Below are positions 1 through 64,000 of a DNA stretch of 64,000 nucleotides, piece after piece; the first letter of the stretch is position 1; each line of letters begins with the position of its first letter. The DNA lies in the NCBI RefSeq assembly GCF_009733845.1, contig NZ_WNXZ01000006.1, positions 186,001 through 250,000 of the forward strand. The letters run 5' to 3'. Position numbers and translations under genes: made by a program. The notes beneath the pieces were generated by a model. The model saw only the letters and a program-made list of their open reading frames with translations, had not been told where the DNA came from and made no database searches. The stretch is from Pseudactinotalea terrae. GTDB lineage: Bacteria; Actinomycetota; Actinomycetes; Actinomycetales; Beutenbergiaceae.

Positions 1-318
1 GTCGCGCACCCGGTCCCGCAGCGACCAGACCCGCCCGCCCAGAGTCGGCAGCACGGTCGCCGTCAGCGTCCCGTTGTCCAGCACCAGAGCGGGGATCTCG
101 ACGGCGTCGCTCGCCCTGGTGTAGTCGCTGTGCCGTGCGTAGGGGAGCGGGGTGGCGAGCCGGCCCTGCGTGATCCGGGACGCCATCTCTGGGCTGACGC
201 CGTCGCCGGGCTCGATGGCCGGCAGCGCCCGCATCGGCGTGAACGCCGGCAGCGGGCTCTCGGGGCCGGGGAGGGCGCCGGTGAGGTGGAGGGTGGTGGC
301 CCTCAGGGTCGTGGTCAA
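1..318 (-). CDS. DUF5107 domain protein, N-terminal fragment
   Basis: The first 106 codons of a minus-strand gene that runs off the left edge. The segment ending VLDNGTLTATVLPTLGGRVW resembles the N-terminal beta-rich domain of DUF5107 proteins, which are often followed by TPR repeats and linked to sugar metabolism; the rest of the protein is not visible. The start is a TTG at 318 that shares a TTGA overlap with the stop of the upstream gene, so the two are probably translationally coupled. The molecular function of the family is not established. Confidence 0.6.
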   Translation of the reverse strand, partial: MTTTLRATTLHLTGALPGPESPLPAFTPMRALPAIEPGDGVSPEMASRITQGRLATPLPYARHSDYTRASDAVEIPALVLDNGTLTATVLPTLGGRVWSLRDRVRD

Positions 319-620
319 GCGTCCTTCCCCAGGGCTTCGTCGATGCGCTCGACCTTGGCGGTGAGCTGCCCGGAGTAGCCGGGGCGGATGTCGGCCTTGA
401 GCACGAGGCTGACACGTGGCGAGACCTCGGCCACCGCGTCGACGGCATCCTTGACGACCGCCATCACCTCGTCCCACTCGCCCTCGACCGTGGTGAACAT
501 CGACGTGGTCTCGTTCGGCAGCCCGGAGTCGCGCACCACCTTGACGGCGCGGGCGACGGCGTCGGTGACGCTGCCGGCGGGGTCGGACGTGAGCGGAGCG
601 ATGCTGAAGGCGGCGAGCAT
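315..620 (-). CDS. MTH1187/YkoF-like thiamine-binding family protein
   Basis: A 101-residue cytoplasmic protein opening MLAAFSIAPL and containing the SVTDAVARAVKVVRDSGLP and EVSPRVSLVLKADIRPG blocks that typify the MTH1187 (DUF77) family. Members fold as a ferredoxin-like tetramer and some bind thiamine or related pyrimidines; the ligand here is unknown. Length matches the usual 95-105 residues. It overlaps the downstream DUF5107 gene by four bases and is divergent from the acyltransferase gene at 669. Confidence 0.75.
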   Translation of the reverse strand: MLAAFSIAPLTSDPAGSVTDAVARAVKVVRDSGLPNETTSMFTTVEGEWDEVMAVVKDAVDAVAEVSPRVSLVLKADIRPGYSGQLTAKVERIDEALGKDA

Positions 621-668
621 GGCGGCAGCGTGCCACACCAAGGGCTGGGGCGCCGTACGGTAGCCCTC

Positions 669-1244
669 GTGCGCATTCGTCGGTGGCTCGCGAGGATCTA
701 CTGGCGGTTCAGCCGGTGGACGCCCGAGGCTGAGCCGCTGCCTCCGCGCGGCGTCCTGCTCGGCGCGCCGCACACCTCGAACTGGGACTTCGTGCTCATG
801 GTCATGGTGAGCTGGCACGTGGGCGTGAACTTCCGTTTCCTCGCCAAGAAGTCGGTGTTCTGGGAGCCGCTCGGGTCCCTGATGCGGGCGTTGGGCGGGA
901 TCCCGGTGGACCGTGGTGCCGACTCCGGGTTGGTCCGGCGGCTCGTGGAGATGGCAGATCGCGGCGAGCACTTCATGCTGGTGATCACCCCCGAGGCGAC
1001 CCGCGGCAAGGTCGAGTACTGGAAGTCCGGCTTCTACCGGCTCGCCAAGGATGCGGACCTGCCGGTCATCCTCGGGTTCCTCGACCGCCGCCGGATGGCG
1101 TGCGGGATCGGGCCGCGCGTCGACCTCACGGGCGACGTGTCGGCGGACATGGACCGGATCCGCGCTTTCTACGACGGGTTCGTGGGTGTGCGCCCCGGCT
1201 TCGAGTCCGAGCCGCGGCTCCGCGACGAGTCCGGCACCGCCTGA
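669..1244 (+). CDS. 1-acyl-sn-glycerol-3-phosphate acyltransferase family protein (PlsC-like)
   Basis: An acyltransferase of the PlsC superfamily that would esterify a lysophospholipid or related acceptor at the membrane. The HX4D catalytic motif is present as HTSNWD, followed by the GGIPVDRG block and a TPEATRG substrate-binding motif. The protein is short, about 190 residues, and lacks an obvious transmembrane anchor. A GTG at 669 is preferred because it begins just before VRIRRWLARIYW; an in-frame GTG at 630 would add 13 residues. No strong ribosome binding site decides between them. Confidence 0.8.
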   Translation: MRIRRWLARIYWRFSRWTPEAEPLPPRGVLLGAPHTSNWDFVLMVMVSWHVGVNFRFLAKKSVFWEPLGSLMRALGGIPVDRGADSGLVRRLVEMADRGEHFMLVITPEATRGKVEYWKSGFYRLAKDADLPVILGFLDRRRMACGIGPRVDLTGDVSADMDRIRAFYDGFVGVRPGFESEPRLRDESGTA

Positions 1245-1305
1245 CACGCCGCCCCCTCATGCCCCGATCTCACATCTGTGCGCCGCTGAGCGTCTGCTAG
1301 GTGTG

Positions 1306-1782
1306 ATGAAGACACCGTTCGAGGCCCTCGTCCGCACCCACGGCGCCACCGTGCTCCGCGTGTGCCGGGCGGTCGCCGGCCCCGACGACGCCGAGGACGC
1401 CTGGTCCGAGGCGTTCCTCGCCGCCCTGCGGGCCTACCCGGAGCTGCCCGACGACGCCAACGTCGAGGCCTGGCTGGTCACCATCGCCCACCGCAAGGCG
1501 ATCGACCAGATCAGGGCCCGGCGCCAGGCGCCACTGCCGACGCAGGAGCTCCCCGAGGACAGCCGGGCGGCCCCGGCCGTAGGCGGGTGGCAGCGCGACC
1601 TCTGGGAGGACCTGGCGACCCTGCCGCCCAAGCAACGATCCGCCGTCGTCTATCACCACGTGGCGGGCCTGCCGCACCGCGAGGTGGCGGCGATCCTCGG
1701 CGGCACTCCGGCAGCGGCCCGACGCGCGAGCGCCGACGGCATCGCCGCGCTCCGACGCACCTACTCAGGAGAACTTCGATGA
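1306..1782 (+). CDS. ECF-type RNA polymerase sigma factor
   Basis: A 158-residue sigma-70 family protein with region 2 (FEALVRTHGATVLRVCRAV through EAWLVTIAHRKAIDQIRAR) and region 4 (LPPKQRSAVVYHHVAGLPHREVAA). There is no C-terminal extension. The gene overlaps the following methyltransferase gene by ATGA, so the two are made together; this pairing suggests a link to alkylation or DNA-damage response, although the sigma factor could equally serve other promoters. No anti-sigma gene is adjacent. Confidence 0.85.
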   Translation: MKTPFEALVRTHGATVLRVCRAVAGPDDAEDAWSEAFLAALRAYPELPDDANVEAWLVTIAHRKAIDQIRARRQAPLPTQELPEDSRAAPAVGGWQRDLWEDLATLPPKQRSAVVYHHVAGLPHREVAAILGGTPAAARRASADGIAALRRTYSGELR

Positions 1783-2390
1783 GCCTCACCGATCTCGGCC
1801 TTCCCGACGACGACGCCACGCTGCGGCGCCTGAGCGCCCGGCTCGGGCAGGCGGCCGCGGAGGCCGACCTTCTCGACGTCGCCTACCGCACCATCGACTC
1901 GCCGCTCGGCACGCTGCTGCTCGCCGCGACCCCGCGCGGGCTCGTGCGGGTCGCGTTCTCCATCGAGGCCACCGACGAGGTCCTCGGCGAGCTCGCCTCG
2001 CGCGTGAGCCCACGCGTGCTCGAGGACCGGCCGCGCCTCGATCCGGTGGCGCGGGAGCTGGGCGAGTACTTCGAGGGTCGACGGCGCAGCTTCGATGTGC
2101 CGGTCGATCTCTCCTTGGCCGCGGGGTTCCGCCGTGAGGTCGTGGAGCTGCTCCCGCGCATCGCCTACGGGAGCACGGCGAGCTACCGACAGGTGGCCGA
2201 GATGATCGGCAACCCCGGGGCGACGCGGGCCGTGGGGACCGCGTGCGCGCGCAACCCCGTGCCCCTGGTGCTGCCCTGCCATCGGGTGGTGCGGGCCGAC
2301 GGCGCCACCGGCGCCTATCGCGGTGGCCCGGAGGCGAAGATCGCGCTGCTCGCGCTCGAGAAGGCGTCCGGGCCGGCCCCGGCCGTGTGA
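1779..2390 (+). CDS. ogt: Methylated-DNA--[protein]-cysteine S-methyltransferase
   Basis: A suicide repair protein that transfers alkyl groups from O6-alkylguanine in DNA to its own cysteine. The signature LPCHRVVRADG places the acceptor Cys near residue 167, preceded by the helix-turn-helix recognition segment YGSTASYRQVAEMIGNPGATRAVG. At 203 residues it has the usual two-domain Ogt size plus a short N-terminal extension of about 35 residues. Its ATG overlaps the sigma-factor stop and has a good AGGAGAA binding site inside that gene. Confidence 0.93.
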   Translation: MSLTDLGLPDDDATLRRLSARLGQAAAEADLLDVAYRTIDSPLGTLLLAATPRGLVRVAFSIEATDEVLGELASRVSPRVLEDRPRLDPVARELGEYFEGRRRSFDVPVDLSLAAGFRREVVELLPRIAYGSTASYRQVAEMIGNPGATRAVGTACARNPVPLVLPCHRVVRADGATGAYRGGPEAKIALLALEKASGPAPAV

Positions 2391-2399
2391 GGATCAGGC

Positions 2400-2708
2400 A
2401 TGCAGACCCTGCTGGTGGTGCTGGGGATCATGGCGCTGGGCCTCGTGGCCGTGGTGCTGTTCCAGCGTGACCTGAGCAGGCACCCGTGGTCGGGCAGCGG
2501 CGGCGGTGGGCCGTTCGGGGTGATCGACGAGGTCTTCGCCCCGACCCGCCACGAGGCGGCGAACGAGCTGAAGGACCAGTACGACCGCACCGCCCCGGCG
2601 CCGGTGGCGGAGGAGCCGCCGTGGCTCGAGGTCGACCTCGAGGACGGCCGCTCCGGCTCGGTGACGATCCGGCCCGAGCGACGACGCGGCACGGTCGAGG
2701 GGTCCTGA
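2400..2708 (+). CDS. Small single-pass membrane protein, function unknown
   Basis: A 102-residue protein with one N-terminal membrane helix (TLLVVLGIMALGLVAVVLF) followed by a soluble acidic tail rich in Pro and Glu. I do not recognise the family. Actinobacterial proteins of similar layout are usually annotated as hypothetical. It starts nine bases after the methyltransferase and overlaps the VOC gene by one base, so it belongs to the same transcript. Confidence 0.6.
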   Translation: MQTLLVVLGIMALGLVAVVLFQRDLSRHPWSGSGGGGPFGVIDEVFAPTRHEAANELKDQYDRTAPAPVAEEPPWLEVDLEDGRSGSVTIRPERRRGTVEGS

Positions 2709-3094
2709 TGGCGTCGCTGCGGGACGTGGTGACCGACTGCGCGCAGCCGGCGCGGCTCGCACGGTTCTGGGCACAGGTGCTCGACGGCTACGAGATCGCG
2801 CCGTACGACGACGCGGAGCGCGCGCGGCTCGCCACGCTCGGGATCACCGATCTCGAGGACGACCCGACCGTGCTGGTGCAACCGGTCGGTGGTGGCAGCG
2901 ATGTGCGGTTCTGGTTCCAGAAGGTGCCGGAGGCCAAGGTCGTGAAGAACCGGGTGCACGTCGATCTCACGGCGAAGGACGTCGGCGCCGAGGTCGAGCG
3001 GTTGCTGGCGCTGGGCGCCGCCGTGGTCCTGGAGGGACCGGACACGATCGTGCTCGCCGACCCCGAGGGCAACGAGTTCTGCCTGACCCGCTGA
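2708..3094 (+). CDS. VOC (glyoxalase/bleomycin-resistance fold) family protein
   Basis: A 128-residue cytoplasmic protein with the paired beta-alpha-beta-beta-beta modules of the vicinal oxygen chelate superfamily, seen as [20 protein letters not shown] at the start and [14 protein letters not shown] at the end. This subfamily (Glyoxalase_6-like) is common in actinobacteria and has no assigned substrate. The gene overlaps the upstream stop codon by one base (TGATG). Confidence 0.8.
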
Positions 3095-3126
3095 GCCGGC
3101 GCGCAGGACCGCCGTCGAGCAACGGC

Positions 3127-3142
3127 TGGCAATCGGTTGCCA
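3127..3142. promoter_or_regulatory. LacI-type operator upstream of mannonate dehydratase
   Basis: The sequence TGGCAATCGGTTGCCA has 6-base arms (TGGCAA/TTGCCA) around TCGG, with the central CG typical of LacI/GalR-family operators. It lies 76 bases before the mannonate dehydratase start. Two LacI-family genes are encoded at 30418 and 31368 but nothing ties either of them to this site. Confidence 0.5.
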
Positions 3143-3218
3143 CCGTGCGTGCGTGGCGGGGGAAGATGATCCGCAGGGCACCGCTGGCGGTGCGTATCCG
3201 AGCGAAGGAGCACCCACC

Positions 3219-4454
3219 GTGATCATCGAGCGGGCAGAGGTCATCGTCACCAGCCCCAACCGGAACTTCGTGACGCTGCGGCTGCAGACCGACGAGGGGC
3301 ACGTCGGGCTGGGTGACGCCACGCTCAACGGCCGGGAGATGGCGGTGGTGGCGTACCTGAAGGACCACGTGGTCCCGCTGCTGCTCGGCCTCGACGCGCA
3401 CAAGATCGAGGACACCTGGCAGTTCCTCTACCGCAGCTCGTACTGGCGCCGGGGCCCGGTCACGATGGCGGCGATCGCGGCCGTCGACATGGCGCTGTGG
3501 GACATCAAGGGCAAGGCCGCGAACATGCCCGTGTACCAGCTGCTGGGCGGCGCGAGCCGCACCGGGCTGATGGCGTACGGGCACGCCTCCGGGGTCGACA
3601 CCGAGCAGCTCTTCGACTCGATCCGCCAGCACCAGGAGCTCGGCTACCGCTCGGTGCGCGTGCAGACCGGGGTGCCGGGACTGAAGGCGATCTACGGGAT
3701 CGCGGCGCAGTCGATGCTCGACGGCGGCGAGGAGCGCTACGACCACGAGCCCGCGCGCCGCGGTCCGAAGCCCGCCGAGGAGGACTGGGACACCCAGAAG
3801 TACATGCGTCACCTGCCGACGGTGTTCGAGGCGGTCCGCAACGAGTTCGGCCCCGATCTGCCCCTGCTTCACGACGGCCACCACCGGATGACCCCGATCC
3901 AGGCCGCCAAGCTCGGCAAGTCGCTGGAGCCGTACGACCTGTTCTGGCTCGAGGACTGCACGCCGGCCGAGAACCAGGACGCGCTGCGGCTGGTCCGCCA
4001 GCACACCATCACCCCCCTCGCGATCGGGGAGATCTTCAACACGATCTGGGACATCCAGGGCTTGATCAGCGAGCAGCTGATCGACTACGTGCGCACGGCC
4101 TCGACCCACTTCGGCGGCATCTCACCGCTCAAGAAGGTCATGGACTTCGCGGCGCAGTACCAGATCAAGTCGGGCTGCCACGGCCCCACCGACATCTCGC
4201 CCGTGGGGTTCGCTGCACAGCTGCATGTCGGACTGGCGATCCACAACTTCGGCATCCAGGAGTACATGCAGCACGGCACCCGCACCAACGAGGTGTTCCA
4301 GCAGTCGATGACGTTCGAGAACGGCCTCCTGCACCCTGGCGACCAGCCCGGCCTCGGCGTCGAGCTCGATGTCGACGGTGCCGGCAAGTACCCCTACGAG
4401 CAGGCCTATCTGCCGTTCAACCGGCTCTCGGACGGCACCGTTCACGACTGGTAG
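3219..4454 (+). CDS. manD: Mannonate dehydratase of the enolase superfamily (ManD type)
   Basis: A 411-residue enolase-superfamily enzyme expected to dehydrate D-mannonate to 2-keto-3-deoxygluconate in hexuronate catabolism. Metal ligands appear at Asp219 (LLHDGHH), Glu245 (WLED) and Glu271 (IGE), with His221 and His321 (CHGPTD) as acid/base residues, and the Arg147/Tyr159 pair of efficient ManD enzymes (VRVQTG, LKAIYG). Some homologues (RspA-like) have little activity, so the reaction is inferred. The GTG start has a strong GAAGGAG site nine bases upstream. The gene stands alone, with a LacI-type operator before it. Confidence 0.85.
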
Positions 4455-4471
4455 CCGGCAACGGTGCCGTC
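4431..4471. terminator. Hairpin terminator between convergent manD and marR genes
   Basis: Perfect 12-base inverted repeat GACGGCACCGTT (4431-4442) and AACGGTGCCGTC (4460-4471) with a 17-base loop containing the manD stop codon. There is no long T run, as is common for actinobacterial terminators. Its position between two converging genes suggests bidirectional action. Confidence 0.55.
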
Positions 4472-4479
4472 AGGAGGCG

Positions 4480-4944
4480 CTAGCCTGCCGACTCCTCGAG
4501 CCGGTCCAGGATGCCCTGGCCGACACGTGCCAGCGAGCTGAGGTCGCTCGCCGACGTGCCGTCGATCACGATGTCGCGGACGTACCTCGCGTGCGCGGGT
4601 GCCGCCTGCTCGACGAGGTGGCGCCCCGAGCCCGTGAGGATCGCGTTGGTCGCGCGGCGGTCCTCGGGTGCGCCCTCGCGGCGGACCAGATCCTGCTTCT
4701 CCAGCCGGCGCACCACGTGCGACAGCCGGGACAGCGAACCGTTGGTGCGCTCAGCGAGGATGCTCATGCGGAGCCTGCCATCGCCTTCCTCGGCCAGCAT
4801 CGCGAGCACCAGGTACTCGAAGTACGTCAGGCCGGCCGCCTTGGCCATGGCTGCATCGAGCGCGGTCGGCAGCTTGATGAGCAGCCCGGTGAGTGCCACC
4901 CAGGCCTCGCGCTCGTCTTCGGTGAGCCACTGCTTCGTCACCAC
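4480..4944 (-). CDS. MarR family transcriptional regulator
   Basis: A 154-residue winged-helix regulator: the recognition region RMSILAERTNGSLSRLSHVVRRLEKQDLVRRE and wing EDRRATNAILTGSGRHLVEQ are clear. The chosen GTG at 4944 is preceded by GGAGGGG; a second GTG directly follows it, and a longer reading frame upstream lacks a ribosome site. It converges on manD and its targets are not evident from position alone. Confidence 0.85.
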   Translation of the reverse strand: MVTKQWLTEDEREAWVALTGLLIKLPTALDAAMAKAAGLTYFEYLVLAMLAEEGDGRLRMSILAERTNGSLSRLSHVVRRLEKQDLVRREGAPEDRRATNAILTGSGRHLVEQAAPAHARYVRDIVIDGTSASDLSSLARVGQGILDRLEESAG

Positions 4945-5111
4945 GTCCCCTCCATCCACCACAGTTCTGACAGTTCCCCCCGGAACTTCCGGCACAGCGT
5001 AAGCGTGCGCCTGCGGCACCCTGACAGTCCACACGGGATGACCGTGGCGAAAACGGGGGTGAGGGGCAGAACTACCCATGTGACCTAGCGCTCACTCAGC
5101 TAGTTGAGCGG

Positions 5112-7085
5112 TCACTCCGAGCGGCGCAGAACCGCCATCAGCACACGCAGCGCGAGCACCACCGCGATGCACAGCATCGTGGCGCCGAGCACCCAGAACA
5201 GCCCGATCCCGGGCGCCACCGTCGGCCCTGGGCCGACCGTGAACAGCAGCGTCGCCATGATGCCGGCGGTCGCGGCCAGCACGGTCATGATGCCCTGGTG
5301 CCACAGCCGGGTGACGAGCTCGCGATCGCGGCGGTCGGCCAGCAGCCGCACCCCGACCGAGAGCCGGCCGTGCTCGGCGGCGTCCGTGAGGCGGTCGAGC
5401 CGTCGCGGCAGCCGGCGCAGCACCGGCAGCAGCGTGATCGCCTCACGCTCCAGGCTCTCCCGCAGCCGAGCGGGCGTGGCGGCCTGGCCCAGCTGGTCCC
5501 GGCCGATCGTGCGCACCCTGTCGGCCAGGTCGTAGGAGGGGTCGGCCACGAGCAGCGTCCCCTCCAAGGTGGCGACGGCCCGGAAAACAGCGGCCACCGC
5601 GGGCGGGATGCCGAGCCCGTGATCGGACACCAACCGGAAGAGGGCGGTGAAGGCCGCAGCGCCGGCGCCCGGTCCGCCCGAGCCGAACCGCAGGATGACC
5701 TCCGCCACGGCCTGCTCCAAGGCGCGCTCATCGACGTCCTCGGGCCGGTCGACCACGTCGAGCAGGGCATCGGTGGCCGCCTGCGAGCTGCCGGTGCCGA
5801 TCGCACCGAAGAGCCGCGCCAGACCTTCTCGGGTGGCCTCGCCCAGCCGACCCACCGAGCCGAGGTCGAGGAGACCGAGCGTGCCATCGTCGTCGAGAAG
5901 AATGTTGCCCGGATGCAGGTCGACGTGGAACACCCCGGTGCGGAGCACCTGACCCATGACGACGTCGAGGAGGGTGTCGGCGATCTCGCCGCGTCGCTGC
6001 GGACCGAGCCGCGCGAGCAGCGGCTCGGCCGCACCGAGCGGCACGCCGGGCAGCCGCTCCATCACGAGCACGCGGATCGTGGAGAGCTCCGGGTAGGTGC
6101 GGGCGGCGCGGACGCCGGGGGTACCTGCGAGCTCGGTGGCCACGAGCGCGGTGCTGGTGAGCTCCACGGTGAAGTCCAGCTCTTCGCGCAGCGCGTCGGC
6201 GAAGCCGTCCGCGAGCGAGCGCAGGCCGATGCGGTTCGCCCACTCGGTGCGCGCGCAGAGCGTGGCGGCCAGGCGCTTCACGAGGTCGAGGTCGCGGTCG
6301 ACGGTGTCGATGATGCCCGGGCGCTGGACCTTGAGGACCACCGGCGTGCCGTCACGCAGGACCGCGGCGTGGACCTGGGCGACCGAGGCCGAGCCCAGCG
6401 GTTCGTGCTCGATCGAGGCCAGCGCCGACTCCGGCGGCTTCCCCCACTCGGCGCTGATGGCGGCGTGGACCTGAGCCCAGGGGAGCGGGCGCGCGGCGTC
6501 CTGCAGCAGCGAGAGCTCGTCGATGAACTCCGGCGGCAGCAGGTCGCGTCGCGTGGAGAGCTGCTGCCCGAGCTTGACGAACGTGACCCCACCATCCTCG
6601 AGCGTGCGCCGCAGCGACCGCGCGAGCTCGCGCCGTTCCGAGGCGCTCGACGCCCCCGCCGGCCGCCGGCCGCGCAGGAACCGGCTCAGGCCGTGCTTGG
6701 TGACGATGCCGACGATTTCCGCGTACCGGCGCCCGCGTGCGAGCCGTGACCGCCAGCTCCGCCACAGCTCGACCGGTCCGGGCAGGCTCCCGTCCGGGAT
6801 CACCATCTCCGCCAGGACCAGCAGCAGCATCGCCAGCACCACCGAGAAGGCCATCAGGAGCGCCAGGTAGAGCCCGAGCGCGACGGTGGGTGCACCGTCG
6901 CTGCCCATGGGCTCGCCGACGAGCGCGCCGAGGACAGGCCGGGCGATCAGTGTCGCGATCAGCGCGGCGACCGTGGCTCGCACCAGGCTGATCGGCGCAC
7001 CGGCGATCCGCCTCACGAGCAGTGCGAAGACGACGGCGTTGAGCAGGGTTGCCAGGAGAGCGAGCACGGCGTTGGCGGCGTCCAT
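5112..7085 (-). CDS. ABC1/AarF/UbiB-family atypical kinase, membrane associated
   Basis: A 657-residue protein with three N-terminal hydrophobic segments, a central ABC1 kinase-like domain and two C-terminal membrane helices. The domain shows the VKLGQQLSTR (KxGQ) element, the alanine-rich nucleotide loop GSASVAQVHAAVL, the VVLKVQRPG lysine and the HVDLHPGNILL and LLDLGSVG catalytic motifs. UbiB proteins act in isoprenoid quinone synthesis or lipid handling and are ATPases rather than protein kinases. Actinobacteria make menaquinone, so the exact role is open. It is divergent from the oxidoreductase gene at 7200. Confidence 0.85.
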   Translation of the reverse strand: MDAANAVLALLATLLNAVVFALLVRRIAGAPISLVRATVAALIATLIARPVLGALVGEPMGSDGAPTVALGLYLALLMAFSVVLAMLLLVLAEMVIPDGSLPGPVELWRSWRSRLARGRRYAEIVGIVTKHGLSRFLRGRRPAGASSASERRELARSLRRTLEDGGVTFVKLGQQLSTRRDLLPPEFIDELSLLQDAARPLPWAQVHAAISAEWGKPPESALASIEHEPLGSASVAQVHAAVLRDGTPVVLKVQRPGIIDTVDRDLDLVKRLAATLCARTEWANRIGLRSLADGFADALREELDFTVELTSTALVATELAGTPGVRAARTYPELSTIRVLVMERLPGVPLGAAEPLLARLGPQRRGEIADTLLDVVMGQVLRTGVFHVDLHPGNILLDDDGTLGLLDLGSVGRLGEATREGLARLFGAIGTGSSQAATDALLDVVDRPEDVDERALEQAVAEVILRFGSGGPGAGAAAFTALFRLVSDHGLGIPPAVAAVFRAVATLEGTLLVADPSYDLADRVRTIGRDQLGQAATPARLRESLEREAITLLPVLRRLPRRLDRLTDAAEHGRLSVGVRLLADRRDRELVTRLWHQGIMTVLAATAGIMATLLFTVGPGPTVAPGIGLFWVLGATMLCIAVVLALRVLMAVLRRSE

Positions 7086-7199
7086 CGGCACTGAGTCTGA
7101 CAGCCTCGCCGCGGCGCCGCCTCCCCCGGACGGGGCATGCACCACCTCCGCGTACCCGAGGAGCGGAATCGATCGGGTGCGCTGCGGGTTGTCGAGGAT

Positions 7200-8231
7200 G
7201 TGACTGACGCCGCGACGCCCGAGCCCACCGCCCCTTCGACGCTCCCGTTGGCGGTGCTCGACTTCGTCGGCATCGAGTACGGCGAGAGCGCGGCCGACTC
7301 GATCGCCGGAGCCGTCGAGCTCGCCCGCGCCGTCGAGACCGCCGGGTTCCGGCGCTACTGGGTCTCCGAGCACCACAGCATGAGCTCGCTCGCGTGCAGC
7401 GCACCCGAGATCCTCATCGCCCACCTGCTGACCCTGACCGAGCGCATCCGCGTGGGTGCGGCCGGGATCATGCTGCCCAACCACTCCTCCTTCAAGGTCG
7501 CGGAGATGTTCCGCACCCTGCTGGCGATCGCGCCGGACCGGGTGGATCTCGGGCTCGGCCGGGCACCGGGCACCGACCCGCTGACCGCGCTGGTGCTCCG
7601 CCGCGGCACCAAGGGCGACCCCGCCGCCGACTTCCCCGGCCAGGTCTCCGAGCTGCTGGGCTTCCTCGGGGACGGCTTCCCCGAGGGCCACCCCTACAGC
7701 CGCCTCATCGCGGCACCCGTCGTCGAGCAGAAGCCGGACGTCTTCATGCTCGGCTCCAGCGGGTACGGCCCGCAGTTCGCCGCCGTCAACGGCATGCGCG
7801 CCGTGTTCGCGCACCACATGAGCCCGGAGATCGCCACCTCGGTGCTGCGCCGCTACCGCGCCGACTTCCAGCCCGGCGTCGAGCAGGAGCCGTGGTCGGC
7901 GATCTCGGTGCTGGCGTTCGCGAGCGAGGATCCCGAGGAGGTCACCCGTTTCGAGGCCGGCTGGGCGCTCACGATGCTGAACCTGCGCCGCAACATCCGC
8001 GAGCCCATCCGCCCCGAGGCCGTCGACGCGTTCGCCGCCTCCTCCGAGTTCCGCGACACCCCTCGCGACCCCGACCGGATGGCGATCGGCCCCGCCGAGC
8101 AGGTCGTCGAGCGGCTGCAGGAGCTGCAGCGCGAGAGCCAGAGCGACGAGGTCGTGATCGTCACGCCGGGCCTCGATCGGGCCGCCCGCATCGCGAGCTT
8201 CGAGGCGATCGCGGCCGCCTGGCCGCGCTGA
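7200..8231 (+). CDS. LLM-class (luciferase-like) flavin-dependent oxidoreductase
   Basis: A 343-residue TIM-barrel monooxygenase-type protein of the MsnO8 subfamily, recognised by YWVSEHHSM, RIRVGAAGIMLPNHS and LGLGRAPG. Such enzymes use FMNH2 or F420; the HH motif subfamily generally uses FMN, and no substrate can be assigned. The GTG at 7200 follows GTCGAGGAT; an in-frame upstream ATG at 7137 would add 21 non-conserved residues. Its stop lies one base from that of the convergent glycosylase gene. Confidence 0.82.
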   Translation: MTDAATPEPTAPSTLPLAVLDFVGIEYGESAADSIAGAVELARAVETAGFRRYWVSEHHSMSSLACSAPEILIAHLLTLTERIRVGAAGIMLPNHSSFKVAEMFRTLLAIAPDRVDLGLGRAPGTDPLTALVLRRGTKGDPAADFPGQVSELLGFLGDGFPEGHPYSRLIAAPVVEQKPDVFMLGSSGYGPQFAAVNGMRAVFAHHMSPEIATSVLRRYRADFQPGVEQEPWSAISVLAFASEDPEEVTRFEAGWALTMLNLRRNIREPIRPEAVDAFAASSEFRDTPRDPDRMAIGPAEQVVERLQELQRESQSDEVVIVTPGLDRAARIASFEAIAAAWPR

Positions 8232-8232
8232 C

Positions 8233-9312
8233 TCAGCGCCGCACCGAGAGGCCGAGCCACCCGGCGAGCGCCTCGATCTCCTGCTCGACGGCGGAGCGCA
8301 CCTTCGCGCTCGGCTCACCCTCCCAGTGCACCGCGTTGACCACGAGCACGCCGTCGTCGCGACGGGCGACCGCGTCGAGCTTGCCCACCAGCGCGTCGCC
8401 GTAGAGCATCGGCAGCGCGTAGTAGCCCCATCGGCGTGCGGCTGCCGGCTTGTACATCTCGAGCACGTACTCGAAGCCGAACAGCTCGACGAGGCGCTTG
8501 CGATCGTGGAGCAGCCGGTCGAACGGGGACAGCAGCGCGGCCCGTGGCTCCAGCGGCTGCGCCAGGTAGGTCGGATCGACCCGCCACGTGCCCTTCACGC
8601 CCTCGACGGCGGCTTCCTCACCGGCCTCGCCGACGTGGACCGGCTCCATCGGCTGCTTCGCGGCCTTGGCCCGCGCGATGCCGAGCGCACCGAGGCGGCG
8701 CTCGTCCCGCCGTCGAGCGGCCTCCGCCAGCGGCACCGGCGGCACGTCCGGGTACACGCGCTCGGCGAGATCCCACAGCCGCTCCTTGCCCGAGCGGCCG
8801 GCCACGGCCACGACTCCCTGGGCCACCAGCACCTCGAGCATCTGCGTGACGTTGCGGTCGTTGGTCCAACCGGTCGATCGCCACGGGACCACGCAGGTGT
8901 CCGGCAGCTGGCGCGAGGTGATCGGCCCGAAGTCGCGCAGCCGGGCGACGATGTCGTCGGCGAAGGCCCTGTTCGCCTCCGCCCACTGCGCGATCGCGGT
9001 GCCCTGGTGGCGCTCGGCCCAGCCCGCCATCGACGCCGTGTAGAGCGCGAGATCGGCGGCGGGCCGCAGCAGGGCATCGAGCTCGATGAGCTCGAGCTGC
9101 GCCAGCGCCGCGGCCAGGTCCTCGTGTCGGTAGTCGCCGCCGAGCCGGCTCCACAGGACCAGGTGCGCGCTCGGCGCGATCGCGTTGGTGGGATCGAGCT
9201 GCAGCAGCGTGGCGCGCTCGACGAACGCGAGGAGGGTCGATGGTCGGCTCGCGCCGAGCCACTGGGCGGTCACCGCGATGCGCCTGGCGTCCTGCTTCGA
9301 CAGCTCGTGCAT
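8233..9312 (-). CDS. HTH_42 superfamily DNA glycosylase, AlkX/YcaQ-like
   Basis: A 359-residue winged-helix protein of the HTH_42 superfamily, whose studied members unhook interstrand crosslinks or remove bulky alkyl adducts. The catalytic motif reads Gln38-Leu39-Asp40 (LLQLDPTNA): Q-x-D is the form in YcaQ/AlkX, whereas AlkZ proteins have Q-x-Q. Other conserved parts are HLVLWSRLG, ERLWDLAERVYPD and the C-terminal RRWGYYALPMLYGDALVGKLD block. A TAGGTT box ends five bases before the ATG, so the mRNA may be leaderless. Substrate specificity is inferred. Confidence 0.82.
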   Translation of the reverse strand: MHELSKQDARRIAVTAQWLGASRPSTLLAFVERATLLQLDPTNAIAPSAHLVLWSRLGGDYRHEDLAAALAQLELIELDALLRPAADLALYTASMAGWAERHQGTAIAQWAEANRAFADDIVARLRDFGPITSRQLPDTCVVPWRSTGWTNDRNVTQMLEVLVAQGVVAVAGRSGKERLWDLAERVYPDVPPVPLAEAARRRDERRLGALGIARAKAAKQPMEPVHVGEAGEEAAVEGVKGTWRVDPTYLAQPLEPRAALLSPFDRLLHDRKRLVELFGFEYVLEMYKPAAARRWGYYALPMLYGDALVGKLDAVARRDDGVLVVNAVHWEGEPSAKVRSAVEQEIEALAGWLGLSVRR

Positions 9313-9450
9313 GGCGAGAACCTATGGGGTGCCTGCGACAAGCAGGGCGCACGCAGCGCCGTCGTGCGCCTCGGGGTGGGGGATGCCCCCGGTGAGGATG
9401 GGGACAAACCAGGATGCCGGATCGGTGCTGGGGCGATTACGGTTTCTGCC

Positions 9451-10821
9451 ATGGCCCCCTCCTTGACCGAGCGCGCTCAGGCGGCGGTCGAGAACCTGCA
9501 CGTGCCGGTGAGGACGATCGACCGGGTGTTCACGGGGTTCGCCACCCTCGCAGCGGCCTGGCTCGCGTTCCTGCTGATCTACCAGCTGGCCACCGAGGGC
9601 TGGACCAGCCTGTGGGCCTTCCTGCCGTTCTGGTTGCTCGTGACCTACCTGATCCTGCCGCGCATCCACTCGTTGCTGTCGCGCATCTACCTGCCCGACT
9701 ATTTCATCGGCCGCACCCGCACCCGCGAGGGCGTGCTCGGTGACCCGGTGAACCTGGCGCTGCTCGGCCAGGAGGACCAGATCCACGCCGCGATGCTGCG
9801 CGCCGGCTGGCACCGTGCCGACGAGCTCAACCTCTTCACCGGCTGGCGCACCGTGCGCGCGACGCTGAGTCGCCGCTCCTACGCCGAGGCGCCGGTGAGC
9901 CCGCTGTTCCTGTTCGGCCGCCGGCAGGCCTTCACCTACCAGCAGGAGGTCGAGGGCAACCCCGCCAAGCGGCACCACGTGCGGTTCTGGCCGACGCCGG
10001 ACGGCTGGCTGCTCCCCGGGGGTCGCCGTGTCGAGTGGCTCGCCGCGGGGACGTTCGACCGTGCGGTCGGGCTGTCGCTGTTCACCGGCCAGATCACGCA
10101 CCGCATCGACGCCGACATCGACGCCGAGCGCGACCACATCATCGCGACGCTGACCGCACCCGCGGCGGGCAACGAGGGCGTGGGCGTCGAGCACCTGCGG
10201 CACTTCTCCTCCGGCTACCACCACCGCAACGGCGGCGGCGACCACATCACCACCGACGGCGACATGCCGATCATCGACGTGCGGTCGCTCGCCACGCCGT
10301 CCGAGAAGCTCCAGGCGCAGATCGACGTCGACCACGAGGAGGCCGCCTACCTGCGGCCGGTCCCGCTGACGGTCGCGTTCGCCGTCGGGCTCGTGCTGGT
10401 CCGGGCGATCGTGGGTCTGTTCAGCCTCGCCTGGACGGTGCCGCCGGACGGCGGCGGGCTGCTCGACATCCCCCTCGTCGTCGACTGGCTCGACGGCGGC
10501 CTGCCGTTGGGTGTCCTCGTCGGCATCAGCCACGGGCTGCTGATCGCCTACTACGTGCTCTTCGGGGTGCTCGGCGTCCTCGTGTACCGCGGGCACCGCT
10601 GGGCGCGGACGGCGGCGCTGCTGCTCAGCACGCTCGGCGTCATCGTGTGGGCGGTCCTGTGGTGGCTGGGCGACCTGCGCGGCGCCACCGTGATCAGCCT
10701 GCTCGGCACGGCGCTGGAGATCCTCGCGATCCTCGCGCTCTCCAGCGACACCGCCCGCATCTACGTGGGCAGCCGACCCGGTGAGCCCGAGCGCGACACC
10801 AGCGGCGATGTCACAGGATGA
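9451..10821 (+). CDS. LssY C-terminal domain membrane protein
   Basis: A 456-residue protein with two N-terminal membrane helices, a central soluble LssY_C-like domain (DEINLF-type segment ADELNLFTG, FGRRQAFTYQQE, KRHHVRFWPT, THRIDADIDAERDHI) and four C-terminal helices. LssY_C domains occur in type I secretion-linked and DedA-type proteins but have no known activity. A TACGGT box (9438-9443) ends seven bases before the ATG, consistent with a leaderless transcript. The last 11 bases overlap the convergent phosphatase gene. Confidence 0.75.
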   Translation: MAPSLTERAQAAVENLHVPVRTIDRVFTGFATLAAAWLAFLLIYQLATEGWTSLWAFLPFWLLVTYLILPRIHSLLSRIYLPDYFIGRTRTREGVLGDPVNLALLGQEDQIHAAMLRAGWHRADELNLFTGWRTVRATLSRRSYAEAPVSPLFLFGRRQAFTYQQEVEGNPAKRHHVRFWPTPDGWLLPGGRRVEWLAAGTFDRAVGLSLFTGQITHRIDADIDAERDHIIATLTAPAAGNEGVGVEHLRHFSSGYHHRNGGGDHITTDGDMPIIDVRSLATPSEKLQAQIDVDHEEAAYLRPVPLTVAFAVGLVLVRAIVGLFSLAWTVPPDGGGLLDIPLVVDWLDGGLPLGVLVGISHGLLIAYYVLFGVLGVLVYRGHRWARTAALLLSTLGVIVWAVLWWLGDLRGATVISLLGTALEILAILALSSDTARIYVGSRPGEPERDTSGDVTG

Positions 10822-11965
10822 ACCACACCGCCAGTGCCACCAGCACCAGCAACGCCGAGGCCAGGGCCGCCGGGAGCAGCGAGTCCGGCTGACTCTCGGC
10901 GGGATCCTGCCGGGTGCTCTCGACGGCGGGGCTCGGCTCGCGCGGCACGCTCGCCGTCGGCTCGGGCTCGGGCTCGGGCGCTGCCGCTGATGCGGGCTCC
11001 TCGTCGGCGCCGTCGTCCGGCAGCGGCTCCGACTCGGGCTCCGGCTCTGGCTCTGGCTCCGGCTCGGGCTCGGGCTCGGGCCCGTGCTCGCCGATCGTCT
11101 CGCGCACGATCAGCGGGGCGAGCGCGGGCAGGGTCTCGTGCAGCGCGGCGCTCGCGGGCTCGGACAGGTCGAGCCCGTCGACCACGGCACCAGCGAGCAG
11201 GGCGGAGGCGGCCACGGCCGCCTCGCCGTCGGCGACGACATCGGCCACGATCACCGTGACGTTGTCGCGCGTGCCCACCCGCAGCGCGGCGTCGATGAGG
11301 CGGTCGGCCGCCTCCTCGCGGTCGGGATCGGCGAGAACCTCGCCGATCTCCTCGGGCGCGAGGTAGTCGGACAGGCCGTCGCTGCACAGCAGCAGCCGGT
11401 CACCCGGCTCGATCTCGAGCGCGATGACGTCGAGGTCCGGACCGCCGGGCTGGTCGTCGAGCGAGCGCAGCAGCATCGCCCGGTACGGGTGCGTGCGCGC
11501 CTTCTCGGGGGTGAGCTGGCCGGTGTCGACCAGCCGCTGCACGTGGGTGTGGTCCGTGGTCACCTGGTAGAGCGAGGAGCCGCGCAGCGCGTACACGCGG
11601 GAGTCCCCGATGTGCCCGACCGTCACGTGATCGCCGTGCCCGACGACTGCCAGCAGCGTGGTGCCCATCGACTCGAGCATCGGGTCGGCGTCCGACATCT
11701 GCTGCAGCGCGGACCGGGTGGACCTGCCGGCGCGAGTGATGCGGGCGGCGACATCCTCGGTGCCCGCGGGATCGCCGTCGGGCACGTCATCGGTGAGCTG
11801 CGCGAACACGCGCGTGGCCACGGTCGAGGCGACCTCGCCGGCGGCGTGGCCGCCCATGCCGTCGGCGAGCACGAGCAGCTGCGGGCTGGCCAGCGCCGAA
11901 TCCTCGTTGTTGGTGCGCACGGTGCCCAGGTCGGAGCGCACGGCGAAGCGGAAGGTCAGCTCCAT
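10811..11965 (-). CDS. PP2C-family serine/threonine protein phosphatase with C-terminal membrane anchor
   Basis: A Mn/Mg-dependent phosphatase of about 384 residues. Motifs in order: VRTNNEDSA, LVLADGMGGHAAGEVA, HIGDSRVYALR, LLLCSDGLSDYL and RDNVTVIVADV, supplying all metal-binding aspartates. After residue 250 comes a low-complexity linker with tandem Glu-Pro dipeptides (about 11018-11085), then one membrane helix (LLPAALASALLVLVALAVWF). It resembles PstP, which opposes PknA/PknB kinases in cell-wall control, but lacks the extracellular part and no kinase is adjacent. A GTG at 11968 is an alternative start. Confidence 0.88.
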   Translation of the reverse strand: MELTFRFAVRSDLGTVRTNNEDSALASPQLLVLADGMGGHAAGEVASTVATRVFAQLTDDVPDGDPAGTEDVAARITRAGRSTRSALQQMSDADPMLESMGTTLLAVVGHGDHVTVGHIGDSRVYALRGSSLYQVTTDHTHVQRLVDTGQLTPEKARTHPYRAMLLRSLDDQPGGPDLDVIALEIEPGDRLLLCSDGLSDYLAPEEIGEVLADPDREEAADRLIDAALRVGTRDNVTVIVADVVADGEAAVAASALLAGAVVDGLDLSEPASAALHETLPALAPLIVRETIGEHGPEPEPEPEPEPEPEPESEPLPDDGADEEPASAAAPEPEPEPTASVPREPSPAVESTRQDPAESQPDSLLPAALASALLVLVALAVWFIL

Positions 11966-12023
11966 CACTCGCCTCTCGCCTTCGTCCCCCGGCTTCGCTG
12001 GACGTCCTCACGATAGTGCCGAT

Positions 12024-14720
12024 TCATACGGCGTTCTGCTTCTGGAGGTGACGGAGCGCGACCCATCCGAGCGGCACCCGGATGTAGAGGGTGAGGACGC
12101 GGTAGATCAGCACGGTGGGGAGCGCCGCAGCGGTGGCGATGCCGGCCGTGCGCAGCCCCGTGGTGAGCGCGGTCTCGACACCACCCATACCGCCGGGGGT
12201 GGGGACCGCGGACCCGATCGCGGTGCCGGTGAGGTAGATGACGGCGAGAGTCGTCAGCGGCAACGACTGCCCGAAGGCGGCCAGGGTGGCACCGAACGCC
12301 GCCAGGTAGCCCGCCGTCATGATGATGTTGCCGCCGATGCCCATCAGCAGCCGGCTCGGCTGGCCGAGCACCCAGATCAGCCGGGGCAGGACCTGTCGCA
12401 GGGTGGGGCGGGTCTTGGCGATCAGCCAGCGGCGCAGCTGCGGGATCGCGAACAGCACGCCGATGATCACGATCGCGATGAGCAGGATCACCACGATCGT
12501 GCCCGAGGGCAGCGACGCGAGCGCGCCCTGGCTGCCGGTGAGCAGCGCGATCGCGATCAGCATCAGCACGGTGGTGACGAACTGCGACACCTGCAGCAGC
12601 GCGACCGTGGCCACCGCCATCGGCGTCTCGACGCCACGCTTGGTCATGAAGCGCAGGTTCAGCGCGGCGGGACCCACGCCGGCCGGGGCGACGATGCCGA
12701 TCACCGAGGCCGCGACCTGCACGAGCGTGGTGCGCCACAGGCCCAGCTTCTCGGGCGAGAACGCCACCAGTCCCAGCGCCGATCCGACGTACGTGGTCAG
12801 CCCGAGACCGAACGCCGCGAGCAGCCACATCGCGTTCGCGTTGGCGGCGTAGGTGAGGATCTCGCGGAAGTTGACGGCTGTCAGCAGCACCCAGCCGGCG
12901 GCGACCGCCACGATGATCGTGACGATCGTGCGGGGCCGGAACCGGGTGAGCTGCATCGGCTGCACCGCGGACTCGGACTCCGGCAGGTACGTGACCAGCT
13001 TGTTCCGCAGGTCGCGCATCACGGTCTTGTCCTTGCGTGCCTCCACCTGCGTCTCGGGCGGCAGCGCCACGGTCTGCAGCAGCGGCGCGAGCGCGGCGAG
13101 GTGGCCGGTGCCCAGCGCGCGAGCTGCGGCCTCGCACGCTCGTTCCGCCCCGACCCGCACCGCGAACAGGGTGAGCATCTGGATCTCGTCGATGCGACGG
13201 GACAGCGTGGAGGAGGCGATGTCGCCCTGCTCCCAGCCGTTGATGTACACGGTGCCCTCGTCGGGGCCGTCGCCCACGAGCAGCACGGTCTCGGAGGAGA
13301 GGTTGCGGTGCGAGAGGCCGGCGGCGTGGGCACGCCCGAGCTGCTCCCAGGCGTTGTCCATCACCTCGTCGGTGACGCGCTCGATCGTGTAGTCCGAGAG
13401 GTTCTGGCCGCCGTCGATGTGCTCCCCGAGCAGCACGATCGACTCGTCGGAGCGCGCGATGCCCCGCAGCTGCGGGTTGTTCACGCCGGCGGCGGAGGCG
13501 GCGTAGGTCATCAGCACCGCGCGGTCGGCGGCCTGCCGCAGCGAGACGGCGTTGCGCCGTCCGAACCCGCGGAGCCGGACGGCGTTCCACAGCCAGGCGA
13601 GCAGACCGATCACCTGCCGGTCGCGGTCCAGGACCACGGCGTCCCACCGCTCGCCGTCGCGGTCCAGCACCGCGTAGACGCGGTTGAAGCCCTCGCGCTC
13701 GATCGCGACCGTGGCCGACTCGGGGAGAACGGCCGCGATCCCGCGCAGCGCGGTGTCGGTCATCGGCTCCTGCGTGGCGCGCGTCGGTTCCTGGGAAGCG
13801 CCGGGATCCAGCGTGACCCTCGGGATCGGCGCGGTCGTGACCTCCGGCTCCAACGGGTCCGGCCGGGTGTCCTTGGTCGTGTACCCGATCTCGGTCGAGC
13901 TGTCGATGGTCTCGACCCGCATGTGCTCGACGTCGCCCGTGCCACCCATCCGGACCACGCTGACCGGGTCGACGCCGGCCCTCCTGATCGCCTTGACGAG
14001 GTCCTCGCCGTGCACGCGCTCGGACAGCACACCGAAGAGGTAGCGGCCGCCAAGACCCACGGCGCGGCCGATCAGCACCGAGACGAGACCACCGACGATC
14101 GTCGAGGTACCGGTGATCACCGCGACCACCAGCACGATCCAGAGCAGGTTCCAGGAGATCGCCACGATCCGGCTGCGGTCACGGGTGCCGGTGGCGGTCA
14201 GCAGTGCCGAGAGGGCCGCGACCGTCGGGGTGATCGTGATGACCCACTGGCCCGAGCCGTCGAGATCGACCTGCCACACGCGCAGCTCGTCCACGAGCAC
14301 CGTGGGGGCGTGCTCGAGCACCAACCACGAGATCAGCACGGCGAGGATCGCGGCCACGACGGCGGCGCCCAGCGCCTCGAGCACCGCCCGCGGGTTGCGC
14401 CGGATCAGCCGCTCGACGATCACGACCACCGGGAGGATCAGCGTCAGCCAGCCCTCGATCACGTTGACCGGGAGCAGCAGGATGTTGCTGATCACCTCGA
14501 TGATCGTCTGCAACGGGGACGCCTCGATGTCGTCGATCACGCCCGTCGTGGTGCGGCTCGCGTAGATGCCGAGCACGAGCACAGCGGCGATCCCGACGAC
14601 CGAGACGAGCATGAGCACGAGGTCGGCCGGTCGGCGCACTCGGCGAGGCGGAAGATCGACCACGCGCGCCTTGCCGGGGGTGCGCGTGGGCGCGTGATGC
14701 GGCGCACCCGACCCGGACAT
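12024..14720 (-). CDS. Flippase-like (UPF0104/LPG_synthase_TM) protein with degenerate kinase-like domain
   Basis: An 898-residue membrane protein. Residues 1-250 hold an N-terminal multi-helix segment; about 330-600 form a kinase-like cytosolic domain in which the catalytic loop reads HRNLSSETVLL (Asn where kinases have Asp) and the following metal motif reads YINGWEQGD (no DFG); about 610-890 form the UPF0104 transporter-like domain (VAPAGVGPAALNLR, VPTPGGMGGVETAL). UPF0104 domains flip or transfer on lipids such as lysyl-phosphatidylglycerol. A TACTAT box ending seven bases before the ATG at 14720 supports this start over an in-frame GTG at 14741. Confidence 0.8.
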   Translation of the reverse strand: MSGSGAPHHAPTRTPGKARVVDLPPRRVRRPADLVLMLVSVVGIAAVLVLGIYASRTTTGVIDDIEASPLQTIIEVISNILLLPVNVIEGWLTLILPVVVIVERLIRRNPRAVLEALGAAVVAAILAVLISWLVLEHAPTVLVDELRVWQVDLDGSGQWVITITPTVAALSALLTATGTRDRSRIVAISWNLLWIVLVVAVITGTSTIVGGLVSVLIGRAVGLGGRYLFGVLSERVHGEDLVKAIRRAGVDPVSVVRMGGTGDVEHMRVETIDSSTEIGYTTKDTRPDPLEPEVTTAPIPRVTLDPGASQEPTRATQEPMTDTALRGIAAVLPESATVAIEREGFNRVYAVLDRDGERWDAVVLDRDRQVIGLLAWLWNAVRLRGFGRRNAVSLRQAADRAVLMTYAASAAGVNNPQLRGIARSDESIVLLGEHIDGGQNLSDYTIERVTDEVMDNAWEQLGRAHAAGLSHRNLSSETVLLVGDGPDEGTVYINGWEQGDIASSTLSRRIDEIQMLTLFAVRVGAERACEAAARALGTGHLAALAPLLQTVALPPETQVEARKDKTVMRDLRNKLVTYLPESESAVQPMQLTRFRPRTIVTIIVAVAAGWVLLTAVNFREILTYAANANAMWLLAAFGLGLTTYVGSALGLVAFSPEKLGLWRTTLVQVAASVIGIVAPAGVGPAALNLRFMTKRGVETPMAVATVALLQVSQFVTTVLMLIAIALLTGSQGALASLPSGTIVVILLIAIVIIGVLFAIPQLRRWLIAKTRPTLRQVLPRLIWVLGQPSRLLMGIGGNIIMTAGYLAAFGATLAAFGQSLPLTTLAVIYLTGTAIGSAVPTPGGMGGVETALTTGLRTAGIATAAALPTVLIYRVLTLYIRVPLGWVALRHLQKQNAV

Positions 14721-14780
14721 GTCACCGATAGTAGGTTGCACCGCCTGCGGACCCGCGCCTGATATGCGGGGTGTGGCCGT

Positions 14781-15437
14781 TCAGGGACGGGGAGAAGGAC
14801 CCGTCGGCGCGGCCGGGAGCAAGCGATCGGCCAGGGCAGCGAGGGCGAACAGCAGCAGGAACAGCAGGGTCACGCCGGCCGCGTTGAGCAGGGTGCGGGG
14901 ATAGCCGAGGGTGCCCACATCGATGAACGGGTAGGGGTACCAGCCGTTGATCTCACCCATGAGAAGCGTGTATCCGAGCCACAGAACCGGCCAGATCAGG
15001 GCCAGGCCGATCGTCCGGGCCGTGATCCGCGGGCGCGGTCCGAGCAGCAGCCAGCCCACGAACGCCAGCAGTGGCACGACCACGTGCAGCAGCAGGTCGG
15101 CCATCGCATCGGCGCCCTCGAGATCCAGCAGCGGCCGCAGCAGGAAGAAGTGGACCAGGCCGGTCACCGTGATCGCGATCACGGCGTCGAGGCGCAGCAC
15201 CCGGAAGCCACGACCGTCGGCGTCGGGTCGGCGCAGGAGGATCCCGGAGACCACGGCGACCGCGATGTTCGACTGGATCGTGAAGTAGCTGACGAGCCGC
15301 AGCAGTCTCGTGGCGAGCGGTGGCATGTCGGCGTCGTCGAGGACCCGACCGCCCTGCACCACGAGCACCGCCTGCAGCACCAGTGCCGCCAGCACGACCA
15401 CGAAGGTGACGCCGTGCCACACCCGCGCGCGATTCAT
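14781..15437 (-). CDS. Pr6Pr family membrane protein
   Basis: A 218-residue integral membrane protein with six predicted helices and the family features SYFTIQSNIAVAV, HFFLLRPLL, LLLHVVVPLLAFVGWLL and GWYPYPFIDV. The Pr6Pr (FAR-17a/AIG1-like) family includes related eukaryotic hydrolases of fatty-acid esters, but bacterial members have no demonstrated function. A TAGCGT box lies eight bases before the ATG. It ends 60 bases from the divergent start region of the flippase gene. Confidence 0.75.
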   Translation of the reverse strand: MNRARVWHGVTFVVVLAALVLQAVLVVQGGRVLDDADMPPLATRLLRLVSYFTIQSNIAVAVVSGILLRRPDADGRGFRVLRLDAVIAITVTGLVHFFLLRPLLDLEGADAMADLLLHVVVPLLAFVGWLLLGPRPRITARTIGLALIWPVLWLGYTLLMGEINGWYPYPFIDVGTLGYPRTLLNAAGVTLLFLLLFALAALADRLLPAAPTGPSPRP

Positions 15438-15492
15438 GAGGCGTCACGCTATCGGTGCGAACGCTGACCGCGATAGGGCGTGCCACCGTGCG

Positions 15493-16023
15493 CTACAGCT
15501 CGAACGAGACCAGTAGCTTGCGCAGCAGGCCGGCCAGCTGCGTGCGCTCGGCCGGGGTGAGCGCGGCCAGGATGCGCTCCTCGTTCGCCATGTGCGCGGC
15601 CATCGCCTTCCCGGTGAGGGCGAGCCCGGCATCGGTGAGCTCCACCGGCAGGGAGCGGGCGTCCCCCTCCGAGACGGCGCGCCGCACCAGCCCCATCTCG
15701 GCGAGCCGGTCCACGCGCTTGGTGACGGCCCCGCTCGTGATCATCATCCGCGTCCCGAGCTGCGTGGGCGTCAGCCGGTAGGGCGGTCCGTTGCGCCGCA
15801 CCGTGACCAGCAGGTCGAAGTCGCCCTCGCCGAGACCGAAGGTGGCGTACCGCTCCCGCAGCCTGACGTCGATCGCGCGCGAGGCGCGGCTGATCCGCCC
15901 GACGACGGCGATGGGCGAGGGATCGAGGTCAGGGCGCTCGCGGCGCCACTGCTCGATGACCTCGTCCACGAAGTCCGCAGTGCCTTCGCCTGCCCTGCCG
16001 TCATCGGCGTCGGTGCGACCCAT
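15493..16023 (-). CDS. MarR family transcriptional regulator, divergent from EamA transporter
   Basis: A 176-residue winged-helix repressor with LTPTQLGTRMMITSGAVTKRV as the recognition region and SEGDARSLPVELTDAGLALTGKAM as the wing. The ATG at 16023 lies seven bases after a TATAGT box on the minus strand, so the mRNA is probably leaderless. The intergenic region shared with the EamA transporter carries two palindromes that are the likely operators for this protein, making it an autoregulated repressor of the exporter. Confidence 0.88.
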   Translation of the reverse strand: MGRTDADDGRAGEGTADFVDEVIEQWRRERPDLDPSPIAVVGRISRASRAIDVRLRERYATFGLGEGDFDLLVTVRRNGPPYRLTPTQLGTRMMITSGAVTKRVDRLAEMGLVRRAVSEGDARSLPVELTDAGLALTGKAMAAHMANEERILAALTPAERTQLAGLLRKLLVSFEL

Positions 16024-16026
16024 GGC

Positions 16027-16070
16027 TTGGACTATATCTTCCGCGGAAGGTACATTGTCTTCCGTGGAAG
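16027..16070. promoter_or_regulatory. Divergent MarR/EamA promoter with two palindromic operators
   Basis: Two near-identical palindromes, CTTCCGCGGAAG (16038-16049, perfect) and CTTCCGTGGAAG (16059-16070), have centres 21 bases apart, two helical turns. The plus-strand promoter reads TTGGAC (16027-16032), 18 bases, TACATT (16051-16056), with one operator in the spacer and one just after the -10 box. The minus-strand -10 is TATAGT (16036-16031). The second palindrome also contains the GGAAGG ribosome site of the transporter gene. Confidence 0.8.
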
Positions 16071-16078
16071 GTAACTCG

Positions 16079-16960
16079 ATGCGCGCCGCTCTCATGGCCG
16101 CCTTCGCAGCCGCCGCATGGGGAACGACCTACGTGGTCACGGGTGCGCTCCTGCCCCCGGACCGGCCGCTGTTCTCGGCTGCCATCCGCGCGCTGCCGAT
16201 CGGTCTCGTCATGCTCGCGTGGCGCCGCCGGCTGCCTCAGGGGCGCTGGTGGTGGCGCACCGCCGTGCTCGCGCTGTGCACGATCGGGCTGTTCTTCCCG
16301 CTGCTCTTCCTCGGGGCATACCTGCTGCCCGGCGGGCTGGCCTCCACGCTGCAGGCCGCCTCGCCCCTGGTGGTGATGGCGATCGCGTGGCCGCTGCTCA
16401 AGGAGCGGCCCACCGCCCTCCGTGTCGCGGCCGCCCTGATCGGGCTGGTCGGTGTCGCCCTGCTCGTGCTCAGGTCCCCGACGACGCTGCCCCTGTGGGG
16501 CGTCCTCGCGGCGCTGGCCTCGATGCTGATCTCGGCGCTGGGGTTCGTGCTCGTCAAGCGCTGGCCCGCACCCACCGACATGATCACGATGACCTCCTGG
16601 CAGCTCGTCATGGGCGGCCTGGTGCTCGTGCCGGTCGCGCTGATCGTCGAAGGCGCGCCGCCTGCCATCGACCTGCCCGCCGCGCTCGGCTACCTCTGGA
16701 TCGCCGTCGCGGGCACCGGGGTGGCGTACGTCTGCTGGTTCACCGGGCTCAAGCACCTCCCGGCCGCCGCCGTCTCGCTCATCGGCCTGGTCAACCCCGT
16801 GGTCGCTACCGTGCTCGGCGTCATCGTCCTGCACGAGGCCTTCGGCCCGATGCAGGCCCTCGGTGCCGGGCTCGTGCTCGGGAGTGTGGTGCTGGGGCAG
16901 CCTGCCGTGGCCGAACGGCTCCGACGGCGTCGGGCGCCCGAGGTCGCCACAGCCGCCTGA
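16079..16960 (+). CDS. EamA/DMT-family transporter
   Basis: A 293-residue inner-membrane protein with ten predicted helices arranged as two EamA repeats (about 5-130 and 145-275), typical of drug/metabolite exporters such as YdcZ/RhaT relatives. Recognisable blocks are AWGTTYVVTGALLPPDRPLF, LASTLQAASPLVVMAIAWPLL and AAAVSLIGLVNPVVATVLGV. The substrate is unknown; control by the divergent MarR protein suggests efflux of an aromatic or toxic compound. The ATG has a GGAAGG site eight bases upstream. Confidence 0.85.
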   Translation: MRAALMAAFAAAAWGTTYVVTGALLPPDRPLFSAAIRALPIGLVMLAWRRRLPQGRWWWRTAVLALCTIGLFFPLLFLGAYLLPGGLASTLQAASPLVVMAIAWPLLKERPTALRVAAALIGLVGVALLVLRSPTTLPLWGVLAALASMLISALGFVLVKRWPAPTDMITMTSWQLVMGGLVLVPVALIVEGAPPAIDLPAALGYLWIAVAGTGVAYVCWFTGLKHLPAAAVSLIGLVNPVVATVLGVIVLHEAFGPMQALGAGLVLGSVVLGQPAVAERLRRRRAPEVATAA

Positions 16961-17036
16961 CTCCCGCCCGCAGCCCCATCCCGCGCGCGGCCCCACCCGC
17001 CCGCAGGCCCGCCCCGGCCGTAGCCCCGCCCCCGCC

Positions 17037-17110
17037 CGCCGAGTTCGCGGACGATCGTCGAGTTCGCTTGGTGCTCCCGACGAGCTCGGCGTTCTGCACC
17101 GAACTGGGCG
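17037..17110. repeat. Mirrored-word intergenic element A
   Basis: Four 11-base copies of the word CGCCGAGTTCG: direct at 17037-17047 and 17056-17066 (CGTCGAGTTCG), inverted at 17081-17091 (CGCCGAGCTCG on the minus strand) and 17100-17110 (CGCCCAGTTCG on the minus strand). The step is 19 bases on both sides and both pairs share the centre 17073.5. It lies downstream of the EamA gene and upstream of the DGPF genes. Confidence 0.7.
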
Positions 17111-17166
17111 CTCTCCCGCGGTGGCCTTCGCCTGACCGCCCGCGTGCTGGAGGGATGCGCGCGTGT

Positions 17167-17193
17167 TGTCGAGAACCGGCATCCCCGATCGTC
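17167..17193 (+). promoter_or_regulatory. Putative ECF42-dependent promoter of the DGPF genes
   Basis: TGTCGA at 17167-17172 followed after 17 bases by CGTC at 17190-17193. This matches the promoter signature described for ECF42 sigma factors (TGTCGA in the -35 region, CGA/TC-type -10), and the region leads into the two DGPF genes and the ECF42 gene. The start codon is 66 bases downstream. Confidence 0.65.
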
Positions 17194-17258
17194 ACGATGA
17201 TGACGCACCACCAGCGGGGCGGATGAACCAGGATGACCTGAGAGACGGAGAGGCACCG

Positions 17259-17636
17259 ATGGCTCAGTACATGTTGATCATTCCGGACGACTACGACGCC
17301 TGGGAGGCGAAGACGCCGGGGGAGCGCTCCGAGGTCTACGCGCAGCACGAGACGTTCGCCAGCCGACTCGCCCAGGGCGGTCACCGCGTCACCGGCGGCG
17401 CCGAGCTGACGCTGCCGCGGACGGCGCGCACGGTCCGCTCCGGCCCGGCGGGCATCACGGTCACCGACGGTCCGTACACCGAGAGCGTCGAGCAGCTGAG
17501 CGGCTTCTACCTCGTGGAGTCGGACGACCTTGCGGACCTCGAGCAGGCATGCGCGATCCTGGCAGAGCACTTCCCCGTCGAGATCCGCGAGGTCGGGCCG
17601 GCGATCGAGGACAAGTCCGAGGAGACAGCGCCATGA
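17259..17636 (+). CDS. YCII-related DGPF-domain protein (first copy)
   Basis: A 125-residue protein opening MAQYMLIIPDD with the family core VTDGPYTESVEQLSGFYLVE; here the eponymous DGPF motif reads DGPY. These dimeric ferredoxin-fold proteins are consistent partners of ECF42 sigma factors but have no proven chemistry. The start is set by a purine-rich GACGGAGAGG site. It overlaps the second DGPF gene by four bases (ATGA). Confidence 0.85.
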   Translation: MAQYMLIIPDDYDAWEAKTPGERSEVYAQHETFASRLAQGGHRVTGGAELTLPRTARTVRSGPAGITVTDGPYTESVEQLSGFYLVESDDLADLEQACAILAEHFPVEIREVGPAIEDKSEETAP

Positions 17637-17995
17637 AGTACATCGGGTTCCTGGTGAGCTACAACGACCCCGACTACAGCTGGGCGACCGCCTCCGAGGC
17701 GGAGCAGCAGGCCGAGATGGCCTCGCACGGTGACTTCAGCGTCGCCGTCTCCAAGCGCGAGGACTGCACGATCCTCGGCGGTGAGGCGCTGACCGACGGC
17801 GACAGCGCGACCGTGCTGCGACAGGTCGGCGGCGAGGTCACGCTCACCGACGGGCCGTTCAGCGAGGCGACCGAGGGCATCGGTGGCTTCTACCTGCTGG
17901 AGGCGCCGAACATCGACGCCGCGGTCGAGATGTTCTCGGTGCTCACGCCGTACGTGGTCGAGATCCGCCCCGTCGACGACTCGATCGAGGGCTGA
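17633..17995 (+). CDS. YCII-related DGPF-domain protein (second copy)
   Basis: A 120-residue paralogue of the preceding gene product with the canonical LTDGPFSEATEGIGGFYLLE motif and SVLTPYVVEIRPVDD C-terminus. The two copies are clearly divergent, which suggests different ligands or a heterodimer rather than a recent duplication. It is followed 17 bases later by the ECF42 sigma factor gene, the arrangement found across actinobacteria. Confidence 0.88.
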   Translation: MKYIGFLVSYNDPDYSWATASEAEQQAEMASHGDFSVAVSKREDCTILGGEALTDGDSATVLRQVGGEVTLTDGPFSEATEGIGGFYLLEAPNIDAAVEMFSVLTPYVVEIRPVDDSIEG

Positions 17996-18012
17996 CCGCC
18001 GACAATGGCTGC

Positions 18013-19257
18013 ATGACCGACCGGGCGAGCGCCGCCGTCGAGCAGGCCTGGCAGCAGGAGTGGGGGCGGCTGCTCGGCCTGCTCGTGGGTCGCTTCCGCG
18101 ACGTCGACCTCGCGGAGGACGCGCTCGCCGACGCCTTCGAGGCCGCCACCCGCACGTGGCCGACCGACGGCGTTCCCAGCAATCCCGCGGCGTGGTTGCT
18201 CACCACCGCTCGTCGGCGAGCGCTCGACAAGCTTCGCGGTGCTGACACCGCACGCCGCAAGCTGCCGCTGCTCGTGGTCGACCACCTGCGGGAGGAGGAA
18301 CGGGGCGAGGTGGACATCGACGACGTCGGCGACGACGAGCTCAAGCTCCTGTTCCTCGCCTGCCACCCGGCACTGGCGCCCGAGTCGCAGGCCGCGCTCG
18401 CGCTGCGGCTGGTGCTCGGTATCCCGACAGCGGAGATCGCGCGGCTGTTCCTCGTCACCGAGCCGACCATGGCCGCCCGGATCACGCGGGCGAAGAAGAA
18501 GATCGCGACGGCGGGTCTGCCCTTCGCGATGCCCGACGACGGTGCTCTCGGTGATCGTGTGGAGGTCGCCGCTCAGGCCATCTACCTGTGCTTCACGGCC
18601 GGGTACGCGCCCGGGTTCGGGGACGCGGTGGTGCGTGCCGATCTCGCCGGTGAGGCGATCCGGCTGGCGCGCCTGCTGGTGCGCCTGCTCGAGCGGCGCG
18701 GCGAGCGGGCGCCGGGGGTGGTCGCGCTGCTGGCGCTGATGATGCTGCAGCACTCACGCCGCGACGCGCGGGTCAGCGCCGACGGCGAGCTCGTGCTGCT
18801 GGCCGACCAGGACCGGTCGGCCTGGCACCACGACGAGATCTCCGAGGGCCTGGCGCTGCTCGCGTCCGTGCCAGCGACCACCGGTAGGGCGGAGGAGCTG
18901 CGGGTGCAGGCCGTGATCGCGGCCCGCCACGCCACCGCCGTGCACCCCGACGGCACCGACTGGTCCGCGATCGCTGCCGACTACGCGCGGCTCGAGCAGC
19001 TCACCGGATCCCCGGTGGTGCGGCTCAACCGCGCGGTCGCGGTGGCAGAGGCCGACGGCCCACGCGCCGGGCTCGCGCTCCTCGACGGGCTGGACGAGGT
19101 GCTCCCCCTGTCGCACCGGCTGCCCGCGGTCCGTGGCGAGCTGCTGGTCCGGGCCGGGGAGGTCGACGCCGCGCGCGCGGCCCTGCAGGTCGCCATCGAG
19201 CGCTGCCAGCACGAGGTCGAGCTGACCTACCTGCGGAACCGGCTCGCCTCGCTCTGA
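18013..19257 (+). CDS. ECF42-group RNA polymerase sigma factor with long C-terminal domain
   Basis: A 414-residue sigma factor: region 2 at about 15-75 (RFRDVDLAEDALADAFEAA, NPAAWLLTTARRRALDKLR), region 4 at about 125-175, and a 230-residue helical DUF6596/TPR-like extension with the DQDRSAWHHDEISEGLALL and SPVVRLNRAVAVAEADGP blocks. In ECF42 proteins the extension is needed for activity and replaces an anti-sigma factor. Expected targets are its own DGPF genes. A GACAAT box ends six bases before the ATG. Confidence 0.92.
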   Translation: MTDRASAAVEQAWQQEWGRLLGLLVGRFRDVDLAEDALADAFEAATRTWPTDGVPSNPAAWLLTTARRRALDKLRGADTARRKLPLLVVDHLREEERGEVDIDDVGDDELKLLFLACHPALAPESQAALALRLVLGIPTAEIARLFLVTEPTMAARITRAKKKIATAGLPFAMPDDGALGDRVEVAAQAIYLCFTAGYAPGFGDAVVRADLAGEAIRLARLLVRLLERRGERAPGVVALLALMMLQHSRRDARVSADGELVLLADQDRSAWHHDEISEGLALLASVPATTGRAEELRVQAVIAARHATAVHPDGTDWSAIAADYARLEQLTGSPVVRLNRAVAVAEADGPRAGLALLDGLDEVLPLSHRLPAVRGELLVRAGEVDAARAALQVAIERCQHEVELTYLRNRLASL

Positions 19258-19272
19258 GGCGGCGGCGTTGCA

Positions 19273-19342
19273 CCAGATTCGGGTCCAGATCGCCGAATCG
19301 CCCTGATGTGAACGCTCACCCGGAATCTGGCCACGACTTTGG
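19273..19342. repeat. Mirrored-word intergenic element B
   Basis: The word CCAGATTCG occurs at 19273-19281, shortened as CCAGATCG at 19285-19292, inverted at 19322-19330 (CCAGATTCC on the minus strand) and inverted and degenerate at 19334-19342 (CCAAAGTCG). The step is 12 bases on both sides and both pairs share the centre 19307.5. Flanking TTGCACCA/TGGTGCA extends the stem. It separates two converging genes. Confidence 0.6.
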
Positions 19343-19352
19343 TGCAGTCGCC

Positions 19353-20045
19353 CTACTCCGAGATCAGCTCGGGGCTGAGGTGCGGCATCCAGTCGACCGC
19401 CTGGGCGGTGACGGTCTCCTCCTCGGTCAGGGGCTCGTCGGCGAACAGGCTGATCGCCGTGTTGTGCTTGGTCACCCAGCCGGTCATCTGCTCGATGCCG
19501 AGGAACGCGCGGAACAGGTGCTGGAAGAAGGCGCCGTGCGTGAGCAGGGCGACCACGTCATCGTCGTCGTGCCGCTGTCGGAGGTCAGCGACCAGCGTGC
19601 GGGCGCGCTCGGCGCGGCTCTCGTGCTCGGCCTCGTAGGGGAGCGTGTACCAACCCTCCGGGCCGGCGCCGTCGGGCAGCACGAGGCGCGCGCTCACCCG
19701 GAGCAGCGCCTCGTCCGAGGCGCCGGGGTGCGGGTTGCGCACGCCTTCCTCGTCCTCGATGAAGGGGCCGGCGGTCTCATAGGCGTCAAGGTTGCCGAGC
19801 AGCGGCAGGTCGAGCACGTCCGCGAGCGGTGCGGAGGTCTGCACGGCCCGGGTCATCAGGCTGGTGTGGATGTGGGTGATGTCCCACGGGAGCACGCCGT
19901 CGGCCACCGCCTGCGCGAGCAGCGCGGCCTGCCGGTGGCCGAGGTCGGTGAGCTCGGGGTCGTGGTGCCTGCCGACCGAGTCACCGGTCTGCTGCCACAG
20001 CAGGTTGTTGGCGGACTGGGCATGTCTGATCACCACGAAGCGCAC
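19353..20045 (-). CDS. Histidine phosphatase family protein
   Basis: A 230-residue phosphoglycerate mutase-like protein. The catalytic RHG-type motif is present as IRHAQSANN, with the second histidine in LLTHGAFFQHL and the ELTDLGHRQA block. The RHA rather than RHG form and the insertions place it in a poorly described branch; it could act on phosphorylated sugars or metabolites. The GTG at 20045 is chosen because RFVVIRHAQ is the conserved first strand. Confidence 0.82.
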   Translation of the reverse strand: MRFVVIRHAQSANNLLWQQTGDSVGRHHDPELTDLGHRQAALLAQAVADGVLPWDITHIHTSLMTRAVQTSAPLADVLDLPLLGNLDAYETAGPFIEDEEGVRNPHPGASDEALLRVSARLVLPDGAGPEGWYTLPYEAEHESRAERARTLVADLRQRHDDDDVVALLTHGAFFQHLFRAFLGIEQMTGWVTKHNTAISLFADEPLTEEETVTAQAVDWMPHLSPELISE

Positions 20046-20074
20046 GCGCCCATCCTGCCGTGCCGAAGCCCCCA

Positions 20075-20125
20075 GGGCACAAACGGGACCACGGCTCACT
20101 GCGCCCCGCGGTCACGCTTGCGCCC
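20075..20125. repeat. Partial mirrored-word element E
   Basis: GGGCACAAACGGGACC (20075-20090) has inverted counterparts at 20093-20106 (GGGCGCAGTGAGCC on the minus strand) and 20110-20125 (GGGCGCAAGCGTGACC on the minus strand), again with a 19-base step. The fourth copy expected near 20057 is not recognisable. It lies between the histidine phosphatase start and the CPBP gene end. Confidence 0.4.
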
Positions 20126-20141
20126 TTGGCGGCGCGGGGTG

Positions 20142-20948
20142 TCAGAGGACGCCGAGCGCCGTGAGCCAGGCGTCAGGCAGGTAGGCGTAGCCCACGAACG
20201 CGACCACGTCGAGGAGCGTGTGCGCGATGACTAGCGGCATCACCCGCCGTCGGCCCCATCTCGAGAGGTAGAAGCACGCGAAGATCACGCCCATCGCGAT
20301 GTTCGCGGCGAACGGCCCCCAGCCCTGGTAGAGGTGGTAGGAGCCGCGGATCAGCGCCGAGCAGGCCACCACCGAGACCACTCGCCAGCGCAGCTCCTGC
20401 AACCGCTCGACGAGGTAGCCGACCACGAGGACCTCTTCGATCAGCCCGTTCTTGAGGGCGGCGAGGATCAGCACGGGCACGGTCCACCAGTAGTCGTCGA
20501 GCCCGGAGGCCGACACCGAGACCGTGACGCCGAGCGCGCGGCCGCCGAGGTAGATCGCGAGCCCCGGGATGCCGATGACCGCGCCGAGCGCGAGGCCCCA
20601 CAGAGCGTCCTTGCCGGGCCGGGTGCCGTCGAGTCCGATGCGCCTGACCGCGCTGCGGCCGCTGTCGGAGAGCAGGTAGAGCGCGAGCACCACCGGCACG
20701 AGGGCGAACCCGATCGACAGGATCTGGTAGGTCAGGTCGAGCAGCGACCGGTCGGCCTGCGGCGTGTTGATCTCCGCGGTCTGGTCACCGAGCGGGCCCC
20801 GCGTGAGCCGGTCGAGGATGTTGACGACGGCGTAGACGCCCGAGCGCCCGAGCGAGAGACCCATGACGATCCAGATCTCCGCGGTCAGCCGCCGCCGGCG
20901 CGCGGGCGTGGGGTCGGCCGCCACCGCGGGCGCGAGGGCCTCGGTCAT
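20142..20948 (-). CDS. CPBP (CAAX/Abi-type) intramembrane glutamic protease family protein
   Basis: A 268-residue membrane protein with about seven helices. The intramembrane protease motifs are visible: EEVLVVGYLVERLQ (paired glutamates with a downstream Arg), GSYHLYQGWGPFAANI (histidine motif) and VIAHTLLDVVAFVG (final histidine). Bacterial homologues act in bacteriocin maturation or peptide processing, but most lack known substrates. Its ATG overlaps the stop of the acetyltransferase gene (ATGA). Confidence 0.85.
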   Translation of the reverse strand: MTEALAPAVAADPTPARRRRLTAEIWIVMGLSLGRSGVYAVVNILDRLTRGPLGDQTAEINTPQADRSLLDLTYQILSIGFALVPVVLALYLLSDSGRSAVRRIGLDGTRPGKDALWGLALGAVIGIPGLAIYLGGRALGVTVSVSASGLDDYWWTVPVLILAALKNGLIEEVLVVGYLVERLQELRWRVVSVVACSALIRGSYHLYQGWGPFAANIAMGVIFACFYLSRWGRRRVMPLVIAHTLLDVVAFVGYAYLPDAWLTALGVL

Positions 20949-22108
20949 CGGTCGGACTCGACGTCACGCCAGAAGCAGCGGGCGACGGCGAGGCGAGCCG
21001 TGTCGTAGTCGCGCCACTTGGCCTTGGGGAGCTCCTCACGGCTGACCTCCCGGAAGCCGCGGTGGGCGAAGAACGTGGCGGCGTCGGAGGAGACCGTCAC
21101 CGCGAAGACGGCGCGCAGCCCCAGGTTGGCCGCGTGGCCCAGCAGACCCTCCAGCAGCATGCCGCCCGCACCCGCGCCCGAGAACTCGCTGACCGTGATC
21201 AGGCCGGATACCTCGCCGACGCCCTCGCCCGCGTACAGGTCGGTCTCCAGGCCCACGACTCCCGCGAGGTGACCCGTGCGGACCACGCGGGCACCCAACC
21301 CCCCGACGGCCATCCGCGCGATCTCGGCGCGGCTGCGCGGCTTGAGCACGCCGTCCGTGACGCCCTGCGCCACGAGCGCCTCGACCGCCGGCAGGTCGTC
21401 GACGCGCAGCTGCGCGAGCGTCACGTAGCCGCCGAGCGTCAGCAGCGTGCCGGCGCCGTCGAACGTGAACAGCTCGAGCTCGAGGTCCTCGGCTCGGCAC
21501 AGGTTGACGCTGAAGGCACCGCCGCGCAGCGCGGCCTCGGCGGCCGGCAGCAGGTTGCCGATACCGCGGCGGGTCAGCTCGCCGAGCAGCCCCAGCCGGA
21601 GGATCTCCAGATCCGCAAAGCTGCGCGGCGGCGAGCCCCAGCCGCCGCCCGGGTCGGTGAGCACGACCTTCGAGGCACGCAGGCCCGCGGCCAGGAAGCC
21701 GGCGGTCTCGGCCACGCCGTCGGGGTTCGCGACCACGATCACCCGGTCCTCGTCGGCGACCGTGAGCCAGAGCCCGGCCATGCCGGCGTCCTCCCACACG
21801 GTCGGTGACGTGACCACCGCGGCCGGCGCCGGGAACTCCTGCCGGAGCCGCTCGGCATCCTCGAGGTCCTTGACCACCAGCACGAACCGCGTGTCGCCGG
21901 GCTCGAACCCGGAGACCACCCGGCCCACCGCAGCCACCCCCGCGTCCGTGAGCGCCGGCAGCGACACCACGATCGTGACGCCGCGGAACTCCTCGACGAA
22001 GAACGCCCGCTCCGCCTCCGGGATCACGCCGGGCTCACGCGGCACGTGAGGGATCGGCGGCCGCGGCCGCAGCGGCGGCGGCGTCGGTGGCGCGGTGCGG
22101 GGCTTCAT
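20945..22108 (-). CDS. N-acetylglutamate synthase-like protein: amino-acid-kinase-like plus GNAT domains
   Basis: A 387-residue protein. The first 230 residues look like a degenerate amino-acid-kinase fold (VIPEAERAFFVEEFRGVTIVV, VVLTDPGGGWGSPPRSFADL, RRGIGNLLPAAEAALRGG) and the C-terminal 140 residues are a GNAT acetyltransferase with VGEVSGLITVSEFSGAGAGGML and GFREVSREELPKAKWRDYD, the latter close to arginine-biosynthetic NAGS. Acetyl-CoA-dependent acetylation of glutamate is plausible but not certain, since no arginine genes are nearby. It overlaps the CPBP gene and follows the fucosidase by 29 bases. Confidence 0.7.
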   Translation of the reverse strand: MKPRTAPPTPPPLRPRPPIPHVPREPGVIPEAERAFFVEEFRGVTIVVSLPALTDAGVAAVGRVVSGFEPGDTRFVLVVKDLEDAERLRQEFPAPAAVVTSPTVWEDAGMAGLWLTVADEDRVIVVANPDGVAETAGFLAAGLRASKVVLTDPGGGWGSPPRSFADLEILRLGLLGELTRRGIGNLLPAAEAALRGGAFSVNLCRAEDLELELFTFDGAGTLLTLGGYVTLAQLRVDDLPAVEALVAQGVTDGVLKPRSRAEIARMAVGGLGARVVRTGHLAGVVGLETDLYAGEGVGEVSGLITVSEFSGAGAGGMLLEGLLGHAANLGLRAVFAVTVSSDAATFFAHRGFREVSREELPKAKWRDYDTARLAVARCFWRDVESDR

Positions 22109-22137
22109 CAGGTGCACATTCTGACGCAGCGAGCCGT

Positions 22138-23481
22138 TCAGTCGTGGCTGTCCGCCCGACGGCGGTGCTCGCCGCGGCGATCGAGGTGCGCCCCGAGATG
22201 GGTCACCCGGGCCGGTCCGTACGCCAGGTCGAGCAGCAGCCGGAGCCGGTGCACGGTGGTGGGCGGGATCTGCAGCGCTCGCAGGTGGCCGATCGTGGTG
22301 CCGGAGGCGAGCGGCTGCCAGCCCGCGCCGGCGTCGACCTGCAGCCGGAACGCCGCGATGTGCTGGCCCTCCTCGACGTCCTCGCGCACCGTGATCAGGT
22401 TCGTGCGCACGGGTGCGGGCGGGGTGATCGTGAGGGTGTGGCCGTCGGCCTCGATCGTCGAGCCCGCGAGCAGATCGCTCCCGAGTACCTCCTCGCGCAG
22501 CGCGGCGAAGGCATGCAGCGCCGCGAGGTCGGCATCCTCGAGCCGGCCGTCGCGGTTCGGCGGCACGTTGAGCAGCAGCTTGCTGTTGCGGCCCACCGAG
22601 GTGAGGTACAGCTCGAGGAGGGCTGCGCCGTCGAGCGGTTGCTCGTCGGGGTGCCAGAACCACCCGGGTCGGATCGACACGTCGGTCTCGGCGGGCCGCC
22701 ACACCGAGCCCTCGGGGTCGCCGTGGCGCAGCGAGTCGAGCGTCCAGGGGTCGGAGCGGCCCGGCGTGGGCACCCGCGCGGGGTCGATGCTCGACCAGCA
22801 GGTGGCGCCCGCCGCGCCGTCCTCGTTCCCGACCCACCGCACGTCCGGGCCCGCGTCGGAGAAGATCACCGCCTCGGGCTGAAGCTGCCGCACGGTGCCG
22901 AAGATGCGCGTCCAGTCGTAGGCCTGGCGGCCGCGCGCGGTCTCGCCGACGGCGCCGTCGAACCACACCTCCGCGATGTCGCCGTAGCCGGTGAGCAGCT
23001 CGGTGAGCTGCGCGAGGTAGAGGTCGTCGTAGGCGCGACCGCTGCCGTAGCTGGGTGCGTTGCGGTCCCAGGGCGAGCAGTAGACGCCGAGGCGGACGCC
23101 CTCGGCCGCGCAGGCGTCGGCGGCTTCCCGGACCACGTCGCCGGCGCCGCCGCGCCACGGGCTCGCGGCGACCGTGTGCCCGGTGGTGTCGCTCGGCCAC
23201 AGGCAGAAGCCGTCATGGTGCTTGGCCGTGAGCACGATCGTGCCGAACCCCGCCTCGCGCGCGGTGCGGGCCCACTGGTGCGCGTCCAGCCCCTGCGGGT
23301 CGAAGAGCGCCGGGTCCTCGGTGCCCTCGCCCCACTCCCGGTCGGTGAACGTGTTCATCCCGAGATGGACGAACATCGCGCGCTCCTCGCGCTGCCAGGC
23401 GAGCTGCGCACGGCTGGGCCGAGCGGCAGGGGCGAGCCGCGGCACCGAGGCGAGGGCCGCCGTCGGGCGATCGATCAGCAT
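22138..23481 (-). CDS. Alpha-L-fucosidase (GH29)
   Basis: A 447-residue glycoside hydrolase cleaving terminal alpha-linked L-fucose. Family blocks are FVHLGMNTFTDREWG, TIVLTAKHHDGFCLWPS, GVRLGVYCSPWDRN and EVWFDGA, in which the Asp is the expected nucleophile, with a C-terminal beta-sandwich. There is no signal peptide, so it would act in the cytoplasm on imported glycans. It begins four bases after the BNR-4 gene, and the two form an operon with the acetyltransferase and protease genes. Confidence 0.88.
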   Translation of the reverse strand: MLIDRPTAALASVPRLAPAARPSRAQLAWQREERAMFVHLGMNTFTDREWGEGTEDPALFDPQGLDAHQWARTAREAGFGTIVLTAKHHDGFCLWPSDTTGHTVAASPWRGGAGDVVREAADACAAEGVRLGVYCSPWDRNAPSYGSGRAYDDLYLAQLTELLTGYGDIAEVWFDGAVGETARGRQAYDWTRIFGTVRQLQPEAVIFSDAGPDVRWVGNEDGAAGATCWSSIDPARVPTPGRSDPWTLDSLRHGDPEGSVWRPAETDVSIRPGWFWHPDEQPLDGAALLELYLTSVGRNSKLLLNVPPNRDGRLEDADLAALHAFAALREEVLGSDLLAGSTIEADGHTLTITPPAPVRTNLITVREDVEEGQHIAAFRLQVDAGAGWQPLASGTTIGHLRALQIPPTTVHRLRLLLDLAYGPARVTHLGAHLDRRGEHRRRADSHD

Positions 23482-23485
23482 CGGG

Positions 23486-24847
23486 TCAGCGCGACCCGAC
23501 CGCGAGAACCACCTCGGTCGCGTACTTCTGCGAGGACTCCATGTCGCCGCGGTACCAGGTGAGCACGCGGCGGGCAGGGTCTCCGGGGACGGCGATCGGG
23601 CGGAAGTTGGCGACCTCCGAGCCCTGCGTGACCGGGGTCCAGGTCCAGGTGGCGCCCCCGTCGGAGGTGGTGCCGTGGAAGATCTCGTGCACGCCGAGGT
23701 CGGTGCCGTCGCGCGGGTCGACCGGGGTGGAGAAGTAGAGCGCGTCGAGGTCGTCGGGGTCGATCGAGCCAAGGCCGGTGTAGTCGGTCTCGTGCGCGAG
23801 GAGCTGCGGGCCGGCATCGCCGACCTTGGTGACCTGCCACTGGTCGGCGCCCGGTGCGAGCTCGGCGCGCAGCAGCGCGTGGGGCAGCGGCTCGTCCGTG
23901 GTGCGGGGGACGTCGAGGCCGAGCGTGTCGTCGGTGCGGGCGGTGAACAGGACGACCACGCGGCCGGCGTCGTCACGGCGGATGTCAGCGGTCCAGCAGT
24001 GCGTCATCACCTGGCCGTCGACCTCGGTGCCGCTGGCGAACACCCGGGTGAGGTCCTCGGCCCGCGGCGTCTCGTCCTCGACGTTGCGGCCGAGTGGGCC
24101 CACGAGCGAGCCGTCGGCCCGGTAGAGGCCGTCGCCGGCGAGGTAGCCGTGCCAGATCGAGGTGGGGAAGTCGCGGGGGTGGTGCTCGGTGATGACGAGA
24201 TCGATGCGGTCGATCCTGCCCTCAGCGTTCTTCGGGTGCGGGCCGGAGGTGTAGCGGCCGTACCCGTTGACGTAGCCGATCTTCTCGCGCGTCAGCAGCC
24301 GGCCCCCGAAGCCCCAGGTCTCGCCGTCGTCGGTGGAGATCAGGTAGCAGGGGTCGTCGTTGACGGCGCGCACGAAGCAGACGAGCTTCTCACCGAGCGG
24401 GTGCACGTTCTGATAGGTCACGCCGCGGCCCGGTGCGCGGCCGGTGAACTCGGCGCCGAAGTGCGGGGTCCACTCGTACGACTGCTCCGGCCCCCAGCGG
24501 GTGGGGTCACCCGGCTCCGACAGTCGCCAGAAGGTGTACTCGTCGCTCTTGTGGCGCGAGTACACGGCCACCCAGCGGCCGTCGGCGCGCAGCCATAGCG
24601 CCGGGTCGTCGTGGTCGTCGGCCTCGAAGCCGGCGTGCAGGACCGCCTGGGTACCGGTGAGCTCCGCGGCGTCGAGGTCCACCACGGTGACCTCCACGTC
24701 GCCGCCCCGGGCTTCGCCGTCGACCCCGCTCGGCGAGGCCACCGAGCCGATCACGGCCGTGCCGCTCGCGGCGTCGACCACCGAGCGCTCGTCCTGGAAC
24801 CAGCACCAGCCACCGTTGGCGTTAACGACGCCGACCTTGTCGAACAT
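23486..24847 (-). CDS. BNR_4 repeat (sialidase-like propeller) protein
   Basis: A 453-residue protein of the BNR-4 family, predicted five- or six-bladed propeller: GWCWFQDERSVVD at the start, VAVYSRHKSDEYTFWR, LISTDDGETWG and TTSDGGATWTWTPV (Asp-box-like repeats) follow. The family includes putative polysaccharide lyases and glycosidases associated with rhamnogalacturonan or ulvan breakdown. There is no signal peptide. Its tight coupling to a fucosidase suggests a shared oligosaccharide substrate. Confidence 0.75.
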   Translation of the reverse strand: MFDKVGVVNANGGWCWFQDERSVVDAASGTAVIGSVASPSGVDGEARGGDVEVTVVDLDAAELTGTQAVLHAGFEADDHDDPALWLRADGRWVAVYSRHKSDEYTFWRLSEPGDPTRWGPEQSYEWTPHFGAEFTGRAPGRGVTYQNVHPLGEKLVCFVRAVNDDPCYLISTDDGETWGFGGRLLTREKIGYVNGYGRYTSGPHPKNAEGRIDRIDLVITEHHPRDFPTSIWHGYLAGDGLYRADGSLVGPLGRNVEDETPRAEDLTRVFASGTEVDGQVMTHCWTADIRRDDAGRVVVLFTARTDDTLGLDVPRTTDEPLPHALLRAELAPGADQWQVTKVGDAGPQLLAHETDYTGLGSIDPDDLDALYFSTPVDPRDGTDLGVHEIFHGTTSDGGATWTWTPVTQGSEVANFRPIAVPGDPARRVLTWYRGDMESSQKYATEVVLAVGSR

Positions 24848-24974
24848 GCGACCAACCCTGTCACGGATCCGCGCGCGTGGGAAGCGCTATCCGCGCCGCG
24901 GCCACCACGGGTTGAGAGGCAGCGATCGCGCGGAGGCGCCCTCGCGGCCGTCGCGGATGTGGTCTGCTGGACCC

Positions 24975-25934
24975 ATGGTGCGTGTCGGGTTTCATGCCTC
25001 GCACGAGCAGATCTCGCCCCGGCAGCTGCTCGTGGACCTCCAGCACGCCGAGCGTGCCGGGTTCCAGATGGCGATGTGCTCCGACCACCTGGCTCCTTGG
25101 AGCGTCGAGCAGGGTCACTCCGGCTACGCGTGGTCGTGGCTCGCCGCGGCGCTCGCCACGACGGACCTCGAGCTCGGCTGCGTCAGCGCCCCCGGCCAGC
25201 GCTATCACCCCGCGGTGCACGCGCAGAAGATCGCGACCCTCGGGCAGATGTTCCCCGGCCGGTTCTGGGTGGCGCTGGGCAGCGGCGAGGCGGTCAACGA
25301 GCATGTCACCGGGGAGCGCTGGCCTGCGAAGGCCGAGCGCGAGCAGCGGCTCGACGAGTGCGTCTCGATCATCCGCCGGCTGCTCGAGGGCAAGGAGGTC
25401 AGCCACACCGGGGCGGTCACCGTGGACCGGGCCAGGCTGTGGGAGCGTGCGGACCCGCGGCCCCGGCTGATCGCACCGGTGGTCTCGGTCGAGTCCGCGG
25501 CACGCGTGGCCGCCTGGGCCGAGGGGATGGTGACGCTGAACCAGCCGCACGAGAGGCTGCGAGAGGTGGTCGACGCCTATCGCGGCGCCGGCGGCAGCGG
25601 GCCGTTGTCGTTGCAGGTCCACCTCTCCTGGGCGCCCACGCAGCAGCAGGCCGAGGACATCGCTGTGCAGCAGTGGCGTGGCAACGTGGTGGGCCCGCCG
25701 CTCACCTGGGACATCGATACCCCCGCGGGCTTCGACACGATCGCCGCGCACCTGCCGCGCACGTCCACGTTGGCAGCGGTGCGCGCCTCGGCCGACCTCG
25801 GCCAGCACATCGCCTGGTTGCGCGAGTACGCCGAGCTGGGATTCGAGGACATCTACCTCCACCACGTCGGCCAGCAGCAGGCCGACTTCATCGACGCCTT
25901 CGCCGGCGAGGTGATCCCCGCTCTGGTGTCCTGA
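24975..25934 (+). CDS. LLM-class flavin oxidoreductase, TIGR03885-like
   Basis: A 319-residue luciferase-like TIM barrel: VRVGFHASHEQISPRQLL, MCSDHLAPWSVEQGHSGYAW, LGCVSAPGQRYHPAVHAQKI and FWVALGSGEAVNEHVTGERW match the TIGR03885 group, thought to use FMN rather than F420. The reaction is unknown. It is transcribed with the GH13 gene 29 bases downstream, an association that may point to a sugar-related substrate. Confidence 0.8.
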   Translation: MVRVGFHASHEQISPRQLLVDLQHAERAGFQMAMCSDHLAPWSVEQGHSGYAWSWLAAALATTDLELGCVSAPGQRYHPAVHAQKIATLGQMFPGRFWVALGSGEAVNEHVTGERWPAKAEREQRLDECVSIIRRLLEGKEVSHTGAVTVDRARLWERADPRPRLIAPVVSVESAARVAAWAEGMVTLNQPHERLREVVDAYRGAGGSGPLSLQVHLSWAPTQQQAEDIAVQQWRGNVVGPPLTWDIDTPAGFDTIAAHLPRTSTLAAVRASADLGQHIAWLREYAELGFEDIYLHHVGQQQADFIDAFAGEVIPALVS

Positions 25935-25951
25935 CCGACCGACCGACCGAC
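25933..25951. repeat. GACC tetranucleotide microsatellite
   Basis: Four tandem GACC units plus GAC begin inside the oxidoreductase stop codon and end just before the GAGAGG ribosome site of the GH13 gene. Length changes here would alter only the intergenic spacing. Confidence 0.5.
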
Positions 25952-25963
25952 GAGAGGTGCCCA

Positions 25964-27634
25964 GTGCGGATCACCGACACCAGCGATCTGTGGTGGAAGA
26001 ACGCCATCACCTACTGTCTCGACGTCGAGACCTTCCTCGACTCCGACGGCGACGGCGTGGGCGACCTCGCCGGGCTGTCCCAGCGGATCGACTACCTCGC
26101 CGAGCTCGGCGTCACGTGCTTGTGGCTGATGCCGTTCTATCCCGGCCCGCAGCGTGACGACGGCTACGACGTCAGCGACATGTACGGCGTCGACCCGAGG
26201 TTCGGCGACCTCGGTCACCTCGTGGAGGTGGTCCGCACCGCGCACGACCGCGGCATGCGTGTGATCGCGGACCTGCTGGTCAACCACACCTCGGACAAGC
26301 ACCCCTGGTTCGTCTCCGCGCGCAGGAGCACGAGCTCGCCGTACCGGGACTACTACGTGTGGCGCGAGGACGAGCCGCCCGACACCTCCGACCAGGTGGT
26401 CTTCCCCGACAAGGAGGATGGCATCTGGTCGCTCGACGAGCGCACCGGCCAGTGGTACCTGCACCACTTCTACCGCCACCAGCCGGACCTGAACATCGCC
26501 AACCCGGCCGTGGTCGAGGAGATCGTCCGGGTGATCGGCTTCTGGCTCGAGCTGGGGCTCGACGGGTTCCGGGTCGACGCGGTGCCGTTCTTCGTGGCGG
26601 ACGTCGAGACCGGGGATGCCGCGCACGCCGGCGACCCTCACGAGCTGCTCGAGCGGGTGCGCTCGTTCCTGGGGCGGCGCCGTGGCGATGCCGTGATCCT
26701 CGGCGAGGTGAACCTGCCGTACGACCAGCAGCTCGACTACTTCGGTGGCAGCGAGGGCAACGAGCTGCAGATGATGTTCGACTTCGAGCTCATGCAGGCC
26801 ACGTACCTGTCCTTCGCGCGCGCCGATGCCGCGCCGCTCGTCGCCGCGCTGGGCCGCCGGCCGGAGATCCATCCGACCTGCGCCTGGGCGACCTTCCTGC
26901 GCAACCACGACGAGCTGACGCTCGACCAGCTCGACCCTGCGGAGCGGCAGGAGGTCTTCGACGCGTTCGGTCCCGAGGAGCACATGCAGCTCTACGGGCG
27001 CGGGCTGCGCCGTCGCCTCCCCCCGATGTTCGACGGCGACCCGCGCCGCATCCGGATGGCGTACAGCCTGTTGTTCTCGTTGCCGGGCAGCCCCACGCTG
27101 TTCTACGGCGAGGAGATCGGGATGGGGGAGAACCTCGACATCCCCGGACGGCTGGCGGTGCGCGCGCCGATGCAGTGGGCGCCCGATGACAACGGTGGCT
27201 TCTCCACGGCGCCGGCGCGCCGGCTCGCCCGGCCCGTGGTGGGCGACGGGTATGCGCCCGAGCACGTCAATGTGGCCGACCAGACGCAAGACCCCGACTC
27301 GCTGTGGACCTTCCTGCGCGCCCTCATCTGGGTGCGCCGTGCCTGTCCCGAGGTGGGGTGGGGTACCTGCACCGTGCTCGACGTCGGGGCATCCCAGGTC
27401 GTCGCGCACCGGTGCGATCTCGAGCAGGCGACGACGATCGCCCTGCACAACCTCAGCCCCGACCCGGTGGTCGTCACGATCCCGGCGGCGCGCGAGAGCG
27501 ACGGCCACGAGGTGATCGACGCCTTCACCCACGAGCGTGTGGGGCCCGTGACCGAGCCGCTGGAGATCGCGCTCGCCGGCTACGGACATCGATGGCTGCG
27601 ACTGCGGCCCGAGGGGGAGGCGCTTATCCCGTGA
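25964..27634 (+). CDS. Alpha-amylase family (GH13) protein, trehalose synthase-like
   Basis: A 556-residue cytoplasmic GH13 enzyme close in sequence to the catalytic part of trehalose synthase (LWLMPFYPGPQRDDGYDVSD, VNHTSDKHPWF). The catalytic triad is in place: Asp in GFRVDAVPF, Glu in VILGEVNLP and Asp in FLRNHDELTL. It could isomerise maltose or hydrolyse an alpha-glucan; the YCLDVETFLDSDGDG opening differs from true TreS, so I do not assign treS. Start GTG at 25964 follows GAGAGG. Confidence 0.8.
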   Translation: MRITDTSDLWWKNAITYCLDVETFLDSDGDGVGDLAGLSQRIDYLAELGVTCLWLMPFYPGPQRDDGYDVSDMYGVDPRFGDLGHLVEVVRTAHDRGMRVIADLLVNHTSDKHPWFVSARRSTSSPYRDYYVWREDEPPDTSDQVVFPDKEDGIWSLDERTGQWYLHHFYRHQPDLNIANPAVVEEIVRVIGFWLELGLDGFRVDAVPFFVADVETGDAAHAGDPHELLERVRSFLGRRRGDAVILGEVNLPYDQQLDYFGGSEGNELQMMFDFELMQATYLSFARADAAPLVAALGRRPEIHPTCAWATFLRNHDELTLDQLDPAERQEVFDAFGPEEHMQLYGRGLRRRLPPMFDGDPRRIRMAYSLLFSLPGSPTLFYGEEIGMGENLDIPGRLAVRAPMQWAPDDNGGFSTAPARRLARPVVGDGYAPEHVNVADQTQDPDSLWTFLRALIWVRRACPEVGWGTCTVLDVGASQVVAHRCDLEQATTIALHNLSPDPVVVTIPAARESDGHEVIDAFTHERVGPVTEPLEIALAGYGHRWLRLRPEGEALIP

Positions 27635-27657
27635 GGTGACCCCGGGCGCGCTCGGGG

Positions 27658-27711
27658 TTGACACGGGAGGAGGCCCACGGCAGAGTGGTTTGCAGTACAA
27701 ACCACTCTGCC
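27658..27711 (+). promoter_or_regulatory. Promoter and palindromic operator of the regulator/ABC operon
   Basis: A -35 box TTGACA (27658-27663) is followed by a perfect inverted repeat: GGCAGAGTGGTTTG (27679-27692), CAGTA, CAAACCACTCTGCC (27698-27711). The palindrome covers the position of the -10 box and transcription start and ends before the GCCAGGAG ribosome site. Its position and symmetry suit binding by the small winged-helix protein encoded at 28381. Confidence 0.75.
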
Positions 27712-27727
27712 GCCGCCAGGAGCTGCC

Positions 27728-28384
27728 ATGACCGACCCGCGTGAGCCCGACGACGCGCTGGACGATGCCGAGGAGACCGCATCGCCCGCCGCGGCGCTCG
27801 CGGCGATCAAGGCCTCGCAGGAGACCGTGCGGCAGCAGACCCGGCCGAGCGCGCCCGCGATGTTCGCGGTCTGGGGCGTCGCGTTCCTCGTCGCCTACAC
27901 CGCCCTCTACCTCGGCTGGTCGGAGGAGGCACAGACGCCGCAGGGCGCGTCGATGCTCGTGCTCGCGGTGTGCGTGGTCGGCGCGATGGTGTTCACCGGG
28001 GTGCACATCGGCCGCCGTACCCGAGGCATCCGCGGCACGAGCGCGAGGGTCGGGGCCATGTACGGCTGGGCCTGGTGCCTGTGCTTCCTGTTCGCGATGG
28101 TGATCTTCGGCGCCGTCGGTGCGGCCGGGGCACCGCCGATCGCGATGTCGATCCTCACCAACGCCGTCAGCCTGCTGATCGTCTCCGCGCTCTACATGGC
28201 GGGCGGCGCGATCTGGCAGGAGTGGCGGATGTTCGCCCTCGGCGCCTGGTTCGCCGTGATCGGCTCGGTCGCCGCGATCGTCGCCCCGCCGGCCGGGTAC
28301 CTGGTGCAAGCGATCGCCGGCGGTGGCGGCTTCCTCGTCGGAGCGGTGGCCGCTCGGGTCATCGAGAGGTGGCGGTCGGCGTGA
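27728..28384 (+). CDS. Membrane protein of a regulator/ABC transporter operon, function unknown
   Basis: A 218-residue protein with an acidic N-terminal tail of about 45 residues and six hydrophobic segments, among them MFAVWGVAFLVAYTALYLGW and MSILTNAVSLLIVSALYMAGG. I cannot name a family beyond hypothetical membrane protein. It is the first gene of a five-cistron unit with four-base overlaps, immediately behind the palindromic operator, so it is probably part of the sensed or exported-compound response. Confidence 0.65.
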   Translation: MTDPREPDDALDDAEETASPAAALAAIKASQETVRQQTRPSAPAMFAVWGVAFLVAYTALYLGWSEEAQTPQGASMLVLAVCVVGAMVFTGVHIGRRTRGIRGTSARVGAMYGWAWCLCFLFAMVIFGAVGAAGAPPIAMSILTNAVSLLIVSALYMAGGAIWQEWRMFALGAWFAVIGSVAAIVAPPAGYLVQAIAGGGGFLVGAVAARVIERWRSA

Positions 28385-28686
28385 CCGACCTCCAGCTCGA
28401 CCCGGTCATCCACGTCCAGGCCCGGTTGCGCGTGGTCGCCACGCTGGCAGGGCTCGCCAGCGGGGATCAGATCGTCTTCACTCGGCTGCAGAAAGTGCTC
28501 GGCATGACCGCCGGGAACCTGTCCACGCACCTGCGCAAGCTCGAGGACGTCGGGTACGTCGCCGTCGAGAAGGCATTCGAGGGGCGCAGCCCCGTCACGT
28601 CCGTGGCCCTGACCAGCAAGGGTCGCCAGGCATTCGAGACCTACACCGCCTCGCTCGAGGCGCTCCTGAAGGGAGCTGTTGAATGA
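28381..28686 (+). CDS. Winged-helix regulator (HTH_27/MarR-like), small
   Basis: A 101-residue DNA-binding protein of the short winged-helix type (PF13601-like): LRVVATLAGLASGDQIVFTRL, then the recognition helix MTAGNLSTHLRKLEDVGYVAVE and wing GRSPVTSVALTSKGRQAF. It overlaps neighbours on both sides (GTGA and ATGA), so it is made in fixed ratio with the ABC genes and is the likely ligand for the upstream palindrome, acting as an autorepressor. Confidence 0.85.
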   Translation: MTDLQLDPVIHVQARLRVVATLAGLASGDQIVFTRLQKVLGMTAGNLSTHLRKLEDVGYVAVEKAFEGRSPVTSVALTSKGRQAFETYTASLEALLKGAVE

Positions 28687-29588
28687 GCACCTCCGCACCA
28701 GTCGTGAAAGTTGCGCACGCCCGCCGCACGTTCGGCGAGGTCGTCGCGCTCGACGACGTCTCGCTCACCGTCGACGCCGGCGAGATCGTCGGCCTGCTCG
28801 GCCCCAACGGGGCCGGCAAGAGCACGCTGCTGTCCCTGATCAACGGCCAGCGCAGGCCCGACGGCGGCACGATCGAGATCTTCGGGCAGGACCCCCGTAC
28901 GCCGCGCGCTCGGATCGGGCTCGGCGTCACCCCGCAGGAGACCGGCCTGCCCGCGTCTCTGAAGGTGGGCGAGGTCGTCGACTTCGTCAGCGGGCACTAC
29001 CCGGACCCGATGCCCCGTGCCGAGCTGCTCGCGCGGTTCGAGCTCACCGACCTTGCCCATCGCCAGACCGGCGGGCTCTCGGGCGGGCAGAAGAGGCGCC
29101 TCGCCGTCGCGCTGTCGTTGGCCGGGCGGCCGAGGCTCGTGCTCCTCGACGAGCCCACGACGGGGCTCGACGTCGAGGGCCGCCGGGCGCTGTGGACCGC
29201 GCTGCGGGACTACCACCGCGAAGGCGCCACGGTCATCGTGACCAGCCACTACCTCGAGGAGATCGAGGCGCTCGCCGAGCGGGTCGTGGTGATCGGCGGC
29301 GGGCACATCCTCGCCGACGACACCCTGGGCGCCGTGGTCGCTCGCGTGCAGACGCACCGCGTGACGTTCCGGAGCGACGCCGCCGAGCGCGAGGTGGCAG
29401 CCCTGCCCGCCGTGAGCGCCGTCGAGCGCGACGGCGGGCGCTACTCGCTGCTGACCGGTGACTCGGATGCGCTCGTGCGGGCCCTGGTCACCAGCGGCAC
29501 ACCCTTCTCCGGTCTCGAGGTGCGTGGCGCCTCGCTCGAGGAGGCCTTCCTGAGCCTGACCGACACCGACTCGGAGGTCGCAGCATGA
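28683..29588 (+). CDS. ABC transporter ATP-binding protein
   Basis: A 301-residue ATPase with Walker A GPNGAGKST (residues 40-48), signature LSGGQKRRLAVAL, Walker B LVLLDEPTTGLD and the switch histidine in VIVTSHYLEE. The C-terminal 80 residues match the drug-exporter (CcmA/DrrA-like) extension. With the permease that follows it forms an ABC-2 type exporter, probably for a hydrophobic antibiotic or lipid. Confidence 0.93.
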   Translation: MSTSAPVVKVAHARRTFGEVVALDDVSLTVDAGEIVGLLGPNGAGKSTLLSLINGQRRPDGGTIEIFGQDPRTPRARIGLGVTPQETGLPASLKVGEVVDFVSGHYPDPMPRAELLARFELTDLAHRQTGGLSGGQKRRLAVALSLAGRPRLVLLDEPTTGLDVEGRRALWTALRDYHREGATVIVTSHYLEEIEALAERVVVIGGGHILADDTLGAVVARVQTHRVTFRSDAAEREVAALPAVSAVERDGGRYSLLTGDSDALVRALVTSGTPFSGLEVRGASLEEAFLSLTDTDSEVAA

Positions 29589-30397
29589 CATCCCCCCAGA
29601 CGATCGACCGTGTGCGCACGCCCCCGATCGCAGCCGCGAGAGTTCCCGGGTTCACGCGCCTCGCGCTGCTGCACGCGAAGTACAACATCCTTGAGACGAT
29701 CCGGATCCCGATCGCCGTCGTCGGGAACATGCTGTTCCCGACGCTGGCCATGTTCTTCTTCGTGGTGCCGCAGTCGAGCGTCACGAGCGACCCGCTGTGG
29801 TCGCTGATCTCCGTGGCCGGGCTCGCGATGTTCTCGGTGATGAGCACGTTCCTGTTCACGTTCGGCGTGGGCGTGGCCGAGGACCGGCAGCTGCCGTTCG
29901 ACCCCTACCTGCGCACGATGCCCGCCGGTGCGGGGCCGCGCATGGTGGGGCGGCTCCTCTCGGCCTTCCTGTTCGCGTTCGTCGCCCTGATCCCGCTCGG
30001 GCTCGTGGCCGCGATCTTCACCGCCGCCGCGCCGCAGCTCCCGCGGCTGCTGCTCGGTGTGGGCACGCTGCTCGCGGCGGGCGTGCCGTTCCTCATGCTC
30101 GGCCTGTTCATCGGCTACAGCCTGAGCAGCAAGGCGGCGATCGCCGTCGTGCAGGTGGTGCTGTTCCCGCTGGCGTTCGCAGGTGGGCTGTTCATGCCGG
30201 CCGAGATGTTCCCGAGCTGGCTCGCCACGCTCAGCACTTTCCTCCCCAGCCGTGCCGGCCGCGATCTCGTGATCGGCGCGTTCGCCGGCACGGACATCTA
30301 CGCCTACGCGCTGCCGGTGCTCATCGGATGGGGTGTGCTGTTCGCTGCGCTCACGGTCTGGGCCTACCGGCGTGACGAGGGGCGCCGCTTCCGCTGA
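29585..30397 (+). CDS. ABC-2 type transporter permease
   Basis: A 270-residue membrane protein with six helices and the ABC-2 family pattern: long N-terminal coupling region (RVPGFTRLALLHAKYNILETI), then helices such as LWSLISVAGLAMFSVMSTFL, and a conserved LAFAGGLFMPAEMFPSWLATL segment before the last helix. It overlaps the ATPase gene by four bases and would form a homodimeric pore. Confidence 0.88.
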   Translation: MTSPQTIDRVRTPPIAAARVPGFTRLALLHAKYNILETIRIPIAVVGNMLFPTLAMFFFVVPQSSVTSDPLWSLISVAGLAMFSVMSTFLFTFGVGVAEDRQLPFDPYLRTMPAGAGPRMVGRLLSAFLFAFVALIPLGLVAAIFTAAAPQLPRLLLGVGTLLAAGVPFLMLGLFIGYSLSSKAAIAVVQVVLFPLAFAGGLFMPAEMFPSWLATLSTFLPSRAGRDLVIGAFAGTDIYAYALPVLIGWGVLFAALTVWAYRRDEGRRFR

Positions 30398-30417
30398 GCG
30401 GCCCTACGATGCTCCCC

Positions 30418-31371
30418 ATGCGCGTGACGATGCGGGACGTTGCCGCTCGTGCGGGCGTCTCGCTGAAGACCGTCTCGCGCGTGGTCAATCGCGAGCCGCA
30501 CATCCGCCCCGAGACCCAGGAGGCGGTGAACGCCGCGATCGGCGATCTCGGATGGACCCCGAACTCCTCCGCGCGCAGCCTGCGCACCGGGCGCACCGGC
30601 GTCATCGGGATCGTCGTGACCGAGCTGCGGCGACCGCTGCTCGCGGCCCTGGTGGAGACTCTCGTGACCGAGGTCAACGCGCGCGGCCTCAACGCAGCCG
30701 TCGAGCCGGTCCACGACGACGCGGACCGGCTCGCCCAGGTCTGGTCGCAGCGGGGGGACACCTTCGACGCGTTGCTCGCCGTCGATCTGCCGCACCTCCC
30801 GGAGGTAGGCCCCGACGGCGGCCCGGTGGTCCGCGTCGACGTCACCCAGGCATCGGCCACCGATGGCTGCGATCGCGTCAGCACGGACCTCGCGCAGGCG
30901 GCCGACCTTATCGAGCGGCACCTGTCGGTGATGGGCCGCAGCCACCCCGTCCAGGTGGGCGCCGGTCCGCTGACGGGGCGGACCGCGGCGCCCGTGGTGG
31001 AGCTCGGCGACGACGTCGGGCGCACGGCCGGGTACCGCGCCGCGCAGCGGGCGGTCGTCGCCAACCCGGGCGTGGACGCGCTGGTCTGCTGCACCGACGA
31101 GGTCGCGCTCGGCGCGCTCGCTGGTCTGCATGCCGCCGGGCTCACGGTCCCGGACCAGGTGGCGGTGATCGGGTTCGGGGCCCTCGACGACGGCTGGTTC
31201 GCCACCCCCTCGCTCACCACGATCGATCCCGAGCCGCGGGCACTGGCACGCAGCGCCGTCGACCTCCTCGCCCGGCGCCTGTCCGGTGAGGTCGCCGGTG
31301 GTCCTGAAGAGGTGCGCGTGCCGGTGACACTGATCCGCCGCGAGTCGACCCTCGGGGCGGGGGCGCGATGA
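30418..31371 (+). CDS. LacI family transcriptional regulator (first of a pair)
   Basis: A 317-residue repressor with the helix-turn-helix and hinge MRDVAARAGVSLKTVSRVVN followed by a periplasmic-binding-like effector domain. The ATG at 30418 is chosen because a TACGAT box (30405-30410) ends seven bases before it, a leaderless arrangement; an ATG at 30409 lies inside that box region. The effector domain is slightly short. It overlaps the second LacI gene by ATGA, so the two are co-expressed. Confidence 0.88.
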   Translation: MRVTMRDVAARAGVSLKTVSRVVNREPHIRPETQEAVNAAIGDLGWTPNSSARSLRTGRTGVIGIVVTELRRPLLAALVETLVTEVNARGLNAAVEPVHDDADRLAQVWSQRGDTFDALLAVDLPHLPEVGPDGGPVVRVDVTQASATDGCDRVSTDLAQAADLIERHLSVMGRSHPVQVGAGPLTGRTAAPVVELGDDVGRTAGYRAAQRAVVANPGVDALVCCTDEVALGALAGLHAAGLTVPDQVAVIGFGALDDGWFATPSLTTIDPEPRALARSAVDLLARRLSGEVAGGPEEVRVPVTLIRRESTLGAGAR

Positions 31372-32381
31372 GACGCCCGACCCTCGACGACGTCGCGGCC
31401 CTCGCCGGCGTCTCGGCCAAGACGGTCTCCAACGTGCTGCTCGAGCGGCCGCATGTCGCAGAGGCGACCCGGGACCGGGTGCTGTCCGCGGTGAAGACCG
31501 TGGGCTACCGCGTCAACCACGCGGGGCGCGGGCTGGCCTCCGGGCGCAGCGGGCGGATCGCCGTCGTGGTCCCGAACCTGCACCAGCCCTATTTCGCCGA
31601 GACGGCCGAGCGGCTCATCCTCGAGCTCTCCGCACGCGGCTTCACCAGCACGCTGCGCATCGCCCCCGACGAGGCGGCCGAGCGCGATGCCATCCTCGGT
31701 CGCACCACCACCGATGCCGACGCGGTGATCATCTGCCCGCACTTCTTCGTGGCCTCGTTCTTCGGATCCAGCCCGCCCGAGCGCCCGATCGTGCAGCTGG
31801 GTGGTGCCCCGAACGGCGTCGTCGACACCGTGGTGATGGGGGAGCGCGAGGGGTTCGAGGCGGTCACGCGCCACCTGCTCGACACCGGCCGCCGCCGGCT
31901 GGCGCTCGTGTGGAACTCGACCAGCAGCGGCAAGCCCGAGGGCGAGCGGTACGTGGGGTTCACCGCAGCGCACGCCGCCCACGGGCTCGAGCCCGACCCG
32001 GCGCTGATGGTCTCCGGCTCCGACTGGGACCGCCGCGCGTCCGGGTACGAGGCGATGACGGGGCTCATCCGCACCGGCGTCGACTTCGACGGCGTGGTCG
32101 CGGTCAACGACGCGATCGCCGTCGGTGCGCTCCGGGCCCTCGTCAGCCATGGCATCCGCGTCCCTGAGGACGTCGCGCTCACCGGCTTCGACGACACCGA
32201 CGAGGCCGGCTTCACCGTGCCACCCCTCACCTCGGTCAGCCCCGAGCGCGAGGACATGGTGAGCAACGCCGTCGACATGCTGGTCGAACGCCTGGACGGG
32301 CTTGCCGCCCCCGCGCGCGTGCGCCGCACCGGCGCCCACCTGGTGCCGCGCGCCTCCAGCGCCGCCCCTGCCCCAGCCTGA
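31368..32381 (+). CDS. LacI family transcriptional regulator (second of a pair)
   Basis: A 337-residue repressor: TLDDVAALAGVSAKTVSNVL helix-turn-helix, then the effector domain with GRSGRIAVVVPNLHQPYFAE, FDGVVAVNDAIAVGALRAL and VALTGFDDTDEAGFTVPPLT. It directly precedes the arabinofuranosidase/ABC importer operon, whose promoter carries a LacI-type operator, so it is the best candidate for the local regulator with an arabinose-derived effector. Confidence 0.9.
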   Translation: MRRPTLDDVAALAGVSAKTVSNVLLERPHVAEATRDRVLSAVKTVGYRVNHAGRGLASGRSGRIAVVVPNLHQPYFAETAERLILELSARGFTSTLRIAPDEAAERDAILGRTTTDADAVIICPHFFVASFFGSSPPERPIVQLGGAPNGVVDTVVMGEREGFEAVTRHLLDTGRRRLALVWNSTSSGKPEGERYVGFTAAHAAHGLEPDPALMVSGSDWDRRASGYEAMTGLIRTGVDFDGVVAVNDAIAVGALRALVSHGIRVPEDVALTGFDDTDEAGFTVPPLTSVSPEREDMVSNAVDMLVERLDGLAAPARVRRTGAHLVPRASSAAPAPA

Positions 32382-32560
32382 CGGTCGGGTCCGCCAAGCC
32401 CCGGTCAGGCGCCGGTCACGCGCCTCGCCTGGGTGCTGCCCCCATCCGGGCCGGGCCGGGGTGGTGCTCGTCGGGTGGCCCGGGCTCGGAGCGGCAGGAT
32501 TCTGCGCGTTCGGCGGCATCGAGTGCCGGCGGGGCTCAGGTCGCGGAGGGCCAGCGCGGT

Positions 32561-32574
32561 TGTTAACGATCACA
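32561..32574. promoter_or_regulatory. LacI-type operator upstream of the GH127/ABC operon
   Basis: TGTTAACGATCACA is a partial palindrome around a central CG (TGT/ACA ends, 5 of 7 positions paired), the usual form of LacI-family operators. It lies 19 bases upstream of the -35 box at 32594. Confidence 0.5.
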
Positions 32575-32593
32575 TCCAGTCGATGTCCTGCTA

Positions 32594-32623
32594 TTGACAA
32601 CGCTGAACGAAGGCTCGTAACCT
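32594..32623 (+). promoter_or_regulatory. Promoter of the GH127/ABC importer operon
   Basis: Consensus -35 TTGACA (32594-32599), 18-base spacer and -10 TAACCT (32618-32623), about 28 bases before the TTG start codon. The surrounding 60 bases are markedly less GC-rich than the coding regions. Confidence 0.7.
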
Positions 32624-32651
32624 CGGCGCGTCACCCACGAAGGAGCGGACG

Positions 32652-34532
32652 TTGACCAACTCAGCCAGTGCATCGGGCGTCACCCCCGCGCTGCCGCGCG
32701 CCAGCCGTGGATCGCACCGCCCGCTCGGCGTGCCCGCCGTTCGCCTCGGGCAGGGCGGACCGCTCGGCGCCTGGCAGCAGCGCAACGCCGACGCCACGAT
32801 CGACCACCTGATCAGCAACCTCGAGAGCTCGGGCGTGCTGGACAACTTCCGGCGCGTGATCGGGGAGTCGGGGGCCGGCTACCGGGGTTTCGTGTTCGCC
32901 GACTCGGACCTCTACAAGACGATCGAGGCGATCGCCTGGGAGATCGCGCGCAGCGGCGCCGACCGCTGGGACGCCTGGCTCGACGACGTGATCGGCCTGG
33001 TCGGCCGGGTCCAGGAGTCCTCGGGCTACGTCATGACCTGGATCCAGGGCCTGCACCCGGAGAAGAAGTTCGCGGAACTGGACTGGACGCACGAGATGTA
33101 CGTCCTCGGTCACATGATCCAGGCCGCGGTCGCCCTCGACCGCGCGGCCGGCCGCGACGACCTGCTGGGCATCGCGCGCCGCTTCGCCGACCTGGTCGAC
33201 CGTCGCTTCGGCCCCGGTCGCGAGGAGGGCATCTGCGGGCACCCGGAGATCGAGACGGCGCTCGTCGAGCTCTATCGACACACCGGCGAGCAGCGCTATC
33301 TCGACCTCGCGCAGCGCATGATCGACCTGCGTGGCAAGGGCCTGCTCAAGGTCGGCGGCCTCGGGGCCTCCTACTTCCAGGACCACGCCCCGGTGCGCGA
33401 GTCGAAGGACGCCACCGGGCACGCCGTGCGCCAGCTCTACCTCAACGCCGGCGCGACCGACGTGTACCTCGAGACCGGTGAGCCCGCGCTCCTCGACGCG
33501 ATGCACGCGCAGTGGGACAGCGCGCACCACCGCAAGATGTACCTCACCGGTGCGTTCGGCTCCCGCCACCGTGACGAGGCGTTCGGCTCCGACTACGAGC
33601 TGCCCTCGGACCGCGCCTATGCCGAGACCTGCGCGACCATCGCCGACGTCCACTGGGCCTGGCGGATGCTGCTCGCCAGCGACCAGCCGGCCACCTACGC
33701 CGAGACGATCGAGCGGGAGCTGCACAACGCGCTCGCTGCCGCGGTCGGCGATGACGGCACCACGTTCTTCTACGCCAACCCGCTGCAGCTGCGACCGGAC
33801 CGGTTCTCGGAGGAGAACGCCCCTCGCGAGCGGCAGCACTGGTACTCCTGCGCGTGCTGCCCACCCAACCTCGCGCGGCTGTTCGCGCAGATGTCGGCCT
33901 ACCTCGCCACCAGCACCGAGTCCGAGCTTGCGCTGCACCTGTACGCCGACGCCGAGATCGACGTCCCCGCCCACCTGGGCGGTGGAGTGCTGAAGGTGGA
34001 GACCCGCTACCCGGACGACGGCGAGGTCGCGCTCTCGTACGACGGTCCCGCGCCGCTCCGGCTCGCTCTGCGGGTGCCCAGCTGGTCGGCCGTCACCACG
34101 CTCGACGGCGAACCGGCCCAGCCGGACGCGGATCGCTACCTCCGCGTCGACCTGAGCGGGGCGCGCACCCTCGCGCTCGACCTGACTCCGCGGTGGACGC
34201 AGGCGCACCACCGCGTCGACGCGCTCCGCGGCGCCCGTGCGATCGAGGTCGGTCCGCGGGTCTACTGCGTCGAGCAGGTCGACCTGCCCGACGGCGTGGC
34301 GCTTGACGACGTCGTCGTCATCGAAGGCGCGGCGCTGGACCTGCGCACCCAGGAGGGCTCACCCACGGTGAGCCTCACGGGTGCGGTCCGGTCGCCGTCG
34401 GGCGGGCTCTACGCCATGCCCGAGAACGACCCGGGTGAGCAGAAGGACGGGGTGGCGATCGTCGCCATCCCGTTCGCGACCTGGGGGAACCGAGGCAGCA
34501 CCGCCATGCGGGTGTGGTTGCCAGTCGTCTAG
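32652..34532 (+). CDS. Beta-L-arabinofuranosidase (GH127)
   Basis: A 626-residue (alpha/alpha)6-barrel enzyme that removes beta-L-arabinofuranose from oligosaccharides. The zinc-cysteine active site of the family is complete: Glu309 (acid/base region DEAFGSDYELP), Glu325 and Cys327 (YAETCATI), Cys402 and Cys403 (CACCPPNLARL), with one Cys as nucleophile. No signal peptide, so it acts on imported substrate. TTG start with a strong AAGGAG site. It heads an operon with the binding protein and permeases. Confidence 0.92.
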   Translation: MTNSASASGVTPALPRASRGSHRPLGVPAVRLGQGGPLGAWQQRNADATIDHLISNLESSGVLDNFRRVIGESGAGYRGFVFADSDLYKTIEAIAWEIARSGADRWDAWLDDVIGLVGRVQESSGYVMTWIQGLHPEKKFAELDWTHEMYVLGHMIQAAVALDRAAGRDDLLGIARRFADLVDRRFGPGREEGICGHPEIETALVELYRHTGEQRYLDLAQRMIDLRGKGLLKVGGLGASYFQDHAPVRESKDATGHAVRQLYLNAGATDVYLETGEPALLDAMHAQWDSAHHRKMYLTGAFGSRHRDEAFGSDYELPSDRAYAETCATIADVHWAWRMLLASDQPATYAETIERELHNALAAAVGDDGTTFFYANPLQLRPDRFSEENAPRERQHWYSCACCPPNLARLFAQMSAYLATSTESELALHLYADAEIDVPAHLGGGVLKVETRYPDDGEVALSYDGPAPLRLALRVPSWSAVTTLDGEPAQPDADRYLRVDLSGARTLALDLTPRWTQAHHRVDALRGARAIEVGPRVYCVEQVDLPDGVALDDVVVIEGAALDLRTQEGSPTVSLTGAVRSPSGGLYAMPENDPGEQKDGVAIVAIPFATWGNRGSTAMRVWLPVV

Positions 34533-34535
34533 ACC

Positions 34536-34557
34536 TGCACGACCGAGCGGTCGTGCA
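34536..34557 (+). promoter_or_regulatory. mRNA hairpin between GH127 and binding-protein genes
   Basis: TGCACGACCG and CGGTCGTGCA are perfectly complementary around AG, giving a nine-pair stem with a four-base loop three bases after the GH127 stop codon. With no T run, it is more likely a processing or stability element that raises binding-protein levels than a full terminator. Confidence 0.55.
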
Positions 34558-34575
34558 CGGACTCGAGGAGGAGTC

Positions 34576-36210
34576 ATGACCCGAGCAGGACAGATTCGGC
34601 GGCGCGCGGTTCCGGCGCTTGCCGCGCTGACCGTGGGGGCGCTCGCGCTCACCGCGTGCGGCGGTGGAGGAGACGGTGGCGACGGAGGTGGCGGCGGAGG
34701 CGACGACACCATCCAGATCCTCGTGCTCAAGCACGCGCTGACCGGTCCGATGGCCGACATGGCCTGGGTGGGCCAGATCGAGGAGGCCGCGGGCGTCACC
34801 ATCGAGTGGGAAGAGGTGTCGGCCGACTGGGAGCAGAAGAAGTCGACGATGCTCGCCGCTGGTGACATCCCCGACCTCGTCGTGGGCACCAACACGATCA
34901 CCAACTCCGACCTCGCCACCTTCGTGGGGTTGTTCGAGGACCTCAGCGACGATCTCGACTCGCTGCCGAACGTGACCGGCATGTTCGAGGCGGTCCCCGC
35001 GACCGAGGCGATGGCCACCCAGCCCGAGGGCACGATCTTCTCGCTGCCGAGCTACCGGCGGTTCTGGCCCGAGACCGGTACACGGCAGTTCATCAACCAG
35101 CAGTGGCTCGACAACCTGGGGCTCGAGCAGCCGACCACGTGGGACGAGCTGCACGAGGTGCTGCTGGCCTTCAGAGATGAGGACGCGAACGGCAACGGCG
35201 ACCCGAACGACGAGATCCCGATGGACTGGGCTCCCGCCGGCGACGCCGGCTTCGGTCTGTTCCAGCCGACCGTGCTGCTGGGCAGCCTGGGCCTGCCGAT
35301 CTCCGACGGCGGCGGTGACGGCTACTTCGTCGAGGACGGTGAGGTCAAGAACTTCCTCGTCGATGAGCGGTACCGCGACCTGATCGCCTTCCTGCACGAG
35401 CTCTACGCCGACGGTCTGATCAGCCAGGACGTCATGACCCAGGACTACTCGGCCTACCAGTCGGTAGCTCGTGGTGACGGCGACACCGCCAAGGTCGGCT
35501 TCACCTGGGGCTGGGCCGGTTCGGACCGCGTGGGTGCGCAGCTCGCGGGCCAGTACGCCGCCATGGCACCGCTGCGTGCCGACGACTCGATCGCTGAGTC
35601 CGACCTGACGTGGTCCTACGACTCCTACCTGCTCAACTACGGCGTCAACTCGATCACCATGTCGGCGCAGAGCGACAACAAGGAGGGGGCGCTCGCGGTC
35701 ATCAACGCCTTCTACGACCAGGACATCTCGCTCCAGGTGCTGTGGGGCGACTTCGAGGACAACATCACGAAGGTCGATGACAGCACGTATGAGGTGCTGC
35801 CGCCCGCTGACGAGTCCACGGACCCCTCGACCTGGAAATGGACCACCACGTTGGCCGACAACGGGCCGGGCTGGATCCGCGACGACATCGAGGTGGCGCT
35901 GCCCGCCGACCTCGCGGAAGCCGTCGAGCAGTCGGAGCCGCTCCAGGCGGCGATCGCGAACGTCGACCCCGCCACGGACATCTTCCCGAGCGCTCTCATC
36001 AAGATGTCCCAGGAGGATCTCAGCGCGCTGTCGATCAACAACACCGCGATCTTCAGCATCGCGATGCAGCGATGGGCCACGTGGATCACCGAGGGCGGCG
36101 TCGAGAACGACTGGGACGGCTACGTCACCGAGATCGAGAACTCGGGCATGACCCAGAACCTCGAGATCCACCAGGGCTACTACGACGAGTTCAGCGCCTC
36201 GCAGGGCTGA
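34576..36210 (+). CDS. Extracellular solute-binding lipoprotein of a carbohydrate ABC importer
   Basis: A 544-residue lipoprotein: basic N-terminus, hydrophobic core, lipobox LTAC with lipidated Cys28, then a Gly/Asp-rich spacer. The mature part resembles LplA/YtcQ-type binding proteins, which are larger than typical sugar-binding proteins (about 500 residues) and bind oligosaccharides such as rhamnogalacturonan fragments. Two hairpins bracket the gene, which may favour its expression over the permeases. Confidence 0.9.
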   Translation: MTRAGQIRRRAVPALAALTVGALALTACGGGGDGGDGGGGGGDDTIQILVLKHALTGPMADMAWVGQIEEAAGVTIEWEEVSADWEQKKSTMLAAGDIPDLVVGTNTITNSDLATFVGLFEDLSDDLDSLPNVTGMFEAVPATEAMATQPEGTIFSLPSYRRFWPETGTRQFINQQWLDNLGLEQPTTWDELHEVLLAFRDEDANGNGDPNDEIPMDWAPAGDAGFGLFQPTVLLGSLGLPISDGGGDGYFVEDGEVKNFLVDERYRDLIAFLHELYADGLISQDVMTQDYSAYQSVARGDGDTAKVGFTWGWAGSDRVGAQLAGQYAAMAPLRADDSIAESDLTWSYDSYLLNYGVNSITMSAQSDNKEGALAVINAFYDQDISLQVLWGDFEDNITKVDDSTYEVLPPADESTDPSTWKWTTTLADNGPGWIRDDIEVALPADLAEAVEQSEPLQAAIANVDPATDIFPSALIKMSQEDLSALSINNTAIFSIAMQRWATWITEGGVENDWDGYVTEIENSGMTQNLEIHQGYYDEFSASQG

Positions 36211-36240
36211 GTCGACTCGTCAGCCCGCAGCGCTGATCCC

Positions 36241-36276
36241 GGTGCGGCTCGCCCACGCAGGTGGGTGAGCCGCACC
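36241..36276 (+). promoter_or_regulatory. Long mRNA hairpin between binding-protein and permease genes
   Basis: A 16-pair stem, GGTGCGGCTCGCCCAC (36241-36256) with GTGGGTGAGCCGCACC (36261-36276), has one G-U pair and a GCAG loop. It ends nine bases before the permease ribosome site GAAGGAGA. Such hairpins in binding-protein/permease operons commonly reduce downstream transcription or protect the upstream mRNA. Confidence 0.65.
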
Positions 36277-36295
36277 CCGACCGAAGGAGATCGAC

Positions 36296-37243
36296 GTGAC
36301 GGCAGCCTCGCCGACACAAGCGCGGCCCCGGCCCGGTGCGGGTGCACAGCTCGCGCGGCACGCGCGGCGCTACTGGCAGCTGTGGGTGATGGCAGCCCCG
36401 GCGATCGCGTTCGTCGCGGTGTTCGCCTACGTACCGATGTACGGCCTGCAGCTCGCGTTCCGCGAGTTCGACTTCACCGCCGGCCTGACCGGTGGTGAGT
36501 GGGTGGGTCTGAAGTACTTTCAGCAGTTCTTCGAGAGCCCGCAGTTCTGGACGCTGATCCGCAACACCGTGGTGATCAGCATGACCACGCTGGTGGTGGG
36601 CTTCGTGGCGCCGATCGCGCTCGCGTTGATCGTCAATCAGGTGGTCAATCGAAGTCGGAAGAAGTTCCTGCAGACGGCGACCTACCTGCCGCACTTCATC
36701 TCGATCGTGGTGATCGTGGGCATGCTGCAGGTGTTCCTGTCGCCGAGCTCAGGCCTGATCACCCGGGTGGCGGAGTTCTTCGGTGCCTCGGGTGGCAACC
36801 TGCTCGGCAGCTCGGCGTTCGTGCAGGTGTACGTGATCTCCGAGGTGTGGCAGCACTGCGGGTGGAACAGCATCATCTACCTGGCTGCGCTCGCGAGCGT
36901 GGACACCCAGCTGTACGAGGCCGCGAGGATCGACGGCGCAGGGCGCTTCACGATCATCCGTCACATCGATGTGCCCGCACTCGTGCCGACGATGATCGTG
37001 CTGCTGATCCTCAACATGGGCAACGTGCTGAACACGGGCTTCGAGAAGATCTTCCTCATGCAGAACCCCCTCAACCTGGGGGTCTCGGAGGTGATCGCGA
37101 CCTATGTGTACAAGATCGGCATCCTCTCGAACCAGTTCAGCTACGGCACCGCGATCGGGCTGTTCAACACCCTCATCAACTTCACCTTCTTGGTGGTCAC
37201 GAACCAGGTGGCCAAGCGGGTGTCCAACACGAGCCTGTGGTGA
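36296..37243 (+). CDS. Carbohydrate ABC transporter permease, LplB-like
   Basis: A 315-residue inner-membrane permease with six helices and the cytoplasmic EAA-type coupling motif EAARIDGAGRFTIIRHIDVP. Strong similarity blocks AYVPMYGLQLAFREFDF and LPHFISIVVIVGMLQVFLSP match LplB/YteP proteins, partners of large LplA-type binding proteins. It pairs with the next permease; no ATPase gene is present in the operon, so a shared MsmX-type ATPase encoded elsewhere is expected. Confidence 0.92.
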   Translation: MTAASPTQARPRPGAGAQLARHARRYWQLWVMAAPAIAFVAVFAYVPMYGLQLAFREFDFTAGLTGGEWVGLKYFQQFFESPQFWTLIRNTVVISMTTLVVGFVAPIALALIVNQVVNRSRKKFLQTATYLPHFISIVVIVGMLQVFLSPSSGLITRVAEFFGASGGNLLGSSAFVQVYVISEVWQHCGWNSIIYLAALASVDTQLYEAARIDGAGRFTIIRHIDVPALVPTMIVLLILNMGNVLNTGFEKIFLMQNPLNLGVSEVIATYVYKIGILSNQFSYGTAIGLFNTLINFTFLVVTNQVAKRVSNTSLW

Positions 37244-37248
37244 CCTCG

Positions 37249-38154
37249 ATGAGACTCAACGCACTGCGCAGGCGGAGCCCTGCCGACCTCGCCTTCACGA
37301 TCGGGCTGTTCGTGGTCTGCGCCGCGATCCTGTTCGTGACGCTCTACCCGATCTACTTCGTGATGATCGCCTCGATCAGCGATGCCACCATGGTCGCCAC
37401 CGGTCAGGTGTGGGCCTTCCCTCGGAGGATCTCGCTCTTCGGGTACGAGCAGATCCTGGGCGACTCCAGGATCTGGACCGGCTACCGGAACACCATCCTC
37501 TACACGGTCGTGGGCACCGCGGTGAACCTGCTGGTCACGCTGCCCGCTGCCTACGCGCTGTCCCGGCGCGAGTTCCGGCCTCGCAAGATCCTCATGTTCT
37601 TCTTCGCCTTCACGATGTTCTTCAACGGCGGCCTCATCCCGATGTACCTGCTGCTGCGCGACCTGAGCCTGCTGGACAACTGGCTGGTGTTCGTGCTGCC
37701 CAGCGCCGTGAACGTCTACAACCTCATCATCGCGAGGGCGTTCTTCGAACACTCCCTGCCCGAGGAGCTGCACGAGGCCGCCTCGATCGACGGCGCGAGC
37801 TACTTCCAGTTCTTCATCAAGATGGCGCTGCCGCTGTCGATGGCCATCATCTCGGTCATCGGTCTGTACTACCTGGTCCAGCACTGGAACGACTTCTTCA
37901 CTGGTCTCGTGTTCGTCCGCACATACGACAAGCAACCACTGCAGATCGTGCTGCGTGACATCCTGATCTCCAACCAAGCGTTTGCGGGCGGCGCCGGCGG
38001 CGCAGGCGGCTCGGGCGGCTCCTACGCGCAGCAGTACGCCGATCAGATCAAGTACGGCGTCATCGTCGTCTCCACGCTGCCGGTGATCATCCTCTACCCC
38101 TTCATGCAGCGGTACTTCGAGAAGGGCGTCATGATCGGGTCGGTGAAGGGCTGA
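37249..38154 (+). CDS. Carbohydrate ABC transporter permease, YtcP/LplC-like
   Basis: A 301-residue partner permease with VTLYPIYFVMIASISDA, LPAAYALSRREFRPRKILM and the coupling motif HEAASIDGASYFQFFIKMALP. A Gly/Ser-rich loop (GGAGGAGGSGGS) in the late periplasmic or cytoplasmic loop is unusual. ATG at 37249 is taken; an in-frame GTG at 37240 overlaps the upstream stop codon (GTGA) and may be the true start. Confidence 0.9.
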   Translation: MRLNALRRRSPADLAFTIGLFVVCAAILFVTLYPIYFVMIASISDATMVATGQVWAFPRRISLFGYEQILGDSRIWTGYRNTILYTVVGTAVNLLVTLPAAYALSRREFRPRKILMFFFAFTMFFNGGLIPMYLLLRDLSLLDNWLVFVLPSAVNVYNLIIARAFFEHSLPEELHEAASIDGASYFQFFIKMALPLSMAIISVIGLYYLVQHWNDFFTGLVFVRTYDKQPLQIVLRDILISNQAFAGGAGGAGGSGGSYAQQYADQIKYGVIVVSTLPVIILYPFMQRYFEKGVMIGSVKG

Positions 38155-38840
38155 TGCAGAAGCTGCTCGATCTTCACCAGCGTCTCGGCCGGCTCGGGCT
38201 GCGGCTGCTGTTCCTGCAGCTGCTGTGGCTGGGCTACACGCTGCGCGGCGCTGTGGTGCTGGGGATCTTCCCCGCCACCGCCGCTGTGCACGCCGTCCTG
38301 CGTCAGCAGGAGCGCGACGGTGACGACGACGAGCTGCCGCGGTGGCGACCGCTGCGCACCGCGTTCGCCGAGCACTGGCGCCGCGAGCTCTGGCCCGCCA
38401 ACCGGCTCGGGCTGCTGCTCAGCCTGATGTGGTCCGTGCTGCTGGCCTCGCGGGCGGTGGTGGAGCGTGTCGACCTCGGCGCGCCGGGGCCGCTCCTGGC
38501 GGGCGGGCACACGATCCTGGGCGTGCTGCTCGGGCTCGTCACGATGCTCGCCTGGCCCCTGCAGGCCCACTTCGACGATGGCGCACCGGCACTGCTGCGC
38601 CGCGCCCTCGTGCTCGTGCTCGGCCGGCCGGCGATCAGCCTGCTCGCCGGTGCCGGGGTGGGCCTGGTGCTGTGCGCCTACTACCTGCTGCCGGGCCTTG
38701 TCCCGGTGTTCGGGGTCCCTGCCACGGCAGCGATCGCTACGGCCTGCCTGTGGCGCACCGGGGTGCTCATGGCGCGAGCACCGTCACCTCGCCTCGGCGG
38801 CCCCGCCCCGGCGGCCGTCCCCCACAGGGCGCAAGCATGA
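38154..38840 (+). CDS. YesL-like DUF624 membrane protein
   Basis: A 228-residue protein with five or six membrane helices and a YesL-like core (LGIFPATAAVHAVLRQQ, FAEHWRRELWPANRLGLLLS). YesL genes regularly accompany LplA/LplB/YtcP importers in Bacillus and actinobacteria; the molecular role is unknown. It overlaps the permease stop codon by one base (TGATG) and the next gene by four bases. Confidence 0.78.
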   Translation: MQKLLDLHQRLGRLGLRLLFLQLLWLGYTLRGAVVLGIFPATAAVHAVLRQQERDGDDDELPRWRPLRTAFAEHWRRELWPANRLGLLLSLMWSVLLASRAVVERVDLGAPGPLLAGGHTILGVLLGLVTMLAWPLQAHFDDGAPALLRRALVLVLGRPAISLLAGAGVGLVLCAYYLLPGLVPVFGVPATAAIATACLWRTGVLMARAPSPRLGGPAPAAVPHRAQA

Positions 38841-40654
38841 CCGGGCAGCGCGGCCAGCCGCACCCTGCGGGCATGCCTCCGCCCTCTCGCGCGGCTGTCG
38901 AACCCGTGCTCCGGTCCCTCGGCTACGAGGGGCGGGTACGACTCTCGGGCGCGCTCGGAGAACGGGTGGCGGATGCCGTCGAGACCTACCTCGGCATGCC
39001 GCCCGAGGACGTGCTGCACGGGTTCCGTACCCAGGCGGGGCTGGCCTCGCCGGGGCAGGCGATGACCGGCTGGTCGAGCGTCACCACGCAGCCGACGTTC
39101 GGGCAGTGGGTGAGCGGGCTGGCGAGGCTCGGCGTGACCGCCGGGGTAGCTGAGGCGAGTGCCCGCGCGGTCGAGCTGGTGGCCGGCTACGCCGAGACCG
39201 TCGACCCCGACGGCGACACCCGGATGAGCCTGTACGGCTACGAGAAGCTCGTGTGCGGTCTGGTGGACGTGGCCCGCTATGCGCCCCAGGGGCGGGACGA
39301 GGCGCTAGCGCTGCTCGAGCGCACCGCGGAGTGGGCGGCGCGCACCTTCGAGCGTGATCGCCCCCCGGCGCACGCCGCGAACTTCGCCGGCGGCGTGATC
39401 ACGCCGCACTCGCACGCGCGCACGATCGAGTGGTACACGCTGGCGGAGAACCTTCACCGCGGCTACCTGGCGGGGGCGAGCACGGCGGTCGAGGACTTCG
39501 CCCGCGTGTGGCACTACGACTCCTACTGGGACGCCTTCGCGCAACGGCCGGAGCCAGGCCGGCCGTGGGACGTGCCGGTCTGGCTGCACGCGTACTCGCA
39601 CGTCAACACGTTCGCCTCCGCAGCGGCGGCCTACGAGGTGAGTGGTGATCCGCACCATCTCGAGGTCTTGCGCAGCGCGTACGAGCACCTGACGACCACG
39701 CAGACCTATGCCACGGGCGGATATGGGCCCAGCGAGCTCACGCTGCCCGAGGACGGCGCGCTGGGGCGAAGCCTCGAGTGGCGCACCGACACCGCGGAGG
39801 TCGTCTGCGGCAGCTGGGCCGCCTTCAAGCTCTCGACGGCGTTGCTGCGGTTCACGGGTGAGGCGCGCTACGCGGACTGGGTGGAGCAGCTGGTGTTCTC
39901 CGGGCTGGGAGCGGTGACGCCCGTGCAGCCCGGTGGCCGGTCGCCGTACTACCACGACTACCGGCTGGGGATCGCGACCAAGCTGCCGCACTGGGACGAC
40001 TGGCCGTGCTGCTCGGGCACGTACGTGCAGGGTGTCTCGCACCTGCCGGATCTCGTGTACCACCAGCACGACGGCGGGATCGCGGTCGCCTTGTACGTCC
40101 CCTCCGAGGTCACGTGGTCCCAGGGTGGGGCGGAGCACGGTTTGACGCAGCGCACCGACTTCCCTGCTGAGGACGTGACCGCGTTGACGGTGAGTGGCTC
40201 TGGAGCGTTCTCGCTGCGGCTGCGGGTGCCGCCGTGGAGCAACGACTTCCAGGTGCGCGTCAACGGCCGGCGCGTCGACGCCGGCACGGTCGAGGGTGGC
40301 TGGCGAGAGCTGGATCGCGACTGGTCGGACGGCGACGAGGTCACGATCACGCTCGGCGCCGGGCTGCAGGTGCTTCCCGTCGACCGGTGGCACCCGAACC
40401 GGGTCGCGTTCGCGCACGGTCCTGTGGTGCTGGCGCAGAACGCCGACTGGACGATGCCGCTCTCGCTGCCGACCCCGTGGGCGATGGTCGACCTCGACGC
40501 CGCGTTCACACGGGAGGAGAACGGGCTGGGCTATCGGCCGGTCGGCGTGGGGACGGCACGGCTGCCGCTGGGAAGCCTGCGCCCGCTCGCCGATGTGCCC
40601 GACCGGATCCCGTACCGGGTCTACACCGACCTCGACGACCCGCGCATCATCTGA
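38837..40654 (+). CDS. DUF1680/GH127-like beta-L-arabinofuranosidase
   Basis: A 605-residue (alpha/alpha)6-barrel protein only distantly related to the first GH127 enzyme. The paired cysteines are Cys391-Cys392 (WPCCSGTY) and the other metal ligands are probably Glu321 and Cys324 (TAEVVCGSW), spaced E-x-x-C rather than the usual E-x-C. The C-terminal beta-sandwich LRLRVPPWSNDFQVRVNGRR is typical. Arabinofuranosidase activity is likely but linkage is not predictable. It closes the importer operon. Confidence 0.82.
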   Translation: MTGQRGQPHPAGMPPPSRAAVEPVLRSLGYEGRVRLSGALGERVADAVETYLGMPPEDVLHGFRTQAGLASPGQAMTGWSSVTTQPTFGQWVSGLARLGVTAGVAEASARAVELVAGYAETVDPDGDTRMSLYGYEKLVCGLVDVARYAPQGRDEALALLERTAEWAARTFERDRPPAHAANFAGGVITPHSHARTIEWYTLAENLHRGYLAGASTAVEDFARVWHYDSYWDAFAQRPEPGRPWDVPVWLHAYSHVNTFASAAAAYEVSGDPHHLEVLRSAYEHLTTTQTYATGGYGPSELTLPEDGALGRSLEWRTDTAEVVCGSWAAFKLSTALLRFTGEARYADWVEQLVFSGLGAVTPVQPGGRSPYYHDYRLGIATKLPHWDDWPCCSGTYVQGVSHLPDLVYHQHDGGIAVALYVPSEVTWSQGGAEHGLTQRTDFPAEDVTALTVSGSGAFSLRLRVPPWSNDFQVRVNGRRVDAGTVEGGWRELDRDWSDGDEVTITLGAGLQVLPVDRWHPNRVAFAHGPVVLAQNADWTMPLSLPTPWAMVDLDAAFTREENGLGYRPVGVGTARLPLGSLRPLADVPDRIPYRVYTDLDDPRII

Positions 40655-40711
40655 GGGGCGCAAGCGGCTTACGCACAACCAGTCGCCGACATGTCGAATT
40701 AGCCCACACGG

Positions 40712-40737
40712 ATGTTGGCTACTTGCATGTTGGCTAC
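40712..40737 (+). repeat. Tandem 11-base direct repeats upstream of the ATPase gene
   Basis: ATGTTGGCTAC occurs at 40712-40722 and 40727-40737, a 15-base step, in an AT-richer stretch 35 bases before the ATPase start. A regulatory role is inferred from position only. Confidence 0.5.
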
Positions 40738-40771
40738 ATCTCGATAGTGTTGTGCATATGGGTGATGCTCG

Positions 40772-42217
40772 GTGAGGCAGGGCGCGGCTCGGTTTGTCCG
40801 GGCGCCGGTGCAAAGCTGGTTGTCGAGTCGGCTCGAGGAGGTGCGAGCCACGGGGACAGGACAGTTAATCGCGGTCCGCGGACGCCGTCAGGCGGGCAAG
40901 TCGACTGCGGTCGAATCGTTCGTCGAGGCCTCCGGGGTCCCCTATGTCTATGTCACCGGTATGTATCGGATGCCAGAACGCGTGCAGCTGGACGCGGCAG
41001 CCGAAGCCTTCGGTTCCTCTCGCAATCCCGTGCTTACCGGTCTTCCGGGTGTGCCGGGGTCGTGGCGCGACTGGTTCGGCCAGATCGCACTGGCGGCGTC
41101 GCAGGGGCCAGTGATCGCCGTCCTCGATGAGTTCCCATGGATTGCGGCGGGTGACAGCGCCGGTCTCGAAGGTGTCGTGCAGGCGATGTGGGACCGGGTA
41201 CTCGAGAAGTTGCCGGTGGTACTGATCCTGATCGGCTCAGATATCGCGATGATGGAGCGGCTTGCGCAGCATGACCGCCCGCTGTACGGAAGGCTTCGAG
41301 AACTCGTCGTTCCCGCACTCAACCCGGCTGAAGTATCGGCAGCACTGCCGGGGATGACTGCGTTCGAAGCGGTCGACGCTTATCTCGTCACAGGCGGCTA
41401 CCCGCGGCTCGTCGCCGATCTTCGCCGAAGTGGGCTGGGTGTGCGGGATTGGGTGCGTGCTTCCTTCGGCGACGACCTCAGCCCCTTGGTGGCGACGGGC
41501 CGGTTGACTCTGGATGCCGAGTTCGCTGACCGGGAGGCGGCCTACCGAGTGCTTTCGGCCATCGGTGCAGCCGAACCGGCTCGCCTCGGACTCGGTGAGA
41601 TCGCGGCAGAGATCTCTGACCCAGGGGGCGCCACCAAGAGCGTAGAGACCGCGGCATTGAGGGCGTTGGCGATGCTGGCCGACGACAAGCGCGTCGTGGA
41701 GCGAGAGCTGCCGGCGTGGGCGACATCGACCCGGCTGCGCCGCTACCGCCTGACCGACACCTACCTGCGGTTCTGGTTTCGCTACGTCGAACGGCAGGTC
41801 GACGTCATCGTGAGGGGGCGGGGAGACATCGCCACCGCAGCGTTTGATCGCGATTGGGCTAGCTGGCGCGGTCGTGCAGTGGAGCCGCTGGTGCGTCGAG
41901 GTATCGAGCTGCTAGGTGCGACAGACGGTCGGCTCGCAGGTGTCGAGTCCGTGCTGCCGTGGTGGACCAGAGACGGACAGGTCGAGGTCGATGTTGTGGC
42001 TGCGGATCGCGCGCGGACGCGTGTGCTCGGCACGATCAAGTGGCGCGAGGTGGGTGGCATCAGTCGCCATGAGATGGCTGAGCTCGGCGCTCTCCGATCG
42101 CGTGTCCCACGCGCAGCGGACGCCGCTCTGGCTGCGATCTGCCCTAGTGGTGAGGCACCCGAGCAAGCTGATCTGGCGTTTTCAGCGGCCGACCTCGTGG
42201 CGGCGTGGGAACGGTAG
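40772..42217 (+). CDS. AAA ATPase with C-terminal DUF234 nuclease-like domain
   Basis: A 481-residue ATPase_2-family protein with Walker A GRRQAGKST (Gly37 to Thr45) and Walker B VIAVLDEFPWI (Asp119-Glu120), then a winged-helix segment and a DUF234 domain (YRLTDTYLRFWFRYVE, WASWRGRAVEPLVRR, VEVDVVAADRARTRVLGTIKW), the last resembling a PD-(D/E)xK nuclease core. Cellular role is unknown; such genes are sporadic and AT-richer than their hosts, as here. It starts at GTG 40772 and is followed by a decayed copy of the GH127 gene end. Confidence 0.85.
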   Translation: MRQGAARFVRAPVQSWLSSRLEEVRATGTGQLIAVRGRRQAGKSTAVESFVEASGVPYVYVTGMYRMPERVQLDAAAEAFGSSRNPVLTGLPGVPGSWRDWFGQIALAASQGPVIAVLDEFPWIAAGDSAGLEGVVQAMWDRVLEKLPVVLILIGSDIAMMERLAQHDRPLYGRLRELVVPALNPAEVSAALPGMTAFEAVDAYLVTGGYPRLVADLRRSGLGVRDWVRASFGDDLSPLVATGRLTLDAEFADREAAYRVLSAIGAAEPARLGLGEIAAEISDPGGATKSVETAALRALAMLADDKRVVERELPAWATSTRLRRYRLTDTYLRFWFRYVERQVDVIVRGRGDIATAAFDRDWASWRGRAVEPLVRRGIELLGATDGRLAGVESVLPWWTRDGQVEVDVVAADRARTRVLGTIKWREVGGISRHEMAELGALRSRVPRAADAALAAICPSGEAPEQADLAFSAADLVAAWER

Positions 42218-42250
42218 CGCTCGCCACGTGACCTCGTCGCAGAAGTCCGA

Positions 42251-42342
42251 TGGTGCTGGCGTAGAACGCAGACTGGCCGACACCGGTCTCGCTGCTTACG
42301 CCGTGGGCGATGGTCGACCTCGACGACCCGCGGATCATCTGA
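42251..42342 (+). pseudogene. Decayed duplicate of the 3' end of the DUF1680/GH127 gene
   Basis: This stretch aligns with the end of the gene at 38837: 42251-42325 corresponds to 40425-40499 and continues directly with 40638-40654, ending in the same CATCATCTGA-type terminus (here GATCATCTGA). The join falls in an 11-base sequence, CGACCTCGACG, present at 40489-40499 and 40627-40637, so 138 bases were lost by recombination between short repeats. CAG has become TAG at 42262, so it cannot be translated. Confidence 0.8.
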
Positions 42343-42346
42343 GAGG

Positions 42347-42688
42347 TCAGTCGGCGTCGGGGCGCGGGGCGTACATGATGACGGCGACGCCGGCGAGGCA
42401 GATCAGCGCGCCGGTGATGTCCCAGCGGTCTGGCTTGTAGTCGTCGACCAGGCGCGCCCAGATGAGCGAGCCCGCCACGAAGACCCCGCCGTACGCCGCG
42501 AGGATGCGGCCGAAGTGGGCATCCGGCTGCAGGCTGGCGGCGAAGCCGTAGAGCCCGAGCGCCACCACCCCGGCGCCGATCCACGCCCAGCCGCGGTTCT
42601 CGCGGACGCCCTGCCAGATCAGCCAGGCGCCCCCGATCTCGAACAGGGCGGCGGCTCCGAACAGCGCGATCGAGCGAGCGAGGGTCAC
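42347..42688 (-). CDS. YnfA family small membrane protein
   Basis: A 113-residue four-helix membrane protein of the YnfA family ([55 protein letters not shown]). YnfA proteins resemble small multidrug transporters and are often found with heavy-metal efflux genes, as here, 14 bases after the CDF transporter. GTG start. Confidence 0.88.
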
Positions 42689-42702
42689 GGGTGGCTCCTG
42701 GG

Positions 42703-43431
42703 TCAGCGGATCTCGGACGTCGATTCTCCTGATGCGGTGCAGCAGCCATCGGTGCACGCGCCGTCGTCCTCGGTTCGGGTGATCGTTCCCGGGGGCGGGG
42801 CGCAGCAGCCCTCTCCCTGCCAGGCCTCGACGCCTTCCTTGATGGCGACGACGGCGATCACCAGGGCCGCGACCGGGTCGGCCCAGGTCCACCCCAGTGC
42901 GGAGTTGAGCACGAGCCCGACGAGCAGCACCGCGGAGAGATACGTGCACAGCAGCGTCTGCTTGGAGTCGGCGACGGCGCTGGCGGAGCCGAGCTCGCGG
43001 CCGGTGCGCCGCTCGAACCAGGAGAGGAACGGCATCACCAGCAGACTGACGGCCGCGAGCACGATGCCGACCATCGAGTGGTCCGGCTGGGCGGCGCCGA
43101 GCAGTGTCCGGGCGGCGTCGACCGAGACGAACGCTGCCAGCCCGAAGAAGGAGACTGCGATCAGTCGCATCGCGAGCCGTTCGCGGCGCTCGTGGTCCGG
43201 GCCCGCGAACTGCCACGCGACGGCGGCAGCCGAGAGCACCTCCACCACCGAGTCCAGGCCGAAGGCGACCAGTGCGCTCGAGGAGGCGATCCGGCCCGCA
43301 GCGATGGCGACGGCCGCCTCGATCACGTTGTAGGTGATCGTGGCGGTCACGATCCAGCGGACCCGGCGCACGAGCACCGCTCGCCGGGGGGCGGACGGCA
43401 CCCGGGCCGCGACCGGGCGCAGGCTGCTCAT
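42703..43431 (-). CDS. Cation diffusion facilitator-like transporter with Cys-rich tail
   Basis: A 242-residue membrane protein with six helices. Metal-site aspartates appear in [15 protein letters not shown] and [11 protein letters not shown], but the second residue of each usual HxxxD/DxxxD pair is replaced. The C-terminus carries [10 protein letters not shown] and GACTDGCC cysteine motifs, which favour soft metals such as Cd or Pb. It overlaps the ArsR gene by ATGA, so efflux is under that sensor. Confidence 0.8.
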
Positions 43432-43793
43432 GAGCAGCCGCAGCCCTCGTCGTCGCAGCAGGAAGGGTCGACGACGACCACGAGCTTGACGAGCTCGCTC
43501 AGTGCTGGTGCGAGGTGCGGATCGGCCAGGCGGTACCAGGTGCGCCGCCCCTCAGGAACGGCCTCTACCAGTCCGCAACCGCGCAGGCACGCGAGCTGGT
43601 TGGACATCACCTGGCGCGAGACGCCGAGCGCATCCGCCATGTCGGAAGGGCTGCCCGGCGCCTCGCGCAGCATCAGGAGGACTCGCGCCCGGGTCTCGTC
43701 CGACAGTGCATACCCGAGTCTCGCCAGCGCGGCGGTGTGCGTGAGCGTCACCGTCTCGTTCGGCGCGTCCGGGTGCGCCTGTGTCGCGACCAT
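43428..43793 (-). CDS. ArsR/SmtB-family metal sensor, CmtR-like
   Basis: A 121-residue winged-helix repressor. Cys69 and Cys73 lie in the recognition helix (QLACLRGCG) and further cysteines close the chain ([12 protein letters not shown]), matching the Cys-Cys-plus-tail-Cys site of the Cd/Pb sensor CmtR. ATG at 43793 or GTG at 43799 are both possible; no ribosome site is visible, so the message may be leaderless. First gene of the ArsR-CDF-YnfA operon. Confidence 0.88.
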
Positions 43794-43804
43794 GAGCACG
43801 ACAG

Positions 43805-43820
43805 TACAGGAGATGCTGTA
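43805..43820. promoter_or_regulatory. Candidate operator of the CmtR-like repressor
   Basis: TACAG and CTGTA are inverted around GAGATG within an AT-rich stretch directly upstream of the ArsR start. On the minus strand TAATAC overlaps it and could be the -10 box, so bound repressor would block the start of transcription. Confidence 0.5.
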
Positions 43821-43870
43821 TTAAATGCGGCGCTGTGCGAGGAGTCCGCGCGGAGGTCAGCTCCGAAGGA

Positions 43871-45016
43871 TCACCACTCCGAGAGCGAGCCGTCGGGCAT
43901 GCGCCAGAGCGGGGAGCGCCACGCGTGGCCCTTCTTGTCCGCCTCCCGGACGGCCGTCTCGTCGACCTCGATGCCGAGGCCGGGACCGGTGGGCCGCGCG
44001 ACGTAACCCTCGGCGAACTCGAAGACCGAGCGGTCGACGAGGTAGTCCAGCAGGTCGTTGCCGACGTTGTAGTGGATCCCCAGGCTCTGCTCCTGGATGA
44101 GGAAGTTCGGCGTGGCGAAGTCCACCTGCAGGCTCGCTGCCAGCGCGATCGGTCCGAGCGGGCAGTGCGGGGCCAGCAACGCTCCGAACGTCTCGCCGAG
44201 CGCAGCGATTCGGCGCACCTCGGAGATGCCGCCCGCATGGCACAGGTCGGGCTGCAGCACCGTGACGCCCTGCTGCAGGATCGGCAGGAACTCCTGGCGC
44301 GAGTACAGCCGCTCGCCCGTGGCGATCGGGATGCTCGTGCGTTCGACCAGCCCGCCGAACAGGTGCGACTGCTCGGGCACGAGCGGCTCTTCCACGAACA
44401 TCGGCGCCGAGGCCTCGAGCGCCTCGATCAGCCGGGGCGCGCTCGGCCGGCTCACGCGTCCATGGAAGTCGACGGCGAAGTCCCGCCCCGGGCCGAGGGC
44501 GTCGCGTGCCGCCTGGGCTCGCTCGGCGACGCCCCTGATCTCGTCCTGCGTGACGATCGGGCTGAGGTAGGCGCCCGCGTTCATCTTGATCGCGGTGAGC
44601 CCGGCGTCGACCTGGGCTGCGGCGTGGTCGGCGATCTCGGCCGGGTCGTCGCCGCCGATCCAGCCGTAGATGCGGACCCTGTCGCGTACCGGCCCGCCGA
44701 GCAGCTCGTGCACCGGGGCGCCGCGGACCTTGCCCGCGATGTCCCACAGCGCCTGGTCCAGGCCGGAGACGGCGCTGGCGAGGATGACGCCGCCGCGGTA
44801 GAAGGTCGAGCGGGTCATCGTCTGCCAGTGGTCCTCGATGCGCAGCGGGTCCTGCCCGATGAGGAGCTCGCCCAGCTGGTGGACGCACGCGCGCACCACC
44901 TCGGCGCTGCCCTCGGCCACAGGCTCGCCCCAGCCGACCACCCCGTCATCGGTCTCGATGCGGCAGAACAGCCAGCGGGGCGCCACCAGGAACGTCTCGA
45001 TGCGCGCGATCTTCAC
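43871..45016 (-). CDS. dgoD: D-galactonate dehydratase
   Basis: A 381-residue enolase-superfamily dehydratase converting D-galactonate to 2-keto-3-deoxygalactonate. Active-site residues align with E. coli DgoD: Asp183 and His185 (VDFHGRV), Glu209 (FVEEP), Glu235 (GERLYSR), His284 (APHCPLGPI). GTG start with a GAGAGAGG site. It is divergent from the kinase-aldolase-regulator genes that complete the pathway, and shares their operator. Confidence 0.9.
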   Translation of the reverse strand: MKIARIETFLVAPRWLFCRIETDDGVVGWGEPVAEGSAEVVRACVHQLGELLIGQDPLRIEDHWQTMTRSTFYRGGVILASAVSGLDQALWDIAGKVRGAPVHELLGGPVRDRVRIYGWIGGDDPAEIADHAAAQVDAGLTAIKMNAGAYLSPIVTQDEIRGVAERAQAARDALGPGRDFAVDFHGRVSRPSAPRLIEALEASAPMFVEEPLVPEQSHLFGGLVERTSIPIATGERLYSRQEFLPILQQGVTVLQPDLCHAGGISEVRRIAALGETFGALLAPHCPLGPIALAASLQVDFATPNFLIQEQSLGIHYNVGNDLLDYLVDRSVFEFAEGYVARPTGPGLGIEVDETAVREADKKGHAWRSPLWRMPDGSLSEW

Positions 45017-45040
45017 GGCGTCACGACCTCTCTCGTTTGA

Positions 45041-45056
45041 ATAGTCAGACTATAGT
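45041..45056. promoter_or_regulatory. GntR operator and divergent promoter of the galactonate genes
   Basis: ATAGTCAGACTAT (45041-45053) is a perfect palindrome around A, typical of FadR-subfamily GntR operators. It overlaps the -10 box TATAGT (45051-45056), which ends seven bases before the kinase ATG, and a TATAGT on the opposite strand (45054-45049) serving dgoD. The GntR protein at 46654 is the natural binder. Confidence 0.75.
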
Positions 45057-45063
45057 GGCGAGC

Positions 45064-46053
45064 ATGCCCGAGAACGAGGTCGTGACCGTCGGCGAGGTGA
45101 TGGCGCTGCTGCTCGCACCGGCCGGGGTGCCGCTCGGCGAGGGCGTGCAGTACGAGCAGCAGCACGCGGGTGCGGAGTCGAACGTCGCAGTCGGGCTCGC
45201 CCGCCTGGGGCACCGCGTGGCGTTCGTGTCCCGGCTCGGCGACGACCGCCTGGGCCGCCGGATCCTGCGCGACCTGCGCGGCGAGGGCGTCGACGTCAGC
45301 GCCGTCGCGCTCGACGCCGACCTGCCGACCGGGTTGATCCTGCGCGACGCCCTGGGCCACGGCATCGCGGTCGACTACCACCGGGCCGGCAGCGCGGCCA
45401 CGCGGCTCGAGCCGGCATCGCTGCCGCTCGAGGCGATCCGCAACGCGCGCGTGCTGCACCTGACCGGCATCACCGCCGCGATCTCCGAGTCCGCCCGCGC
45501 GTGCGTGCTCGCCGCCGCCACCGCCGCCCGCGAGGCCGGTGTCGCCGTGACGGTCGACCCCAACGTCCGGATGCGGCTGGCGACCGCGGACCGGTGGCGC
45601 GCGATCGTCGAGGAGCTCACCGACCTCGCCGACGTGCTGCTCATCGGCGCCGACGACGCGGCCTCGGTCGGCATCGACGCCCCGATCGCGTGGGCCCACG
45701 AGCGCGGCGTCGCCACCGTGGTCCTCAAGGACGGCGCGCGCGGCGCCACCGAGAGCCAGCTTTCATCACCTCTTCGTACAGACGCGCCTGGACGACACGG
45801 TGGGGAAAGCGCCGGCGTGTGGCGGCAGCCGGCGCTGACCGTGCCGCACGTGGTCGACCCGGTCGGTGCCGGTGACGCGTTCGCCGCCGGCTGGCTCAGC
45901 GCCTGGCTGCGCGGCCTCGACCCCGATCGCCGGCTCGCCGAGGCCGCGGCGGTGGCGGCGTGCGTCGTCGGAACCCGCGGTGACGTGCCAGGCCTGCCCG
46001 ACCCCGCCACCCGCGACCGACTGCTCGCAGGCTCCCAGGAGGTTGCCCGATGA
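45064..46053 (+). CDS. PfkB-family sugar kinase, probably 2-keto-3-deoxygalactonate/gluconate kinase
   Basis: A 329-residue ribokinase-fold enzyme with the AESNVAVGLARLG N-terminal signature and the VDPVGAGDAFAAGWLSAW anion hole with catalytic Asp. Context (dehydratase, aldolase) assigns phosphorylation of 2-keto-3-deoxygalactonate. Residues about 231-251 (SQLSSPLRTDAPGRHGGESA region, 45753-45815) are extra compared with relatives and less GC-rich. The ATG lies seven bases after TATAGT, indicating a leaderless mRNA. Confidence 0.85.
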   Translation: MPENEVVTVGEVMALLLAPAGVPLGEGVQYEQQHAGAESNVAVGLARLGHRVAFVSRLGDDRLGRRILRDLRGEGVDVSAVALDADLPTGLILRDALGHGIAVDYHRAGSAATRLEPASLPLEAIRNARVLHLTGITAAISESARACVLAAATAAREAGVAVTVDPNVRMRLATADRWRAIVEELTDLADVLLIGADDAASVGIDAPIAWAHERGVATVVLKDGARGATESQLSSPLRTDAPGRHGGESAGVWRQPALTVPHVVDPVGAGDAFAAGWLSAWLRGLDPDRRLAEAAAVAACVVGTRGDVPGLPDPATRDRLLAGSQEVAR

Positions 46054-46661
46054 CCGCTGACCAGACCGTCGCCGCGATCGCCGAGCAGGGCGTCGTCGGC
46101 ATCGTCCGCGCGACCACCGCCGAGGCCGGCCGCACGGCCGCGCGCACCTTCCTCGACGCGGGGCTGGCCGCCGTCGAGGTCTCGCTCACCACCCCGGGCG
46201 CCCTCGAGACGATCGCGGAGCTCACCGAGAGCGGCTGCGCCGTCGGCGCCGGCACCGTCCGCACGCTCGCGCAGGCGCGCGACGCCCATGCCGCCGGGGC
46301 CACCTTCCTCGTCAGCCCGCTGCTCGACCTGCAGGTGGTGCGCTACGCCGTCGAGAACGATCTGGCAGCCCTGCCGGGCTGCCTGACCCCGAGCGAGATG
46401 ACGACGGCGCAGCGAGCCGGGGCGCAGCTCGTCAAGATCTTCCCCGCCCACCTGTGGAGCCCCGCGGCGCTCGCCGGGATGCTCGAGGCGATGCCCGACC
46501 TGCGCTGCGTGCCGACCGGTGGCGTGAGCGCGGAGAGCGGGCCGGAGTGGGTCCGCGCCGGTGCCGTGGCGGTGGGCGTGGGTGGCTCGCTCACCCGCGC
46601 CGAGGACCCGCGCGGCGCGGTGGCCGACCTGCTCGCCGCCATCCAGGACGCGCGTGCCTGA
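46050..46661 (+). CDS. 2-dehydro-3-deoxy-6-phosphogalactonate/gluconate aldolase
   Basis: A 203-residue class I aldolase (KDPG/KDPGal family) splitting the phosphorylated keto-deoxy acid into pyruvate and glyceraldehyde 3-phosphate. Schiff-base Lys is in LVKIFPAHLW; Glu in AAVEVSLTTPGA and the PTGGVSAES phosphate loop are present. The E-V-S-L version and genomic setting favour the galactonate enzyme (DgoA type). It overlaps the kinase stop codon by ATGA. Confidence 0.88.
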   Translation: MTADQTVAAIAEQGVVGIVRATTAEAGRTAARTFLDAGLAAVEVSLTTPGALETIAELTESGCAVGAGTVRTLAQARDAHAAGATFLVSPLLDLQVVRYAVENDLAALPGCLTPSEMTTAQRAGAQLVKIFPAHLWSPAALAGMLEAMPDLRCVPTGGVSAESGPEWVRAGAVAVGVGGSLTRAEDPRGAVADLLAAIQDARA

Positions 46662-47355
46662 CCGTCAGCACCCGGTCGTGGCCGACCTCGGCCGCCGTGT
46701 CGCGACAGGGGAGCTGGCGGCCGGCTCGCAGGTGGTCCCGGAGGAGGTGGCCGCCCAGCACGGGGTCTCGCGCTCGGTCGTGCGCGAGGCGCTGCGGGTG
46801 CTCGAGGCCAAGGGGCTCGTGCAGCCCAAGCAGCGGGTGGGCACCCGGGTGCTGCCGCCCGAGCGGTGGGACGCCCTCGACGCGGATGTCATCGGCTGGC
46901 GCGTGCAGGGGCCCGAGCGGCTCGCCGTGGTGAGCGACCTCGAGGAGCTGCGCGCCGCCGTCGAGCCCCGCGCCGCGCGGTTGTGCTGCGAGCGCGCCGA
47001 CGCCGCCGACCTCGCGGTGCTGGCCGAGCTCGCCGCGGCGATGCGGCAGCTCGGCTCCCGAGGCGACCTCGCCGGCTTCACGGCCTCCGACGTCGCCTTC
47101 CACGCACGGCTGCTGCGGGCGAGCGGGAACGCCTCGTTCGTGCGGCTCGAGGGGACGTTCGCCGCGCTGCTCAAGGCGCGCGAGGACCTGGGCACCCTGC
47201 CGCACCAGATCTCGCAGGAGGTGCTCGATCTGCACGTGCAGGTCGCCGAGGCCATCGCGGCCCGGGACGCGGACCGCGCCGAGCAGGCCGCGCGCGAGCT
47301 CGTCGACGGCGCCCGCTCCGAGGTGCTCACCCGCCTGGGCGAACCGCCGCCCTGA
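46654..47355 (+). CDS. GntR/FadR-family transcriptional regulator of galactonate genes
   Basis: A 233-residue repressor: N-terminal winged helix (LAAGSQVVPEEVAAQHGVSR, VVREALRVLEAKGLVQPKQ) and C-terminal all-helical FCD effector domain with metal-binding Asp/His residues (ASDVAFHARLLRASGN, DLHVQVAEAI). It resembles DgoR. The GTG start overlaps the aldolase end by eight bases. Probable operator at 45041-45053. Confidence 0.88.
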   Translation: MPDRQHPVVADLGRRVATGELAAGSQVVPEEVAAQHGVSRSVVREALRVLEAKGLVQPKQRVGTRVLPPERWDALDADVIGWRVQGPERLAVVSDLEELRAAVEPRAARLCCERADAADLAVLAELAAAMRQLGSRGDLAGFTASDVAFHARLLRASGNASFVRLEGTFAALLKAREDLGTLPHQISQEVLDLHVQVAEAIAARDADRAEQAARELVDGARSEVLTRLGEPPP

Positions 47356-47358
47356 CCC

Positions 47359-47430
47359 CACGAGATCGTCGTCTCGGCACGAGACCGTGCTCGCGCGAGA
47401 GCGATCTCGTGGCAGACCGACGATCTCGTG
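47359..47430. repeat. Mirrored-word intergenic element C
   Basis: The word CACGAGATCG occurs direct at 47359-47368 and 47378-47387 (CACGAGACCG) and inverted at 47402-47411 and 47421-47430. The step is 19 bases on both sides, with the shared centre 47394.5. The arms are complementary over about 28 bases with two single-base gaps. It fills the space between two converging genes. Confidence 0.75.
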
Positions 47431-47508
47431 CCCTCACGGCGAGGTCGTGGACGGAGGCCGAGGTGTCGAGGCCCGGCCGCCACCGGCGTGTGCGCCCCGT
47501 GTGCGTGG

Positions 47509-48195
47509 TCAGCGGCCGCTCGACCCGGGCTCGGCATCGCGCCGACGCCACCGCTCGGTGAAGAGCGCCCACTCGGGCGGCGGGCCGGGCAGCGGTTCGG
47601 CGGGCTCGGCCCGGAGCCCGTCGAGCGCCACGCGAATGAGCCGTTCGCGCGCACGCTCAGCCGCATCCACCAGATCAGTGCGCCCGTGTCTCACGACCTG
47701 TTCGACGAGCGGTGAGCGGCCGAGCTGTTCGATGAGCAGTACGACGTCGACGTCGTTGATGTCCGGGCGCAGGACCCCCGCCTTCCGCGCGCGTTCGACG
47801 ACCTCGCTCGCCACGGCGTCGCCGCGTGCTGAGAGGTCCGCCATCTCGTCCGTCACCGCCACGGTTCCGGCGATGGAGCCGAGGGTTCCCGTACCGCAGA
47901 GCACTGCTGCGGTGAGGTAGTGCGCAAAACCGCCCCACGGGTCGGGGTCGGCCAGGCCCGCCTGCGCGGCGGCCAGATACTCCTCCAACGACAGCCGGCA
48001 CAGGTGCTGGAGCAGCGCATCTTTCGTGGGATACCGGCGGTACATGGTGCCGATGCCCACGCCCGCCCTGGCGGCGATCGACGCCACCGAGGCGTGCGCG
48101 CCGTCCTCGCTGAAGACGGCGCGCGCGGCGCGGAGCAGCGCCTCGTCGTTCCGCTCCACCTCTTCACGTCGGGCGCGCCGGTGTCGTTCGCTCAT
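47509..48195 (-). CDS. TetR family transcriptional regulator
   Basis: A 228-residue repressor with the N-terminal helix-turn-helix ASVASIAARAGVGIGTMYRRYPTKDALLQ and a helical ligand domain. Its start faces the SnoaL-like gene, and two inverted-repeat operators lie in the shared promoter. No exporter is adjacent, so the SnoaL-like protein is the most likely controlled gene. Confidence 0.88.
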   Translation of the reverse strand: MSERHRRARREEVERNDEALLRAARAVFSEDGAHASVASIAARAGVGIGTMYRRYPTKDALLQHLCRLSLEEYLAAAQAGLADPDPWGGFAHYLTAAVLCGTGTLGSIAGTVAVTDEMADLSARGDAVASEVVERARKAGVLRPDINDVDVVLLIEQLGRSPLVEQVVRHGRTDLVDAAERARERLIRVALDGLRAEPAEPLPGPPPEWALFTERWRRRDAEPGSSGR

Positions 48196-48207
48196 GGCTC
48201 CAGTGTC

Positions 48208-48262
48208 TTGCGGAATGACACGCTCCGCAATATTGTCAAGATGCGGAGCGGATCGCTCCGCA
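48208..48262. promoter_or_regulatory. Two TetR-type operators between tetR and the SnoaL-like gene
   Basis: Site 1 (48208-48230) has arms TTGCGGA/TCCGCAA; site 2 (48242-48262) has arms TGCGGAGCG/CGCTCCGCA around GAT. They share TGCGGA...CGCTCCGCA and their centres are 33 bases apart, about three helical turns. The stretch between them is AT-rich (AATATTGTCAAGA) and suits promoter elements. Confidence 0.75.
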
Positions 48263-48283
48263 CAACTCTGGAAGGAATCACGC

Positions 48284-48673
48284 ATGGACGACAGTGATCG
48301 CCAGCTCGGGCAACTGGTCGAGACGGCACAGCTCGCGCAGTCGGACGTCGAGACGCTGCTGGCGCTGCACACACCCGGAGCGGTGATCGTGAACATCGCC
48401 GGCCGGCGACTGCTCGGCGCCGACGATTTCCGCTCCGCCATGGAAGCGGCGCTTGCGTCTCCGCTCGCCGACGTCACGACGACGACGGAGGTCCACGACA
48501 TCCGCTACGTCCGCCCCGACGTCGCCATCATCAGCTGCACCAAGCACGTCACCGACGCGCGCCCCGGCGGCGGCGACCTACCGGATCGCGGCGCGCTCAC
48601 CTACGTCGCGGTCCGGGAGGGTGGCACGTGGCGAATCGCGCTGGCGCAGACGACACCGATGCGCGCTGGGTGA
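48284..48673 (+). CDS. SnoaL-like/NTF2-fold protein
   Basis: A 129-residue protein of the nuclear transport factor 2 fold: LVETAQLAQSDVETLLALH, then PGAVIVNIAGRRLLGADDFRSAM, VRPDVAIISCTKHV and a GGTWRIALAQTTPM final strand, close to the SgcJ/EcaC group. Members may be isomerases, hydrolases or binding proteins; no substrate is evident. A GGAAGGA ribosome site precedes the ATG. Confidence 0.75.
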   Translation: MDDSDRQLGQLVETAQLAQSDVETLLALHTPGAVIVNIAGRRLLGADDFRSAMEAALASPLADVTTTTEVHDIRYVRPDVAIISCTKHVTDARPGGGDLPDRGALTYVAVREGGTWRIALAQTTPMRAG

Positions 48674-48725
48674 GTCGCGCTCAGCCGCCTGCGCGGCCGG
48701 TGCGGGTGGTCTCATGACGAAGCGG

Positions 48726-48735
48726 CGATCTCGTG
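48726..48735 (-). repeat. Orphan copy of the element C word
   Basis: CGATCTCGTG, the inverted form of CACGAGATCG, occurs once downstream of the SnoaL-like gene, 1.3 kb from element C, without partner copies. Confidence 0.35.
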
Positions 48736-48762
48736 GCCGTCACCGACCGCGCACCAGTTCGC

Positions 48763-48783
48763 CTTGAGTGAACCACGCTCAAC
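48763..48783 (+). promoter_or_regulatory. HAIR-type HspR operator upstream of hsp20
   Basis: CTTGAGT, seven bases, GCTCAAC: the left half is identical to the HAIR consensus CTTGAGT-N7-ACTCAAG and the right half matches at five of seven positions. It lies 83 bases before the Hsp20 start, the usual setting for HspR repression of heat-shock genes in actinobacteria. Confidence 0.75.
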
Positions 48784-48866
48784 TTCGGGCAGGCTCGCGC
48801 GTTGCACCGTGCACAGCGCAAGTCGCCAGCAAGGCGGCTCGACCAGATCACGAAGGTGGTTACCCC

Positions 48867-49223
48867 ATGGCACTCGATCTCTACCGCACCGACGAGGCGT
48901 TCGTCGCCACGATCGACCTGCCCGGCGTCGCGGCGTCGAGCATCGACGTGGACGTCGACGGCCGCGTCCTGACCGTCCGCGCCGAGCGCAGCCGCCCCGA
49001 GGGCGACGTGCGCTGGCTCGTCCGCGGTCGCCCCGCCGGCACGTTCACGCGGCGCTTCACGCTCGGCGAGACCGTCGACACCGACCGCATCACTGCCGCG
49101 TACACCGACGGCGTCCTTACCCTGACCGTCCCGGTGGCCGAGGCCTCTCGGCCCCGCAAGGTCGAGGTGACCACCCAGGCGCGCACCGCCGTCGAGCAGG
49201 ACTCGATGGCGCAGGCTGCCTGA
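48867..49223 (+). CDS. Small heat-shock protein, Hsp20/alpha-crystallin family
   Basis: A 118-residue ATP-independent chaperone that would form oligomers holding unfolded proteins. The alpha-crystallin domain spans about residues 6-100: FVATIDLPGVAASSIDVDVD, GTFTRRFTLGETVDTDRI and the final GVLTLTVPVAE strand with a (V/I)-x-(V/I) motif. The N-terminal arm is only a few residues, shorter than usual. A HAIR element upstream indicates HspR control. Confidence 0.9.
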   Translation: MALDLYRTDEAFVATIDLPGVAASSIDVDVDGRVLTVRAERSRPEGDVRWLVRGRPAGTFTRRFTLGETVDTDRITAAYTDGVLTLTVPVAEASRPRKVEVTTQARTAVEQDSMAQAA

Positions 49224-49232
49224 ACCGCACGA

Positions 49233-49267
49233 CGAAGGCCCGCACGCCGAGGGCGTGCGGGCCTTCG
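49233..49267. terminator. Bidirectional terminator between hsp20 and copA
   Basis: Perfect 16-base arms, CGAAGGCCCGCACGCC (49233-49248) and GGCGTGCGGGCCTTCG (49252-49267), with a GAG loop between two converging genes. No U tract, but the stem is the strongest in the window. Confidence 0.85.
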
Positions 49268-49282
49268 CCGTACCGCGAGCTG

Positions 49283-51682
49283 CTACCGCGCGACGTGTCG
49301 CAGCCGCAGCGAGTTCGCGACCACCAGCACCGAGCTGAACGCCATCGCGAGACCCGCGATCATCGGGTTGAGCAGGCCCAGCGCGGCGAGCGGGATCGCC
49401 GCCACGTTGTAGGCGAACGCCCAGAACAGGTTCTGCTTGATCACCCGCAGCGTCGAGCGTGACAGCGAGATCGCCTGCGGCACGGTGCGCAGGTCGCCGC
49501 GCACGAGCGTGAGGTCGCTCGCCTCGATCGCCACGTCGGTCCCGGTGCCCATCGCGAGCCCGAGGTCCGCCTGCGCGAGGGCTGCCGCGTCGTTGACGCC
49601 GTCGCCCACCATCGCCACCCTGCGGCCAGCCGCCTGGATCCGTTGGATCTCCGCGACCTTCGCCTCGGGCAGCACGCCCGCGATCACGGTGTCGATGCCG
49701 ACCTCGTCGGCCACCGCCCGCGCGGGGCCCTCGGCGTCACCGGTCAGCAGCACCGGCGTGATGCCCATCGCGCGCAGCTCGGCCACGGCCTGGGCCGAGC
49801 TGGGCTTGATCGCATCGTTGACCACCACGACGCCGCGGATCCGCCCGTCCCACGCCACCGCGACGGCGGTGCCCGCGCTCTCCTGCGGAGGCTGGCCTGC
49901 GTAGCCCTGCTCGGCGAGCCAGGCCGGGCGTCCGACGGCGACCTGCCGCCCCTCGACCTGGGCGCTCACCCCGCGACCCGCGTGGTTGGAGAACTCGCTC
50001 GCCTCCGGGACCGCCCCGGCCTCACGTGCGGCCGCCGCGATAGCCGTGGCGATCGGGTGCTCGCTGCGCGACTCGACCGCGCCGGCGAGCCGCAGCACGT
50101 CGGAGCTCTCGGTACCGCTGGTGCTGAGCACCTCGACCACCGACATCTTGCCCTCGGTGACCGTGCCGGTCTTGTCGAGCACGACGACCTCGATCCCGCG
50201 CGTGGCCTCGAGGATCTCCGGGCCCTTGATGACGATGCCCAGCTGGGCGCCGCGACCGCTGCCGGCCAGCAGCGCGGTCGGGGTCGCGAGACCCAGGGCG
50301 CACGGGCAGGCGATGATCAGCACCGCGACGGCCGCGGTGAACGCGCTCTGCACGTCGCCACCGGTGAGACCGTCCTGAGCGCCCAGCACGAGCCAGACCG
50401 CGAGCGTGAGCAGCGACAGCCCCATCACGATCGGCACGAAGACCGCCGAGATCTGGTCGGCGAGCCGCTGCACGGGGGCCTTGCCGGTCTGCGCACGGGT
50501 GACGAGGCGCCCGATCTGCGCCAGCGTGGTTTCCTCGCCGACCCGTTCGGCGCGCACCAGCAGGTGCCCGCTGGTGTTGAGCGTCGCACCCGTGACAGGG
50601 TCTCCCTCGGTCACGTCGACCGGGACCGGTTCCCCGGTCAGCAGCGAGGCGTCGACGGCGGAGCGCCCCTCGACGACCACGCCGTCCGTCGCGATCTTCT
50701 CGCCCGGGCGAACGGCGAACAGGTCGCCCTGCCGCAGCTCGGTGATCGGGACGCGCCGCTCGGTGCGCTCGCCATGATGCTCGGTCATCAGCGCGACATC
50801 CTTCGCGCCGAGCTCCAGCAGGGAGCGCAGCGCCTCACCGCTGCGCCGGCGCGCGCGATGCTCGGCGTACCGGCCTGCCAGCAGGAAGGTCACCACCACC
50901 GCGGCGACCTCGAAGTAGAGCTCGGGCCGGCCCATCTCGTCCGAGCCCGGGAGCAGGCTCGGCTGCATCCGCATGCCGAGCTCGCCGGCACCGCCCAGCA
51001 GCAGCGCCCACAACGACCACAGGGTCGCCGCGATCACGCCGATCGAGACCAGCGTGTCCATCGTCGAGGACCCGTGCCGTGCGGCGCGGAACGCTGCCCG
51101 GTGGAACGGCCACGCCGCCCAGCTGGCTACCGGCAGCGCCAGCGCGGCGACCAGCCACTGCCAGCCCGTGAACTGCAGGGCCGGGATCATCGACAGCAGC
51201 AGCACCGGGACCGACAGCACCGCTGCGACCTGCAACCGGCGCTTGAGGTCGGTGCCGCGATCGGCGGTCGGGGCGGAGGTGTCCTCGTCCTCGAGCATCA
51301 CATGCCCGGGCGCCATCGAGTGACCCGAGAGGGCGTGCTCGACGTCGTCGTGCCCCTCGTGCTCGCCGCCCCCGCGGCGATCCTGCTGCGGACCGTGTCC
51401 CTCGTGCACAGCGTGGCCGGCGTGCGGATCCGGCGTGGCGTCGCCCGAGTCTCGCGTCACGCGCGCGTCGTAGCCGGCCTTGCGGACAGCGGCCACGAGG
51501 TCGTCCGTGGGCACGCCGTCCTCGACCTCGACGTGCGCAGACTCCAGGGCGAGGTTGACCACTGCCGCGGCTCCGGGGACCTGGCCCAGCCGCTTCTCGA
51601 CGCGGCTCACGCAGCTCGCACAGGTCATCCCCTCGATCGCGAGCTCGACCTCACGCTTGCGGTGGTCCTGCTGGGTGGTCAT
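49283..51682 (-). CDS. copA: Copper-translocating P1B-type ATPase
   Basis: A 799-residue Cu(I) exporter. An N-terminal metal-binding domain (GMTCASC) is followed by a His-rich linker (about residues 85-130, with [11 protein letters not shown] and HEGHDDVEH), eight membrane helices, the ion-channel CPC motif ([10 protein letters not shown]), the actuator TGEP motif, phosphorylation site DKTGTVTEG and hinge [10 protein letters not shown]. The long His-rich insert is unusual and may bind additional metal. Last gene of the csoR-copZ-copA operon. Confidence 0.94.
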
Positions 51683-51719
51683 GGTGCTTCCTCTCGACAC
51701 CGGCGTAGCCGGCGTTGGA

Positions 51720-51944
51720 TCAGTGGATCGCAGCGACGGTGTAACCCGCCTCGTCGACGGCGGCGCGGACCGCCTGCTCGTCGAGCGCCTCGTGGCTGAC
51801 GACGGTCACGGGGGAGGCCTCGCCCGTGCGGAGCTCGACCGAGACGTCGAGGACGCCGTCGAGCCCCTCGATCGCCTCGCTGACGTGCTTGACGCAGTTG
51901 GCGCAGGTCATGCCCTCGACCTCGACGGTGGTGGTGTTGTTCAT
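51720..51944 (-). CDS. copZ: Copper chaperone, CopZ-like
   Basis: A 74-residue ferredoxin-fold metallochaperone with the Cu(I) motif GMTCANC near the N-terminus, matching the HMA domain of the ATPase encoded next. It would hand Cu(I) to CopA. It sits 28 bases after csoR and 37 bases before copA. Confidence 0.93.
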
Positions 51945-51972
51945 GGTGACTCCTCGGTTGTGGTGGTGGGGG

Positions 51973-52290
51973 CTAGGAACGAACGAGGCGGGCGATCGCT
52001 GCCGATGCCTCGGCGACCTTCTCCGCGCCGGCCTCGGGTGAGGTGCGCGCTGCGTCGACGACGCAGTGGGACATGTGGTCCTCGAGCAGCCCGAGACCCA
52101 CCGCCTGGAGAGCCTTGGTGACCGCGGAGATCTGGGTGAGGACGTCGATGCAGTACTTGTCCTCCTCGACCATCCGCGCGATCCCGCGGACCTGGCCCTC
52201 GACGCGACGCAACCGCTTCAGGTACGCGGCCTTGTCCTCCTCGTAACCGCGCTGCGCGGTGTCGCTCTGCGTGTGATCGTGCTCGTGCAT
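51973..52290 (-). CDS. csoR: Copper-sensing transcriptional repressor CsoR
   Basis: A 105-residue all-helical repressor. The Cu(I) ligands align exactly with CsoR: Cys47 (KYCIDVLTQI), His72 and Cys76 (DHMSHCVVD). The His-rich N-terminus MHEHDHTQSD is an addition. Cu binding releases it from the operator at 52316-52332 and derepresses csoR-copZ-copA. Confidence 0.94.
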   Translation of the reverse strand: MHEHDHTQSDTAQRGYEEDKAAYLKRLRRVEGQVRGIARMVEEDKYCIDVLTQISAVTKALQAVGLGLLEDHMSHCVVDAARTSPEAGAEKVAEASAAIARLVRS

Positions 52291-52315
52291 GTCGCCTCCT
52301 GTTCGCCACGACTAT

Positions 52316-52332
52316 ATACCCCCCGAGGGTAT
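52316..52332. promoter_or_regulatory. CsoR operator
   Basis: ATACCCCCCGAGGGTAT matches the pseudo-palindromic G-tract operator of actinobacterial CsoR proteins (ATACCCC/GGGTAT halves). It lies 26 bases before the csoR start on the minus strand within an AT-rich stretch (ACTATATACC). Confidence 0.85.
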
Positions 52333-52446
52333 TCCGTGAAGACGTTGTGGGCACCGGACTACGGTTCGGTCACGATTCGCGCGTCGAACGTCTCGGTTCG
52401 GTATCGACGGCCGAAGACGGCGGGGAGCGCCCGTAGTTTGACCGCT

Positions 52447-53550
52447 ATGAAACGGCTCAAGCTCGGCGGGCTCACGCTCGCGACGGCGTTCGCCTCCCTC
52501 GTGGGGATCGCCGTCATGCCTGCTGCGCAGGCCTGTGGCTGCGGCGGGTTCGTCGCCGCCGACGGCGAGAACATCGCCGCCAGCGCCGAGTACGCCGTGC
52601 TGACATGGGACGGCGAGACCGAGCAGGTGATCCTCTCGATGGAGGCCCTCACGAGCAGCGGTGCCACTGACGCCGCGCTGCTGATCCCGACGCCTGCGCC
52701 GGCCGAGGCCGCGCTGGCCGAGACGACGCTGTTCGGCGAGCTCGAGGAGGTCATCGCCCCCGAGGAGATCGTCACCTACGAGTGGTGGCCGGACCTCGGT
52801 TTCGGATCGAGCGGCGAGGCCGGTGGAGCGCCCGCGGGTGCTCCCGGGGAGGCCGGTGTCTCGGTCCTGGACACCCAGCAGCTCGGCGAGCTCGAGGTGA
52901 GCGTGCTCGCCGCCGCCGATGCCAACCTGCTGGCCGCCTGGCTCGACGAGCACGGCTACGTGATGCGCGACGGTCTCGCCGATGCCCTCATGCCCTACGT
53001 CTCCGAGGGCTGGTACTACATCGCGATCCGGCTCACCGCCCAGGCGGAGGACCTCAGCGGCGCGCTGCAGCCGCTGCATCTCACCTTCGCCTCGCAGCAG
53101 CTGATCTACCCGATGCGGCTGTCGGCCGCGGCCTCCGAGTCCCAGTTCGTGCGCACCTACGTCTTCTCCGACCACCGGATGCTGCGCACCGACGAGTCCG
53201 CCGACACCGGGATCCTCGACCTCCGGTTCGCGGGCGAGGTGCCGGCGGGGGTGCTGACCTCGGACACGGTCGTCTCGATCGCCGCAGCGCAGCCGTACCT
53301 GACCGTGCTCGACCAGTACTTCGAGGTGCCCGCCGAGGAGATCATCTCCGACTTCACCTTCGGGCAGGCGAACTCGGACGAGCCGTTCCGGGAGCGGGTG
53401 TACGAGACCCGGATGCGCGAGATCCTCGGCATCCCGGCTGGCCCTGCCCTGACGTTCATCGGCATGGTGGTGGTTCTCGTGGGCACGCTCGTGGTCTCGG
53501 GGGTCACCCGCCGTTCACGACGCCTGCGCCGACAGAGCGCGCAGGGCTGA
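52447..53550 (+). CDS. DUF2330 domain secreted/membrane-anchored protein
   Basis: A 367-residue protein with a signal peptide (LTLATAFASLVGIAVMPAAQA) ending before CGCGGFVAADGE, the hallmark Cys-rich start of DUF2330, a large exported domain, and one C-terminal membrane helix with a basic tail (RRSRRLRRQ), so the domain is outside the cell. Function is unknown. TAGTTT (52434-52439) ends seven bases before the ATG, suggesting a leaderless mRNA. Confidence 0.85.
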   Translation: MKRLKLGGLTLATAFASLVGIAVMPAAQACGCGGFVAADGENIAASAEYAVLTWDGETEQVILSMEALTSSGATDAALLIPTPAPAEAALAETTLFGELEEVIAPEEIVTYEWWPDLGFGSSGEAGGAPAGAPGEAGVSVLDTQQLGELEVSVLAAADANLLAAWLDEHGYVMRDGLADALMPYVSEGWYYIAIRLTAQAEDLSGALQPLHLTFASQQLIYPMRLSAAASESQFVRTYVFSDHRMLRTDESADTGILDLRFAGEVPAGVLTSDTVVSIAAAQPYLTVLDQYFEVPAEEIISDFTFGQANSDEPFRERVYETRMREILGIPAGPALTFIGMVVVLVGTLVVSGVTRRSRRLRRQSAQG

Positions 53551-53622
53551 GGGGGACACAGTCTGCCGCGCACCATCTCCGACGACGTGGGTGGTGCGCG
53601 GCGGTCCCGTTAGCCTGACCCG

Positions 53623-54576
53623 GTGACCAACGACCGGCTCGGTGTGCTCGACATCGGCTCGAACACCGTGCACCTGCTCGTCTTCGACACGATGCGGGGG
53701 ACGATGCCGGTGCCGTCGGTCTCCGACCGGAGCGTGGTGCGGCTGATGCGCTACGTGGACGAGAACGGTGTGATCACGCCCGAGGGCGTCGATGCCCTGT
53801 CCTCCGCGGTCTCCTCCGCGATGACGCGCTCGAAGAAGGCGAAGGTCGACGAGCTGCTCGTCATGGTGACCTCGGCCATCCGCGACGCCGCCAACGGCGA
53901 GCAGGTGCTCGAGCACCTGCGGGGGCTGATCGGCCTCGACGTCCAGGTTCTCTCCGGCCCGGACGAGGCCCGGCTGACGTTCCTGGCGGTGCGCCGCTGG
54001 TACGGCTGGGCGGCCGGCAGGCTGCTGGTGCTCGATATCGGAGGCGGCTCGCTCGAGGTCGCCACCGGCATGGACGAGGAGCCCGAGCTCGCGGTGTCGC
54101 TGCCGCTGGGCGCCGCGCGCCTGACCCACGACCACCTGCCCGACGACCCACCCAGCCGGCAGCAGGTCGATCGGCTCGTCCAGGTCATCGACGAGGCGCT
54201 GCACCCGCTGGTGGGCCGGATGGCGCAGGTGCCGAGCCCCGACCGGGTGGTTGCGACGTCGAAGACGTTCCGCTCCCTCGCCCGCCTCGCGGGCATGCGA
54301 ACCGATGCCGGTGGCTCGGAGCCGCGGTGGCGGATGAGCGCGGAACAGCTCTCCGACTGGGTGCCCCGGCTCCTGCGCATCCCCGCCGAGCAGCGCATCG
54401 AGCTTCCCGGGGTGACCCCGGAACGGACCTACCAGATCGTGGCGGGCGCCGTCGTCGCCGATCGTGTGCTCGACCGGCTCGGCGTCGAGACCGTGGAGAT
54501 CTGCCCGTGGGCCCTTCGCGAGGGCGCCCTGCTGCGTCACCTCGACCGCGCGGGCGATCAGCCGCCCCGGCCGTGA
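53623..54576 (+). CDS. Exopolyphosphatase/pppGpp phosphohydrolase family protein (Ppx/GppA)
   Basis: A 317-residue ASKHA-fold hydrolase: phosphate-1 motif GVLDIGSNTVHLLVFD, the VVATSAIRDA-type block (VMVTSAIRDAANGE), and phosphate-2 motif LVLDIGGGSLEVATG. The single-domain length matches actinobacterial Ppx proteins, which act on short polyphosphate or nucleotide substrates. TAGCCT (53611-53616) ends six bases before the GTG start, pointing to a leaderless mRNA. Confidence 0.9.
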   Translation: MTNDRLGVLDIGSNTVHLLVFDTMRGTMPVPSVSDRSVVRLMRYVDENGVITPEGVDALSSAVSSAMTRSKKAKVDELLVMVTSAIRDAANGEQVLEHLRGLIGLDVQVLSGPDEARLTFLAVRRWYGWAAGRLLVLDIGGGSLEVATGMDEEPELAVSLPLGAARLTHDHLPDDPPSRQQVDRLVQVIDEALHPLVGRMAQVPSPDRVVATSKTFRSLARLAGMRTDAGGSEPRWRMSAEQLSDWVPRLLRIPAEQRIELPGVTPERTYQIVAGAVVADRVLDRLGVETVEICPWALREGALLRHLDRAGDQPPRP

Positions 54577-54762
54577 CACATCGCTCGCGAGGCCACCACT
54601 CTCACGGGCGGCCTGGCCCCGGCCGCAAGCGCGGAGCCCACTGTGATGCTAGTTGGACGTACCTGGTGCGTCAGATCCACATCACAAGCGAGCTCGAGGC
54701 TACGCGCCGTGCGGACCCCCGGTGCCTGCTGGCTGGTCACCGCGACGGGCTGAGCCCGGCGG

Positions 54763-56196
54763 TCAGTGCAGGTGCCGGACCAGGCTCGCAGCGATGCCCG
54801 TGTAGCTGCCCGGGGTGAGCGCGAGGAGGCGGTCGCGGACGTCGCCCGGCAGGCCGAGGTCCATGATGAACGCCCGCATGCCCTCGGCGTCGACCCGGCG
54901 GCCACGCGTCAGCTCCTTGAGCCGCTCGTACGGGTCGGCCATGCCCTCGATCCCCGCGACCTGCTGGGCCCGCATCGCCGACTGCACGGCCTCGCCGAGG
55001 ACCTCCCAGTTGGCGTCGAGGTCACGGGCCATGGCGTCGGCGTCGACATCGAGGCCGGCGAGCCCGCGGCGCACGTTGTCGATCGCCAGCAGCGAGTGCC
55101 CGAACGCCACGCCGATGTTGCGCTGCGTCGTCGAGTCGGTGAGGTCACGCTGCAGGCGCGAGGTCACGAGCGTCGCGGACAGCGTGTCGAGCAGCGCGCA
55201 CGAGATCTCGAGGTTCGCCTCGGCGTTCTCGAACCGGATCGGGTTCACCTTGTGCGGCATCGTCGAGGAGCCGGTCGACCCCTGCGCCGAGAGCCGCTGC
55301 GCGAAGTAGCCGAGCGAGATGTAGGTCCACACGTCGGTGGCCAGGTTGTGCAGCACCCGGTTGAAGCGCGCCACGTCGGCGTACAGCTCGGCCTGCCAGT
55401 CGTGGCTCTCGATCTGCGTGGTCAACGGGTTCCACGTGAGCCCGAGACCCTCGACGAACGACTGCGCCACCAGCTCCCAGTCCACGCCCGGCACCGAGAT
55501 CGCATGCGCGCCGTAGGTTCCGGTGGCGCCGTTGATCTTCCCCAGGAACTCGGCGGCCTGCACGCGCCGCAGCTGCCGGCGGAGCCGGTGCGCGAGCACC
55601 GCCATCTCCTTGCCGAGCGTGCTCGGCGTCGCTGCCTGGCCATGGGTGCGCGAGAGCATCGGCACCTCGGCCGTGGCCCGGGCGAGGTCGGCGAGATCGT
55701 TGGTCAGATCGGTCGCTGCGGGCAACCAGACCTGCCCGACGGCGTCCCTCACCGTGAGCGCGTAGCTCAGGTTGTTGATGTCCTCGCTGGTGCAGAAGAT
55801 GTGGACGATCTCGCCCACGCCGGTGAGCGCGGTGTCCGCCCCGAGCGTGTCCGCCGCTGCCGCGAGCCGGCGCTTGAGGAAGTACTCGATCGCCTTGACG
55901 TCGTGGCGCGTCTCGGCCTCGATCTCGGCCAGCTCGGAGATCTCGTCCGCGCCGAAGGTGGCGACGACGTCGCGCAGGTAGGCGATCTCGCCCTCGGCGA
56001 GGGTGGGGGCGCCGGGGAGCACCCCCTGCGAGGTCAGGTGGATCAGCCACTCGACCTCGACATGCAGGCGCGCACGGTTCAGCGCCGCCTCGCTCAGGTG
56101 GTCGACGAGCGGTGCCACCGTGGCGCGGTAGCGACCATCGAGAGGCCCGAGGGCGATCGGCGGTTTCAGGGCAGCGAACGAGATGCGCGACGTCAC
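54763..56196 (-). CDS. purB: Adenylosuccinate lyase
   Basis: A 477-residue fumarase-superfamily lyase that acts twice in purine synthesis (SAICAR to AICAR, adenylosuccinate to AMP). The signature GSSTMPHKVNPIRFENAE contains the catalytic loop; TSEDINNLSYAL and SRTHGQAATPSTLGKE supply other active-site residues. GTG at 56196 is preferred because GAGGATGAGG precedes it; ATG at 56205 sits directly on that site. Stands alone, not with other purine genes. Confidence 0.95.
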   Translation of the reverse strand: MTSRISFAALKPPIALGPLDGRYRATVAPLVDHLSEAALNRARLHVEVEWLIHLTSQGVLPGAPTLAEGEIAYLRDVVATFGADEISELAEIEAETRHDVKAIEYFLKRRLAAAADTLGADTALTGVGEIVHIFCTSEDINNLSYALTVRDAVGQVWLPAATDLTNDLADLARATAEVPMLSRTHGQAATPSTLGKEMAVLAHRLRRQLRRVQAAEFLGKINGATGTYGAHAISVPGVDWELVAQSFVEGLGLTWNPLTTQIESHDWQAELYADVARFNRVLHNLATDVWTYISLGYFAQRLSAQGSTGSSTMPHKVNPIRFENAEANLEISCALLDTLSATLVTSRLQRDLTDSTTQRNIGVAFGHSLLAIDNVRRGLAGLDVDADAMARDLDANWEVLGEAVQSAMRAQQVAGIEGMADPYERLKELTRGRRVDAEGMRAFIMDLGLPGDVRDRLLALTPGSYTGIAASLVRHLH

Positions 56197-56251
56197 GTAC
56201 CTCATCCTCGCAGGTCCGCCGTCTCCCTCGGTCCTCCGGCGGTGCAGCAGC

Positions 56252-56360
56252 GGTGAGCTGGCGTCCACCCAGGGCTGCCGCTGGTGAGCGGGCGTCCATG
56301 GGGCGGCGCGGGGTGGACGCCACGCCACCACCGCTCGGCGGGCGTGGACGCTCACTCACC
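56252..56360. repeat. Mirrored-word intergenic element D
   Basis: A 17-base word occurs direct at 56252-56268 (GGTGAGCTGGCGTCCAC) and 56283-56299 (GGTGAGCGGGCGTCCAT) and inverted at 56313-56329 (GGTGGCGTGGCGTCCAC on the minus strand) and 56344-56360 (GGTGAGTGAGCGTCCAC). The step is 31 bases on both sides and both pairs share the centre 56306. It lies downstream of the VOC gene and upstream of purB. Confidence 0.75.
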
Positions 56361-56376
56361 TCTCGACCACCGCTGA

Positions 56377-56775
56377 CTACCCGGCGACGATCTCCACCTC
56401 GAAGCCTTCGGCGTTCTCGACGTAGAGCGCGGTGTGGTCGGACCCGCCGGCATGCGGGTACTGGTCGGCGAACAGCTCGGACCAGCCGTGCCGGGCGGCG
56501 TCGACGCGGAGCGCGTCCAGGGCGTCGCGGTCGCGAACGCGCAGGGCGAGGTGGTTGAGACCGGGCGCCATCCGGTCGTGGCGCTCACCGACCACCGCGG
56601 CCGAGGCCTCCAGCACCACGTACACGCCGTCGGCATGGCGCCAGATCCGCCCTCTCGGCCAGCCCTCGACCGGGTCACGCTCCCAGCCCAACGAGGTGAG
56701 CAGCCAGTGCCACGCACCTTCGACGGCCGCGAGGTCGCGGGTCCAGAGCTCGATGTGGTGCACGGGGTTGGTCAC
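56377..56775 (-). CDS. VOC family protein
   Basis: A 132-residue glyoxalase-fold protein with HHIELWTRDLAAVEGAWHWL, LNHLALRVRDRDALDALR and ALYVENAEGFEVEIVAG, including the His and Glu positions used for metal binding. Substrate unknown. On the minus strand TAGCCT ends seven bases before the GTG start, so the mRNA is probably leaderless and independent of the kinase gene upstream. Confidence 0.82.
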   Translation of the reverse strand: MTNPVHHIELWTRDLAAVEGAWHWLLTSLGWERDPVEGWPRGRIWRHADGVYVVLEASAAVVGERHDRMAPGLNHLALRVRDRDALDALRVDAARHGWSELFADQYPHAGGSDHTALYVENAEGFEVEIVAG

Positions 56776-56802
56776 GTCCGTGAGGCTAGAGGTAACCGGC
56801 CG

Positions 56803-57576
56803 CTACGCGTACGGCGCCGCGGCGGCGACCACGGCGTCGGCGTAGCTGCCGCCGAACAGGACCGTGTGCACGAGCAGGGGGTTGAGCTGGTGCAGGTCGA
56901 CGCGGTGCTGCCAGCCGTCGGCGAGGGTGGCGGCCTCGTCGTAGGCCGCGAGGATCTCGTCGAGGTACGGCGCGCCGAACAGCGCCAGCATCGCGAGGTC
57001 GGTCTCGGCGTGACCGCCGTGAGCGGTGGCGTCGATCAGCACCGCGTCCTGGCCGGCGGGCCACAGCACGTTCCCGTTCCACAGGTCGCCGTGCAGCCGC
57101 GCCACGCCCTCGCCGACCAGCGCGGGTTGCGGGTGGTCCAGGTCGCCGTCGAGCAGCCTGGTTACCACGGCCTCGACCGTGCGTTGGCCGGCGCCGCCGA
57201 TGCGGCCCTGCTCGACGGCGCGGCGCAGGAACGGCAGCACCCGCTCGTTGGCGTAGAACTCGCCCCAGCTCTCCGGCGCCGGTTCCGGCGCCGACAGCTC
57301 GAGGCGCCCCATGAACAGCGCAGTCTCGCCGGGCACGTAGCCGTACCCCGGCGCGCCGCCGGCGTGCGTGCGGGCGAGCGCCGCTCCGAACCGGTGGGCG
57401 GCGCGCGGGCTCGGGGCGGCGTCGTCGATCTGCTCCAGCTCGAGCGCCCCGGGCCGGGCCGAGACGACCTGCGCAACCCGAGCCCCGCCGTCGACCTCTC
57501 CCAACCACGCGAGGCCGGCCGCCTCGAAGAGGGCAGCGTCAGGGTGCGGGAAGTGGGTCTTGCGAAACACGCTCAC
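56803..57576 (-). CDS. Fructosamine kinase family protein
   Basis: A 257-residue aminoglycoside-phosphotransferase-fold kinase that phosphorylates ketoamine adducts on proteins or small molecules for deglycation. Catalytic loop LHGDLWNGNVLW and metal motif LIDATAHGGHAETDLAML are typical of FN3K-related proteins, as is the N-terminal FRKTHFPHPDAALFEAAGL. Slightly short at the N-terminus against family average. A TACCGT box lies eight bases before the GTG start. Confidence 0.88.
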   Translation of the reverse strand: MSVFRKTHFPHPDAALFEAAGLAWLGEVDGGARVAQVVSARPGALELEQIDDAAPSPRAAHRFGAALARTHAGGAPGYGYVPGETALFMGRLELSAPEPAPESWGEFYANERVLPFLRRAVEQGRIGGAGQRTVEAVVTRLLDGDLDHPQPALVGEGVARLHGDLWNGNVLWPAGQDAVLIDATAHGGHAETDLAMLALFGAPYLDEILAAYDEAATLADGWQHRVDLHQLNPLLVHTVLFGGSYADAVVAAAAPYA

Positions 57577-57623
57577 GGGGCATCACGGTAGCCCGCCGCC
57601 CGCGAGTGCCGACCTGCTGCCGG

Positions 57624-58142
57624 TCAGCTGCGCACGCTGTGCACGAGCTGGCGCTCGACGTGCGCCACGACGCCCGCGGCTGCCGCCACCACCTGCTGGT
57701 AGGCGATCTCGAAGTCGCGCCTGTCGCCGTAGTACGGGTCGGCGACCTCGAGGTCGTCCTCGGCGACCGACGCGGGGTCGAACGAGCGCAGCAGGTGGAT
57801 CTTCGCGTGGGCGTCCTCGTCAGGGGCGAGGGAGTGCAGGGCGCGCAGGTGCCCGTTGTCGAGCGCCAGCACGAGGTCCACGCGTGCGAAGTGCTCCGGC
57901 GAGAAGACGCCCGCCCGGTGCTCGGCCAGGTCGAGCCCGTGGCTCTTGGCGACGGCGCAGGCGCGGTGGTCCGCACCCTCGCCCTCGTGCCAGCTTCCGG
58001 TCCCTGCTGAGCACACCGACACCTGGTCCGCGAGGCCGGCCAGGGCGAGCGCGTCCTGCAGGACGACCTCCCCGAGGGGTGAACGGCAGATGTTTCCGCT
58101 GCATACGACGCAGATCGAGTATTCCTCGGCCATGCGCGCCAT
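57624..58142 (-). CDS. Low-molecular-weight protein-tyrosine phosphatase
   Basis: A 172-residue phosphatase with the CX5R active site CSGNICRSP (Cys14, Arg20) and the general-acid Asp in VADPYYGDRRDFE. Actinobacterial homologues (PtpA, PtpB types) act in signalling or polysaccharide export. Start at 58142 is supported by AACGAT seven bases upstream; ATG at 58133 is an alternative that removes three residues. Confidence 0.88.
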   Translation of the reverse strand: MARMAEEYSICVVCSGNICRSPLGEVVLQDALALAGLADQVSVCSAGTGSWHEGEGADHRACAVAKSHGLDLAEHRAGVFSPEHFARVDLVLALDNGHLRALHSLAPDEDAHAKIHLLRSFDPASVAEDDLEVADPYYGDRRDFEIAYQQVVAAAAGVVAHVERQLVHSVRS

Positions 58143-58283
58143 TCTCACATCGTTGCGCCGGTGCTGATGTCCACAGGTGCGGGCTGATGTCCCCTTGTCC
58201 ACAGCACCCCCCGGCGGGGCGGGCGAGCGGTCGACGGCGATCCCTAGCGTCGGGGCTCCGGGGATCGAGCAGGAGGAGGGCAC

Positions 58284-58538
58284 GTGGGGCAGGCGGCAGT
58301 GGTCTCGGCGTTGGCGGACGAGGTCGAGGAGGTAGCGGGGGAGCTCCGCCGTGCCGTACCCGGTCACTGGACGGGCCGGGCGGCGCAGAGCTACCAGCGC
58401 AGTGCTGCGAACCTGGCCACGGGGGTGGGCGTCCACGCGGCGCGGATGCGCGGGCTGGCGCGGTTGCTGCACCAGCACGAGCAGGAAGCGGCGGCCATCC
58501 GCACCGCGCTCGCCGGTGGCGGGTCGGTGGCCGTATGA
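58284..58538 (+). CDS. Small WXG100-like helical-hairpin protein
   Basis: An 84-residue protein predicted to be two helices joined by a turn carrying HWTGRAAQSYQ, i.e. W-x-G followed by the usual aromatic residue, as in WXG100 proteins of type VII secretion systems. The helices contain VSALADEVEEVAGELRRAV and HAARMRGLARLLHQHEQEAA. Strong AGGAGGAGGG ribosome site. It overlaps the hydrolase gene by ATGA, implying that the two products act together, although no type VII core genes are in this window. Confidence 0.65.
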   Translation: MGQAAVVSALADEVEEVAGELRRAVPGHWTGRAAQSYQRSAANLATGVGVHAARMRGLARLLHQHEQEAAAIRTALAGGGSVAV

Positions 58539-59935
58539 GTGGCGTCGGGCCGGTGATGGACGGCTCCCCGAGCGGCGGTGAAGAGCTCCGGTCCGAGCGG
58601 GAGCTCACGGTCTTCGGGCAGGGGATCGGGAGCTCGGTCGATGTCGACGTCAGCACGGATGACGTGCGCTCGTGCGCCGCACGGGTCCGCACGCTGGCGG
58701 GGCGGCTCCGTGAGCAGGCCCACCGCGTGCGGGTCACGTTGTACGCGGTCTCCTCGACGGCGCAGCTCACCGCGAGCGGTCCCGCTGCCATGTCCGAGGG
58801 CTGGTCTCTGGTGGGCGAGGGCGATCGGCGCGCGAGCGAGCTCGATGACCTCGCCGAGCGGCTGGAGGCGACCGCCCAACGGTACGAGGAGGTCGAGGCG
58901 GCCAACGAGGCGCGGATCTGGAGCATCCCGCGGCCGGCGTGGATCCCCGGGCCGCTGACCTGGGTGCACCTGGGTGCCGCGTGGCACGCAGGCGTGTGGG
59001 ACGCGCTCATGCACGGGCAGGTGTTCCCCACGAGGCACGGGATCGGGATGCTGCTCGAGGAAGGGCTGTGGGCGTTCACCGGGATGGAGCAGCCGATCCC
59101 GCCGGTCACCCGGATGGTCGCGGACCTGGCCGGGCTGCTGGTCACGCACCGGGTGAGCGTGCGGCAGGTGAACCCGCCGGGGGTGGGCACTCTCGATACG
59201 CCGCCAGCCGCCGACGAGCACGCCGCGATCAGCGACCTCGAGGGGATCGTGCACGCGATCGACGGGCTCTACCCCGACAACGGCCTGGTCGAGCCGGGCA
59301 CCGTGCGCATCGACCAGGTCGTCAGCGCCGAAGGCGCGGTGTCATGGTTGGTGCTGGTCCCGGGTACACAAGGCGACCTGGTGGGGGACCAACCGTTCGA
59401 CTGGGCGGGTAACCCCGGTGCGATGATCGGCGACATGACCGGCGCTACCGCGATGGTCGTGCAGGCCATGCGGATGGCGGGGATCAGGCCCGGCCAGGAC
59501 GTGGTCATCGCCGGCCACTCACAGGGCGGGATGGTCGCCCTCAACGCGGCGGGCGCCGTCGCCGAGGAGTACGACGTCAGCGGCGTGCTCACGCTCGGTG
59601 CGCCGGTCGGGCTGCTCGACGCACCCGAGGGCGCAGAGGTGCTCAGCATCGAGCACGTCGAGGACCCGACCCCCGGGGCCGACAACGCCGCGAACCCCGT
59701 GAGCGAGAGCTGGACGACGGTCGAGCGCACCCTCACCGACTCCGTGGACCCTGACACCTCCGGCGTATGGCACCCGGGTGGCTCCCATGACACGCCCACC
59801 TACGCCGACACGGCCGGCCTGGTCGATGCCTCCGACGAGGGCGCGGTGCTCGACTACCTCGACGTGGTCGCGCCGGTCCTCGACCCGACCGCCAGCGCCC
59901 TCAGCACCTACTACCAGGGCACCCGCACCGACTGA
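58535..59935 (+). CDS. Alpha/beta-hydrolase-like protein with N-terminal helical (ESX-like) domain
   Basis: A 466-residue protein. Residues 35-125 form long helices (VDVDVSTDDVRSCAARVRTL, ASELDDLAERLEATAQRYEE) like those of WXG/PPE partner domains. Residues 265-345 contain a lipase-like core with nucleophile elbow GHSQGG (Ser329) preceded by ATAMVVQAMRMAG; a late His lies in WHPGGSHDTPTYAD. There is no signal peptide. It may be an esterase exported with its WXG-like neighbour, but substrate and export are inferences. Confidence 0.7.
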   Translation: MSGVGPVMDGSPSGGEELRSERELTVFGQGIGSSVDVDVSTDDVRSCAARVRTLAGRLREQAHRVRVTLYAVSSTAQLTASGPAAMSEGWSLVGEGDRRASELDDLAERLEATAQRYEEVEAANEARIWSIPRPAWIPGPLTWVHLGAAWHAGVWDALMHGQVFPTRHGIGMLLEEGLWAFTGMEQPIPPVTRMVADLAGLLVTHRVSVRQVNPPGVGTLDTPPAADEHAAISDLEGIVHAIDGLYPDNGLVEPGTVRIDQVVSAEGAVSWLVLVPGTQGDLVGDQPFDWAGNPGAMIGDMTGATAMVVQAMRMAGIRPGQDVVIAGHSQGGMVALNAAGAVAEEYDVSGVLTLGAPVGLLDAPEGAEVLSIEHVEDPTPGADNAANPVSESWTTVERTLTDSVDPDTSGVWHPGGSHDTPTYADTAGLVDASDEGAVLDYLDVVAPVLDPTASALSTYYQGTRTD

Positions 59936-59944
59936 CCCGGGGGG

Positions 59945-60355
59945 CTACCGCTTCTTGCGCTCGCCGTCGGGGAGGATGACCGACAGCACCAGCGAGATGA
60001 TCGAGATGACCAGACCGGCCAGGACGGCCGTCCAGAAGCCGTCCACGACGAGCCCGAAGCTCGTGTAGCCCGTGATCCAGCTCGTCAGCATCAGCATCAG
60101 GGCGTTCACCACGAGGAAGAACAGGCCCAGCGTCAGCAGGTAGAGCGGGAACGCGATCACCTTGACGATCGGTTTCACGATCGCGTTGACAGCGGTGAAG
60201 ATCGCGGCGACGACGGCGATCACGATGACCTGGTTGAGCACGGGCTGGGAGGTCTGGGGGGCATCGGAGCCGGCGACGACGTCCACGCCGCTGATCAACA
60301 GCGAGGTGAGCCAGATCGCGACACCGTTGATGAGGACCTTCACGAGGAAGCGCAT
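59945..60355 (-). CDS. Phage holin family (PF04020/YvlD-like) membrane protein
   Basis: A 136-residue protein with four hydrophobic segments (LVKVLINGVAIWLTSLLISG, VIVIAVVAAIFTAVNAIVKP, FPLYLLTLGLFFLVVNALML, WTAVLAGLVISIISLVLSVI) and a basic C-terminus. Despite the name, chromosomal members such as YvlD are not known holins. ATG at 60355 starts the conserved RFLVKVLINGVA block. Confidence 0.82.
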   Translation of the reverse strand: MRFLVKVLINGVAIWLTSLLISGVDVVAGSDAPQTSQPVLNQVIVIAVVAAIFTAVNAIVKPIVKVIAFPLYLLTLGLFFLVVNALMLMLTSWITGYTSFGLVVDGFWTAVLAGLVISIISLVLSVILPDGERKKR

Positions 60356-60482
60356 GCCACGATCTTGCCATCCAGCCTCGGGCACCTGGACGCGCGAGGG
60401 TGCGCGGTTTCGTGCTGAGACATGGGGACGAACGGCATCGTGTTGAGAGCGAGAGGGCAGGGCGGGGTGGCATGCTGAGGGG

Positions 60483-61664
60483 ATGGTGAAGGGCATGCCC
60501 GGACCGTCCGAGCTCGACGAGGCAGAGCAGCCTCCGGCAGCTCCGGAGCGGCCGTCCGTACGACTGCGCCCGGCGCTCGAGACGCTGCCGGCCTACGTCC
60601 CCGGCGCCTCGGGCGCGAGCCCGGGCGTGTTCAAGCTGTCCTCGAACGAGACGCCGTTCCCGCCGCTGCCCGCGGTGCTGTCCGCGATCTCGGACGCCGC
60701 CGAGGACGTGAACCGGTACCCGCTGATGTACGCCGACCGCGTGGTCGCGGAGATCGCGCGGCACCACGGCCAGGATCCCGAACGGGTGGTCGTGGGGAAC
60801 GGGTCGGTCGCGGTGGCCGAGCTGCTGCTGCGTGCGATGTGCGAGCCGGGTGACGAGGTGGTCTACGCCTGGCGCTCGTTCGAGGCGTACCCGATCATCG
60901 TGCAGGTGGCCGGCGGGACCTCGGTGCAGGTGCCCAACACCCCCGACGGGCGGCACGACCTCGACGCGATGGCCGCCGCCATCACCGACCGCACCCGCGT
61001 GGTGATCGTGTGCACCCCGAACAACCCGACCGGGGCGGCGGTCACGCACGCCGAGCTCGTCGCGTTCCTCGAGAAGGTCCCGACCGACGTGATGGTGCTC
61101 CTCGACGAGGCGTACGCCCATTTCGTGCGCTCCGCGGACGCGATCGACTCGTTCTCCTTGTTGAGCGAGCACAAGAACCTCGTGATCATGCGGACGTTCG
61201 CCAAGGCCTACGGGCTCGCCGGCCTGCGCGTGGGGTACGCGGTCGCCCGCCGCCGGCTGGCCCGCACGTTGCGCACCGCCTCGACCCCTTTCGGGGTCAA
61301 CGCGATCGCGCAGGCCGCCGCCGTCGCGGCCCTCGGCCAGGAGCGAGCGGTGCGCGAGCGGGTCGACGAGATCGTCGCCGAGCGCGAGCGGGTGGTGGCC
61401 GCGCTCCGCCGTCAGGGCTGGGACATCGGCGACCCGCAGGGCAACTTCTTCTGGCTCCCGCTCGGGGACGCCTCCGGCTCCTTCGCCGCCGACGCGCTCG
61501 AGGCCGGCGTCACCGTCCGCCCGTTCGCGGGCGATGGCGTCCGCATCAGCATCGGCGAGTCCGAGGCCAACGACATCGTCCTGACGCTCACGCAGAGGTG
61601 GGCATCGATCTCCGGCACCGACGCCGGCAGCACCCAGCGAGTTGGAGGATCCCTACAAGTCTGA
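60483..61664 (+). CDS. Histidinol-phosphate/aromatic aminotransferase family protein
   Basis: A 393-residue PLP enzyme of fold type I, HisC-like: SSNETPFPPLP, VVGNGSVAVAELLLRAM, CTPNNPTGAAVTHAEL, LDEAYAHF, and the PLP lysine in RTFAKAYGLAGLRVGY. It may make histidinol phosphate or aromatic amino acids (the second HisC-like copy often serves phenylalanine). No histidine genes are nearby, so I do not assign hisC. It precedes the dehydrogenase operon by 107 bases. Confidence 0.85.
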   Translation: MVKGMPGPSELDEAEQPPAAPERPSVRLRPALETLPAYVPGASGASPGVFKLSSNETPFPPLPAVLSAISDAAEDVNRYPLMYADRVVAEIARHHGQDPERVVVGNGSVAVAELLLRAMCEPGDEVVYAWRSFEAYPIIVQVAGGTSVQVPNTPDGRHDLDAMAAAITDRTRVVIVCTPNNPTGAAVTHAELVAFLEKVPTDVMVLLDEAYAHFVRSADAIDSFSLLSEHKNLVIMRTFAKAYGLAGLRVGYAVARRRLARTLRTASTPFGVNAIAQAAAVAALGQERAVRERVDEIVAERERVVAALRRQGWDIGDPQGNFFWLPLGDASGSFAADALEAGVTVRPFAGDGVRISIGESEANDIVLTLTQRWASISGTDAGSTQRVGGSLQV

Positions 61665-61698
61665 CCTCGACACGTCGTCGGGCACAACGACATAGAAC

Positions 61699-61728
61699 CT
61701 ACGCTCCCGTAGCCTACGCTGGCGTAGG
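61699..61728. promoter_or_regulatory. Tandem palindromes upstream of the 2-oxoacid dehydrogenase operon
   Basis: CTACGCTCCCGTAG (61699-61712) and CCTACGCTGGCGTAGG (61713-61728) are adjacent palindromes with consensus CTACGC-N2-4-CGTAG and centres 15 bases apart. They lie 44 bases before the E1 alpha start and resemble a TetR-type or similar dimer operator. No regulator gene is adjacent. Confidence 0.6.
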
Positions 61729-61771
61729 TATGACATCCCGTCACCCTCAACACCCTCGAAGGAGACCGGAA

Positions 61772-62941
61772 GTGATCACCACCGACACAGGTGGGGAGAC
61801 CCCCCACAGCACCGTCGGAGCGCACGAAGAGTCCGGTTCGCCGGACCACACCGTCCAGCTGCTCTCGCCGACCGGCGATCGGCTGGACGACGCGGTCTAC
61901 TCGGCCCGCGCGGCCCATCTGGACCGCGCGGCGCTCGAGGACCTCTACCGCGACATGGCTCTGACCCGCCGCTTCGACAACGAGGCCACCTCGCTGCAGC
62001 GGCAGGGCGAGCTCGGGCTCTGGCCGCCGAGCCTCGGGCAGGAGGCGGCCCAGGTCGGCTCCGCCCGGGCTCTGCGCCCCCAGGACTTCGTGTTCCCCTC
62101 CTACCGCGAGCACGGCGTGGCGTGGGTCCGCGGCCTGGACATGCGCCGGCTGCTCGTCCTCTACCGCGGCCGCGACCACGGCGGCTGGGACGCCTACCAG
62201 CACAACTACAACGTGCCCACGCTCGTGATCGGTGCGCACACGCTGCACGCCACCGGCTACGGCATGGGCATCCAGCGCGACGGCGACATCGGCACCGGCG
62301 ACCCCGACCGCGACCGGGCCGTCGTGGCGTACTTCGGCGACGGCGCCACCTCGCAGGGTGATGTCAGCGAGGCAATGGTCTTCGCCTCCGCCGCCTCGGT
62401 GCCGGTGGTGTTCTTCTGCCAGAACAACCAGTGGGCGATCTCGGTCCCGACCGCCAAGCAGAGCCGGATCCCGCTCGTGCACCGGGGCGAGGGCTTCGGC
62501 ATCCCCTCGGTCCGGGTCGACGGCAACGACGTCATCGCCTGCTACGCCGTCATGGACGAGGCGCTCGAGCGTGCGCACAACGGTGGCGGCCCCACCTTCA
62601 TCGAGGCCGTGACCTACCGGATGGGCGCCCACACCACCTCGGACGATCCCACCCGCTACCGCAGCCGTGCCGAGGAGGAGCACTGGCGCCAGCGCGATCC
62701 GATCGCCCGCCTGCGCATCCACCTGGAGAAGTCGGGCACGGCGCCCGAGTTCTTCGACCGCGTCGAGGCCGAGGCCGACCGGCTCGGCGAGGACACCCGC
62801 GCGTTCTGCCGCGCACTCGACAAGCCGGACCCGGAGTCGATGTTCGACCACGTGTACGCCACCTCGAACTCCCAGATCGAGCGCGAACGCGCATGGTTCC
62901 GTGACTACGAGGCCTCGTTCGACCAGGAGGCCCAGCGATGA
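61772..62941 (+). CDS. 2-oxoacid (pyruvate or branched-chain) dehydrogenase E1 component, alpha subunit
   Basis: A 389-residue thiamine-diphosphate enzyme subunit. The ThDP motif runs from GDGATSQGDVSEAM to NNQWAIS, and the phosphorylation-loop region YRMGAHTTSDDPTRYR is conserved. It decarboxylates a 2-oxo acid as an alpha2beta2 unit with the beta subunit encoded next (ATGA overlap). The sequence does not separate pyruvate from branched-chain substrates. GTG start with GAAGGAGA site. Confidence 0.92.
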   Translation: MITTDTGGETPHSTVGAHEESGSPDHTVQLLSPTGDRLDDAVYSARAAHLDRAALEDLYRDMALTRRFDNEATSLQRQGELGLWPPSLGQEAAQVGSARALRPQDFVFPSYREHGVAWVRGLDMRRLLVLYRGRDHGGWDAYQHNYNVPTLVIGAHTLHATGYGMGIQRDGDIGTGDPDRDRAVVAYFGDGATSQGDVSEAMVFASAASVPVVFFCQNNQWAISVPTAKQSRIPLVHRGEGFGIPSVRVDGNDVIACYAVMDEALERAHNGGGPTFIEAVTYRMGAHTTSDDPTRYRSRAEEEHWRQRDPIARLRIHLEKSGTAPEFFDRVEAEADRLGEDTRAFCRALDKPDPESMFDHVYATSNSQIERERAWFRDYEASFDQEAQR

Positions 62942-63963
62942 CCGAACGCATCGCGATGGCCAAGGCCATCAACCTCGGGCTGCGCCGCGCCATGGAGCGC
63001 GACAGCAAGGTCATGATCATGGGTGAGGACGTCGGCCCCCTCGGCGGCGTGTTCCGCGTGACCGACAGCCTGCAGAAGGACTTCGGGGACTCCCGTGTGG
63101 TCGACACCCCGCTCGCCGAGTCCGGGATCATCGGCACCGCGATCGGGCTCGCCTACGCCGGCTACCGCCCGGTCTGCGAGATCCAGTTCGACGGCTTCAT
63201 CTTCCCGGCCTTCGACCAGATCACGACCCAGCTCGCCAAGGCGCGCTACCGCAGCGGTGGGCGGGTGAAGTTCCCGATCGTCATCCGCGTCCCCTACGGC
63301 GGCGGCATCGGCGCCGTCGAGCACCACAGCGAGTCGCCGGAGGCGCTGTTCGCGCACACGGCTGGCCTGCGCGTGATGAGCCCGGCGACGCCGTCGGACG
63401 CGTTCGCCATGATCCAGCAGGCGATCGCGAGCCCGGACCCGATCCTGTTCTTCGAGCCCAAGGCTCGGTACTGGGACAAGGAAGACGTGGACCTCCAGGC
63501 CGACGACGCGGCGCTGGGGCTGATCCCTGCTCCCGACGGCGCGGTGCCGGGTGTCGCGGGGCTGGAGCGCGCGCGTGTGCTCACCTCGGGCACGGAGGTG
63601 ACGATCGCCGCGTACGGGCCGACCGTCAAGACCGCCCTCAGCGCGGCGCGCGTGGCCGGCGAGGAGGGGCGCAGCATCGAGGTCATCGACCTGCGCTCGA
63701 TCTCGCCGCTCGACATCGACACGGTCGCGACCTCGGTCACCAAGACCGGTCGACTGGTCGTGGTGCACGAGGCGCCGACGTTCTTCGGCGCAGGCGCCGA
63801 GCTCGCGGCCGCCGTGACCGAGAAGTGCTTCTACTCGATGCAGGCGCCGGTGCTGCGGGTCGGTGGCTTCCACACCCCCTACCCGCCTGCGAACATCGAG
63901 GAGGAGTACCTGCCCAGCCTGGACCGGGTGCTCGACGCCGTCGACGCCACCCTCGCCTACTGA
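62938..63963 (+). CDS. 2-oxoacid dehydrogenase E1 component, beta subunit
   Basis: A 341-residue transketolase-like subunit: MGEDVGPLGGVFRVTDSLQ, DTPLAESGIIGTAIGLAYAG, QFDGFIFPAFDQITTQLAK and the His of GAVEHHSESPEALF near the active site. Forms the heterotetramer with the alpha subunit and is followed 14 bases later by the E2 gene. Confidence 0.93.
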   Translation: MTERIAMAKAINLGLRRAMERDSKVMIMGEDVGPLGGVFRVTDSLQKDFGDSRVVDTPLAESGIIGTAIGLAYAGYRPVCEIQFDGFIFPAFDQITTQLAKARYRSGGRVKFPIVIRVPYGGGIGAVEHHSESPEALFAHTAGLRVMSPATPSDAFAMIQQAIASPDPILFFEPKARYWDKEDVDLQADDAALGLIPAPDGAVPGVAGLERARVLTSGTEVTIAAYGPTVKTALSAARVAGEEGRSIEVIDLRSISPLDIDTVATSVTKTGRLVVVHEAPTFFGAGAELAAAVTEKCFYSMQAPVLRVGGFHTPYPPANIEEEYLPSLDRVLDAVDATLAY

Positions 63964-63977
63964 GCCCCGGAGAACAC

Positions 63978-64000
63978 ATGCCTGCGTATCAACCGTTCAA
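63978..64000 (+). CDS. Start of E2 dihydrolipoamide acyltransferase gene (cut by window end)
   Basis: ATG at 63978 with a CCGGAG site ten bases upstream, reading MPAYQPF before the edge. This fits the N-terminus of lipoyl-domain E2 subunits (a Q-x-F-x-LPDVGEG start), and the position after E1 beta is as expected. The remaining protein is not visible. Confidence 0.6.

Follow-up and report, generated by a model that had tools for sequence, protein, structure and literature searches.

REP-like repeats are present in many bacteria. To our knowledge, the RAYTs are the sole known dedicated partner of such repeats, and some REP families are without a known partner. The REPIN-RAYT systems consist of dispersed intergenic palindromes, which form inverted doublets, and a single gene that is flanked by its own repeats (PMC3116915, PMC3733652). 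The CGTC-tagged REPs, named after their terminal tag, have been described with stems of 8-9 bp and loops of 4-5 bp, in an account where actinobacteria are not mentioned (PMC3733652). Two groups of proteins also bear on what follows. Inverted repeats are bound by AbiEi, a component of the AbiE system (PMC3985639), and the MTES_1575 domain has been described in predicted defence proteins of giant size (PMC3710099). The palindromic family described here, F1, is linked to a gene for an AbiEi-like protein, and it is probable that F1 forms one half of a two-part selfish-DNA system in which a dedicated DNA-binding nuclease maintains the palindromes and spreads them.

The window, which is the whole 64-kb stretch of DNA analysed (C12:186001-250000; GC 71%; genome 4.76 Mb), contains a 74-bp quasi-palindromic element of the F1 family, word type A1, at 47358-47431. 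The covariance model of the family, R1, scores it at 59.2 bits on the forward strand and 53.0 bits on the reverse. Its layout is W-19-W|W'-19-W' with the core CGANNTCG, and its centre falls at 47394/47395. The first word copy, CGAGATCGTCG, occupies 47361-47371 on the forward strand (element columns 4-14), and the second, a diverged copy that reads CGAGACCGTGC, lies on the same strand at 47380-47390 (columns 23-33). The inner and outer inverted copies are on the reverse strand at 47399-47409 (columns 42-52) and 47418-47428 (columns 61-71). A sequence-only reading had described two direct and two inverted copies of one word, a step of 19 within each pair, a shared centre and a long foldable stem. 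The steps and the centre are as described, and the inverted word CGATCTCGTG is exact at both 47403 and 47422. The forward word recurs at 47359 (CACGAGATCG) and 47378 (CACGAGACCG), but the second version has one mismatch, so that the direct copies are not identical. The predicted RNA fold reaches -47.4 kcal/mol (z = -5.2), and none of 200 shuffles was equally low.

The element is bordered by two regulator genes, both of which, like all genes in this analysis, were called by a home-made procedure. The upstream gene, at 46654-47355 on the forward strand, encodes a GntR/FCD regulator (Pfam GntR, E 1.7e-14; FCD, E 2.7e-24), and its stop at 47355 is 2 bp short of the element. The closest named matches of this protein come from Pseudactinotalea suaedae and Actinotalea caeni, with 84-86% protein identity. 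The convergent gene at 47509-48159 on the reverse strand encodes a TetR regulator (Pfam TetR_N, E 1.7e-12), and its 3' end lies 77 bp beyond the element. No Rfam family matched the 64-kb window above its gathering score, plasmid and phage records gave no similarity match to the element, and the exact four-word pattern was absent from viral contigs, as was any F1-type protein.

The layout is not a product of chance. When 1.61 Mb of the same genome was scanned for four words arranged as W-d-W|W'-d-W', with any step from 12 to 35 and any span, 27 places with step 19 and an even span scored 45 or more, and none did so in a Markov-shuffled copy. At a threshold of 42 there were 34 such places, of which 33 are intergenic and share one common 74-bp frame with no indels; the remaining place is an unrelated coding match. 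A covariance model built from 32 of the 33 intergenic elements gave 149 strand matches genome-wide, equivalent to about 75 F1 copies. The sequence examined comprised roughly 2.0 Mb of this genome (4.76 Mb) and parts of three others, and the rest was followed by positions. Within the window, the model recovers the element at 47358 and a second one of word type B (CGAGTTCG) at 17037-17110, with scores of 64.6 and 54.2 bits. Three other loci of the window had been taken to have the same architecture; this proved correct for 17037, whereas 19273 and 56252, which carry other words and steps, were not matched by the model. In sampled sequence, 130 of 131 F1 elements overlap called genes by 20 bp or less. 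F1 is sparsest on C7, the largest contig, with 0.65 elements per 100 kb; most other contigs have 1.3-3, a difference of about threefold.

Related word types can be distinguished among the 33 intergenic elements: A (CGAGATCG.., which includes the window copy), B (CGAGTTCG..) and C (TGAGTGCGCAC). All of these share GAG..CG, mostly in the form CGANNTCG, and all four words of an element covary. The earlier proposal that the layout is conserved while the word is free is half correct: within the family the core is fixed and the word varies jointly in all four copies, while further palindrome families with unrelated words coexist with F1. Base pairing between the two halves amounts to 82.5%, and covariation is far above that of shuffles and slid controls. 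Mismatch is lowest in the words, at 2-15% for most word positions, and reaches about 40% in the spacer. Since even the latter value still beats chance, the element is a full-length mirror, and each of its arms also contains a direct repeat of about 14 bp. The palindromic word cores are separated by 19, 22 and 19 bp, or about two helical turns each.

The strong fold (z -5.2) and the position of the window copy between convergent genes would suit a bidirectional terminator or a class of mRNA 3'-end hairpins, as would the finding that 54 of 77 elements in codirectional gaps are closer to the upstream stop codon. This explanation, also raised in the sequence-only reading, is nevertheless very unlikely. 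A T-run follows none of 262 element ends, and a terminator search of the window gave no match in the region of 47358-47431. Moreover, copies do occur between divergent genes (13 of 65, a mild depletion against 22 expected). Read in the direction of transcription, the elements show no excess of G-U over A-C cells (80/84, 44/53, 45/38 and 48/41), and hence no visible sign of selection for RNA hairpin formation. Neither the direct repeats nor the linked gene described below would be explained by termination.

The distribution of F1 among genomes indicates both wide occurrence and turnover. Relatives were detected in 14 of 24 genomes of the family, representing 8 of 10 genera, and at a strict threshold in 16 of 149 sampled genomes from other Micrococcales families. 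The earlier suggestion of a REP-like element pointed in the right direction, as the element at 47358-47431 belongs to a family of palindromes dispersed between genes. Each genome has a nearly constant span and step, but lineages differ, with spans of 73, 74, 75 or 77 bp and a step of 19 or 20. The word is likewise coherent within each genome, for instance CGAGTTCGGGG in G004 and G005 and TGAGATCGCACC in G008 and G009. Among 395 genomes of the class, the strict four-word pattern was confined to this genome (G000) and to G331, from another family of the class, where it corresponds to a tandem array with a 19-bp period; this array, at G331:C12:431449-431551, is a perfect repeat of CGAGCTCGACCGCGGTTGG. 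Two congeners, G012 and G013, allow syntenic sites to be compared. In G013, elements in L152, L148 and L154 are absent from the corresponding sites of this genome (L168, with a clean left junction, L074 and L034, respectively). In the syntenic gaps L155/L169 and L131/L018, both sites of each pair contain an element, but of a different word type. The joint change of all four words and the switching of sites between types suggest that elements evolve in concert or insert anew. The F1 copies of this genome have a median identity of 54% to each other; they are mostly old, and any present activity is putative.

Replication or repair, by hairpin template switching and direct-repeat slippage, could in principle make such palindromes and keep them uniform with no dedicated enzyme. 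Some copies have near-perfect arms, and G012 contains local F1 arrays, in which roughly 60-160 bp separate the units, as well as one plain 19-bp tandem array (L130), comparable to that of G331. However, these processes leave unexplained how one word type was dispersed to dozens of sites, why the frame is fixed at 74 bp and why a gene is linked, and as a full account they are very improbable indeed. The footprint of a repair process that had been envisaged earlier may be part of how the elements are maintained, but it does not account for the linked gene. Extremely unlikely is a third explanation, that the F1 elements are MITEs of a conventional DDE transposon. They are short, palindromic, dispersed and intergenic, as MITEs would be, and in an island of another family inverted word arrays flank a gene in the manner of terminal repeats. 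In contrast, the flanks of F1 show no excess of target-site duplications (2-11 bp) and neither they nor the ends are conserved, so a classic transposition signature is lacking. Furthermore, the linked gene encodes a PD-(D/E)XK protein and not a DDE transposase.

This partner gene encodes a protein of about 330 amino acids, whose N-terminal half is AbiEi-like and whose C-terminal half contains a PD-(D/E)XK nuclease core similar to Vsr, DUF559 and MTES_1575. The first examples were found between close pairs of elements, at C9:106798-107775 in this genome and, as a homolog, at L139:10022-11041 in G012. Both proteins match AbiEi profiles. Among the F1-type proteins, matches to the PADLOC AbiEi profile reach E 2.6e-15, and Pfam AbiEi_1 is above its cut-off in one of three; the remaining paralogs mostly match DUF559, MTES_1575 (Vsr-like nuclease) or AbiEi_4 domains. 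Residues E212, D243, E261, D263 and G264, which form the signature E..D..E-x-D-G, are invariant in ten aligned paralogs, and this conserved acidic catalytic signature supports the prediction of a PD-(D/E)XK or Vsr-like nuclease. The C-terminus of the C9 gene (L022:16798-17775) appears to be frameshifted or decayed, and its neighbours are, as we take them to be by eye, tuf-like and rpsJ-like. The nearest called neighbours of the F1-type genes lie 36-1480 bp away and by eye are housekeeping-like, with no obvious AbiEii toxin among them.

The association between gene and element was also recovered in a protein-profile search that was independent of the elements and gave 51 relatives in 20 element-bearing genomes. 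Among the elements listed, F1 copies lie within 300 bp of at least 10 of the 51 genes, and at least 6 genes have one on both sides. Elements flank both sides of the C9 gene of this genome, that of G012 L139 and those of G004, G008, G009 and G080, and one side in G011, G013, G086 and C14 of this genome. The linked genes fall in three taxonomic families (f1, f3 and f9). Controls matched for intergenic space and scaled for element density predict 0.96 genes near an element and 0.017 with elements on both sides (P 8e-8 and 4e-14). After removal of the two founding genomes, 7 and 4 genes remain against 0.62 and 0.005 expected (P 4e-6 and 4e-11). These expectations and P values are estimates, because all controls were drawn from sampled regions of a single genome that are rich in elements, and were scaled by density linearly for one side and quadratically for both. 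At the unscaled rate of this genome, again with intergenic-matched genes, the one-sided association is not significant (P 0.31) and the two-sided one has P 2e-5. An uncorrected estimate of P 4e-16 was set aside in favour of the matched and density-scaled values given above. The other 41 profile-matched genes have no F1 element within 300 bp among those listed, and G001, G005, G010 and G158 contain F1 elements but no adjacent partner gene. In this genome only two F1-type genes were found, beside elements of types B and C, and none dedicated to the window word type A1. The gene beside type B, at C14:44115-45116, is intact, and the F1-type gene of G009 occupies C17:404606-405547. In C14, the stop codon of the gene lies inside an apparent half element, and the syntenic site of G012 is a lone element with no gene.

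Linkage of this kind could also arise if the AbiEi-like protein acted solely as a regulator or chromosome organiser, with the palindromes as its operators, those beside the gene for autoregulation and others throughout the genome, and the nuclease core serving, for example, defence. AbiEi represses its own promoter via inverted repeats (PMC3985639), and the spacing of the palindromic cores at 19, 22 and 19 bp places them on nearly one face of the DNA. The mild depletion between divergent promoters (13 against 22 expected) is also compatible with such a role. However, F1 elements also occur immediately past the stop codon of the partner gene, at 4 bp, where autoregulation needs none, and copies are found at unrelated intergenic sites that differ between congeners. 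Additionally, the mirror pairing reaches into the spacers, and tandem arrays exist. Based on these features, a purely regulatory role seems unlikely.

Other palindrome families, unrelated to F1 in their words and with steps of 28 and 31 bp, coexist in the genome, and some accompany paralogs of the partner gene. Palindromes occur on both flanks of AbiEi/DUF559 genes at C7:75858 (CGGGCAGAACCACCTGCTCG), C9:246058 (AAGTCCACGCTCGATGA), C12:38646 (CGTCCGATCCGCATC), C9:327792 (GTTGCGGAACC) and G012 L131 (GGTTTCAACCCACTTCTGCCCCC). When ranked against 2197 control genes by the rarest word common to both flanks, 8 of 10 paralogs fall within the top 3.3% and 7 within the top 0.25%; without the two founding genes, the Fisher P is 1e-9. 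The genes at C9:303096 and C14:44115 have no ten-base word common to both flanks. Given the high GC content of the genome, gapped flank-to-flank alignment scores failed to set most paralogs apart, whereas exact shared words weighted by rarity did so. Some flank words recur between genes elsewhere, and others occur only at their own gene in the sampled part. The island of G012 L131 consists of a word array, the gene and an inverted word array, about 1.4 kb in all, and is missing from the syntenic site in this genome.

F1 and its partner share many properties with the REPIN-RAYT systems. In both, inverted doublets can form a long hairpin, several families coexist in a genome, copies form local tandem clusters and 3' ends of genes are preferred. 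F1 consists of about 75 short palindromic intergenic copies with mirrored halves, and a dedicated gene is flanked by its own repeats, but it encodes another enzyme, in which an AbiEi-like N-terminal part is joined to a PD-(D/E)XK core. Each F1 arm also possesses a 19-bp direct repeat of the word, and neither a GTAG nor a CGTC terminal tag is evident in the column composition or flank information. A RAYT was considered as partner and rejected: the Y1 transposase (PF01797) is absent from this genome, G012 and G013, and among 24 genomes of the family was found only in G003. Without this transposase or the GTAG tag, F1 is not a member of the REPIN-RAYT systems. The CGTC-tagged REPs resemble F1 as dispersed palindromes, and are without an associated transposase. 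Integron attC sites fold into a hairpin whose arms each contain paired words; in F1, by contrast, the words are also direct repeats, there is no cassette array and the linked gene is not a tyrosine recombinase. The partner matches profiles of AbiEi, the antitoxin of the AbiE type IV toxin-antitoxin system, but unlike AbiE its AbiEi-like part is fused to a nuclease core and the repeats are dispersed genome-wide. With the DUF559/MTES_1575 Vsr-like nucleases it shares the E...D...E-x-D-G core, which is invariant in ten aligned proteins. A literature search that covered few subscription papers revealed no link of DUF559, MTES_1575 or AbiEi to palindromic repeats.

In the two-part selfish-DNA system proposed here, one part would be the palindrome W-19-W|W'-19-W', with four near-identical words of 11-14 bp about two helical turns apart, and the other the AbiEi-like/PD-(D/E)XK gene between or beside palindrome copies. 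The AbiEi-like N-terminal part may bind the words, as AbiEi of AbiE does inverted repeats. The nuclease would then nick or cut either its target or the palindrome itself, which could be in duplex, cruciform or single-stranded hairpin form, and repair would copy the palindrome, with older copies being overwritten by new word types, as has been proposed for RAYTs and REPINs. The repeats, their geometry, their turnover and their linkage to the gene are observed, whereas binding, cleavage and mobilisation by the partner are inferred. A more specific version, in which an actinobacterial DNA-binding Vsr-like nuclease spreads palindromes and overwrites older copies through homing-like cut-and-repair, with several word families that each have a paralogous nuclease, is more tentative. 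If the proposal is correct, a second enzyme family, unrelated to the RAYTs, is tied to its own palindromes, and the REP life-style arose more than once. It would also provide a candidate function for actinobacterial AbiEi/DUF559-type genes and matched word-protein pairs for testing the co-evolution of sequence recognition.

Several further families were observed. The window region at 19273 and C12:325579-325658 belong to a palindromic family with the words CCAGATTCG/CGAATCTGG, of which two copies, and no partner gene, were found in about 2 Mb sampled. A step-31 family unrelated to F1, with words around GCGTCCACC, is found at 56246-56352 of the window, C12:311976 and C7:371435, and no partner gene was found for it in the sampled part. 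The step 28-29 family has the word TTTCAACGCACTT at L038:2295-2410 (C9:232295), C8:69310 and C8:393500, and as TTTCAACCCACTT it flanks an AbiEi/DUF559 gene at G012 L131:4466-4640. Arrays of GTTGCGGAA words with a 51-bp period occur at L042:9910-10165 (C9:319910) and L042:18778-18880 (C9:328778), the latter adjoining an AbiEi/DUF559-type gene. Finally, the second-highest control in the flank-word test is an oxidoreductase-like gene at G012 L137:8519-9739, which lies between two TTGCCGCAACCGCTTGCG sites that are probably operators of the adjacent regulator.

What the first reader, a model, noticed from the sequence alone, without database searches (positions are those of the whole stretch)
58284..59935. 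WXG-like protein translationally coupled to a hydrolase with an ESX-like helical domain
An 84-residue W-x-G hairpin protein overlaps by four bases a 466-residue protein with N-terminal long helices and a GHSQGG lipase core. This looks like a secreted-effector pair comparable to type VII substrates, where a small WXG partner forms a heterodimer with the helical domain of a larger enzyme. No secretion ATPase is nearby, so the pair may use a distant system or work inside the cell.
Basis: partly seen in the sequence, partly recalled or inferred. Interest (0 to 1): 0.55.

Follow-up and report, generated by a model that had tools for sequence, protein, structure and literature searches.

The report
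Widespread type-VII-style secreted hydrolase pair
Two overlapping genes encode a small helical partner and a lipase-like enzyme that together carry the two halves of a type VII export signal; the pair is conserved across a large order of actinobacteria, away from any secretion machine, and has no name in the family databases searched.

Summary
P0001 (58284-58538) and P0002 (58535-59935) overlap by ATGA. The enzyme has homologues in 23 of 24 genomes of the bacterial family and 360 of 396 of the order (346 at E<=1e-10). A W-x-[GSA] helical protein lies upstream in 22 of 22 family loci and 46 of 47 order loci examined, usually with a 4-base overlap. The enzyme keeps Y-x-x-x-D/E at one column in 66 of 69 homologues and a Ser/Asp(Glu)/His triad in 68 of 69; the small partner has the W but no YxxxD/E (0 of 21). 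The enzyme's N-domain profile finds EsxB structures (E 2e-6). The two halves of the type VII signal are thus split between partners, as in PE/PPE. The genome has EccC/EccD, an EssC-like ATPase and an orphan FHA-FtsK ATPase, none in the window. The one family genome without the pair has two EccCs but lacks the orphan ATPase. Conserved synteny (35 of 40 loci) and no immunity gene suggest a housekeeping exported hydrolase, not a toxin. Secretion, dimer and substrate are untested.

The parts
58271..58279 (+). Shine-Dalgarno-like AGGAGGAGG before the small gene
   Evidence: sequence
58284..58538 (+). P0001, 84-aa W-x-G helical hairpin partner (GTG start)
   Evidence: helix-turn-helix model mean pLDDT 90; weak sub-threshold matches to EspA_EspE and WXG100; dN/dS below 1
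58368..58376 (+). WTG motif (residues 29-31); W29 invariant in 20 of 20 aligned partners
58535..59935 (+). P0002, 466-aa hydrolase with N-terminal EsxB/EspC-like hairpin; starts in the ATGA overlap
58640..58918 (+). N-terminal helical domain (residues 36-128)
   Evidence: sub-threshold EspC match over 36-128; family profile finds EsxB structures over its positions 30-124, E 2e-6; helices 41-79 and 83-129
58883..58897 (+). YxxxE motif (Y117, E121), the other half of the type VII signal
   Evidence: strict Y + D/E in 66 of 69 homologues; Y117 is the most conserved column of the N-domain
59513..59530 (+). GHSQGG nucleophile elbow (Ser329)
   Evidence: S in 69 of 69
59663..59665 (+). Asp377, presumed catalytic acid
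   Evidence: D 66, E 3 of 69
59786..59788 (+). His418, presumed catalytic base
   Evidence: H in 68 of 69 at this column; the remaining one (L026) has a His one residue away

Best explanation
The pair is a type VII-type substrate. The small protein and the helical hairpin at the enzyme's N-terminus fold together as a two-chain, four-helix bundle, made in equal amounts by translational coupling. This places WxG (on the partner) beside YxxxE (on the enzyme), forming the composite signal that an FtsK/EccC-type ATPase recognises; the folded pair is exported and the C-terminal alpha/beta-hydrolase (Ser329/Asp377/His418) then acts on an ester, most likely a lipid, in the cell envelope or outside. 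The machine is encoded elsewhere; the best candidate is the orphan FHA + three-P-loop ATPase on contig 8, ahead of the EccC/EccD locus (contig 11) and the EssC-like locus (contig 10). Shown by computation: gene layout, conservation of both half-signals and of the triad, relation of the N-domain to EsxB, presence of the ATPases, wide vertical conservation. Inferred: dimer, export, choice of ATPase (about 0.45 within this reading), substrate.
For: Upstream W-x-[GSA] partner in 22 of 22 family loci and 46 of 47 order loci, mostly with a 4-base overlap. YxxxD/E on the enzyme 66 of 69, on the partner 0 of 21. Profile match of the N-domain to EsxB (E 2e-6), weaker to PE25 and other ESAT-6-like proteins. 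Serine triad 68 of 69. No Pfam or NCBIfam family over its cut-off in any of 22 enzymes. Type VII ATPases in the genome. The published composite WxG/YxxxD-E signal in PE/PPE pairs, passages read in PMC7028111. Orphan ATPase: matched in all 23 family genomes with the pair, no such match in the only one without it, although that one has two EccCs (ORFs read in 18). In the order, all 112 genomes whose best EccC-model match is in the orphan's score range have the pair; 0 of 50 pair-negatives are in that class.
Against: No export, dimer or enzyme assay exists. Pfam WXG100 and EspC cut-offs are not reached. The profile of the small partners does not find WXG structures significantly (best ESAT-6-like E 0.16). 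No linkage: 0 of 40 neighbourhoods up to 20 kb hold a type VII ATPase. 30 of 50 pair-negative genomes have EccC/EssC-class ATPases, and 7 of 346 pair-positive ones show none of the three classes (3 of these 7 are fragmented or incomplete; only two candidates per genome were scored). That the weak-scoring ATPase outside the family is the same orphan protein was not verified: the direct searches failed. Three sampled homologues lack a strict YxxxD/E (L081, L082, L108).
Confidence: 0.62

Rival explanations
1. The same substrate pair, but exported by the canonical EccC/EccD system on contig 11 or the EssC-like system on contig 10; the orphan ATPase correlation reflects shared ancestry only.
For: EccC scores over the curated cut-offs and has EccD and ESAT-6-like genes beside it; EccC over cut-off in 18 of 24 family genomes.
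Against: Having an EccC/EssC-class ATPase does not predict the pair in the order (227 of 346 vs 30 of 50, Fisher p 0.43). The family genome without the pair has two EccCs.
Confidence: 0.2
2. The pair works inside the cell: the partner is a chaperone or activator of a cytosolic or membrane-attached serine hydrolase, and the ESX-like bundle is a leftover fold.
For: No signal peptide by inspection, no linked secretion genes, core-gene synteny with metabolic genes.
Against: A tyrosine and an acid five residues on stay fixed in an otherwise variable domain, exactly the known export motif, and the W stays on the other chain.
Confidence: 0.12
3. An antibacterial type VII toxin like TslA or LXG effectors.
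For: Lipase-like domain fused to a type VII helical domain with a small partner, as in TslA (PMC10730906, abstract and introduction read).
Against: No immunity-like gene: downstream is a convergent holin-like gene conserved in most loci. Same locus and same enzyme domain order-wide, the opposite of polymorphic toxins.
Confidence: 0.05

Closest known systems
PE-type lipases of mycobacteria (LipY) and PE/PPE pairs
   Same: YxxxD/E helical hairpin fused to a serine hydrolase, WxG on the other chain, export by a type VII system (recalled plus passages of PMC7028111)
   Different: No PE, PPE or PE-PPE (PF08237) family match over cut-off; partner is an 84-aa hairpin, not a PPE protein; EspG family (PF14011) not found in the own genome; unlinked to ESX loci; monoderm hosts
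TslA/TlaA1/TlaA2 (Staphylococcus)
   Same: Lipase with a type VII helical domain and small helical partners (PMC10730906)
   Different: TslA has the helical domain at the C-terminus, an immunity lipoprotein and two partners; here N-terminal, no immunity gene, one partner
LXG effectors with Lap partners
   Same: N-terminal helical domain plus small partners encoded just upstream; candidate substrates in new type VII variants also have adjacent WXG100-like genes (PMC11217815, section read)
   Different: LXG toxins vary in the C-terminal domain and have immunity genes; this family is uniform and immunity-free
EsxA/EsxB (WXG100) heterodimers
   Same: Hairpin fold, W motif, YxxxD/E; N-domain profile finds EsxB
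   Different: Here one partner carries a 330-residue enzyme and the two signals are on different chains

Membership tests
Type VII (ESX-type) substrate pair | helix-turn-helix partners | tested here: met
   small protein model pLDDT 90; enzyme residues 41-129 two helices, pLDDT 56-83
Type VII (ESX-type) substrate pair | W-x-G in one hairpin turn | tested here: met
   W invariant in 20 aligned partners; third position G, S, A or D
Type VII (ESX-type) substrate pair | YxxxD/E after the second helix | tested here: met
   66 of 69 enzymes; absent in 21 of 21 partners
Type VII (ESX-type) substrate pair | EccC/EssC-type ATPase in the same genome | tested here: met
Type VII (ESX-type) substrate pair | heterodimer and ATPase-dependent export | not testable with these tools
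   the structure tool folds single proteins; no experiment
Pfam WXG100 (PF06013) | score over the gathering cut-off | tested here: not met
   17.2 bits against 27.3
Pfam EspC (PF10824) | score over the gathering cut-off | tested here: not met
   21.2 bits against 23.5 for the enzyme N-domain
PE / PPE / PE-PPE hydrolases | Pfam PE, PPE or PE-PPE domain match | tested here: not met
   no PE or PE-PPE match at E<=0.001 in 22 enzymes; PPE only below cut-off in 2 of 20 partners
TslA lipases | lipase first, helical targeting domain last | tested here: not met
   helical domain is N-terminal
Antibacterial toxin with immunity | adjacent immunity gene | tested here: not met
   convergent holin-like gene and hisC downstream
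Abhydrolase_8/DUF1023 (PF06259) | family match | tested here: not met
   no match in the own genome
Serine alpha/beta-hydrolase | GxSxG nucleophile elbow plus acid and His | tested here: met
   68 of 69; Foldseek top hits are alpha/beta-hydrolases but none at E<=0.001

The most novel reading that the evidence does not exclude
A minimal, housekeeping branch of type VII secretion in Actinomycetales: one orphan FHA-domain, three-P-loop ATPase, encoded alone, exports one enzyme-partner pair from a fixed core locus, with the export signal split between the two chains and no EccB/D/E needed nearby. Genomes keep or lose the ATPase and the pair together, whatever canonical EccC/EssC systems they have.
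Probability: 0.33. Interest if true: 0.75.

Novelty: new variant of a known kind. Interest (0 to 1): 0.58.

Why it matters
Type VII secretion outside mycobacteria and Bacillota is poorly charted. This would be an order-wide, chromosomally fixed type VII enzyme pair that no Pfam or NCBIfam model covers, in harmless soil and marine bacteria where it can be tested easily. It offers a clean case of a composite signal split over two chains, and a candidate function for the orphan FHA-FtsK ATPases.

Tried and rejected
EspG-like middle gene: 9 of 47 order loci have a 190-280-aa gene between the partner and the enzyme. It looked like EspG by eye, but 9 of 9 give no Pfam match, its profile finds no solved structure, and hhalign against 14 EspG sequences gives probability 0.3%. 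Rejected; the gene is unidentified.

DUF1023/Abhydrolase_8: no match in the genome. Antibacterial toxin: no immunity gene, vertical synteny.

Fold search of the enzyme: mean pLDDT 43.7, so the hits (alpha/beta-hydrolases, EsxA homologues; best E 0.014) are only indicative.

In some searches only 4 and 2 candidates per genome were scored; the best score agrees with the fuller in 24 of 24 family genomes. One 'weak class' genome, G014, also holds a split EssC-like gene. The Fisher tests ignore phylogeny and genome size. The 50 negatives are the 36 without any match plus 14 with only marginal matches (E above 1e-10).

Rows dropped: G018 (one of the 23 family genomes with the pair) was not in alignment A1; L026's partner was read by eye, because the overlap script missed it, and is not in A2; L024's partner, near-identical to L022's, was left out of A2; L091 ends at a contig edge.

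Full report
The two genes. The window lies on contig 12 (186001-250000) of a 4.76-Mb genome of 15 contigs. Its congener G013 shares its contig length with Pseudactinotalea suaedae NZ_WNXY01000013.1, so the organism is probably a Pseudactinotalea. P0001 (84 aa) and P0002 (466 aa) overlap in ATGA. Both are under purifying selection. P0001 has only sub-threshold matches to EspA_EspE, WXG100 and PPE; P0002 has sub-threshold EspC over residues 36-128 and several alpha/beta-hydrolase models around the GHSQGG motif. None of 22 homologous enzymes is over a Pfam or NCBIfam cut-off as far as the tables show.

Conservation. P0002 has homologues in 23 of 24 genomes of the family and, by profile, in 360 of 396 genomes of the order at E<=0.001; 14 of these are marginal, leaving 346. 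I read 22 family loci and 47 order loci chosen from different genera among the listed matches, so the sample leans to better-scoring ones. All 22 family loci have an upstream small protein with W-x-[GSAD]; the overlap is 4 bases in 19 and 1 base in 2, and one (L026) overlaps by 11 bases. Of the 47 order loci, 37 have the W protein directly upstream, 9 have it one gene further up behind an unidentified 190-280-aa gene, and one ends at a contig edge. The enzyme start overlaps the preceding gene by 4 bases in 42 of 47.

The split signal. In 69 enzymes, Y117 is the most conserved column of the N-terminal domain (67 of 69), and D or E follows at +4 in 68; both together in 66. Exceptions: L081 (L), L082 (F), L108 (Q). 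The 21 small partners examined by script have no YxxxD/E, and W is invariant in the 20 aligned. WxG occurs somewhere in the N-domain of only 4 of 47 order enzymes. [quoted passage not shown] PPE proteins lack YxxxD/E (passages of PMC7028111). The enzyme here is therefore PE/EsxB-like and the small protein supplies the W. The profile of the enzymes finds EsxB chains at E 2e-6 over the full hairpin. The profile of the partners finds nothing significant.

The enzyme. Ser329, Asp377 and His418 are present in 68 of 69; L026 has the His one place off. The model shows strand-elbow-helix order around Ser329 but is of low confidence. An ester or lipid substrate is inference from weak model names (PGAP1, cutinase, lipase).

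The machines. The genome has nine FtsK/SpoIIIE-domain matches. On contig 11 a 1330-aa EccC is over both curated NCBIfam cut-offs, next to EccD, an ESAT-6-like gene, an FHA/RDD gene and a second hairpin gene. On contig 10 there is an FHA EssC-like ATPase with WXG-like genes. On contig 8 a 1122-aa protein has an FHA domain, a hydrophobic stretch by inspection and three P-loop regions, closest to EssC/EccC but far under their cut-offs, with no EccD-like or WXG gene recognised in the 16 kb around it. I call it the orphan ATPase.

Which machine. In the family, EccCa matches in the orphan's score range occur in all 23 genomes with the pair; 18 were read as ORFs, a few split or cut by contig ends. 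G023, the only genome without the pair, is a single contig with two EccCs and no such match. In the order I classed genomes by the best EccCa score: of 346 pair-positive genomes, 227 are EccC/EssC class, 112 have only the orphan's score range, 7 neither; of 50 pair-negative ones, 30, 0 and 20. EccC/EssC class does not predict the pair (p 0.43); any type VII-type ATPase does (p 1e-14); the orphan-range-only class is found only with the pair (p 3e-8). These tests ignore relatedness. That these ATPases outside the family are the orphan type is likely but unverified, because the direct search failed.

Neighbourhood. In 35 of 40 neighbourhoods (up to 20 kb) at least two neighbours from this window recur: an aminoglycoside-phosphotransferase-like gene, a low-molecular-weight phosphotyrosine phosphatase, a convergent holin-like gene, hisC and the two dehydrogenase subunits. 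The five exceptions all belong to one family, f17. None of the 40 has a type VII or FtsK-type ATPase there. Such vertical stability and the absence of an immunity gene argue against a polymorphic toxin.

Novelty. Searches of the paper library for type VII secretion with Micrococcales and hydrolase (none), with FHA, FtsK and orphan and with WXG100, hydrolase and YxxxD showed no title or abstract describing this family; subscription papers and preprints are largely not covered. The nearest published cases are LipY (PE lipase), TslA and LXG effectors with small partners (PMC10730906 abstract and introduction; PMC11217815 abstract and one section; PMC4536007 search listing only). I rate it a new variant of a known kind.

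Noticed in passing
L045:4187-5990 (-), G000:C2:38387-38965, second copy at G000:C7:1526839-1527417: A paralogous hydrolase in the same genome carries its own WXG hairpin (FAWTG) fused in cis at the N-terminus, beside rbfA/truB. The identical hits on two contigs, both near contig ends, suggest an assembly duplication.
   Followed up: partly
L083, L086, L090, L093, L096, L101, L103, L108, L111: An unidentified 190-280-aa gene lies between the W partner and the enzyme in 9 of 47 order loci, overlap-coupled on both sides in most; it matches no Pfam family and is not detectably EspG.
   Followed up: partly
L043:5723-9091 (-): Orphan FHA plus three-P-loop FtsK/EssC-like ATPase, conserved in all family genomes with the pair; its second and third P-loops have Arg for the Walker Lys in the consensus.
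   Followed up: partly
window 57624-58127 (-): A low-molecular-weight phosphotyrosine phosphatase gene lies divergently next to the pair and is kept there in many relatives.
   Followed up: partly
L042 (G000:C10:147000-166000): A second, EssC-like system with FHA, MoxR/DUF58-like and several WXG-like genes, including a hairpin fused to a longer tail.
   Followed up: no
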